Positions 1 through 36,560 of a stretch of 36,560 nucleotides of DNA are shown here, one piece after another. The position numbers were made by a program, and so were the translations under genes. The stretch's first letter is position 1. The number at the start of each line of letters is the position of its first letter. The DNA comes from Planctomycetota bacterium (GTDB lineage Bacteria; Planctomycetota; MHYJ01; WSZJ01). The notes under the pieces were generated by a model. It made no database searches. It worked only from the letters and a program-made list of their open reading frames with translations, and had not been told where the DNA came from. The DNA is taken from the NCBI GenBank assembly GCA_016190145.1, contig JACPRD010000091.1:1-36560 (forward strand). Direction: 5' to 3'.

Positions 1-428
1 GCCCCGATCGCCCCCAGCCCCTCCATCGTCTTGGCCTTCACGCTGGTTCGGTCTTCCGGAATCCCCAGCATCTCCGCCACCGCCCGCGCCAGCTCCGCCT
101 TCCGCTTCCCCAGCTTCGGCACCTCCAGAAACACCGTCGCGTCCACCTGCGCCGGCCGCAACCCCCGCTTCTCCAGAAGCTCCATCGCCTTCTCCACGAA
201 CACCCGCCCCGGCGTGCCTTTCCACTGCGGGTCGCCGTCCGGGAAATGATCCCCGATGTCCCCGAGCGCCGCCGCGCCCAGCATCGCGTCCACGAGCGCG
301 TGCAGCAGCACGTCCCCGTCCGAGTGCCCCACCGGCCCGCGCGGGTGCGCGAACGCCAGCCCGCCCAGCACGAACGGCCGCCCGGGCTGGAGGCGGTGAA
401 TGTCGAAGCCGAGGCCGTGGCGGGTCAT
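1..428 (-). CDS. ispF: 2-C-methyl-D-erythritol 2,4-cyclodiphosphate synthase (IspF), 3' end outside window
   Basis: This gene encodes the MEP-pathway enzyme that cyclises CDP-methylerythritol 2-phosphate to MEcPP with release of CMP, in the cytosol. Reading leftwards from the ATG at 428, the first 142 residues carry the family hallmarks. GFDIHR lies near residues 7-12 and includes the metal ligands Asp9 and His11. The GHSDGDVLLHALVDAMLGA stretch follows, then GDIGDHFPD and finally a TSVKAKTMEGLG region near the cut end. The family is about 155-165 residues long, so only some 15-20 residues are missing. No clear Shine-Dalgarno is seen. It is the last visible gene of a minus-strand run that starts with ispD 5.7 kb away; in many bacteria ispD and ispF are adjacent or fused. 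The identification is firm. Confidence 0.95.
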   Translation of the reverse strand, partial: MTRHGLGFDIHRLQPGRPFVLGGLAFAHPRGPVGHSDGDVLLHALVDAMLGAAALGDIGDHFPDGDPQWKGTPGRVFVEKAMELLEKRGLRPAQVDATVFLEVPKLGKRKAELARAVAEMLGIPEDRTSVKAKTMEGLGAIG

Positions 429-480
429 GAGAGTGGAAGAGCCTACTCTGCCGGAGGAGGGAGTGGCAAGAAGCAGGCTG

Positions 481-1575
481 CTATCTGCGCCGCACGACGA
501 ACTCGGCCTCATTGATCTCCGCCACGTCCCTGCCCTTCATGTGAAACGAAAGCGTGGATCCGGCGCGATTGATCGTCACCATGACAATTTCGTCGGAACT
601 CTGGAGCGTGACGACTTGCTGCTTCCAGGATTCGAGCGACGTCAGCAGCGTGTCCCCGATGGCGACCAGAATATCGCCACGGAGAACCCCCATGGGACCC
701 AGCGTTTTGGAGTACTTGACCGCGTAATCGAGGAATAGCCCGGTCGCCAGAGGGTCATGCCGCTGAATCTGCACCTGCGCTTCCTCACGCACGATCGGCG
801 ACGGATCGGAGGCGAGCTTCCGAAGCGAGGCAAGCGAGGACGGCTTGCGGAGCCAGGCTATGCGGTGCACGAGGACGTAAACCGCATGTTGATTCTCCGC
901 GTGCACCCGAATCGCGGCTTCGAGTTCCGGAATCATTTCCTCGGTCGCGTCCAGCGCTCTGGCGATGCTTCCGGCGACCTTCCCGTCCTTCTCTGCGTTG
1001 AGAAGCCGGAGGATCTCCTTAGGGTCGGCTTCGCTCTCCTCCAGGGAAGCGGCGGCGCTCTCGCGGCATTCGGAGGGCGCGAGCGAGGGATTCCGAAGCG
1101 CCCACTCGACGAAATCGGGCATCCAGTGATGGAGCGCTTCCTCGAGATCGCCCGAACTCAGGCCGAAGTCGCCCTCGGGGTCGAGGAGCTTCAACCAGAT
1201 CGCGATCGCATCGGCCCTTCCGGGCTCTCCCCTGGATGCGAAGCTCGCCATCAGCCGCAGGAGAGCTCGCCCCTCCTTCGCCTCCACGAGCGGATCGATC
1301 CGCCGGCGCATCTCCCCCAGTTCGGTGGCGGGCGGCGAAATTCCGGCGCGGAGTCTCTCGAGCTCCGCCTCGGCGGACTTCAGCTTCTGCTGCAGAGCCG
1401 CCGACTCGCTTTCTCCTGATTCCACAACTCCGCTCCCGTCGGCTGCCGTCAACTGGCGTTCGGTGAGCGTTTCTTCGTTTGCGCCCCCGGGCAGACGCCC
1501 GGCAAGAAAGCCGGCCGTGGCGCCGAGGACGCCCGCGACCAGGGCGATACCCGCCAGTGAGGGAGAGATCTTCAT
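481..1575 (-). CDS. Membrane-anchored protein with coiled coil and C-terminal PDZ-like domain
   Basis: The family is not a named one. The 364-residue product starts with a hydrophobic anchor (about residues 5-26). A short coiled coil (about 50-78) and an alpha-helical, HEAT-like middle follow. The end is PDZ-like, with the signature GVLRGDILVAIGDTLLTS and a hydrophobic beta pattern (about 290-350). The ATG at 1575 was chosen because it directly precedes the anchor; the open frame extends further upstream without membrane or domain features. It resembles in plan the two proteins at 7701-8795 and 8792-9889 (anchor, helical repeats, PDZ), so it is one of three paralogues here. The anchor predicts a periplasm-facing protein. 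A role as scaffold or envelope quality-control factor is only inference. It lies 52 bp upstream of ispF. Confidence 0.7.
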   Translation of the reverse strand: MKISPSLAGIALVAGVLGATAGFLAGRLPGGANEETLTERQLTAADGSGVVESGESESAALQQKLKSAEAELERLRAGISPPATELGEMRRRIDPLVEAKEGRALLRLMASFASRGEPGRADAIAIWLKLLDPEGDFGLSSGDLEEALHHWMPDFVEWALRNPSLAPSECRESAAASLEESEADPKEILRLLNAEKDGKVAGSIARALDATEEMIPELEAAIRVHAENQHAVYVLVHRIAWLRKPSSLASLRKLASDPSPIVREEAQVQIQRHDPLATGLFLDYAVKYSKTLGPMGVLRGDILVAIGDTLLTSLESWKQQVVTLQSSDEIVMVTINRAGSTLSFHMKGRDVAEINEAEFVVRRR

Positions 1576-1627
1576 CGGGGTTACTTTCCCGGCATCCGGA
1601 CCGCCACTGCGCGAGGACGTGAGCGAA

Positions 1628-3007
1628 TCATTCTGACCACGACTGGAGCAGCGAGGCGGCGCAAGTACCGATGGCGTCCTCACGCTTTTGCAGCACTTGC
1701 AGCGTGCTCTCCATTTCCGGAATTCGGCAGCCCCGCGCCAGAGCGGCAAGAGCCGCCATGACGACACGGGGCTCTGAGGAATTCAAGCCGATGTCGAAAA
1801 ACCGAACGGCTCCCGGTCCCGGGGGAATCGTCACTCGGATGAGCGAGTAAATGCTCGCCGCCGTCTCCGTGTCGCATGCGTGTATCGCGCAATACTCCAG
1901 CGCCGGCCATGCGGCAGGGTCATTCCTGTCCGCGTCGAGCGAGAACAATGTCGAAATCTCGGCTTGTGCATTCCCATCCAGCGATTCATATCGTGCCAGC
2001 AGGACCTGAGGAACATCCTGGGATCCAAGTGTTCTCATGGCCACCGCGACGGCTCGGATCATGCGGAAATCGTTCTCGGTGCGCAGCTTGAGCGACATCC
2101 AGCCGATGTCCTCGATGCGCAAAAATGCCTCTGCCGAGGCGAGAAGAGTCGCCTGGAACTCAGGTGTGACTTCAGACTCCAGGAGCAACGGCAGCAGGTG
2201 AAGCCGCACGGTTTCCCCGAACCGTCGCATCCGGGGAATGCATATCGCCAGGATGGGTGACCGACTCCTGGCGAGCTCACGACAAATCAGCTCACAGGCC
2301 TCACTCTGCTCGCAGTTTCTCAGGCCCTTTTCGACCACACCAAGATCGCTTAGCCAGGAACCGGTTGTGTACGCAGGGTTTTCCTCGCCCCTGGAGGCTT
2401 CCATGTTCCGGGCGACTTCTGGACCTGGCAACAAATCGCCGCAATTCAGCAGGGCTCGACAAAACTGCCAGGCGTCGATGCCACCCGGGGAACCGACCTG
2501 GTCGAGTTTGCCGATGAGAGACGGCCTTGCCAGATAGGCCAAGGCCGATCCGTCCACGAGGAGTCTGTTGCCGGAACGAAGCAACCCCAGGAATTCAGAT
2601 TCACCGATGCCGCACATCCTCGCGAGGATCAGATAGAGGGTTGCCCGATCATGATTCGTTTCCACGTGAGCCGCGTCAAGAAGGCATCGACCCAACTGCA
2701 ATTGCTGAACCTCAGGCAGATCGGCGAAGGCCGCCTTCCATCGATCTGGATCGAGATCCGAGAGGGCTGCAAGGGTTGACGCCAGGTTTGCGTTAATCTC
2801 ATGGTCGGAATCGTGGCCTGCGGTACGTACGGGAGAACCAGGAGGTTCAGGTTCGCGATGAACCGGGGGGTTGGGAGACCCCGGCACAGCGGATTCCGAA
2901 GGGGGCGTCGCGCTCGGCGATGAAAGGCTCAACGTCGCGACGATCAGCACCGTCGCCGCGCCCGCGATGAAGAGTACGATCCTCTGTGGGGAGGCAAGCA
3001 ACCTCAC
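1628..3007 (-). CDS. Membrane-anchored HEAT-like repeat protein of unknown function
   Basis: No named family is recognised. From the GTG at 3007 the product has 459 residues: a short basic N-terminus (MRLLASPQR), one hydrophobic segment (about 10-29), a Pro/Ser/Glu-rich linker to about residue 65, and then a long run of amphipathic helices resembling HEAT or Sel1-type solenoid repeats. Cys residues are unusually frequent in the helical part, for example in CGIGE, LLNCGD and RNCEQSEACELICR. The GTG at 3007 is preferred because a GGAGGA Shine-Dalgarno sits 13 nt upstream and the anchor follows at once. A GTG at 3037 would add ten residues and has no ribosome site. Its helical part resembles that of its downstream neighbour but it lacks the PDZ end, so it may be a divergent member of the same family. 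Confidence 0.6.
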   Translation of the reverse strand: MRLLASPQRIVLFIAGAATVLIVATLSLSSPSATPPSESAVPGSPNPPVHREPEPPGSPVRTAGHDSDHEINANLASTLAALSDLDPDRWKAAFADLPEVQQLQLGRCLLDAAHVETNHDRATLYLILARMCGIGESEFLGLLRSGNRLLVDGSALAYLARPSLIGKLDQVGSPGGIDAWQFCRALLNCGDLLPGPEVARNMEASRGEENPAYTTGSWLSDLGVVEKGLRNCEQSEACELICRELARSRSPILAICIPRMRRFGETVRLHLLPLLLESEVTPEFQATLLASAEAFLRIEDIGWMSLKLRTENDFRMIRAVAVAMRTLGSQDVPQVLLARYESLDGNAQAEISTLFSLDADRNDPAAWPALEYCAIHACDTETAASIYSLIRVTIPPGPGAVRFFDIGLNSSEPRVVMAALAALARGCRIPEMESTLQVLQKREDAIGTCAASLLQSWSE

Positions 3008-3103
3008 GGCGATCTTTACTTCCTCCGCTTGAGGCACGTCGTCGGGTGCATTCCCAGGCCAGGATTGACTCGTCGCAGCGACGCCACTACCGCTGATGCC
3101 TGC

Positions 3104-4594
3104 CTAGAACGCGACACGCAATTCTACCCCACCCACGTACGCCTCGCGCCGGCCGGTTCCGTACGCGTCCTTTGAAGCGAGCCATTGCGAGTCCAGGAGC
3201 GCGCCGCCGAAGATGGAGATCGTGGCCTGTTCGTTCACGTCCCAGGAGACGCGGAGGTCGAGTTCGTGGCCGAGGCGGCGGCCGGGGTCGAGCTCGGTCG
3301 CGCCGCCGGCCTTTTCGGGTTCGCGCCAGAGGCGGAAGTAGGCGTAAAAGAGTTCCAGGCGCAGGTCGCCGTCTTTCAGGAGCTTGGTTTCGCCCGAGAG
3401 GCGGAGTTTCGGGGCGAAGTAGTTGGAATCAATGTCGAGGCCGAAGACGTCGTCCTCGACGACGAGGGCATCGTCGATGTTCTCGTAGGAGACGAAGTCG
3501 CGGTTGACGTGGTCGGAGGGGTCGCCGCGGTCGCCGGTCAGGAACCAGAACGAGGCGTCGAGGGCGGGCTTGAAGGGCAGGGACGCGAACGGGAGGCGCG
3601 CGCCGATCCGGCCGGCCCAGGCATCCTGGCGGATGCGGTGGTCGGCGGGTTCGGCGTAGAGGCCGGTCTGCCAGTAGGCCTCGAGGTAGATCGAAAGTCC
3701 CATCGGCTTCGCGGGCCGGAAGTCGATTCCGAGGCCCGTGGTCCAGATGAGCGTCCCGGTGTCGTCGTTCTGGATGCCCGCAAAGAGCAGGTTGACGAGC
3801 GAAGGGGCGTCCTCGGTGATGGGGAGGAGCAGGTCGATGTTGACGCCGTAGAAACGCTCGTCGCGATGCTGGACGCCGCCTTCGAGCATCGTGAAGTAGA
3901 AGACGTCGACGAACGCGAGGGACTTGCGGAAGGCGTTCCACGTCAGGCGGAATCCGCCGGCGCGCGCGGTGTCGCGGAAGAGTCCGGCGGTCGCGGGGTC
4001 GGTGCCCTCGGGGGGCGCGGCGCCGTAGAGGGAGCCCTGGACGACGGACTCGGTGACGGGGGAGACGAGCGCGTACTCGCTGTTGCGCAGGTCCGCAAAG
4101 AACGCGTCGCGCGGACCGCGGAGCGAGAGCGCGAAATCCTGGAGGCCGGCCTTGAGGGAGAGTTCGCGCAGGAACAGCTCGCCGATGCGGACGTACGCGA
4201 GGACGAGGTGGGCGTCGGCGTCGTCGCCGTCGCCGAGGTCGCGGTTGGCCTCGGTGCCCCAGGTGTCGGTGTCGAACAGGTCGGCGGAGAGGGGCCGCGT
4301 GCCGATCGCCGCGGCGACCTGCACGTTCTTCGGGAGGCGCGCGGTGGCGACGATGCGGAGGTCGGGGACGAGGAAGCCCTCGCTGTCTTCGTCCGGGTCG
4401 CGGTCGAGCACGCGCGTGACGGCGTCGCTGCGCGCGGCGGCGGAGAGGGAGGTTTCGAGTTCGATGGAGAGGGAGGGTTTGTCGGCGGGCTTCGGGGCTT
4501 CTTCTGCGAAGAGGCTGGAGGCGAGGGCGAAGAAGGTAAAGGTAAAGGGGAAGGTAAAGGGAAAGGGCGGGCGGCGGTGGTCAGGCGGGAACAC
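3104..4594 (-). CDS. Outer-membrane beta-barrel protein (alginate-export/porin-like), copy 1
   Basis: The 496-residue product has an N-terminal signal peptide ending near ASSLFAEEA. A long series of alternating hydrophobic strands with acidic turns follows, ending in VGGVELRVAF, a terminal Phe typical of barrels inserted by BamA. Near residues 375-400 it has the acidic block ENIDDALVVEDDVFGLDIDS, shared with the upstream gene (ILEDDVLGLDVDSNYW). The two are therefore tandem paralogues. The plan resembles the alginate-export/OprD-like barrel group, but the substrate cannot be told from sequence. The start is a GTG placed four bases after the stop of the upstream gene, with no separate Shine-Dalgarno, so translational coupling is likely. 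The signal peptide core is encoded by a hexanucleotide repeat (4535-4567), which is unusual. Confidence 0.8.
   Translation of the reverse strand: MFPPDHRRPPFPFTFPFTFTFFALASSLFAEEAPKPADKPSLSIELETSLSAAARSDAVTRVLDRDPDEDSEGFLVPDLRIVATARLPKNVQVAAAIGTRPLSADLFDTDTWGTEANRDLGDGDDADAHLVLAYVRIGELFLRELSLKAGLQDFALSLRGPRDAFFADLRNSEYALVSPVTESVVQGSLYGAAPPEGTDPATAGLFRDTARAGGFRLTWNAFRKSLAFVDVFYFTMLEGGVQHRDERFYGVNIDLLLPITEDAPSLVNLLFAGIQNDDTGTLIWTTGLGIDFRPAKPMGLSIYLEAYWQTGLYAEPADHRIRQDAWAGRIGARLPFASLPFKPALDASFWFLTGDRGDPSDHVNRDFVSYENIDDALVVEDDVFGLDIDSNYFAPKLRLSGETKLLKDGDLRLELFYAYFRLWREPEKAGGATELDPGRRLGHELDLRVSWDVNEQATISIFGGALLDSQWLASKDAYGTGRREAYVGGVELRVAF
4535..4567. repeat. Hexanucleotide repeat inside a signal peptide
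   Basis: Five and a half hexamers of the GGTAAA/GGGAAA type run in register with the reading frame of the outer-membrane protein at 3104-4594. On the coding strand they read Phe-Thr or Phe-Pro pairs and make up most of the hydrophobic core of the signal peptide. Each unit adds exactly two residues, so slippage would change core length without breaking the frame. Confidence 0.85.
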
Positions 4595-4597
4595 GGG

Positions 4598-6106
4598 TTA
4601 GAAGGTGACCGAGATGTCGAACGACCACATCCACATCGTCTGGCTGTCCGTCCGGAAGCCGAGGTCGTCGAGGCTGTTGGACGACGTGCCCCAGATCTCC
4701 CCGTTCCACAGGATCCCGAACCCCGCGCCCAGGCTCAGGAGCTCCGACTGGTGCCAGCGCACCGTCAGGTCCACCTCGTGCCCGAGGTCCTTGCTCGAGT
4801 CCGCCCCTGCGAGGTCGAAGTCCACCAGCGCCATCGTCCGGGAGTACGCGTAGAGGAGGCCGATGTCGAAGTCCGACGCCTCGAGCAGCGATAGCCGAAG
4901 CCCGCCGCCGACGCGCACCGACCAGTAATTGGAGTCGACGTCGAGCCCGAGCACGTCGTCCTCCAGGATCATCAGCTCGTTGTTCCCTTCCATGCTCAGG
5001 AAGTCCCGGTTGCGCCGTTTATCCGGCTGCGTCCCCGTCGAGTCCGCGATCGTGTTCTCGCCACGGTCGCCGCTGTAGGCCCTTCCGCTCACCGAGAAGA
5101 ACGGCACGAGAAACTTCGCCTCCTTCGCGTCGACCTCGGGCCGGTAGTACACGCCGACGATCCCGGACCACGCGCGCTGGCCCTCGGTGTCGTCGTCGGT
5201 GACCTGCGTGAACTCTCCGTACTCGCCGTGCTGCCAGTAGCCCTCGAGGTGGAACGTCAGCGCCTTGAGCCGGAGCCCGAGCCCGCCGCCGTAGGTGTAG
5301 ACGCGGTGGTTGTTGCCGTCGTTCGAGAAGACGGTCGCGAGCAGCGTGAGCGTCGACGGCTTGTCCTTGTCGAGGAGGTTCATGTCGAGGCGCCCGCCGT
5401 AGAGCCACTGGTCGTCGTGCGCCGTCCCGCCTTCGAACGTCGTGAACCAGAACGCGCTCACCTCGACGTTCTCGTTCAGCGCGTACCCGAGCCGGAATCC
5501 GCCCGCGTCGTACTGCCGGTCCTTGATCAGCCCGTCCGCGCTCGGCAACCCCGTCAGCCCCGCCGCCGCGTTCGCCTGCACGAGCTGCGCTTCCTGAACG
5601 CTCGTCCAGAACGGCGATTCGCTGCGCCGGAGGTCCATGAAGAATGGGTGCCCGGTCCCCGCGGGGTCGACCTTGAAGTCCTGGATCCCCGCCTTGAGCG
5701 ACACGCCCGTCACGAGCATGTCGCGGATTTCGATGAAGGCCTGGCCGAAGTGCACGTCGAAGTCCAGATCGTCCTCGCCGCCCCAGAGCCCGCGCACGGC
5801 CGCGGTGCCCTCGCCCTCGCGCACCAGCTCGCGGTTCTCCAGCTCGACCGTGACCGACACCCGTTTCTCCAGGAGCAGCCTGAGCCCGATCGTCGCCGTG
5901 AGGTACGACCCGGTGTCGGAGTCCGAGTCCGGCCCGCCGATGTTCGTGCGGTCGAGCGCCTCGTTCATCGCCCCCGACCGGCCGAACGTCTTGATCTTGA
6001 GATCCCCGTAAAGTTCCACGCCCTGTGCGCTCGGCGCGTTGACGTTGTTGTCGGCGAGGGCGGGAAGCGCGGCCAGGGCCGCGAGGACCGCGAGGGCGAA
6101 GCGCAT
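4598..6106 (-). CDS. Outer-membrane beta-barrel protein (alginate-export/porin-like), copy 2
   Basis: The 502-residue product has a classic signal peptide (MRFALAVLAALAALPALA, cleavage probably before DNN). The rest is repeated amphipathic beta strands with Asp-rich loops, ending in DISVTF with a C-terminal Phe. It shares with copy 1 the motifs LKAGIQDF, FFMDLRRSE, AGGFRLGY, RDFLSMEG and EDDVLGLDVDSNYW, so the pair arose by duplication. The ATG at 6106 was chosen because GGAGAG lies a few bases upstream and the signal peptide starts there. The longer frame from 6136 adds residues that are not signal-like. It begins 31 bp after the ispD stop and is probably cotranscribed with it. It is likely a diffusion or solute-specific channel; the ligand is unknown. 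Confidence 0.82.
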   Translation of the reverse strand: MRFALAVLAALAALPALADNNVNAPSAQGVELYGDLKIKTFGRSGAMNEALDRTNIGGPDSDSDTGSYLTATIGLRLLLEKRVSVTVELENRELVREGEGTAAVRGLWGGEDDLDFDVHFGQAFIEIRDMLVTGVSLKAGIQDFKVDPAGTGHPFFMDLRRSESPFWTSVQEAQLVQANAAAGLTGLPSADGLIKDRQYDAGGFRLGYALNENVEVSAFWFTTFEGGTAHDDQWLYGGRLDMNLLDKDKPSTLTLLATVFSNDGNNHRVYTYGGGLGLRLKALTFHLEGYWQHGEYGEFTQVTDDDTEGQRAWSGIVGVYYRPEVDAKEAKFLVPFFSVSGRAYSGDRGENTIADSTGTQPDKRRNRDFLSMEGNNELMILEDDVLGLDVDSNYWSVRVGGGLRLSLLEASDFDIGLLYAYSRTMALVDFDLAGADSSKDLGHEVDLTVRWHQSELLSLGAGFGILWNGEIWGTSSNSLDDLGFRTDSQTMWMWSFDISVTF

Positions 6107-6137
6107 GGATCTCTCCGGAAACAGGTTGGGGCCCAAT

Positions 6138-6788
6138 CTACCGCCCGCCGCGCCCTTGCAACAGCTTCCAGTCCGCCGGCGTGGTGACCTTGACGTTCCC
6201 GGGGTCGCCCTCGACCATCGCGACGCCGCGCCCGCAGCGCTCCAGGAGTCCGGCCTCGTCGGTGACGTCCCACCGGAACCGCGTCGCCCGGGCGAACGCT
6301 TCGCGCAGCCAGTCCGCGCGCGCGCCCTGCGGCGTCTGCACGCGCCACAGGCCTTCGCGCGCCACGGTTCCGACGATCACGCCGCCGCGCACCTTCTTGA
6401 GCGTGTCCGTCACCGCGAGCCCCGGGATCGCCGCCCCCGCGCGGAGCGTCGCCTCCATCACGCGTTTCACGACCGCCCGCGTCGGGAACGGCCGCGCGGC
6501 GTCGTGGACGAGGACGTGGGTAGCGTCGGGGGCCGCTGCGAGCGCGGCCGCGACCGAGTCCTGCCGTCGCGCGCCTCCCTCCACGAACGTCGCGCGCACG
6601 CGCAGGAGCCGCTTCCATCGCGCAACCTCCCCGTGCGGCACCGCGATGACGACGTCGCGGATTCCCCGGAACGCGGCGAGCGCGTGGAGGATGAGCGGCT
6701 TCCCGCCGTATCGGAGAAGCGGCTTTTTCCGTCCGCCCATCCGGCGGCCGGAGCCGGCGGCGGGAATGAGGAGGGCCCAGCGGGGCAT
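6138..6788 (-). CDS. ispD: 2-C-methyl-D-erythritol 4-phosphate cytidylyltransferase (IspD)
   Basis: This enzyme transfers CMP from CTP to methylerythritol 4-phosphate in the MEP isoprenoid pathway. The 216-residue product is the usual length. It opens with the nucleotidyltransferase loop (IPAAGSGRRMGG, about residues 8-19) followed by a Lys-Pro pair. It contains VLVHDAARPF for metal and CTP handling, then AVTDTLKK, TPQGARADWL and VTDEAGLLE. It ends with the GDPGNVKVTTPADW motif that is very characteristic of IspD. It heads a minus-strand run that continues through two porins to ispF. The ATG at 6788 is the only good start, and no strong Shine-Dalgarno is visible. Confidence 0.95.
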   Translation of the reverse strand: MPRWALLIPAAGSGRRMGGRKKPLLRYGGKPLILHALAAFRGIRDVVIAVPHGEVARWKRLLRVRATFVEGGARRQDSVAAALAAAPDATHVLVHDAARPFPTRAVVKRVMEATLRAGAAIPGLAVTDTLKKVRGGVIVGTVAREGLWRVQTPQGARADWLREAFARATRFRWDVTDEAGLLERCGRGVAMVEGDPGNVKVTTPADWKLLQGRGGR

Positions 6789-6862
6789 GGGGAGGGGATA
6801 TCAGAACGGGGCGCCCGGGGCAAGGGGCGTCGAGGTGCGACAGCGGATCTGAGATCGGGGGC

Positions 6863-6883
6863 GCCAGAAGCCAGAAGCCAGAA
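6863..6883. repeat. Heptanucleotide tandem repeat (GCCAGAA)x3
   Basis: Three exact, contiguous copies of GCCAGAA lie in the space between the divergent ispD and toxin-antitoxin genes. They belong to a set of 7-bp arrays seen in several gaps of this window. Confidence 0.9.
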
Positions 6884-6913
6884 GTTGGAAGGAAATGCGC
6901 CGATGACCCGATC

Positions 6914-6960
6914 TGTGGGATAGTTTAATTTTTGTGGGAGATACAAAGAAATGTGGGATA
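6914..6960 (+). promoter_or_regulatory. Three phased direct repeats, probable antitoxin operator
   Basis: TGTGGGATA occurs at 6914-6922 and 6952-6960, with a near copy TGTGGGAGATA at 6933-6943. The start-to-start spacing is exactly 19 bp each time. The repeats sit in a locally AT-rich stretch directly upstream of, and touching, the start of the AbrB-type antitoxin. AbrB/VapB-like antitoxins commonly bind such repeats to repress their own operon. The assignment rests on position and phasing. Confidence 0.55.
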
Positions 6961-6968
6961 ATCCGCCC

Positions 6969-7253
6969 ATGCTCAAGAAGACGACCGTCCCGCCTCCCGA
7001 GGGCTGCCAGGTCCGGCTCGGCGCACGAGGACGATTCGTACTGCCCGCCGGTATCCGCCGGAGCATGAAACTCCGGCCCGGCGATGCCATCGCGATCATC
7101 CCGGAGCCGGACGGCAGTTTCCGGATCCTGAGCGTCCGCGACGCCGTCCGGCGGGTCCGGGGCCTGTACGCCCACCTCGCCCCGGGGCGGTCGCTCTCGC
7201 GGGAACTGATCGCCGAGCGCCGCCGGGAAGCGGCCCGCGAGGAGCAGGAGTGA
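6969..7253 (+). CDS. AbrB/SpoVT-type antitoxin (VapB-like)
   Basis: The 94-residue product has the swapped-hairpin AbrB fold signature: a short beta lead, then GARGRFVLPAGIRRSMKLRPGD followed by AIIPEPDGSFRI (about residues 17-55). A charged, helical C-terminal tail rich in Arg and Glu would wrap and neutralise the toxin. Its stop codon overlaps the toxin start by four bases (GTGA), the usual toxin-antitoxin arrangement. The start could also be the ATG at 6951, which has GGGAG ten bases upstream; the ATG at 6969 is preferred because it leaves the three operator-like repeats outside the gene. It would act as antidote and autorepressor. Confidence 0.85.
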   Translation: MLKKTTVPPPEGCQVRLGARGRFVLPAGIRRSMKLRPGDAIAIIPEPDGSFRILSVRDAVRRVRGLYAHLAPGRSLSRELIAERRREAAREEQE

Positions 7254-7666
7254 AGCGACGGCCGGAGTTCGTCCTCGACGCTTCCGCGCTGCTCGCCCTC
7301 CTCCAGGACGAGCCCGAAGCCGCCGCGGTCGAGCGGCTTCTCGGGCGCACCGCAGCCATCAACTCGGTGAACTGGTCGGAAGTCCTGACGAAGCTCTCGG
7401 ATTTCGGAGCGGACCCTGACGAAACGGCTTTCCGCATCCGAGGCGGAGGCGCGCTGACGGAGACGCTTCAGGTTCTGCCCTTTCAGGAGCGGGAGGCGCG
7501 CAAGGCGGCGCGTCTGAGGCAAGGGACTCGCGCCCACGGCCTGTCGCTCGGCGACCGCGCCTGCCTCGCCACGGCAGGTCTGCTCCGTGCGACGGCGGTC
7601 ACGACCGACGGCGCCTGGGAGGGGCTTCGTCTCGGGGTCGGGGTGAGGGTGCTGCGGCGGAGCTGA
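7250..7666 (+). CDS. PIN-domain ribonuclease toxin (VapC-like)
   Basis: The 138-residue product has the PIN-domain layout. FVLDASALLALL near residues 7-18 holds the first catalytic Asp. SVNWSEVLTKL (about 40-50) supplies the conserved Glu. GLSLGDRACLATAG (about 95-110) holds the central Asp, and AVTTDGAW holds the last acidic position. These four acidic residues bind the metal in VapC-type RNases, which cleave tRNA or rRNA. The start is a GTG overlapping the antitoxin stop, with GGAG just upstream, so the pair is translationally coupled. All catalytic residues appear to be present, so the toxin should be active unless neutralised. Confidence 0.88.
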   Translation: MKRRPEFVLDASALLALLQDEPEAAAVERLLGRTAAINSVNWSEVLTKLSDFGADPDETAFRIRGGGALTETLQVLPFQEREARKAARLRQGTRAHGLSLGDRACLATAGLLRATAVTTDGAWEGLRLGVGVRVLRRS

Positions 7667-7700
7667 GCGATCGGCCTCGCCGGCCTCACGCGCTCAGGAC

Positions 7701-8795
7701 CTACGGCTCCTTGCGAACGGGCACGAGGCCGAGGTCCGGGAGTTTTTCGCGCGGGACCTGGAGGGTGAAGCTGGAGCCGTCGCGGTGGACGACGACGCCG
7801 ACGAGGCGGTCGCCGGGGAGGGACTCGAGCAGTGCGGCCAGGTCGTCATTCGAGGCGATCTCCCTGCCTTCCATGGAGAGGAGGATGTCGCCTCTGCGCA
7901 GGGGCTGTTCCTCGCCGCGGCCGGCGGAGAAGAACTCGTCCGGGCCCGCGCTGTAGCAGACGAGGGCGCCGGTCGCCGGCGGGTGCCGGCGGATGCGCTC
8001 GAAGGCGGCGGCCTCGCGGACCCTGGGGTTTTCGTCGCGCAGGAGGAGGTCGAAGGCGCGCTCGCCCGCGGGGGTGGAGAAAGAGGCGATCGTCTGCACC
8101 AGAGAGTCGGTGTGGTCGTCCCAGATGTCGTCCACAGGGGCGGTTCGTGCGATCTCGACGAGCCGATCCGCCATGGACTCGTCGGCGAGGAACGGGAGCC
8201 AGGAGCGCATCCGCTCCGCGACGGAGTCGTCGCGCTCCGTGAGGATCAGGCGGAGGAACATCGCCCCCGCGTCCGCTCCGGCGCAGCGGGGGAAGCGCTC
8301 CGCGGCCTCGAACCGGAAGCCTGCGGGCGCGGCTTCGGAGTGTTCGAGGGCCCATGCCAGGAGCGCAGGGTCCCGGAACAGCCAGGGGCGAAGCGCCTCC
8401 TGGAAGGGCGCGCGCTCGAGCGCTTCCTCGAGGCTGGCCTCGCCGTCCGGGAAGACGGCGGCGTAGAGCTGCATGGCGGCGGGGTAGCCGGCCTCGCCGA
8501 GGGCGGCGAGTTTTCGGAAGAGGTCGGCGAGTCCCGCGACGTCGCGCCGTTCGACGAGCGCGGGGAGGGCGCGGAGGAGGTCAGCGGCGGAGGCGGTCGC
8601 AGTGCCGGCGGCGGCGTCGGGAGTGCGGGGAGCGGTCGGGTCGACCGCCGCAGGGCGCGCCGCGGAAGCGGCGGGCGCGGCTGCTTCTCCAGCCGCGGGC
8701 GCGAGCGGGCGGCGGGCGCTTCCGGCCGCGAGGCCGCCGGCGAAGGCGGCGGCCGCCGCAGCGAGCGCGAGAAGGGCGGTCGCGCGGCCGCTCAT
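7701..8795 (-). CDS. Membrane-anchored protein with helical repeats and C-terminal PDZ-like domain, paralogue 2
   Basis: This 364-residue protein of unknown function has an N-terminal Ala/Gly-rich anchor (about residues 5-25) and an Ala/Pro-rich linker to about residue 65. A helical middle follows, with motifs such as LVERRDVAGLADLFRKLAALG and RDENPRVREAAAFERIRRHP. The C-terminal PDZ-like domain (about 275-355) contains PLRRGDILLSMEGREIASND and an RLVGVVVHRDG strand. It is clearly paralogous to the upstream gene, with which it overlaps by four bases (ATGA), and more distantly to the gene at 481-1575. Cotranscription is very likely. The serine protease domain of HtrA-type proteins is absent, so this is not a protease. 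Confidence 0.72.
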   Translation of the reverse strand: MSGRATALLALAAAAAAFAGGLAAGSARRPLAPAAGEAAAPAASAARPAAVDPTAPRTPDAAAGTATASAADLLRALPALVERRDVAGLADLFRKLAALGEAGYPAAMQLYAAVFPDGEASLEEALERAPFQEALRPWLFRDPALLAWALEHSEAAPAGFRFEAAERFPRCAGADAGAMFLRLILTERDDSVAERMRSWLPFLADESMADRLVEIARTAPVDDIWDDHTDSLVQTIASFSTPAGERAFDLLLRDENPRVREAAAFERIRRHPPATGALVCYSAGPDEFFSAGRGEEQPLRRGDILLSMEGREIASNDDLAALLESLPGDRLVGVVVHRDGSSFTLQVPREKLPDLGLVPVRKEP

Positions 8796-9889
8796 CGGGC
8801 GGGCCTCACGTACCGGAGCGCGCCCATGGCCGCGAGTTCGCCGGTGGTGACCGTTACGGGGACGAGCCCCCCGTCGCGCCGCACCATGAGTTCGAGCGTC
8901 CGGCCGGGTTCGTAAGCCGACGGCATTTGGAGTTCAAACTCATGGCCGGTGGCCGGCTGGCCGCCGACCTCGACCACGATGTCCCGCGGCCGCAGCGCGC
9001 CGCCGGGAGCCGGGCCGACACCGCCGCGCCGCGCGCCGGTCACCACGAACCCCGCCTCGGGCGGATCGAGCAGCAGCCGTGCGATCGCGACCGCCTCGCG
9101 CACCCGCGCGTCCGGGTGAGCCGCCAGCTCTTTCATCGCCGCCGCCGAGGACGGCGCGCGCGAGATCGTCTCCACGAGGTCGAGCGTCACGTCGCTCTCC
9201 CGCTCCGCGTGCCGCACCGCAAGGCCCGAGAGCAGGGGGAGGTCGGAAGCGCCGGGGTCGCCGAGTCTCCGGCACGCCTCCAGGACCCACACCGGATCTT
9301 CCTCCGTCGCGAGGCATTCCCGGATCAGGGCGGGCGGATCGGCGTCGGGGAAGAAGCGGAGCAAGGCGTCGATGGAGCGCAGGCGGTACCAGGCGGGCGC
9401 CTCGGCCGCATGCCTCACCGACCACTCCACGAGCCCGCGATCGAACCAGAGGAACTCCATGTCGATCGCCAGGCCCATCGGGTCCCGGCCCTCCGCCGCC
9501 TCCCGGAGCATCTCCGCCACTTCGAGCGCGGCGACGTATCCCGCTTCGCCGAGCGCGACGAGCTCGCGGAACAGCCTCAGGAGTGCCCGAGCGTCGCGAG
9601 ACCGAACGAGATCCGGCGCGCGCGCCCTGAGCTCCCGGGCGCGCAGGTTCAGCGCTTCCCTGTCAGGCGCGGCCGGCGCCGCCGGTTCCAGTCCGGAGGG
9701 CGGGTCTCCCCCGGCGGCCGCCGCGCCCGGCTTCGCCGCCCGGGCCGGTTCTGCCGCCGGAACGCCGGGTCCGGCAATCTCCGCATCTGCACCGGCAGCC
9801 GCCGGCGCGCGCGAGCCGTACACGAACCCCGCCCCGAAGGCGGCGGCCGCCGAGGCGACGACGACGAGGGCCGAGGCGCGCGCGTCCAT
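8792..9889 (-). CDS. Membrane-anchored protein with helical repeats and C-terminal PDZ-like domain, paralogue 3
   Basis: The 365-residue product has the same plan as its downstream neighbour: an anchor (about residues 5-25), an Ala/Pro/Gly linker to about residue 70, and a helical region with LVRSRDARALLRLFRELVALGEAGYVAAL and the HPDARVREAVAIARLL repeat. The PDZ-like end reads ALRPRDIVVEVGGQPATG. The phrase LFR-LxALGEAGY is shared with paralogue 2 and proves common descent. The ATG at 9889 is chosen because the anchor begins there and GAGGG lies directly upstream. The frame is open much further upstream through unrelated sequence. It is the first gene of a two-gene operon. The function is unknown. 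Confidence 0.72.
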   Translation of the reverse strand: MDARASALVVVASAAAAFGAGFVYGSRAPAAAGADAEIAGPGVPAAEPARAAKPGAAAAGGDPPSGLEPAAPAAPDREALNLRARELRARAPDLVRSRDARALLRLFRELVALGEAGYVAALEVAEMLREAAEGRDPMGLAIDMEFLWFDRGLVEWSVRHAAEAPAWYRLRSIDALLRFFPDADPPALIRECLATEEDPVWVLEACRRLGDPGASDLPLLSGLAVRHAERESDVTLDLVETISRAPSSAAAMKELAAHPDARVREAVAIARLLLDPPEAGFVVTGARRGGVGPAPGGALRPRDIVVEVGGQPATGHEFELQMPSAYEPGRTLELMVRRDGGLVPVTVTTGELAAMGALRYVRPAR

Positions 9890-10000
9890 CCCTCGACGGT
9901 ACACCTCGAACCGGCCGATCAGAAACAGGAACCTGGAAACCGCCGCACGCGATTCGGCGGAGGGATGTGCGCGGAGTTGTCGCATCGAGGGTCGTTCAAC

Positions 10001-10028
10001 GCCAAACGCCGAACGCCGAACGCCGAAC
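10001..10028. repeat. Heptanucleotide tandem repeat (GCCAAAC + 3x GCCGAAC)
   Basis: Four contiguous 7-bp units, three of them identical, lie between the divergent PDZ operon and rlmN. They end 13 bp before a TACAAT hexamer (10042-10047) that could serve as a -10 box for rlmN. No convincing -35 box is seen, and the array occupies that position. Confidence 0.88.
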
Positions 10029-10084
10029 CCCGCCCGGCGGCTACAATGCGCCGCCCGACAGCGCCCGCGCGCCACCTCCAACCG

Positions 10085-11161
10085 ATGCCCCCCACCCCCG
10101 TCACCGACCACGATTCCTCCAGCCTCCGCGACGCGCTCGTCGCGATGGGGGAGAAGGCGTTCCGGGCGGGACAGATCCTGCGGCACGTGTACCGGCGGTG
10201 CGCGCTCTCGTACGACGAGATGACGGACCTGCCGGCGGAGCTGCGCGAACGGCTCAAGACGGCGCTGCCGCTGCTCTCGACGGGAAGGCCGGAGGAAAAG
10301 AAATCGAAGGACGGGACAGTGAAACTGCTGGTCCCGTGCGCCGACGGGCAGCCGGTGGAGTGCGTGATGATCCCGGAGCCGCCGGGAAAAGTGCCGCCGG
10401 AGCGGCGGACCGTGTGCGTCTCGACGCAGGCGGGGTGCCCGGTGGGGTGCGTGTTCTGCGCGAGCGGCCTGGCCGGGCTGGCGCGGAACCTCACGGCCGG
10501 CGAGATCGTCGAGCAGGTGACCCGGCAGGGAAGGCTCGTGCGCGACCGTTTCGGCGGCATCGACCACCCGATCTCGAACGTCGTGTTCATGGGCATGGGC
10601 GAGCCGTTCTACAACCTGGAGCGCGTGATCGGCGCCATCGAGCGCCTGAACGCGGACTGGGGAATGGGAATCGGCCTGAACCGCATCACCGTCTCGACCG
10701 TCGGCGTCGAGGGCGGCGTCGGGAAACTCGCCGCGCACCCGCTCGCCCCCAACCTCGCGCTCTCCCTGCACGCGCCCAACGACGAGATCCGCCGCGCGGT
10801 CGTCCCCTTCACCAAAGCCCTGACGGTTTCGCAGCTCGTTTCGGAAGGAGTGAAGTACCGCGAGAAGACGGGGAAGGAAGTCACCTGTGAGTACGTGATG
10901 CTCGCGGACGTCAACTCGAGGCCGGAGCACGCGCGGGAGCTGGCGAAGCGGGTGTCTGGAAGGGGGCTCAAGGTGAACCTGATCCCGTACAACGAGGTGG
11001 AGGGGCTGGCGTACAAGGCGCCGGCGGCGCGCGAGGTGGCGGAGTTCGCGCGGATTCTGGAGGCGGCGGGGGTGCCGTGCCCGGTGCGGCGGGCGCGCGG
11101 CGACCGGATCGCGGCGGCGTGCGGGCAGCTCAGGCTGCGGAAGATGGGCGCGACTACCTGA
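10085..11161 (+). CDS. rlmN: 23S rRNA (adenine2503-C2)/tRNA methyltransferase, radical SAM (RlmN)
   Basis: RlmN methylates C2 of A2503 in 23S rRNA and A37 in some tRNAs by radical SAM chemistry. The 358-residue product shows the N-terminal helical domain (SLRDALVAMGEKAFRAGQILRHVYRR). The radical SAM cluster follows as CPVGCVFC near residues 118-125, with CxxxCxxC spacing. Further RlmN marks are VVFMGMGEPFYN, RITVSTVGV, LALSLHAPNDEIR, EYVMLADVNS, LIPYNEVEG and a late Cys in GVPCPVRRARG for the methylated cysteine. The closing RGDRIAAACGQLR is also typical. The ATG at 10085 gives the usual N-terminus; an in-frame ATG at 10046 would overlap the possible -10 box. The 3' end overlaps the opposing diguanylate cyclase gene by eight bases. 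Confidence 0.95.
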   Translation: MPPTPVTDHDSSSLRDALVAMGEKAFRAGQILRHVYRRCALSYDEMTDLPAELRERLKTALPLLSTGRPEEKKSKDGTVKLLVPCADGQPVECVMIPEPPGKVPPERRTVCVSTQAGCPVGCVFCASGLAGLARNLTAGEIVEQVTRQGRLVRDRFGGIDHPISNVVFMGMGEPFYNLERVIGAIERLNADWGMGIGLNRITVSTVGVEGGVGKLAAHPLAPNLALSLHAPNDEIRRAVVPFTKALTVSQLVSEGVKYREKTGKEVTCEYVMLADVNSRPEHARELAKRVSGRGLKVNLIPYNEVEGLAYKAPAAREVAEFARILEAAGVPCPVRRARGDRIAAACGQLRLRKMGATT

Positions 11162-11939
11162 GGGCGATCCGCCGCGTTTCCGGGTGGGCTTTGTAGCGGG
11201 CCTGTTTGAGAAGGGACATGGCCCGGTCGGCGCCCGCGATGAGGGTGGCGGGGGAAGAGCCGTTATCGGGGCGGACGCCGATGCCCGCGCTCAGGGTCAG
11301 GCCGGTCCGGTCCTTGACGGCCGCGCACGCGCGCTCGGCGAGCGTCGTTGCGGAGGCCCGGTCGCCCGGAACGACGGCGAGGAACTCATCGCCGCCGTAG
11401 CGGCCCACCGAGTCGCCGCGTCGCAGGACGCTCTTGAGGGCGAGCGCGGTTTCCTTGAGGACTTTGTCTCCTGCGAGGTGTCCCTGGACGTCGTTGACCT
11501 CCTTGAAATTGTCGAGGTCGAACAGCACCACGGACAGTGCCTCCCCCGAACGGTCCGCGCGGTGGAGGGCGGCTTCGAGTGCTTCCAGCACGCAACGCCG
11601 GTTGCAGACACCGGTCAGGGGGTCGGTCAGCGCCATCTCCTGAAGCCGCACGATCAGCGCCTCTTTTTCGCTTTCCAGGTCGCGCCGGATGGTGCCGAGA
11701 GCGCCGAAGACGGCGGCGAAGATGAAGGGGTGTGCCAGGGCGAAGTAGTGGACGGGATGCGCGCCGAGCATGTCGAAGACCGACCGGCCCGCCCAGCCGC
11801 AGAGGCATCCGTCGAGGTAGAAGGAGAAGAGCGGGACGGGGACGCCCCACAGGAGGCCGAACCACAGGTACAGGTTTTTCCTGGGGTTCCACGTGAAAGG
11901 ATCCCCGAGGGCTCGCAGAAAAGTGGCGATCGTTTTCAT
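11154..11939 (-). CDS. Membrane-bound diguanylate cyclase (GGDEF), tandem copy 1
   Basis: The enzyme makes cyclic di-GMP from two GTP. The 261-residue product has two membrane segments (about residues 17-40 and 60-85) flanked by the phrase FTWNPRKNLYLWFGLLWG, a short linker helix and a complete GGDEF domain. That domain has DPLTGVCNRR, FDLDNFKEVND, GHLAGDKVL and GRYGGDEFLAVV. The inhibitory site is intact: RRGD lies exactly five residues before GGDEF, the RxxD pattern that binds product. It should therefore be an active, feedback-limited cyclase. The gene is a close paralogue of the next one upstream (12042-12818). The ATG at 11939 aligns with the start of its twin. No separate sensory domain is present, so the membrane region may sense directly. 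Confidence 0.92.
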   Translation of the reverse strand: MKTIATFLRALGDPFTWNPRKNLYLWFGLLWGVPVPLFSFYLDGCLCGWAGRSVFDMLGAHPVHYFALAHPFIFAAVFGALGTIRRDLESEKEALIVRLQEMALTDPLTGVCNRRCVLEALEAALHRADRSGEALSVVLFDLDNFKEVNDVQGHLAGDKVLKETALALKSVLRRGDSVGRYGGDEFLAVVPGDRASATTLAERACAAVKDRTGLTLSAGIGVRPDNGSSPATLIAGADRAMSLLKQARYKAHPETRRIALR

Positions 11940-12041
11940 AGGTGGATTCGCAGAATCGCCGACTTGGCTTGGTCGCAAACGTGGGACCGCGCCGGGGGGA
12001 GCGTCGGCAAGGGTCTCGAGGGCCCGGCAGGGGACAATTCC

Positions 12042-12818
12042 TCAGGATTTGTCGGGAGAGCGCGGAATCCGGCGCGTTTCCGGGTGAGCCTTGTAGCGGG
12101 CCTGTTTGAGCGCCGACAAAGCCCTGTCTGCCGCGGAAATCAGAGATCTTGAGGAAGTTCCATCCTCCGGCCGGACGGCGACGCCGGCGCTCATGGACAG
12201 GCCCGTCAGCTCTTTCACCGCCGCACTGCCGCGCTCCGCGAGCGTGAGGGCGGCCGCGCGATCGCCTGGGACCACAGCCAGGAACTCGTCGCCTCCGTAC
12301 CGGCCGAGCGCCTCCTCGCGCCGGAGCGCGCACGCGAGCGCGAGCGCCGTGCTTTTGAGAATGTCATCCCCGGCCAGGTGCCCGCGGAGGTCGTTGACTT
12401 CCTTGAAGCTGTCGAGGTCGAAAAGCACGACGGCGACCGGTTCGCACGAGCGCGCGGCGTGGTGCAGGGCGAGATCCAGGCACTCGAGAATGCTGCGCCG
12501 GTTCCGGACGCCCGTGAGAGGGTCGGTCCGGGCCATTTCTTCGAGGGTCCGCCCGATGTCGCGGTGGATGGTTCCGATCGCGCCGAAAAAGGCGCCGAAC
12601 AGGGCGGGGTGGGCCAGGGCGAAGAAGTGGACGGGGTGCTGGCGCAGCATGTCGAGCAGGGAGCGGTTGTTCCCTCCGAGGAGAGAGGCGTCGAGATAGA
12701 GCGAGAAGGCGGGGATGGGGAGGCCCCAGAGGAGGCCGAACCAGAGGTACAGGTTCCTCCTGGGATTCCAAGTGAAGGGATCCCTGAGGGCTTTCAGGAA
12801 GACAGCGAGCTTCTTCAT
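12042..12818 (-). CDS. Membrane-bound diguanylate cyclase (GGDEF), tandem copy 2, inhibitory site altered
   Basis: The 258-residue product matches copy 1 over its whole length: an FTWNPRRNLYLWFGLLWGLP lead, two membrane helices, then DPLTGVRNRR, FDLDSFKEVND, GHLAGDDIL, GRYGGDEFLAVV and a shared tail RYKAHPETRRI. The active-site GGDEF is intact. The inhibitory site differs: RREE takes the place of RRGD, so the Asp of RxxD is Glu. Product feedback is probably weaker or lost. The ATG at 12818 was chosen because it aligns with copy 1; an upstream TTG would add four residues. The 102-bp gap between the twins holds no gene. It is likely cotranscribed with copy 1. Confidence 0.92.
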   Translation of the reverse strand: MKKLAVFLKALRDPFTWNPRRNLYLWFGLLWGLPIPAFSLYLDASLLGGNNRSLLDMLRQHPVHFFALAHPALFGAFFGAIGTIHRDIGRTLEEMARTDPLTGVRNRRSILECLDLALHHAARSCEPVAVVLFDLDSFKEVNDLRGHLAGDDILKSTALALACALRREEALGRYGGDEFLAVVPGDRAAALTLAERGSAAVKELTGLSMSAGVAVRPEDGTSSRSLISAADRALSALKQARYKAHPETRRIPRSPDKS

Positions 12819-13167
12819 TGTAGGGCGCAACCGGCCTCACCTCCGGTCTTAGGTCGGGTTCCATGGCGACCTGCAGAAATTCAGAGGCGGACGGGGGCCA
12901 AGGTAGAGATCTAGATATTCGGATGAGATTATCCGGATCCTTTGGAGATGGGAGACGCAAAATCGGGACCGCCTGCCTGGCATGATTTGGCTGGGTCTTG
13001 TGGAATGCGGTGTGGAATTTCACGCACCATCGAGCGAGAATCCACGATGAGAACCCATGAAAACCCCTTTTCTAGGGCAAAAAGCCGCGGCACCCCAGTT
13101 GCTCTTCAAAGACAGTCCCACGTCACCCGTTCCCCCCAGCCCGCGCACCCTGAGCCCGGAGAGAACC
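12819..13167. other. Divergent intergenic region between diguanylate cyclase and NtrC-type regulator
   Basis: This 349-bp gap must hold the promoters for the two divergent units. It is less GC-rich than the genes. An inverted repeat CGGAT-N6-ATCCG (12920-12935) could be an operator. A TGG/GC pair near 12978-12991 resembles a sigma-54 site but has the wrong spacing. No small gene or RNA could be supported. GGAGAG before the regulator start (about 13159-13164) is a clear ribosome site. Confidence 0.4.
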
Positions 13168-14553
13168 ATGAACATCCTGGTCGTCGACGACGAAAAACTC
13201 ATCCGCTGGTCCCTCCGTGAACGCCTCACCAAAGAGGGATTCACCGTCGCGGAAGCCGAGGACGGAAAGTCCGCCCTCAGCGCCTTCCACCAGGAACCCC
13301 CGGACCTCGTCCTGCTCGATATGAAACTCCCCGACTCGGACGGCCTCAGCATCCTCCGCGCCATCCAGAAGGAAACCCAGGGCGGCCCCGAAGTCCCCGT
13401 CATCATCATCACCGCCTACTCGACCGTCGATACCGCGGTCGAAGCCATGAAACTCGGCGCCTTCGATTACGTCGCCAAGCCCTTCAACATGGACGAACTC
13501 GCCCTCACCGTGCGACGCGCGCTCGACACCTCGACCTTGCGCCGCGAAGTCCGCGCCCACGTCAGCGAGCGCCAGGCCAGTTTCGGCGTCCATAACCTGG
13601 TCGGCAAAACCAAGGCCATGAAGGAGGTCGTCGACCTCGTCAAGAAGGTCTCCCAGAGCGGCGCCTCCACCGTCCTGATCCGGGGCGAGTCCGGCACCGG
13701 CAAGGACCTCATCGCCAAGGCCATCCACTACGAGTCCAACCGCGCCGACAAGCCCTTCATGAATATCACCTGCACCGCCCTCCAGGACACCCTCCTCGAA
13801 AGCGAACTCTTCGGCCACGAACGCGGCTCGTTCACGGATGCGAAAGTGCAGAAGAAGGGGCTGTTCGAGTTGGCCAACGGCGGCACGATCTTCCTCGACG
13901 AAATCGGCGACATGTCGCCGTCGCTTCAGGCCAAGCTCCTGCGCTCCCTGGAAGAGAAGGCGTTCAAGCGGATCGGCGGAACGGTCGACATCAAGGTGGA
14001 CCTGCGCGTGATCGCAGCCACGAACCGCGACCTCGAGAAGCTGATCCAGGAAGGCAAGTTCCGCGAGGACCTCTACTACCGCCTGAACATCATCACGATC
14101 ATCTCGCCGCCGCTTCGCGGCCGGCGCGAGGACGTGCCGATGCTCGTCACGCACTTCATCCGGAAATTCGCGACGGAGTTCAAGCGCGACGTGCGGGACA
14201 TTGCGAAGGAAGCGCTGGACAAGCTGCAGTCGTACGACTGGCCGGGGAACGTGCGCGAGCTCAAGAACGTGATCGAGCGCGCGGTGCTGCTGGGGTCGAC
14301 GCCGGTGATCCAGGGCGAGGACATCGCGCTGGGCCGGACGGCGCCGCCGGTGCCGGGGCAGGAGGATCGCCTTCTCCGCCTTCCGCCGCGCGGGCTGGTG
14401 TTCGAGGACCTGGAGCGGGATCTCGTGGTGCAGTCGCTCGAGCGGACGGCGGGGAACCAGACGAAGGCGGCCGAGCTGCTGGGGCTGACGCGCGACCAGA
14501 TCCGCTACCGGATGGAGAAGTTCGGGCTGCTCAAGACGGAAACGCACGCGTAG
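13168..14553 (+). CDS. NtrC-family sigma-54-dependent response regulator
   Basis: The 461-residue product has three modules. The receiver domain (1-120) has acidic Asp7 and Asp8, phospho-acceptor Asp51 in LVLLDMKLPD and Lys104. The AAA+ domain (about 143-380) has Walker A GESGTGKD (173-180) and Walker B GGTIFLDEIGD. The sigma-54 contact loop reads GSFTDA (220-225) instead of the usual GAFTGA. The C-terminal Fis-type helix-turn-helix (about 425-455) reads NQTKAAELLGLTRDQIRYRM. Such proteins remodel RNA polymerase-sigma-54 after phosphorylation by a histidine kinase. Candidate kinases are encoded at 15610-16845 and 30915-32537. Position next to an FNT channel suggests control of nitrogen-oxide or formate traffic. 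The ATG at 13168 is preferred because GGAGAG precedes it and the receiver begins there. Confidence 0.93.
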   Translation: MNILVVDDEKLIRWSLRERLTKEGFTVAEAEDGKSALSAFHQEPPDLVLLDMKLPDSDGLSILRAIQKETQGGPEVPVIIITAYSTVDTAVEAMKLGAFDYVAKPFNMDELALTVRRALDTSTLRREVRAHVSERQASFGVHNLVGKTKAMKEVVDLVKKVSQSGASTVLIRGESGTGKDLIAKAIHYESNRADKPFMNITCTALQDTLLESELFGHERGSFTDAKVQKKGLFELANGGTIFLDEIGDMSPSLQAKLLRSLEEKAFKRIGGTVDIKVDLRVIAATNRDLEKLIQEGKFREDLYYRLNIITIISPPLRGRREDVPMLVTHFIRKFATEFKRDVRDIAKEALDKLQSYDWPGNVRELKNVIERAVLLGSTPVIQGEDIALGRTAPPVPGQEDRLLRLPPRGLVFEDLERDLVVQSLERTAGNQTKAAELLGLTRDQIRYRMEKFGLLKTETHA

Positions 14554-14622
14554 CGACCCGGGAAGCGCCTCGAAAACCTGCCGCGCTTCCCGTGTCGACA
14601 TTTCGAGGGGAGTCGGGCGGTC

Positions 14623-15522
14623 ATGATTCCGGGGTCCTGCGAGTTGGAGGAATCGACGGGGGCGAAGGCGGCGCCGCCGGCTCCGAACGGCGACGCGTAC
14701 GCGCCGGCGGAGATGGCGCGGCGGGTGGAGGAGACCGGGGTCAGGAAGGCGAATCTCGACGTGCCGTCGATGCTCGCGCTGGCGGTGATGGCGGGCGCGT
14801 TCATCTCGATGGGCGCGGCGTTTTCGACGGTCGCGATGACGGACTCGAAATTCGGCTACGGGGCGACGAAGCTGCTGGGCGGGCTCGCGTTTTCGCTCGG
14901 GCTGATTCTCGTCGTCGTGGCGGGCGCGGAGCTCTTCACGGGAAACAACCTCGTCGTGATGGCCTGGGCGAGCGGACGCGTATCCACGGCGAAGCTGCTC
15001 CGGAACTGGGGCTGGGTGTACCTGGGAAACCTCGCGGGGGCGCTCGCGTCGGTGGGGCTCGTCTACCTGTCGCGCCGCTGGGAGGACGCGGGCGGGCAGA
15101 CCGGCGTCACGGCGATCCGGATCGCGCTCGCCAAGGCGGCGCTTCCATTCGGCATCGCGTTCGTGCTCGGCTTGCTCTGCAACGCGCTCGTCTGCCTGGC
15201 GGTCTGGCTCTGTTTCAGTGCGCGGACGACGACGGACAAGATTCTCTCGATCCTGTTTCCGATCACCGCGTTCGTGGCGCTCGGCTTCGAGCACTCGATC
15301 GCGAACATGTACTTCATTCCGCTGGGGATCCTGCTCAAGGCGGAGCCGTCGCTGGTGCAGGCGGGGGGGTGGTCGGCGGAGGCGCTGGCGCCGCTCGGGT
15401 GGGAGGGTTTCGTACGGAACCTGGTGCCGGTGACGCTGGGCAACGTGGTCGGGGGCGGGTTGATGGTAGCCGGGATCTACTGGTTCGTTTATCAGCGGCC
15501 CAAGCGCGGAAATGTGTCGTAA
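14623..15522 (+). CDS. Formate/nitrite transporter family channel
   Basis: The 299-residue inner-membrane protein has about six transmembrane helices and the FNT signatures. AGAELFTGNNLVV lies near residue 105. GFEHSIANMYFIPLGI lies near 227, with the central channel His in the EHSIAN loop. NLVPVTLGNVVGGG lies near 267. The family makes pentameric channels for formate, nitrite or related small anions, coupled to protons. Sequence alone does not separate FocA-like from NirC-like members. The N-terminus is longer than usual by about 30 Pro/Ala-rich residues. It lies 69 bp after the NtrC-type gene and 87 bp before a globin-coupled kinase. With nitrite oxidoreductase in the same window, nitrite is the likeliest substrate, though this is inferred. 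Confidence 0.93.
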   Translation: MIPGSCELEESTGAKAAPPAPNGDAYAPAEMARRVEETGVRKANLDVPSMLALAVMAGAFISMGAAFSTVAMTDSKFGYGATKLLGGLAFSLGLILVVVAGAELFTGNNLVVMAWASGRVSTAKLLRNWGWVYLGNLAGALASVGLVYLSRRWEDAGGQTGVTAIRIALAKAALPFGIAFVLGLLCNALVCLAVWLCFSARTTTDKILSILFPITAFVALGFEHSIANMYFIPLGILLKAEPSLVQAGGWSAEALAPLGWEGFVRNLVPVTLGNVVGGGLMVAGIYWFVYQRPKRGNVS

Positions 15523-15609
15523 AGTTCCGCTAATGTCAGGAATTTTCCACACAGGCGCGGCCTTCCGGTATCATCCTGTATCGAGTTCTCCACCGGGACC
15601 GCCTAAGGA

Positions 15610-16845
15610 ATGTTCACCATCGGACGCTTCACCCTTACCCCCGACGAGGTCATCCGCCGCAAGGCCTACCTCGAAATCACCCCACAGGACGAGCGCCGAC
15701 TGCTGGAGGCCCACCCGCACCTCGTCCGCCACTCCGGCCGCATCATCGACGCGTTCTACGTGTACCTCATGGGCCACGAACATACGCGCCGGATGCTCAC
15801 CCAACCCGGCCTCGTCGAACGCCTGAAGAAACTCCAGGCCGATTACTTCCGCGAGCTGACCTCCGGCGACTACGGCATGGGCTACTTCGAGAAACGCCTC
15901 CGCGTGGGCGCGGCCCACGACCGCGTCGGCCTTGCCCCCGAGTGGTACCTGGGCGCCTACGCCAAGTACCTCCAGATCGTCTCGGGCGTCCTCCGCGAAG
16001 TCTATGCGGACGATCACGAGAGGTTCGACCTCACCCTCGTCGCGCTCAAGAAGATCATCTACCTCGACATGAGCCTCGCCATCGATGCGTACATCCACAG
16101 CGCGCAGGTGCGACTCGAGTCCAAGAACGTCGAGCTGGAAGCGGCCAACACGGAGCTCCAGAAACTCCACGCAACCAAGCAGCAGCTCACCGACATGATC
16201 GTCCACGACCTCCAGAACCCGCTCACCGGGATCCGGTCGTTCCTCGAACTCCTCGGCTCCCGCGCGGAGGGATTGACGCCGCGGGAGAAGGAAGCCCATG
16301 CGGAAGCGCTCCGCCGGTGCGACGACCTCGGCCAGATGATCCTGAACGTGCTGCAGGTGAGCCGGGCCGAAGCCGGGAAGCTCGAGGCCTACATCGAAAA
16401 CGTCGACCTCGCCGAGCTGGTCCGCGAAAGCGTCAAGGCCTTCGAGCTCCCCGCGGAGCTGGACGGCCGCAAGGTGTCGGCCGAGGCGCCCGAGAAACTG
16501 CCCGTGAGGACGGATCAGTCTCTGATGAAACGGGTCCTCCACAACCTGCTGCGCAACTCGCTCCGGCACACGCCCCGCGGAACCGTCGTCCGCGTCGTGG
16601 CGCGGGCGGGCAACCATGGAGCGGTCGAGATCCGTGTCTCCGACGACGGCCCGGGAATCCCGCGTGAGGCTCAGCCCCTGCTTTTCGAACGGTTCGGCGC
16701 GCCCGCCCTCCGCGACGCCGGGCTGCGCGTCGACAGCGGCCTCGGCCTCGCCTGCTGCAAGTCGGCGCTTCAGGTGCTGGGCGGGTCCATCGCCGTTGAG
16801 AGCGACGGCAAGACCGGGACGACGTTCAAGGTCACGCTGCCTTGA
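15610..16845 (+). CDS. Protoglobin-coupled histidine kinase
   Basis: The 411-residue protein joins a globin-coupled sensor to a kinase. Residues 10-165 match the protoglobin fold, with the conserved pattern VGAAHDRVGLAPEWYLGAY; His103 is the expected proximal haem ligand. A short coiled coil (about 168-195) leads to the dimerisation domain with the phospho-acceptor in MIVHDLQNPLTGI (His199). The ATPase domain follows, with HNLLRNSLRHT as N box, VSDDGPGIP as G1 box, and SGLGLACCK and GTTF as G2 boxes. No membrane segment is seen, so it is a soluble sensor of oxygen, nitric oxide or carbon monoxide. No receiver is fused; the NtrC-type regulator two genes upstream is the natural partner. AAGGA immediately precedes the ATG. 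Confidence 0.92.
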   Translation: MFTIGRFTLTPDEVIRRKAYLEITPQDERRLLEAHPHLVRHSGRIIDAFYVYLMGHEHTRRMLTQPGLVERLKKLQADYFRELTSGDYGMGYFEKRLRVGAAHDRVGLAPEWYLGAYAKYLQIVSGVLREVYADDHERFDLTLVALKKIIYLDMSLAIDAYIHSAQVRLESKNVELEAANTELQKLHATKQQLTDMIVHDLQNPLTGIRSFLELLGSRAEGLTPREKEAHAEALRRCDDLGQMILNVLQVSRAEAGKLEAYIENVDLAELVRESVKAFELPAELDGRKVSAEAPEKLPVRTDQSLMKRVLHNLLRNSLRHTPRGTVVRVVARAGNHGAVEIRVSDDGPGIPREAQPLLFERFGAPALRDAGLRVDSGLGLACCKSALQVLGGSIAVESDGKTGTTFKVTLP

Positions 16846-16855
16846 AAACAGCCGC

Positions 16856-19800
16856 CTACCTCGCGGACCGCACCTTCAACGACCTCAGCGCGATCCGCCC
16901 CTTCCCCCACTCGAGCAGCATCGGCCCCGGACCGCGCTTCAATTTTCGCTCCTCGACGATCGTCGTCCGGTCCAGACGCGCCTCCAGGACGTCGCCGCGG
17001 ATGCGCAGCATGAGCACGCGGTTGCTGCCCGGGATCACGTGGTCGAAGACGGTTTCGCCACGGAGCGTGATGCGGAGGGGCGTGGGCTCCCAGGCGCCCG
17101 CGTAGATCCGCCACGTCCCGTCGCCGCACGGGGCGACGGACTCGAGCGAGACGGGGGCGACGCCGGTCAGCACGCGATCCTCGATCGCCAGTCCTTTCAA
17201 CCGAAACCCCGCCGCCTCGGCCCCCGCGAGCAGCTCCCTCCACTCCTCCTCGGCCGGCGCCGACTTGATTTCCTCGAGAACGACGTCGCGGAACGAGACG
17301 GAGGCGTCCTGGACGGTGATGCGGAGCCCGCCGGCCGCGGGGTCGTCGGGCCATCCGTACGGCAGAAGCGGGAGCTGGCCGTCCACCATGGCGGTGACGG
17401 CGGATTCGAGCGCGACGACTTCGAGGTCGCGCCACTTTCCCGGGAGGTCGCCGGGAAGGGCGATCTGGATCGGGTTGCCGGCCGTGCGGATGTCGACGCC
17501 GGAGTTGCGGCCGGACTCGAACCGGAAGCGGAGGCGGAGGCGGAAATTGCGCCAGCGTTCGTTGATGAAGAGTTCGGCGACGGGGCGATCGCCGGACGCG
17601 GTGCCGCGGAGGGCGCCGTCCGAGGTGATCCAGAGGGCGCGATCGGGGGTCTGGAAGCGGCCGGCGGTGGCGCCGTCGGTGAGGGGCTGGGGCTTGTCGA
17701 GGGCGAGGCCGCGGCCGACGCGGGCGAGAAGGGCCTGGCGCGCGCGCCATTCGTCGGCCCAGGCCTTAGGGGGCTGGCCGTTCACGACGACGTTGTCGAT
17801 CCTGACGGTCGTGCCGCGGTCGGTAAAGAAACTCGGCGGCGAGGTGAAGACGGGGTCTTCGGCAGGAACGGACAGGACTTCCTCGCCGTCGAGGATCACG
17901 GCGACCTTGCCGCCGGCGATGCGGAGGACGGCGTGCATCATCCGGCCCGGCTCCGGCAGGGGGCGGGGCTTCGCGGGGGACTGGCTGAAGCAGGAGAACT
18001 CGATGCGCGCGGCGCCCGGCCGGTGCACGAACCGGTAGCCTCCGGCGGCGATGCCGAATCCCGCGGGCTCTCCTTCGAGGAGCGTGAAGTCGGCGCGGAT
18101 TTCGACGTCGCCGCGCAGGGGGGCGTTGAGCTCGAGCGTGCCGTCGCGCAGCCAGATCGCGCCGTCCTCCAGGCGCAGTCCCTGCCGGCCCGCGCTGCCG
18201 CCGCCCGCGTGCAGTTCGGCGCGCCAGTCGCGGAGCTGCGCCGGGGCGGAGAAGTCCCAGGTCATGAAGAATCCGAGTCCCCAGCGGCGGACGGGGACTG
18301 CGAACGGCTCGCCCTCAACCGTTTCCGCGGCCTGGAACTCCAGTTCGGAAAGCTCGGCCGCTGCGGCGCGCCACGCGGGACTCTCCGCGAATTTCGCGCG
18401 CTGCGCCAGCCCCTCCCGGCATTTCCTCCAGTCCTTCCGGCGCGCCGCTTCGAGGAGCGACGCGAGCGCCCGGCGCGCCTCCGTCTCGGCGGCGAGCGCG
18501 GAAATCCGGTCCGCCAGCGCGTCGAGCTCCGCCCGGCGCGGCGACTCCGCCCACGCCCGCCGGGCGGCCGCTTCCCGCCCGCAGAACAGGCTCAGCAGCC
18601 CCAGGCCCACGGGTTTCGCGCCTCCGCCCCGCACGAACCTCAGCAGGTCGTCCGCCGGCAGCTCTGCGTACCGGAGCTGCGCCTCCCCTCCCCCGGCGAG
18701 CGCGAGCCGGATGCGCTGCTCCGTCGCGCCCTCGATCTTCACCTTGCCGATCGGAAGGTCCAGCTCCTCGCCCCTCGACTTCTCCGCCCCGGCGGCCGCG
18801 CACGCGAGCGCCGCTTCCGCTTCGGAAATCAGCCCCTCCCAGATCTCCAGATCCCCGGACAGCGACGGCGCTTCCTGCCGCACCCGCGCCACCGCCTGCC
18901 GCGCCGCGGCGAAATCCAGCGACGTCCCGTACTCGAGGATTTCCGCGAGGAGGGGGTCGAGGAGGTGAAGTGCCGCCGCGCGGTCGCGGTCGAGCTGGAC
19001 CTGGGCGAGGCGGCGTTTTTCGGCGGCGGCGAGCATCGCGAGGTCGGGGAGGTCCATCGCGAGGACGGCGTCGAAGCACCGGAGGGCGTCGGCGATTTTT
19101 CCCTCCGACTCGAGCCGCGCCGCTTCGGTGCGCGCGCGGTCGAACGCGGCCTGCGCATCGAAGCGGATGGACGCGGCGAGATCGGCGGCCCGCTTGCGGT
19201 ACTGGGGAGTCTCCGCCTTCCAGGCCTCGACCTCGCGGAGCGCCGCGCCGAGCGTGCCGGCCCGGCGGAGCGGCGCTATCCGCCCGGCGAGCACTTCCCA
19301 GCCCGCTTCGTCCGCCAGCACTCCGCGACTCGTCTCGTCCGGCGCCTTCACCGGAGGCTGTTCCGGTGGTTTTTCCGGCGGCTTCGCTGGCGGGTTCTCG
19401 ACCGGCTTCTCTTCGGGCGGCGCCCGTCCTTCCATGCGCGCCGCGATCGCCGCTTCCAGAGCCCGCCGCTTTTCGGGATCGGTCTCGCGCGCGAGCTCGT
19501 CGCGAAGGGCCGCGAGTTCCGCCTTCATGCGCCGCTGCTGGTCCACGAAATACCCGACGAGCCCGAGGACGGCGAGCGCCGCGACGCCGGCGCCGACCCA
19601 GAGGAGGCGGCGGCGGATCGCCTTCACGGCGCGCGAACCCAGTCCCGCGGCCTTCGCCTCGATCGACTGCCCGGCGACCCAGCGTTCGATGTCGGCCGCG
19701 AGCGCCCCCGCCGTCGCGTACCGGCGCGAGGGATCCTTTTCGAGGCACTTGAGGCACACGACCTCGAGGTCCCGCGGCACGCCCGCCGACTTCCTCGACG

Positions 19801-20584
19801 GCGCCTCCGGCTCGTCCTCCACCACCGCCTTCATCGTCGACATCATGTCCGCCCGCGCGAACGGCGTGTGCCCTGTGAGCCCTTCGTAGATCACGGCGCC
19901 CAGCGAAAACACGTCGCTCCGGGCGTCGATCGCCGCGGATTCGCCCCGCGCCTGTTCGGGGGACATGTAGAACGGCGTCCCCATGACCATCCCCGACATC
20001 GTGAGCTTCGAAGCCCCCGCCTGCTCGATGGCGAGCCCGAAGTCCATGAGGAAGGCCGTGCCGTCCGGCGCGACGATGACGTTCGAGGGCTTGATGTCCC
20101 GGTGAAACACCCCCACGCCGTGCGCGTAGTCGAGCGCCCCGGCCACGGCGCCCGCGATCTGCATGAACTGCGGCGTCGTCACCCGCCGCTTCTTGATCAG
20201 CACGTCCAACCCCGTTCCTTCGATCAGGTCCATCGTGAACCACGCGCGCGTCCCGTGCTCGCCCAGCTCGTGGACCGCGACGATGTGGGGGTGGCGGAGG
20301 CGCGAAGCGAGGCGCGCTTCGCGCAGAAATCTCTTGCGCATGTTGTCGTTCGCCTCGGGTGAGAGCATCTTGACGGCGACGACGCGCTGGAGATCGTCCT
20401 GCCAGGCGCGGTACACCACGCCCATCCCGCCCCGCCCGATCTCGTTCAGAATGACCAGCTTGCCGACCGACCGGCCCGGTTTCTTCCGCGCGGCTTCGAC
20501 CTCGGCATGCAGATCTGCCGTCGCCGTCCCCGGCCTCGGGGTCCGGCCCGATGATGATGTCCCTCCCGGGTGCCCACCGGTCAC
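16856..20584 (-). CDS. Large membrane-anchored Ser/Thr protein kinase with DUF1080-like C-terminal half
   Basis: The 1242-residue product starts with a Gly/Thr/Ser-rich lead, then a PknB-type kinase (about 40-305). This has glycine loop GRGGMGVVY (50-58), Lys72 in VAVKML, catalytic HRDIKPSN (Asp163), DFG (181-183) and the SPEQARG activation segment, so all key residues are present. One membrane helix lies at about 328-347, followed by a coiled coil and a Pro-rich stretch with PPEKPPEQPP. The outer part is long and has TPR-like helices, then lectin-like/DUF1080 beta sandwiches with ESGRNSGVDIRT. The start is the GTG at 20584 because GGGAGG lies seven bases upstream; the longer open frame runs into repeat elements. 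The cytoplasmic kinase and outward sugar-binding-like half suggest an envelope sensor, as is common in planctomycetes. The substrate is unknown. Confidence 0.88.
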   Translation of the reverse strand: MTGGHPGGTSSSGRTPRPGTATADLHAEVEAARKKPGRSVGKLVILNEIGRGGMGVVYRAWQDDLQRVVAVKMLSPEANDNMRKRFLREARLASRLRHPHIVAVHELGEHGTRAWFTMDLIEGTGLDVLIKKRRVTTPQFMQIAGAVAGALDYAHGVGVFHRDIKPSNVIVAPDGTAFLMDFGLAIEQAGASKLTMSGMVMGTPFYMSPEQARGESAAIDARSDVFSLGAVIYEGLTGHTPFARADMMSTMKAVVEDEPEAPSRKSAGVPRDLEVVCLKCLEKDPSRRYATAGALAADIERWVAGQSIEAKAAGLGSRAVKAIRRRLLWVGAGVAALAVLGLVGYFVDQQRRMKAELAALRDELARETDPEKRRALEAAIAARMEGRAPPEEKPVENPPAKPPEKPPEQPPVKAPDETSRGVLADEAGWEVLAGRIAPLRRAGTLGAALREVEAWKAETPQYRKRAADLAASIRFDAQAAFDRARTEAARLESEGKIADALRCFDAVLAMDLPDLAMLAAAEKRRLAQVQLDRDRAAALHLLDPLLAEILEYGTSLDFAAARQAVARVRQEAPSLSGDLEIWEGLISEAEAALACAAAGAEKSRGEELDLPIGKVKIEGATEQRIRLALAGGGEAQLRYAELPADDLLRFVRGGGAKPVGLGLLSLFCGREAAARRAWAESPRRAELDALADRISALAAETEARRALASLLEAARRKDWRKCREGLAQRAKFAESPAWRAAAAELSELEFQAAETVEGEPFAVPVRRWGLGFFMTWDFSAPAQLRDWRAELHAGGGSAGRQGLRLEDGAIWLRDGTLELNAPLRGDVEIRADFTLLEGEPAGFGIAAGGYRFVHRPGAARIEFSCFSQSPAKPRPLPEPGRMMHAVLRIAGGKVAVILDGEEVLSVPAEDPVFTSPPSFFTDRGTTVRIDNVVVNGQPPKAWADEWRARQALLARVGRGLALDKPQPLTDGATAGRFQTPDRALWITSDGALRGTASGDRPVAELFINERWRNFRLRLRFRFESGRNSGVDIRTAGNPIQIALPGDLPGKWRDLEVVALESAVTAMVDGQLPLLPYGWPDDPAAGGLRITVQDASVSFRDVVLEEIKSAPAEEEWRELLAGAEAAGFRLKGLAIEDRVLTGVAPVSLESVAPCGDGTWRIYAGAWEPTPLRITLRGETVFDHVIPGSNRVLMLRIRGDVLEARLDRTTIVEERKLKRGPGPMLLEWGKGRIALRSLKVRSAR

Positions 20585-20603
20585 GCTCGCGCCTCCCGGG
20601 AGA
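20585..20603 (-). promoter_or_regulatory. Ribosome binding site that fixes the GTG start of the large kinase
   Basis: GGGAGG lies seven bases upstream of the GTG at 20584. It decides the start, because the open frame continues for 58 more codons into a REP-like element and contains several other Met codons with no ribosome site. Confidence 0.8.
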
Positions 20604-20667
20604 ATGTACTGCGCAAGGAGGTGAGGGCGAAGGGGTATTGGGTGTCGGAAGGCGGGAAGCCGGTAAA

Positions 20668-20818
20668 GCCAGCCATAAGCCATAAGCGGCGCGCTGCGCG
20701 CGCCACATAGTGCGGAGTGGACTTCAGTGTTCCCGGGCTGTCGGGAATTCGGGAACACTGAAGTCCGCTCCGACTGCTTGTGGCGCGCGCAGCGCGCCGC
20801 TTATGGCTTATGGCTGGC
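20668..20818. repeat. Inverted pair of a REP-like element (about 68-bp arms, 14-bp centre)
   Basis: Arm 20668-20735 is repeated inverted at 20750-20818 with only a few mismatches, all in the middle. Each arm starts with GCCATAA twice. A perfect 7-bp hairpin follows, GGCGCGC with a 3-nt loop (20688-20704 and 20782-20798), then a GGACTTCAGTGTTCCCG end next to the centre. The whole could fold as one long stem. It lies between the stop of the stress-protein gene and the start of the large kinase, both minus strand, so it could also act as a transcription barrier. A second pair occurs at 25033-25303. Confidence 0.92.
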
Positions 20819-20846
20819 CTTACTGTGTTCCAGGCCCTCCGCCCCC

Positions 20847-21710
20847 CTACTTCCTGCTGCGCACAACCAGCATCGGAACCACGGACGCCCTCAGCACCTT
20901 CTCCGTCACGCTGCCCATCACCCACCGCGACACGCCCGACCGGCCGTGCGTCGTCATCGCGATCAGGTCGGCGCCGTGCCGCTTCGCCGCGTCCAGGATT
21001 TCCGCCGCCGGATCGCCCAGGCGGACCACCGGATCCACCGGGATCGCGGCTTCGCCGAAGTCCTTCACCGCGATGCGGACCAGGGGCTCGCCCGCGCCCT
21101 TCTTCTTCGATCCCTCGCTCTCCGGATCCACGATGCCCAGCACCATCACGCTCGCGCCGTAGGCCTTCGCGAGCTCCTTCGCGTGCGGAATCACCTGGAG
21201 CGAGTTCTCGCTGCCGTCGACGGGAACCAGGATCTTCTTGAACGGGATTTCCTGGACCGGCGCCCGCCTGGCTTTTGCGCCCACTTCCTTGAAACTCCGC
21301 ACGATCAGCACCGGCACCGGGCTCGCCCGCAGCACTTTCTCGGCCACGCTCCCGAATACGAACCGCGACATCCCGGAACGCCCGTGCGTGGCCATCGCGA
21401 TCAGCGTCGCCTTCTCCTGCTCGGCCACGTCCAGGATCGTCCCGGCCTCGGTCCCGACCTTCACGATCCCGCGCGCGCGGACCCCTTCCTTCACCATCTG
21501 GCGCGTCAGACTCGCAATGTACTTCTCAGCCTCCTGCTTCAGGCTCGCAATGAGGTCGCCGTACTCGAGACCGGCCTGGGCGGGGATGGTCGCGGCCTGG
21601 AAGAGGATGACGTCGCCGTCCTTGCGGCGGAGGAGGCGGCAGACCTGTCCCATGATGGCTTCGGCGATTTCCGAGCCGTCGAGGGGAATGAGGATGCGGT
21701 CGAAGAGCAT
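20847..21710 (-). CDS. Tandem-domain universal stress protein (UspA family) A
   Basis: The 287-residue protein is made of two Usp domains. Domain 1 (about 1-145) opens with FDRILIPLDGSEIAE and has the nucleotide-binding loop THGRSGMSRFVFGS. Domain 2 (about 150-287) opens with KKILVPVDGSENSL and has THGRSGVSRWVMGS. Both loops keep the HG-x9-GS pattern of ATP-binding members. Usp proteins bind ATP and help survival under starvation, oxidants or respiratory stress. GGAGGA precedes the ATG and spans the stop of the CBS gene, only two bases away, so the two are a coupled operon. It is one of four such double-domain genes here. Confidence 0.93.
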   Translation of the reverse strand: MLFDRILIPLDGSEIAEAIMGQVCRLLRRKDGDVILFQAATIPAQAGLEYGDLIASLKQEAEKYIASLTRQMVKEGVRARGIVKVGTEAGTILDVAEQEKATLIAMATHGRSGMSRFVFGSVAEKVLRASPVPVLIVRSFKEVGAKARRAPVQEIPFKKILVPVDGSENSLQVIPHAKELAKAYGASVMVLGIVDPESEGSKKKGAGEPLVRIAVKDFGEAAIPVDPVVRLGDPAAEILDAAKRHGADLIAMTTHGRSGVSRWVMGSVTEKVLRASVVPMLVVRSRK

Positions 21711-21712
21711 GG

Positions 21713-22294
21713 CTAGTCCTCCTTGCTGGGGACGGTTGCTTCGGGGAGCCGGCCGCGCACGCGGACGACGACGGAGAAACGGCGCGAGCGGGCGTTGTGA
21801 ACGGTGGCGATGGAGCGGACGCGCAGGCGGCCGATGCGTCGGCGGACGGCGTCGAGGAGATCCTCATGGTCGGGGATGTCCAGCGCGATGCGCGGGCCGG
21901 TTTCGGAGAAGCCCATCATGGAACAGAGGGCCTGGAAGAGGTCCGACTCGGTGAGGATGCCGACGATTTTTTCGCCGTTCACAACGGGCACGCCGGAGAT
22001 CTTGTGGCGGAGCATGAGCTGGGAGACGCTTTCGAGCGTGTCCATCGGGCTGACGGTGAGGGGGCCGGGCGTCATGAACTCCTCGACCGTGCGCCGGCTG
22101 TGCGCCGCGGCGCGTCCGTGCCGGCCGAGCGCGGATTCGAGGTCGCTGCGTGTGACGATGCCGACGAGGGCGCCGGACTGCACGACCGGGAGCCGGCGGA
22201 TGCGGTGTTTTTCCATGAAGTCGAGAGCCGTCTGGGCGCGGATTCCGGGGGCGATGACCACGGGGGGGGAGGACATCCAGTTCTTGACGAGCAT
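21713..22294 (-). CDS. CBS-pair protein with ACT-like C-terminus
   Basis: The 193-residue protein has two CBS motifs (about 1-60 and 68-125), with VKNWMSSPPVVIAPG, IRRLPVVQSGALVGIVTRSDL, EEFMTPGPLTVSP and ISGVPVVNGEKIVGILTESDLF. The last 65 residues (ALDIPDHEDLLDAVRRRIGRLRV and RRFSVVVRVRG) look like an ACT-type beta-alpha-beta domain. CBS pairs bind adenine nucleotides such as AMP, ATP or SAM and work as energy sensors. It is the first gene of an operon with stress protein A, and GGAG lies upstream of its ATG. A regulatory partner role for the Usp protein is inferred from coupling. Confidence 0.88.
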   Translation of the reverse strand: MLVKNWMSSPPVVIAPGIRAQTALDFMEKHRIRRLPVVQSGALVGIVTRSDLESALGRHGRAAAHSRRTVEEFMTPGPLTVSPMDTLESVSQLMLRHKISGVPVVNGEKIVGILTESDLFQALCSMMGFSETGPRIALDIPDHEDLLDAVRRRIGRLRVRSIATVHNARSRRFSVVVRVRGRLPEATVPSKED

Positions 22295-22539
22295 CGGCGT
22301 ATCTCCAAGAGGTGAAGCGGTCTAGCGCACGCGGCGTGCCGTTTTCAGGAAGGGGAGAAGCTGCTGGATGGCGTGACAGAATGCGGAAAAATTACGCGAT
22401 GCTGAGCAATTCTGCGCGCCTTTTCCTCCCGAATTTTCGGTTTGACTCCCGCCTCCCACGAGAATCCCCATGTCAGCGGTGGCCCTTCATTTGCGATTCA
22501 CCTGCTCCACTTCCGCATCCTCCATCCGGAGACCCCCCT

Positions 22540-23460
22540 ATGTATCGATCCATCCTCGTGCCCTGCGACGGCTCCAGCCTCTCCGAGTACGCCATCCCCT
22601 TCGCCGTCGAAATCGCCCGCCGCGACAGGGGCTCCGTCACCCTCCTCAGGGCGCTTCCCGACAGTCTCCTCGTCACCGATCTCCCGACCTCCGTGCAGGC
22701 CAGCTCGCGCCGCATCGCCGAGACGGAGATGGGGCAGCTCAAGAAAGCCTTCGAGTCGTCCGAGGTGCCGGTTTCCGTCCGGATGCGCATCGGGTTTCCG
22801 GTGGAGGAGATCCTGCTGGGCGCGGCGACGAGCGACCTGATTGTCATGACCACGCACGGCAGGGGAGGCATCAATCGCTGGGTCATGGGAAGCGTGGCCG
22901 ACAAGGCGATCCGCCTCTCCCCGGTACCCGTCCTCGCGATCCACCCGCCCGAAAAACGGACACCCGCCATGGCGGAGGCAGCGGCTCTTCGTATGTTCCG
23001 CGACGTCTGCGTCCCGCTCGACGGCTCGCCGCTCGCCGAGCGCTCGCTCGCCGAGCTCGGGCAGTTTGCGGGCGGCGAGGCGCGCATCAACCTCGTCCGG
23101 ACGGTCGCGAAGGACGCGAGCGGCGCGGCCGAGGATCTCGCGGACAACTACCTGCAGGACGCGGCGTCGAAACTCGAGGCGCGCGGCGTGCGGGTGACGC
23201 GATCGGTGCAGAAGGGCGACAACGCGGCCGAGGAAATCGCAAAATACGCGATCAAGACCGGCTGCGGACTCATCGTGATGACGACCCACGGCGCGAGCGG
23301 CATCACCCGCTGGATGCTGGGCGGCGTGACCGACAAGGTGGTGCGCCGCGGCCCGACGCCGGTGCTCGCCATCCGGGCGAGCCGGAAACTGTGGAGAGGC
23401 GGGAAGAGGCCGCTCGCGGCGGCGCCTGCGAAGAAGAAGAAATCCACTATCATCATCTGA
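22540..23460 (+). CDS. Tandem-domain universal stress protein (UspA family) B
   Basis: The 306-residue protein has two Usp domains. Domain 1 opens with YRSILVPCDGSSLSEYAIPF and has the loop THGRGGINRWVMGS, fully conserved. Domain 2 opens with FRDVCVPLDGSPLAERS and has THGASGITRWMLGG, where the usual final Ser is Gly, so its nucleotide binding may be altered. A basic tail with a Lys run (PAKKKKS) ends the protein and is not usual for the family. The gene is divergent from the CBS/Usp A operon across a 245-bp gap. GGAGA lies upstream of the ATG at 22540; the longer open frame upstream has no domain content. Confidence 0.92.
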   Translation: MYRSILVPCDGSSLSEYAIPFAVEIARRDRGSVTLLRALPDSLLVTDLPTSVQASSRRIAETEMGQLKKAFESSEVPVSVRMRIGFPVEEILLGAATSDLIVMTTHGRGGINRWVMGSVADKAIRLSPVPVLAIHPPEKRTPAMAEAAALRMFRDVCVPLDGSPLAERSLAELGQFAGGEARINLVRTVAKDASGAAEDLADNYLQDAASKLEARGVRVTRSVQKGDNAAEEIAKYAIKTGCGLIVMTTHGASGITRWMLGGVTDKVVRRGPTPVLAIRASRKLWRGGKRPLAAAPAKKKKSTIII

Positions 23461-23461
23461 G

Positions 23462-23552
23462 AGCGTGAGAAAAATTGGATCTCCGGCGCGGTCGGACCTC
23501 GCTCGCTTCGCTCGCTCGCCCCGACCGCTCCTGCGATCGAGTTCTCTCACGC
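23462..23552. repeat. Nested inverted repeats between two stress-protein genes
   Basis: AGCGTGAGA (23462-23470) pairs with TCTCACGCT (23544-23552). Inside it, GCGGTCGG (23488-23495) pairs with CCGACCGC (23521-23528). The centre is a run of CTCGCTCGC-type repeats around a TTCG. The structure ends about ten bases before the AAGGAG ribosome site of the next gene and starts right after the stop of the previous one. It may be a terminator/leader or an intergenic repeat element. Confidence 0.7.
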
Positions 23553-23572
23553 TGACTCTAAGGAGTCCTTCG

Positions 23573-24430
23573 ATGCTCGAACGGATCCTGGTCCCCCTCG
23601 ACGGTTCTCCCGCGGGCGCGCGCATCCTCGAAGTCATCCGCCCGCTCGCCCGGCGCGCGCACGGAAAGGTCGTGCTCTTCCATGCCGCCGAACCCCCTCT
23701 CGCCGCGGGCATGAACAGCGGCTTCGTCGGGCAGGACATCCGGCTGGACGCGGAGAAGTATCTGGAGGGGCTGGTGCGCGAGATCCAGCCCCAGGGGTTT
23801 CACATGGAGATCCTGGTCCGCGTCGGCCCCGCGGCCGGGGTGATCCTGGACGGAATCAAGGAGACGAAGGCGACGATGGTGGCGATGGCGACGCACGGCC
23901 GCACCGGGCTGGCGCGACTGGCGTTCGGAAGCGTCGCGGAGCAGGTGCTTCACGCGAGCGACGTGCCCGTGCTCATGCTCCGTTCCGTCGAGGGGACTCC
24001 GCCGCACGGCGGGAGCGACAAGAACGTCTTCGCGCAGGTGCTGGTGCCCGTGGACGGCAGCGATCTCGCGCTCGGCGTGGCTCCGCGGGTCGCCGTGATC
24101 GCGAAAGCCTGCGGGTCGCGGGTGATCCTGATCCACGTGCTGCCGCCCGAACCGGCGCGCAGCGAGTCCCTCGAGCACGCCGATGCGATCTTCGCGGCGG
24201 CGAAGAAGTCGTTCGGGGCGGCGGGGGTGAAGGTGGAAGACACGATGATCCGGACGGGCGACGCCGCGTCCGAGATCCTGGACGCGTGCCGCCAACGCCC
24301 CATCGCGGCGATCGCGATGTCCTCCCACGGGCGCTCCGGCCTGGCGCGGCTGGTGATGGGAAGCGTGGCGGAGAGCGTGGTGCGCGGCTCGTGGCTGCCG
24401 GTGCTGGTGGCCCGCTCCTTCAGGAAATAG
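23573..24430 (+). CDS. Tandem-domain universal stress protein (UspA family) C
   Basis: The 285-residue protein has two Usp domains, opening with LERILVPLDGSPAGAR and FAQVLVPVDGSDLALG. Both nucleotide loops are conserved (THGRTGLARLAFGS and SHGRSGLARLVMGS). A clear AAGGAG lies upstream of the ATG at 23573. It follows stress protein B by 112 bp on the same strand, but the nested inverted repeats in between may separate or modulate transcription. Its 3' end overlaps the opposing methyltransferase gene by 11 bases. The role would be ATP-dependent stress protection in the cytosol; no specific partner is visible. Confidence 0.93.
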   Translation: MLERILVPLDGSPAGARILEVIRPLARRAHGKVVLFHAAEPPLAAGMNSGFVGQDIRLDAEKYLEGLVREIQPQGFHMEILVRVGPAAGVILDGIKETKATMVAMATHGRTGLARLAFGSVAEQVLHASDVPVLMLRSVEGTPPHGGSDKNVFAQVLVPVDGSDLALGVAPRVAVIAKACGSRVILIHVLPPEPARSESLEHADAIFAAAKKSFGAAGVKVEDTMIRTGDAASEILDACRQRPIAAIAMSSHGRSGLARLVMGSVAESVVRGSWLPVLVARSFRK

Positions 24431-24998
24431 GCTTCGTGCCCTCGGCGACATAACGCAGTGCGTCAATGCGCTCGGTGGTCGCCGCGAGCCCGGCATGCTC
24501 GAGCCCTCCGGCGAGTTCGCCGGGTCGCCAGAACCGGCAGGGCTGTCGCCTCCACCGCGCGACCCGCGCCAGGAACCGCCCGGCGCCGCTTCCCCCGTCG
24601 AATTCCACCGCGAGGACCAATCCTCCCGGGCGGAGGCAGCGCTTCCACTCCGCGAGCGTTCCTTCCGCCGCCGGCACATGGTGGAGCACGTCTACGGAAA
24701 GGATCGCGTCGAATGAGGCATCGGGGAAGGGGAGGGGGCCTCGCTCCGGGATCTGGATCGGGCGGATCCGGGGCGACTTCGTCACCCGCGCCAGCGATTC
24801 CGAGTCGACATCCGCGACGGTCCATGTCCCCTCCAGACCCGGCGCAAGTGCCGCCGCCACGCGGCCGGTGCCGCCGCCGAAATCCAGCACGTCCCGGAGC
24901 GGCGCGCGCGCCGCGAGGCGCGCCCGGAGGACGGACAGGACGTCGCCGCGCCGGTGGACCGTGTAGTAGAGCCGTTCGACGAGGCCGAGAAGGGTCAT
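24420..24998 (-). CDS. Class I SAM-dependent methyltransferase
   Basis: The 192-residue protein fits the small Methyltransf_11/UbiE-like group. Motif I reads VLDFGGGTGRVAAAL (about residues 36-50). Asp-rich motif II lies in WTVADVDSESL. FDAILSVDVLHHVP (about 95-110) and LRPGGLVLAVEFDG are the post-I and motif III regions. The substrate is not predictable; lipid, quinone or small-molecule targets are all possible. The ATG at 24998 is preferred because the frame upstream runs into a copy of the REP-like element. It has no operon partner. The 3' end overlaps stress protein C tail to tail. Confidence 0.85.
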   Translation of the reverse strand: MTLLGLVERLYYTVHRRGDVLSVLRARLAARAPLRDVLDFGGGTGRVAAALAPGLEGTWTVADVDSESLARVTKSPRIRPIQIPERGPLPFPDASFDAILSVDVLHHVPAAEGTLAEWKRCLRPGGLVLAVEFDGGSGAGRFLARVARWRRQPCRFWRPGELAGGLEHAGLAATTERIDALRYVAEGTKPIS

Positions 24999-25032
24999 GG
25001 GTGGATCGTGGGGCCGCCAGCCTCCGGAGGGC

Positions 25033-25303
25033 AAGCCATAAGCCATAAGCGGCGCGCTTCGCGCGCCACATCGGGCGCCGTGGACTTCAGCCTGCTGAAG
25101 CCCTCGCCGTTCAATGCTCTTGGTGCTGTCTCCTTTCTCTCCAAGGCAGCAGTTCCGCCAGGTCGGACCGCCACGACCTGTCAGCGATGAACGGCGATAA
25201 GAAAGACCTTGGAACAGCGATAAAGGAGGATCAAAGGCGATGGGACAATCGCCGCATCCGTCCGCTGAAGTCCGCCGCTTATAGCTTATGGCTTATGGCT
25301 GCC
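25033..25303. repeat. Second pair of the REP-like element, one arm partly deleted, with spacer
   Basis: This fills most of the 322-bp gap between the methyltransferase and CBS genes. The left arm (25033-25100) matches the first locus: GCCATAA twice, hairpin GGCGCGC-TTC-GCGCGCC (25051-25067), then GTGGACTTCAG and a short CTTCAG/CTGAAG hairpin. The right arm (about 25258-25303) is inverted, has three TTATGGC-type heptamers and the GACTTCAG end, but lacks the GC-rich hairpin. The 150 bp between the arms has lower GC and shows no gene. Confidence 0.85.
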
Positions 25304-25320
25304 TTGCCTGCCTGTCCGCT

Positions 25321-25773
25321 TCACGCCTTCCTCCCCCCCCCACCTCTCGGCATCCTCATCAACCCCTGTCCCTTCCTCGGCGCCGCAGGCAGCAGATCTG
25401 GCCCCAGCAGGTCGAGCGGCGTCACCACCCCCGCCAACTGCCCGTCCGCCCCCGCCACGAACACCCGGTGGACCTTGTTCCGCCGCATCGTCTCCACCAC
25501 CTCCGAGGTCGTGGCCTCCGGAGACACCGTCACCACGCCCGCCGTCATGAACTCACGCACCCGGAAGTCGCCCCGCGTGCTCAGAACGTATGCCGCCAGG
25601 TCGCTCAGAGTGAAGACCCCCGCCGGCTTCCCCCGGCCGTCCACCACCGGCGCGCCGCTCACGCCTCCCTTGCGAAGCGCGTCCGCCGCTTCCCAGATCG
25701 TCGCATCCAGCCCCACCGTCTTCACCGGCGAGGACATCACCTCGCCCGCCGTCCGTTCCTTTTCCGCGGCCAT
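25321..25773 (-). CDS. CBS-pair domain protein
   Basis: The 150-residue protein is little more than two CBS motifs. They read AGEVMSSPVKTVGLDATIWE, GVSGAPVVDGRGKPAGVFTLSDL, VREFMTAGVVTVSPEAT and VHRVFVAGADGQLAGVVTPLDLL. A basic Gly-rich end (MPRGGGGRKA) follows. CBS pairs sense adenosyl ligands. The ATG at 25773 is chosen because GGAGGAGAGG is just upstream, and it lies 11 bp after the groEL stop, so the two are almost surely one operon. A CBS partner for a chaperonin is unusual and could link chaperonin work to energy state, but that is inference. Confidence 0.88.
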   Translation of the reverse strand: MAAEKERTAGEVMSSPVKTVGLDATIWEAADALRKGGVSGAPVVDGRGKPAGVFTLSDLAAYVLSTRGDFRVREFMTAGVVTVSPEATTSEVVETMRRNKVHRVFVAGADGQLAGVVTPLDLLGPDLLPAAPRKGQGLMRMPRGGGGRKA

Positions 25774-25784
25774 GGCCTCTCCTC

Positions 25785-27398
25785 CTATTCCAGCTCCGGT
25801 TCCTTCCGGTCCTTGTGCTCGGGAATTTCCGTCAGCGTCGCCTGCGTGAGGAGCAGCGTGCCCGCGACGGACACCGCGTTCTCCAGTCCGACGCGGATCA
25901 CCTTGGTCGCGTCGATGATTCCGGCCTTCCACAGGTCGCCCCACTCGTTCTTCGCGGCGTCGAACCCGTGGTTGCCGATCCCCGAGCGCATCCTGTCAAC
26001 CACAACGCCCGGGTCCGCCCCCGAATTCTCCGCGATCTGGCGCGTGGGTTCTTCGAGCGCGCGTTTCAGGATCCGCAGCCCCGTCCGTTCGTCGCCGTCG
26101 GAAGCGGCCTCCTCCTTCTCCACCGCCGGAATGAGCCGCAGGAGCGCGAGTCCGCCCCCCGCCACGATGCCCTCCGCGAGCGCCGCCTTGGTCGAGCTCA
26201 CCGCGTCCTCGAAGGCCTCCTTGCGGTTCTTCATTTCGGCCTCGCTCGGCGCCCCGACCCGGATGACCGCGACGCCGCCCGACAGCTTCGCGAGCCGTTC
26301 GCGCAGCTTCTCCTTGTCGTAGTCGCTCGTCGCCGCCTCGATCTGCCGCCGGATTTCCCCGATGCGCGCCTCGATGTCCTTCTTCCCGCCCGCGCCGCCG
26401 ACGATGGTCGTGAACTCACGCCCCACCACGACGCGCCTGGCCGTCCCCAGACTCTCCGGCTTCACCTCCTCCAGCTTGATCCCCAGCTCGTCCGACACGA
26501 CTTCCGCCCCCGTCAGCACCGCCATGTCCTGCAGCATCTCCTTCCGCCGGTCCCCATACCCCGGCGCCTTCACCGCGCAGCTCGCCAGCACCCCGCGCAG
26601 CTTGTTCACCACCAGCGTCGCCAGCGCGTCGCCTTCGACGTCGTCCGCCACGATGAGAAGCGGCTTCCCCTGCCGCGAGACAGCTTCCAGGACCGGCACG
26701 AGATCCGCCGCCGCGGGCACCTTGCGGTCGGTCAGGAGGATCAGCGGATCCTCGAGCACCGCTTCCATTTTCTCCCGGTCCGTCATGAAGTAGGGCGACA
26801 GGTACCCGTGGTCGAACTGCATGCCTTCCACGACTTCGAGCGCGGTCTCCGTCGTTTTCGACTCCTCGACGGTGACGACGCCCTCGCCGCCGACCTTCTC
26901 GATCGCGTCCGCCACCAGTTTTCCCATCTCGGGATCGTTGTGCGCCGAAATCGTCGCCACCTGCTCTTTCTCCAGCCGGTCCTTCACCGGCTTCGACAGC
27001 TTCCGGATCGCCGCGACCGCCGCTTTCAGCCCGCGGTCCAGCCCGTGCTTAAGGTCGATCGCGCTCGCTCCCGCCGCGACGTTGCGCAGCCCCTCGGCGA
27101 AGATACGGTGGGCGAGCACGGTGGAGGTGCTGGTCCCGTCGCCCACGGCGTTGCCGGTGCGTTCGGCGGCCTGGCGCAGCATCTGGGCGCCGAGGTTCTC
27201 GTCCGCGTCCGGCAGGTCGAACTCCTTGGCGATGGTCACGCCATCGTTGCAGACGAGGGGCGTGCCCCACGACTTCTGGATCAGGACGCATTTCGATTTC
27301 GGCCCCAGCGTCACGCGGATGGCTTCGGAGAGCTGGGAGGCGCCGCGCAGGATTTTCTCGTGGGCGGAGGCGCGGAAGAGGACTTTCTTATGAGCCAT
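25785..27398 (-). CDS. groEL: Divergent GroEL-type chaperonin (Cpn60), no Gly-Met tail
   Basis: The 537-residue protein aligns over the whole GroEL length. It has the ATP sites [24 protein letters not shown] (usual GDGTTTATVLA) and [14 protein letters not shown], with the catalytic Asp in [12 protein letters not shown] kept. The apical domain has [13 protein letters not shown], where most GroELs have FDRGY, and [20 protein letters not shown]. The GGM repeat tail of housekeeping GroEL is absent; the end is KDRKEPELE. There is no groES next to it and no CIRCE element upstream. These features point to a secondary, specialised paralogue. It is followed 11 bp later by a CBS gene. GGAG lies eight bases before the ATG and could pair with ACUCC just downstream. 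Confidence 0.92.
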
Positions 27399-27430
27399 GG
27401 GAGTTACTCCGACAAAAGCGAGGGCAGGAG

Positions 27431-27458
27431 TCAGGGGTTAGTTGTGAGGGGTGAGGGG
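27431..27458. repeat. Heptanucleotide tandem repeat (TGAGGGG-type)
   Basis: Four 7-bp units in register (TCAGGGG, TTAGTTG, then TGAGGGG twice) lie between the divergent groEL and mobB genes. Only two units are exact copies, so this is the weakest of the 7-bp arrays. A small CGCGC-AAA-GCGCG hairpin follows at 27495-27507 and resembles the hairpin of the REP-like element. Confidence 0.5.
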
Positions 27459-27669
27459 AGGGCCAGTGGGCATCCAAAGGTGTACTGGCACTGGCGCGCA
27501 AAGCGCGTTCCGGGGTTCTCCCGGGGCGAAGCTCCCGCGGCCCGGAGGAACTTCACGCAGGCGTGCGGAAAGTCGCGCAGGTACTTCCTCCCAGAAGTCC
27601 CATTCGCAGGGGGCCGCATGGCACCCGATTCGCATCGGAAAAACCGAACCCTCAAGGGAGTCCCACGGC

Positions 27670-28227
27670 ATGCGACTGGTCTCTTTCGTCGGCCCTTCCA
27701 ATTCCGGCAAGACCCGCATGATCGAGCAGTTGGCCGCCATCTGGACTACGGCGGGCTACCGGGTCGGCGTGCTCAAACACTGCTCCAAGGGCTACCAGTT
27801 GGACCGCGAGGGCAAGGACTCCGAACGCTGCTGGACCGCCGGGGCCGCCGTGGTCGGCATCGTCGGGCCCGAGGAATTCGCCGTCCGCCGCCGCGAGGAG
27901 GGGGCCGATCCGCTCGAAGTCATCGCCCGCACCTTCCCCAAGGACCTGGACCTCGTGCTCCTCGAAGGCTTCCACGAAGCCCCCGTCTCCCAGGTCCGCG
28001 TGCTCGGCCCCGGCGAAGAACTGCCCGCCCGCTCCCCGGATCCGCGCCTCCTGGCCTGGGTCGACCCGGTCGGCGGCGGCAAGTCCGACCTCCCCGTCTT
28101 CCAGCCCCTCGACTTCGACGCGATGGCCGGCTTCCTCGCTTCGCGCCTCGGCCTGCGCCGCCCCGGCGTCGAACGTGCTACGGGCCCGGCCCTCAGGCAC
28201 GAGTCGGCGGCGAAGAGGGCGCTCTAG
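27670..28227 (+). CDS. mobB: Molybdopterin-guanine dinucleotide biosynthesis adaptor MobB
   Basis: The 185-residue P-loop GTPase has Walker A GPSNSGKT at residues 8-15. It goes on with the typical MobB phrases RVGVLKHCSKGYQLDREGKDSER, AGAAVVGIVGPEEFA and DLDLVLLEGFHEA. MobB helps MobA attach GMP to molybdopterin, making the bis-MGD cofactor of DMSO-reductase-family enzymes. The nitrite oxidoreductase encoded 7-9 kb to the right is such an enzyme, so a supporting role fits well. No mobA or moe gene is seen in the window. The ATG at 27670 is chosen because the beta strand and P-loop follow directly; no strong Shine-Dalgarno is visible. Confidence 0.9.
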   Translation: MRLVSFVGPSNSGKTRMIEQLAAIWTTAGYRVGVLKHCSKGYQLDREGKDSERCWTAGAAVVGIVGPEEFAVRRREEGADPLEVIARTFPKDLDLVLLEGFHEAPVSQVRVLGPGEELPARSPDPRLLAWVDPVGGGKSDLPVFQPLDFDAMAGFLASRLGLRRPGVERATGPALRHESAAKRAL

Positions 28228-28260
28228 ACAGGGAGGGTTCCACTTCCGCCAACTCCCCCG

Positions 28261-28518
28261 TCACGGTTTGAGAAGTTCACGCCGGGCAGACTGGATGAGG
28301 GATTCGATAGCCTTTGCATCGGCGATGAGCATGTCGAGGTGATGTTCCACACCGGCTTCCTTTCCGCGATGTAGCAGCACGGCCTTGACCAGTTTCTCTA
28401 CGGCCTGCTGGCAGTGGTAGGCGGCGTAGCGATTCTTCGATGCCCCCATGACAAGTGCCGCCGTCGCATCTGCCGCGGCAAGGTCGAGGAAAGACGCGAC
28501 CCTACGAGGCTCGGGCAT
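28261..28518 (-). CDS. Short HEPN-domain protein, likely partner of the upstream nucleotidyltransferase
   Basis: The 85-residue protein has the HEPN core RYAAYHCQQAVEKLVKAVLLHRG (about residues 30-52), which includes an R-x4-H arrangement and the QQAxEK phrase. HEPN proteins paired with minimal nucleotidyltransferases form toxin-antitoxin systems, where HEPN is the RNase and the partner adenylylates it. It overlaps the partner gene by 17 bases. Full HEPN domains of this group are usually about 110-130 residues, so the third and fourth helices seem shortened here and activity is uncertain. Confidence 0.78.
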   Translation of the reverse strand: MPEPRRVASFLDLAAADATAALVMGASKNRYAAYHCQQAVEKLVKAVLLHRGKEAGVEHHLDMLIADAKAIESLIQSARRELLKP

Positions 28519-28849
28519 AAAGCCTCATTCCACGAGTCCATGCGGCTCGGGGAAGAGAGTCAATTTCGACTTTCTCCTCCTCAAACTCGCGCCGTGTACA
28601 AGGAATCACATCCACCGCGATGTTGAGCCCCCGGAGCATTCGCCAGGCGGCCACCGAATCCAGCAGCGCGGGGTCGACGCCGTCCGGCAGGACGACCAGC
28701 AGATCCCAATCGCTGTTCGCGTGGGCTCGGCCTTCCGCTCGGCTTCCGAAGAGCCAGATCTCCTCGGGGCGCATTTTCTCCACGAGTCGTTCCAGGACGG
28801 GACGGAGCGTGGCTCTTGCTTCATGCACGGCCGGCGTCGGGTTTGACAT
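28502..28849 (-). CDS. Minimal nucleotidyltransferase (MNT type), HEPN partner
   Basis: The 115-residue protein carries the pol-beta nucleotidyltransferase signature GSRAEGRAHANSDWDLLVV (about residues 35-53), with the two metal-binding Asp residues in SDWDL. A third acidic position is likely in IAVDVIP. Such small enzymes pair with HEPN proteins and can neutralise them by AMP transfer, as in MntA/HepT. The ATG at 28849 was chosen because it starts a normal N-terminal helix; the upstream open frame is not conserved in character. It is the first gene of the pair. Confidence 0.85.
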   Translation of the reverse strand: MSNPTPAVHEARATLRPVLERLVEKMRPEEIWLFGSRAEGRAHANSDWDLLVVLPDGVDPALLDSVAAWRMLRGLNIAVDVIPCTRREFEEEKVEIDSLPRAAWTRGMRLYARAS

Positions 28850-29088
28850 CGACCCCGATTCTATCCCGCTTCTCGGCAGGTGCGCAACGTGGCCGTACGC
28901 GTGGACACTCGACATAGAGCTCAGGGAGGAAGGGTATCGTTGCACAACCGCGATTCGAGTCATGCGAGCGCACGGCCAGGATGCCGAGTCCAGGCAGGAG
29001 CACAGCGGAGGCGCTGAGGATCAATTCGTGAAGATGCTTGATGAACAAGTCGGCTGGATCGTGGATTCTGCGTTGCGCCGAGGGCAAC

Positions 29089-29832
29089 CTACATCGCCAA
29101 CCCCGCCAAGATGAGCGCCACGGCCGCGCTGCTGAACACCAGCTCCGTCTTCCCCGCCCGCACGGGATCGCCGTACGGCACGCGCGCCCGTTCGGCCCAG
29201 GCGCGGAGGGCGAGCATGGCGAAGGCGGCGGCGAGGAGCCAGTGGGCGTGGCCGCCGCTGGCGGCGGCGAGCGCGCCGGCGGCCGCGGCGGGAGCGGCGA
29301 GGCGGGCGCCCCAGAGGACGGGCATCGAGGCGCGGAGGCGGGCGACGAGGAGGGCGGCGACGAGGGCGAAGTAGGCGGAGAGAGAGGCCCAGACGAGCGC
29401 CGCTTCCAGACCGAACTGGCCCGCGGCGGTGCCGTAGGCGGCGGGGCCGATGCCGGCAAAGGCGGCGAGGCCGAGGCCGCGGGCGGCGGGGGCGCGCTCC
29501 TTGCCGGCGACGATGACGGCGCCGTAGGCGAGGCCGGGGAGGGCGAGGCCGGCGATCCAGGGAAGCGGGGCATCGTGGAGCGCGGCGAGGCCGGTGGCGG
29601 CGGCGGCAGTGGTGAATGCCGCGAATCGGAGCCATCCGGGGCGCGATGGGAGTTCGTTTTCATGGCGGGTGCGCAGGGAGCCGCGGAGGCAGGCGGCGGC
29701 CTGGAGGAGCAGCACGGCGGCGACGGGGAGGAGAAGGGGCTCCCAGGCCCAGCGGCCCGCCACCGCCCAGCCGCAGGCCCAGCAGCCGATGGCGGTCGCC
29801 CAGGCTCCATGTTCGCGGGGCATCCCAATCAT
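29089..29832 (-). CDS. YwiC-like integral membrane protein
   Basis: The 247-residue protein is nearly all transmembrane helix (about seven or eight segments, Ala/Leu/Gly-rich). It begins with MIGMPREHGAWATAIG; the PREHGAWA motif at the first helix is the hallmark of the YwiC-like family, as is the charged RTRHENELPSRPGW loop. The function of the family is not known. In Bacillus subtilis ywiC lies beside the nar/fnr genes, and here it lies about 3 kb from nitrite oxidoreductase genes, which supports a link with nitrate or nitrite respiration. The ATG at 29832 overlaps the stop of stress protein D (ATGA), so the pair is coupled. Confidence 0.78.
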   Translation of the reverse strand: MIGMPREHGAWATAIGCWACGWAVAGRWAWEPLLLPVAAVLLLQAAACLRGSLRTRHENELPSRPGWLRFAAFTTAAAATGLAALHDAPLPWIAGLALPGLAYGAVIVAGKERAPAARGLGLAAFAGIGPAAYGTAAGQFGLEAALVWASLSAYFALVAALLVARLRASMPVLWGARLAAPAAAAGALAAASGGHAHWLLAAAFAMLALRAWAERARVPYGDPVRAGKTELVFSSAAVALILAGLAM

Positions 29833-30722
29833 CGGCTTGCCGCCTCCCGGGGCGCCGTCTCGGCGGGTCTCGGCTTGCAGCGCAGGAGCAGCATCGGGAC
29901 CGTCGCGCGCCGGACGAGAGCGTCGGTCACGCTTCCCAGCACGAACCTCGTGAACCCCGACCGTCCGTGGGTGGTCATGGCGAGCAGGTCGGCGGAAATC
30001 TCGGTGCACACGTCCAGGATCTCGCCCACGGGGTCGCCGCGGCGGACGAGGCGCGCGTGAGGGACGCTCGCGGCCGAGAGGCGGGCGCAGGCGGCGTCCA
30101 GGAAAGTCTCGTCGGCGGGCGTGGGCGAGTGCGGGACGTCTTCCGTCACGGTGAGGAAGACGACGCGCGCGCCGAAGCGTTGCGCGAGCCGCTCCACCCA
30201 GGGGAGGATCGCCAGCGACTCCTCGCTGCCGTCGCAGGTCACGAGGATGTTGGCGATCCGGTTGCCCGCCCCGGTGGAGGGCGGCGGCGCGGATTCGGGG
30301 GGGATCGAGCGGAAGACGAGAAGCGGCACCTCGCTCGTCGAGAGCAGGACCTTTTCCGTCACGCTGCCGTAGACCATGCGGGCGAGGCCGGAGCGGCCGT
30401 GCGTGGACATTGCGATGATCGAGGCGCCCGATTGGCTTGCGGCGTCGAGGATCGCCTGGTGCGGTTCGCCGGTCGAGACCGAGGTCGTGATCCGGACGCC
30501 GTCCTTCCGCAGACGCTCCGAGAGTTCCCGGAGGTAGCGTTCGGCCTCGGTGCGCAGGCCGCGGATCAGGGTCACGGAATCGGCGTCGGAAAGAGGCGGC
30601 ACCTGCACGGCACGGACCAGGACGACCTCCGCCGAAACCCTGGAGAGGAGGCGTTTCACCTGCGGGAGAATCGTCTCTGCGGTCGGCGAACCGTCGAGCG
30701 GCACCACGATCCTCTCGAACAT
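29829..30722 (-). CDS. Tandem-domain universal stress protein (UspA family) D
   Basis: The 297-residue protein has two Usp domains, opening with FERIVVPLDGSPTAE and IANILVTCDGSEESLA. Both nucleotide loops are intact (THGRSGLARMVYGS and THGRSGFTRFVLGS). It is the fourth double-domain Usp in the window and the nearest to the nitrite oxidoreductase genes. It is coupled by a four-base overlap to the YwiC-like membrane gene, which hints at a membrane-linked role. The ATG at 30722 is chosen because the first beta strand starts there. The 192-bp gap upstream holds no gene. Confidence 0.92.
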   Translation of the reverse strand: MFERIVVPLDGSPTAETILPQVKRLLSRVSAEVVLVRAVQVPPLSDADSVTLIRGLRTEAERYLRELSERLRKDGVRITTSVSTGEPHQAILDAASQSGASIIAMSTHGRSGLARMVYGSVTEKVLLSTSEVPLLVFRSIPPESAPPPSTGAGNRIANILVTCDGSEESLAILPWVERLAQRFGARVVFLTVTEDVPHSPTPADETFLDAACARLSAASVPHARLVRRGDPVGEILDVCTEISADLLAMTTHGRSGFTRFVLGSVTDALVRRATVPMLLLRCKPRPAETAPREAASR

Positions 30723-30914
30723 CCGCGGTCCCCAAAAATGGGCCGGGCGACGGACGGCCGCCACGCTCGCCCGCCGCCCGCCCGGTACGGATCTCTTTGA
30801 CCTAAACGGACACGGAACACGGCTCGCAAATGCCTTGCCGCCTCCGAGTGTCAGGGATGGCGGGCTCGTGGATGTCGTCAGGGTGCTTTTCCTCGGTGCC
30901 GTGAAAGTTCACGC

Positions 30915-32537
30915 TCATGTCCCGGGGTGACGGAGGTGAAGAGGTTCCGCGGCGCGTCCGGCCTCCGGCGCATCGGGCTTCACGGTGTCTCTGGGAAGCG
31001 CAATCCGCACCTCGGTCCCGCGGCCCGCCTCGCTCTCGATCTCCAGTCTCCCGCCGTGCGCTTCGATCATCTTCCGCGAGATGGCCAGGCCGAGGCCGGT
31101 CCCGCGCGTCTTGGTGGTGAAGAACGGAGAGAACAGCCGCGCCTGGTGTTCGGGGGCGATCCCCGTCCCCGTGTCGATGATCCGCATGAGCACTTCCCCC
31201 GGCAGTTCCTCGACGGCGATCCGGATGACGCCTCCGCGCGGCATGGCGTCGGCGGCGTTCTGGACGATATTGAAGAGGACTTCCTGGAGGAGTCGGGGGT
31301 CAGCGTTGAGTTCGACTTTCTCGGGGGTTTCGCGCCGGATGGAGATGCGGCGCATGCGTTCCTGCTGGCTGATGATGCGTGTGACGCGGTCGATGACGTC
31401 GACGAGCTCGGTGGCCTGCAGTTCGGGGGTCCAGGGGCGCGCGAAGATGAGGAGGTCGCGCACGGTCTCATCGAGGCGGCGGACCTGGGCGAGGATTTCG
31501 GAGACGATTTCGCGGCGGTGGTCGTTTTTCGGGATGGCATCGGCGATGACCTGGATGGCGCCGCTGATTCCGGCGAGGGGGTTCTTGATTTCGTGGGCGA
31601 CGGTGGCGGCGAGCTCGCCGACGGCGGCGAGGCTCTGGGTGCGCACGAGTTCCGCCTGGAGGCGCTTGATCCGGGTCATGTCGCGCAGGATCGCGGAACG
31701 TCCGATCGTCTGGCCCGCGCGGTCCCGGATCGCGGACGTCGTGAGGTTCAGCGTCAGGCGCCGCCCGTCGCGCGCGATCCGGACGGTTTCGTAGCCGGCG
31801 AGGAAGCCCTCGCGTTCCACGGCGTTGCGGATGTCCCGCAGTTCGCCGCGCGCGCGCAGGTCTTCGGGGACCAGGAGGTCGAATTCCTTCCCCAGGATCT
31901 CCGACGACGTGTACCCGAACATCCGCTCCGCCCCGCGGTTCCACGACCGGATCCGGTCCTTCATGTCGACGATCACGATCGCGTCGGCCGAGTTCTCGAG
32001 GATGTTCTCGAGGTACTCCTTGCTCGCCCGCAACTCTTCCAGGAGCATCGACCGCTCGAGCGCCACCGAGATGTGACCTGCGACGAGGCGCGTGAGGCGC
32101 GCGTGCTCGGGGGTGTAGGCGTTGCGGCTGCGGGAGGAGAAGAACAGGACGCCGAAGGGATTTCCGCGGGCGATGAGGGGGAGGGAGAGGCTGGAGAGCA
32201 TGCCTTCGCGGAAGATCAGGCGGGTGGCCTCGGACTGCGGGTGGGCCTTCAGGTACTCCTCGATGTCGTCGATGATGCGGGGCTCGCCGGTGCGCATGAG
32301 GGGTTCGAGGCTGGAGCCGCGCAGCGGGGCGGAGTAGCCCTCGCGGAGGACCATGGGGCCGTCGGAGCGGGAGGAGTGGAGGGTGAGGAGGTCGTGGGCG
32401 GGGTCGTAGAGGGCGACGGCCATCCGGCTGCAAGGGATCAGGCCGGTCATGCGCGCGTAGATCGAGTCGAAGATCTCCTGGAAGCTGCGCCCGGCGTTGA
32501 GATCCTGGACGATTTCACTGATCAGATCGGGACTCAT
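30915..32537 (-). CDS. GAF-PAS sensor histidine kinase (NtrB-like transmitter)
   Basis: The 540-residue soluble kinase has four parts. The GAF domain (about 12-165) is typical, with the MAVALYDPAHDLLTLHSS and PLIARGNPFGVLFFSS strands. The PAS domain (about 173-290) has ENSADAIVIVDMKDRIRSWNRGAERMFGY. The dimerisation domain has phospho-acceptor His315 in AHEIKNPLAGI. The ATPase domain has QNAADAM, DTGTGIAPEH, FFTTKTRGTGLGLAI and GRGTE. The H box and N box are of the NtrB/AtoS type that pairs with NtrC-like regulators, so it may talk to the regulator at 13168-14553. No receiver is adjacent. The ATG at 32537 is chosen over an upstream alternative because the domain begins there, but no ribosome site is strong. 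Confidence 0.92.
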   Translation of the reverse strand: MSPDLISEIVQDLNAGRSFQEIFDSIYARMTGLIPCSRMAVALYDPAHDLLTLHSSRSDGPMVLREGYSAPLRGSSLEPLMRTGEPRIIDDIEEYLKAHPQSEATRLIFREGMLSSLSLPLIARGNPFGVLFFSSRSRNAYTPEHARLTRLVAGHISVALERSMLLEELRASKEYLENILENSADAIVIVDMKDRIRSWNRGAERMFGYTSSEILGKEFDLLVPEDLRARGELRDIRNAVEREGFLAGYETVRIARDGRRLTLNLTTSAIRDRAGQTIGRSAILRDMTRIKRLQAELVRTQSLAAVGELAATVAHEIKNPLAGISGAIQVIADAIPKNDHRREIVSEILAQVRRLDETVRDLLIFARPWTPELQATELVDVIDRVTRIISQQERMRRISIRRETPEKVELNADPRLLQEVLFNIVQNAADAMPRGGVIRIAVEELPGEVLMRIIDTGTGIAPEHQARLFSPFFTTKTRGTGLGLAISRKMIEAHGGRLEIESEAGRGTEVRIALPRDTVKPDAPEAGRAAEPLHLRHPGT

Positions 32538-32676
32538 GGGCAGGCTATCTGCAAGCCTCGGGCCGGGTGGCCCATCGGGCTGAGGTGTTGAAGAGCGCCC
32601 GGTTTTGCGTGAATTCACCACCCCCTATGGAATTTGGCCCGGCGAAAGCAGACACCCGGAAGCATAGCGAGTCTCC

Positions 32677-32721
32677 GCCACTGGTCACTGGCCACTGGTC
32701 ACTGGCCACTGGCCACTGGCC
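32677..32721. repeat. Heptanucleotide tandem repeat (GCCACTG/GTCACTG)x6
   Basis: Six contiguous 7-bp units alternate between GCCACTG and GTCACTG, followed by a partial seventh unit. They sit seven bases from the stop codon of the TorD-like gene and upstream of the histidine kinase gene, at the 3' boundary of the nitrite oxidoreductase operon. It is the longest 7-bp array in the window. Confidence 0.93.
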
Positions 32722-32727
32722 CTTTGC

Positions 32728-33447
32728 CTACTCCTCGGCCTCCTCCTCCTCCACCGGCTCCGGCGGCAGCGGAATCGGTTCCGCACTCACGTTTCCCGGC
32801 GTCACCCCCAGCAGGCCGCAATCCGCCCTGAGAACCGCCGTCAACAGCGTGCCCAGAGCCTGCGTCCACGGAATCGGCGCTTTCTGCGTCAGAATCTCCC
32901 CGAATACCGGTCCCCAGCGCCCGACATGATCCTTGAAAAACTTCTTCGCCGCATCCAGCGTCACCGCGGCGCCCTCCCCGTCTTCCTTCTCCCGCGCCAC
33001 CAGCTCCTTTACCGCCAGGAAATGCCCGAACTCCAGCTCGAGCGCGATGTGGTCCACCCGCTCGCCCGTCCCCGCCCGCACCTTGAGCCCGAACGCCTCG
33101 TAGAACGCCGCGATGTCGGCCATATCCTGCGTTTCCTGGAAGGGATGCGAGCTGCCGAACCGGGTCTCGTGCGGCGGCCATTTGTCCGAGATCGTGTGGC
33201 CGAAGACGGCGAGGTGCGCGGACTCGAGCGACGCGTCCGTCTGCTCCGCGAGCTGGCGGCGGATCTCCTCCAGAGCGGCGCTCACGGCTTCGGAACTCCA
33301 GGCCGCCGCCGTCTCCGCCGGCGGGAGATCGTCGCGCAGCGCCTGGAGCGCGCCTGCCTTCGGGTACGAGAACGCGCGCGCGAGAAACCGGTAGTAAAGC
33401 GCCCTCGCGAACGTCGGGTCGATCAGGCCGGGCAGAGTGTCGTTCAT
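32728..33447 (-). CDS. TorD/NarJ-family molybdoenzyme assembly chaperone
   Basis: The 239-residue all-helical protein fits the TorD/DmsD/NarJ superfamily. It has an N-terminal ARALYYRFLARAFSYP helix and an AHLAVFGH segment. The central conserved block reads PPHETRFGSSHPFQETQDMADIAAFYEAFGL, which is close to the PYESxY...MADIxxFYxAFGL pattern of the family. VDHIALELEFGHFLAVKE and FFKDHVGRWGP follow. The acidic C-terminus (EEEEAEE) is species-specific. Such chaperones hold the catalytic subunit until molybdenum cofactor is inserted. It lies ten bases after nxrB and is the last gene of the operon, so its client is most likely the NxrA-like subunit. Confidence 0.9.
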   Translation of the reverse strand: MNDTLPGLIDPTFARALYYRFLARAFSYPKAGALQALRDDLPPAETAAAWSSEAVSAALEEIRRQLAEQTDASLESAHLAVFGHTISDKWPPHETRFGSSHPFQETQDMADIAAFYEAFGLKVRAGTGERVDHIALELEFGHFLAVKELVAREKEDGEGAAVTLDAAKKFFKDHVGRWGPVFGEILTQKAPIPWTQALGTLLTAVLRADCGLLGVTPGNVSAEPIPLPPEPVEEEEAEE

Positions 33448-33457
33448 GGCGGGGTCC

Positions 33458-34732
<1,275 letters not shown>

Positions 34733-34743
34733 GTCGCGCCTCC

Positions 34744-35022
34744 TTAGTTGTCGCCTTCCGCCACTTCCGCCGGTGCCCACTCCTCCAGGACCCGGTCGAG
34801 CAGTCCCGTCACGAACTCCTCCCCCCGTTCCACGAACACGCGGTGCGTGCCCGCGTAGAACGGGTCCCGGAACAGCCGGAGAAGCCGGTCCCGGTCGAAT
34901 CCGAGCAGCAGGAACTCCTCGACGACCGCCCGCACCATGTCCTCGTCCGCCTGCGCCGTCGCGGGCACGCCCATCCCGATGAATTCCATCGGGTCCGTTT
35001 CTTCGAATTCTTCCTTCGACAT
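34744..35022 (-). CDS. Small acidic protein of unknown function between nxrA and nxrB
   Basis: This 92-residue product is not recognised. It is acidic at both ends and has a helical centre with DEDMVRAVVEEFLLLGFDRD, RLLRLFRDPFYAGTH and RGEEFVTGLLDRVLEE. It has no Cys, no membrane segment and no signal peptide. A GGGGAT-type ribosome site lies upstream of the ATG. It starts 13 bases after the nxrA stop and ends 11 bases before the nxrB start, so it is certainly cotranscribed with them. Possible roles are a subunit, a maturation factor or an inhibitor of the complex; the sequence does not decide. Its coding bias matches the neighbours. Confidence 0.8.
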   Translation of the reverse strand: MSKEEFEETDPMEFIGMGVPATAQADEDMVRAVVEEFLLLGFDRDRLLRLFRDPFYAGTHRVFVERGEEFVTGLLDRVLEEWAPAEVAEGDN

Positions 35023-35035
35023 GACGCGATCCCCT

Positions 35036-36560
35036 TTAGGTTTTCGTGACGTCGCCCAGCAGGTACTTCTTCATCCAGTCGCTCTCCCCGCCCGGCGCGA
35101 ATCCCGTCGCCCCCGGCGCCCACACGCCCTGGCCGTTCAGGCCGCCGTTCTCCGCCTTCGTCACCTTCACGATCGTCTCCTTCGGAACCGTGTTGACCGC
35201 GTGGTTGTCAGCCTCACCGCCGAAGAGGAAGCCCATCCGTGCCTTGGCCTTATGGAAGAGCGAATCCGTCTGGTGCATCGGCATCAGCCAGCCGCGGGTG
35301 ATCGACTGCTGGGAGCCGTAGCGGAAACTCGACTGGTACCCGGTCCCGCCCGACTGTGCGCGGCCGTCCTCGCGCGTCTCGTGCGCCTTGACCGACTTCT
35401 CCGTCGCGATGAACGGCGCGTGCTTCATCATCACGATGGCGTACGGGTACGCGGAGTTGAACTTCGCCCGCAGCATGAGCCGGCTCACCTTGTACTGCGG
35501 ATCGTCGGGTTTCCATCCGATGAACGGCCGATCCGCGGGGTTCGCGTCGACGTAGACGTAATCGCCGTCCGAAATCCCGAGGTCGTGGGCGGCCTGGGGA
35601 TTGATGTGAAGCTGGTGCTCGCCGACCCCCGGCTGGCGCTTGTCCCGGCGGTACGGGTCCCCGAACTGGTTGTTCCAGATGAACTGCCAGTCGGTCACCT
35701 GCCACTGCGAGTGCGTCGAATGCCGCGACTTCGGCGTCAGGCAGTAGAACTTGAACCCGGCCTCGTAGAGCGGATTCTTCGACTCCTTCACCTCGCTCCA
35801 CGGCTTCCTGATGTTCCTCACCTGCCGCTCGTCCCAGCCCATCGCGTCCTCCGGAATCCCGTAGGACTGCGGACGGATATACGGATTCGAACTCACGATC
35901 ACGTTCGGCAGGTAGGGCGTCGCCTCCGGCCCTTCCCGGTGCACGATGAAGTTCTCCCCGTACTCGATGACCTCGTCTTCGTCGTTGTAACTCTGCAGCC
36001 TCCCCGTCGGCGTGTGGAACGGCTGCGAGTCCGCGATCTGCTCGTAGAACGGGACGCGGGGGTAGGTCCGGAAGAGAAAGAGCGCGGCGCCGGGCTCGCC
36101 GTACTTCCCGTCCAGGATGTCCTTCACCCTGTATCCGCGCGCCGTCGTGGACGCGTCGAGAAGGCGCTGGATGTACACGTCCGTCTTCCCCTCGTGCGTG
36201 AACTTCCAGAGATCCGTCAGCCGCGGCTCGTCGATCTCCTCGCCCAGCGCCTTGGAGGCGCGCGCGAGGATCACCGGGTCGTCCATCGTGTCGTACACCG
36301 GCTTGATCCCGCGCCCCCAGATCTGCAGGAACGGGTTGGAGCACGACGCCGTGACCTCGTACTCCTGGAATTCCATCCAGCAGTTCGCGGCGAACACGAT
36401 GTCGGAGTACTCGACGCTCGACGTCATCTCGATGTCGGTCGAGCAGATCAGCTCGATCTTCGTGTTGGTCTTCATGAGCATCTGGTAGGCCCACTTCGCG
36501 TTGTTGAAGAGGTTCACGTTCGTGAACCACAGGAACTTCGTGGGCGTGGGCATGTGGGAC
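35036..36560 (-). CDS. nxrA: Nitrite oxidoreductase/nitrate reductase alpha subunit, molybdenum-binding (NxrA type), 5' part outside window
   Basis: The visible 507 residues are the C-terminal part of a DMSO-reductase-family type II catalytic subunit, which is usually over 1100 residues long. The frame is open to the window edge with a normal continuation before the first Met, so the gene is cut, not short. Marks are TKFLWFTNVNLFNNAKWAY, IELICSTDIEMTSSVEYSD, WGRGIKPVYDT, FHTPTGRLQSY, LTPKSRHSTHSQW and a C-terminal cofactor-binding region with NPQAAHDLGISDGDYVYV. The N-terminal cluster, the molybdenum ligand Asp and any Tat signal lie outside the window, so periplasmic or cytoplasmic location cannot be read. 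The sequence type suggests nitrite oxidation or nitrate reduction; chlorate or other substrates are less likely. Confidence 0.9.
   Translation of the reverse strand, partial: SHMPTPTKFLWFTNVNLFNNAKWAYQMLMKTNTKIELICSTDIEMTSSVEYSDIVFAANCWMEFQEYEVTASCSNPFLQIWGRGIKPVYDTMDDPVILARASKALGEEIDEPRLTDLWKFTHEGKTDVYIQRLLDASTTARGYRVKDILDGKYGEPGAALFLFRTYPRVPFYEQIADSQPFHTPTGRLQSYNDEDEVIEYGENFIVHREGPEATPYLPNVIVSSNPYIRPQSYGIPEDAMGWDERQVRNIRKPWSEVKESKNPLYEAGFKFYCLTPKSRHSTHSQWQVTDWQFIWNNQFGDPYRRDKRQPGVGEHQLHINPQAAHDLGISDGDYVYVDANPADRPFIGWKPDDPQYKVSRLMLRAKFNSAYPYAIVMMKHAPFIATEKSVKAHETREDGRAQSGGTGYQSSFRYGSQQSITRGWLMPMHQTDSLFHKAKARMGFLFGGEADNHAVNTVPKETIVKVTKAENGGLNGQGVWAPGATGFAPGGESDWMKKYLLGDVTKT

Follow-up and report, generated by a model that had tools for sequence, protein, structure and literature searches.

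A REPIN-like, probably mobile family of intergenic palindromes with heptad arms in a Planctomycetota bacterium

The palindrome at positions 20668-20818 of the window (the whole 36,560-nucleotide stretch analysed here, contig C52 of a 5.35-Mb Planctomycetota assembly that is 85% complete) belongs to a REPIN-like family of intergenic palindromes that is probably mobile. The reading we favour, with a probability of roughly 60%, is that of a REPIN- or MITE-like palindrome, dispersed and non-autonomous, which some enzyme moves in trans. What sets the family apart is the tetraheptad design of its arms and a plan that is common to several families in one genome; the novelty lies in the heptad arms.

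A preliminary description made from the letters alone had recognised a long inverted repeat with arms of about 68 bp around a 14-bp centre, with nested GC-rich hairpins and heptamer ends, and this geometry is confirmed (Table 1). In an end-to-end alignment the arms (20668-20735, 68 bp, and 20750-20818, 69 bp) differ by mismatches in two columns and by two small gaps; an inverted repeat search gave 92% for a stretch of 53 bp and 96% for one of 23 bp, the inner arms being 14 nt apart. Folded as single-stranded DNA, the element reaches -95.1 kcal/mol against -33.8 ± 3.0 kcal/mol for dinucleotide shuffles (z -20.2). From the outside inwards each arm comprises GCCA, two GCCATAA heptads, the GGCGCGC-TGC-GCGCGCC hairpin, a spacer and GGACTTCAGTGTTCCCG. 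The heptamer of the preliminary description is GCCATAA, with the correction that this copy keeps two intact heptads per arm where the family usually has four. The pattern GCCATAAGCNATAAGC matches six times in the window and not at all in 100 shuffles. A known RNA family was rejected as an identification, as a scan of 20400-25600 with Rfam covariance models gave no match.

Table 1. Positions of the two window elements, their parts and related features (window coordinates unless a locus is given).
Feature	Position	Strand	Remark
Whole element, type A copy	20668-20818	none	115-bp core between heptads
Left heptad array	20672-20685	+	two intact GCCATAA, GCCA before them; family standard is four
Left REP-like hairpin, GGCGCGC-TGC-GCGCGCC	20688-20704	+	covariation in 24 copies
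Central stem, GGACTTCAGTGTTCCCG...	20719-20766	none	around 14-nt centre
Right REP-like hairpin, mirror image	20782-20798	-	covariation in 24 copies
Right heptad array	20801-20814	-	two intact units
Universal stress protein gene	20847-21710	-	stop codon to right heptads of element, 32 bp
Second copy, long type A	25031-25303	none	230-bp core
Second copy, left heptads	25035-25048	+	
Second copy, right heptads	25279-25299	-	GCCATAA twice, GCTATAA
Inverted short-unit pairs of G002	L260:12189-12280, L262:13093-15756, L282, L289, L292, L293		

The second window copy has a loop that includes a segment of a further palindrome family (TCGCCGTTCATC), and its right arm has lost the small hairpin; the hairpin loop that remains is TTC, compared with TGC in the first copy, in line with the earlier remark that the loop differs between loci. 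A large protein kinase gene (window 16856-20584, minus strand) adjoins the first element, and in all four same-genus genomes the neighbours of this gene lie next to each other, without the kinase and without the element.

The element is far from confined to the window, so that a lack of copies elsewhere, which the preliminary description named as its refutation, does not hold. BLAST against its own genome gave 113 matches, many of them full-length, and near-exact words of two heptamers matched 314 times, against none for a reversed-pattern control; the single and paired copies that the preliminary description had proposed to count are both present. At least 74 array loci were read with their neighbourhoods and none lies inside a gene, noncoding DNA making up 18% of the sampled contigs. 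Contig ends fall inside several copies (C7, C32, C86, C131, C140 and C201), as is expected of repeats. Among 39 relatives, including four same-genus genomes, the core was absent except for two matches of 28-38 bp, and the bare GCCATAA word is rare among relatives (nine one-mismatch matches in G009 and single matches in three others). A plasmid or phage origin was rejected: neither gave a match, and the exact pattern occurs in none of the viral contigs.

Across the family the plan, from the outside inwards, is RGSCA (the consensus just outside the array), four GCCATAA units, a 7-bp hairpin, the GGACTTCAG stem, an exchangeable centre and the mirror image of all this. Exactly four units are present in 72 of 120 arrays, two or three in 45 and more in 3. 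The outermost heptad hardly varies; GCCATAG takes the second position in 24 of 72, and GCTATAA the fourth, innermost one in 20 of 72. The commonest core, type A, mostly measures 114 bp (range 113-116); type A also has longer versions, of 166-320 bp, in which the outer shells persist and the centre is different, and cores of 'type B' and unclassified cores have only a GCGRCG-like tip in common. An alignment of the 24 short cores spans 119 columns, with a median identity of 80%. Other palindrome families are nested in the loops: CTGCGCGAAAAGTG occurs in the loop of L068 and free-standing in L060, and TCGCCGTTCATC in the loops of L063, L067, L075 and L217 and free-standing in L355 and in the same-genus genome G001. 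At L232:2477-2685 a heptad arm broken off within its hairpin is immediately adjoined by another element, a complete one, which suggests that the hairpin was a site of insertion or recombination.

These features bear on whether a mobile element is needed at all, since microsatellite slippage with fold-back template switching might have made arrays and palindromes locally. PMC4679880 cites reports that heptanucleotide repeats outnumber other long simple repeats in most genomes, with slippage proposed, and GCCATAA arrays of 4-23 units were found in many phyla (Chryseobacterium, Victivallales, Vibrio, Shewanella and others) by a scan without a control word. In such distant bacteria the arrays are mostly unpaired and often longer, and cross-phylum enrichment is not proven. 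We nevertheless hold local slippage to be very improbable: cores that can be aligned at a median of 80% point to a homologous family rather than to independent events, and such shared cores at dozens of loci weaken the slippage account. Four units are moreover a near-hard maximum, and this near-fixed number, with unit positions that are not equivalent and carry their own variants, is unlike a freely slipping microsatellite.

Covariation indicates which structure is kept. In the 24 aligned cores 98.5% of small-hairpin cells are paired, and double changes occur in seven cells, a value matched by none of 500 shuffles. In six arms the two sides of the hairpin stem have both changed, from GGCGCGC/GCGCGCC to GGCCCGC/GCGGGCC, with the old form in the opposite arm; template switching within the hairpin may also be a source of such compensatory changes. 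The pairing of arm with arm, on the other hand, shows no covariation (450 of 500 shuffles were as high on the measure used for the hairpins), and heptad variants do not match between the two arms, so that an arm-to-arm cruciform is unsupported as the selected structure. Because the hairpins covary arm by arm and the long pairing does not, the unit that matters would be the single arm, as in REP. From this pattern we read the unit as REP-like and the whole element as a REPIN-like inverted doublet; the two inverted REP-like units of the preliminary description are thereby upheld, by the 24 cores with both hairpins as well as by covariation at the level of the unit.

REPINs and BIMEs (PMC3116915, PMC8266576, PMC3733652) resemble the element in their inverted pairs of small stem-loops, variable spacer, extragenic location, high copy number and single remnants, and by analogy REPINs (PMC3116915, PMC8266576) may be taken as its functional model. 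The inverted stem-loop pair is present in the 24 cores, and the extragenic, multicopy character in the loci described above. The element differs in that no RAYT was found, the foot is not GTAG, four heptads extend the arms and the centres are exchangeable. The foot tetranucleotide of REPINs is conserved and most often GTAG, and in published REPINs doublets are more conserved than singlets. Here 100 of 120 arms have ATAAGC as the hairpin foot, a conserved motif yet not GTAG, and the few singlet arms appear about as conserved as doublet arms, the mean identity to the 21-nt arm consensus being 20.18 for 17 singlet arms (some cut by contig ends) and 20.10 for 61 doublet arms.

Three transposase families were searched in the 85%-complete genome. 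The Y1 transposase family PF01797, that of the RAYT gene which the preliminary description had suggested looking for, gave no match, while control matches appeared in five genomes; the Y2 family PF04986 gave none either, with its controls silent as well, and the IS4-type family PF01609 gave one broken match. With no Y1/RAYT gene in this assembly and no GTAG foot, the element is not a REPIN by membership, and the class of RAYT-driven REPINs was rejected for it. Of the earlier proposal of a REPIN-like mobile element, the inverted REP-like doublet, the high copy number and the strictly intergenic placement stand, and its RAYT part is unsupported. A genuine RAYT-driven REPIN, with its RAYT gene in sequence that the assembly lacks, would account for inverted small-hairpin doublets, extragenic location, singlets and the lack of target-site duplications, and 85% completeness leaves room for such a gene. 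We regard it as improbable all the same, given the silence of PF01797 and the ATAAGC foot, and several heptad families would each need explaining.

Like MITEs, the elements are short, dispersed and non-autonomous and have terminal inverted repeats; unlike them, they come with no target-site duplication, and no related transposase of the three families searched and no autonomous copy was found in the incomplete genome. No target-site duplication was seen among 42 elements, whose direct repeats add up to 4 bp, and outside the shared consensus the flanks show no complementarity to each other. No autonomous copy bounded by heptads occurs among the loci read, where no array pair encloses a gene-sized insert and the longest spans 464 bp. 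The same-genus genome G004 is without the element in the intergenic regions orthologous to two loci in L067, and the alignments, which are of diverged intergenic DNA, show absence rather than a clean insertion point. Type A cores are about 20% diverged from one another, so any burst was not recent, and recent movement is not shown by these copies.

In the non-autonomous dispersed palindrome that we favour, each arm would be a recognition unit in which four 7-bp GCCATAA sites lead into a 7-bp stem-loop, and two such units in inverted orientation would make up the element. A trans-acting enzyme, presumably using single-strand chemistry, would copy or move the element to intergenic sites, where no target-site duplication would result. 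Copies would persist mainly where they are least harmful, just past stop codons, and there they would probably be transcribed as 3'-end hairpins.

Placement relative to genes was assessed from the calls of a simple codon-usage finder, with the window genes checked by Pfam. Outer ends that face the 3' end of a gene lie at a median distance of 15 bp from it (47 of 67 within 35 bp), against 85 bp for those that face a 5' end (4 of 48 within 35 bp). Of 40 copies in codirectional gaps, 31 are closer to the 3' end of the preceding gene (p 7e-4), and elements show about twofold enrichment in convergent gaps (p 0.04). A heptad supplies the stop codon of a gene in 14 cases, and elements built on two other heptads, AACGAGN and CCGAACN, are 3'-proximal too. 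All this would also suit host-serving 3'-end RNA elements, bidirectional hairpins that end transcription or protect mRNA 3' ends, which selection would keep and recombination spread, with the all-frame stops of the heptads as a bonus. Selection against insertion near promoters, however, yields the same bias; neither window element has a U-tract or intrinsic terminator, the same-genus genomes manage without the elements, and the long arm pairing lacks covariation. As the main explanation a 3'-end function is in our view unlikely, and it may instead be a secondary role. A universal stop-codon cassette was considered as the purpose, as (GCCATAA)3 holds TAA in all frames, and was rejected as a general rule because AACGAGN arrays face the other way and no stops are read inwards; the GCCATAA stops would remain a side effect or a local benefit.

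The tetrads of 7-bp units, the closeness to gene 3' ends and the recurrence of the same design in other heptamer families had escaped the preliminary description. In a 314-kb sample of the same genome (20 contigs, most outside the GCCATAA list, hence uninformative on GCCATAA density and otherwise unselected) 34 of 37 period-7 arrays are intergenic. In the AACGAGN, CCGAACN and TTGAATN families each arm has four or five units, and two arms face each other across a short core; 15 AACGAGN pairs, most from loci fetched for that word, are uniform in orientation. Triple-unit words over the whole genome matched 130 times for AACGAGN and 259 times for CCGAACN, with no control matches. CCGAACN has almost none in 57 relatives, and AACGAGN has 117 in G033, which belongs to another class of the phylum (e.g. 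L321, L325), and none in the 56 others, a patchy recurrence of one word. From family-specific words, several families per genome and patchy recurrence one might tentatively propose an unnamed class of small mobile palindromes ('tetraheptad'), each with its own 7-bp word four times per arm, with several families in a genome and words patchy in distant bacteria, spread by a word-specific enzyme system; we rate this as a possibility with the odds against it.

Tandem words of these families were not found in the literature searched. The closest published case is the Xanthomonas GGGAATC repeat, which in the available part of PMC4692102 has mostly four 7-bp units, forms 70-75 convergent pairs per genome and lies in intergenic DNA close to the 3' end of the preceding gene. 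The elements described here likewise have 7-bp units, most commonly four, in convergent, intergenic and 3'-proximal pairs. The Xanthomonas units differ in sequence and are termed G-quadruplex repeats, and that part of the source describes neither a hairpin core nor a dispersed core family. The TAACTGA repeats of marine Beggiatoaceae (PMC4679880) are also intergenic heptamer arrays, patchy across phyla and with stops in all frames in one orientation, but they offer one inverted case only, have no core and mostly lie just upstream of start codons. An excess of heptamers in bacteria has been reported for years, with polymerase slippage, G-quadruplexes and translational regulation offered as explanations. 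If heptamer arrays are arms of dispersed REPIN-like elements, part of this excess becomes a testable question about mobile elements, and one architecture would then serve many words and several families per genome with no known enzyme.

Further arrays were noted beside these families. The AACGAGN elements are at L303, L312, L319 and L341-L360, and TCGTGCN/GCACGAN arrays occupy some loops (L305, L353, L359). The window itself has a four-unit CCGAACN array at 10002-10029 (plus strand) and, in an intergenic gap, a six-unit CCAGTGN array at 32678-32719 (minus strand); two long facing CCAGTGN arrays also occur at L303:6688-6834. The same-genus genome G002 contains inverted pairs of AAAAACG, AGTTGCG and AGTGGGT and of the hexamer AACTCC (Table 1). 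Facing pairs of octamer arrays (AGGGCGGA), the same idea as the heptads with an 8-bp unit, are found at L301:8273-8449, L311:11714-11895 and L307:10710-10821.
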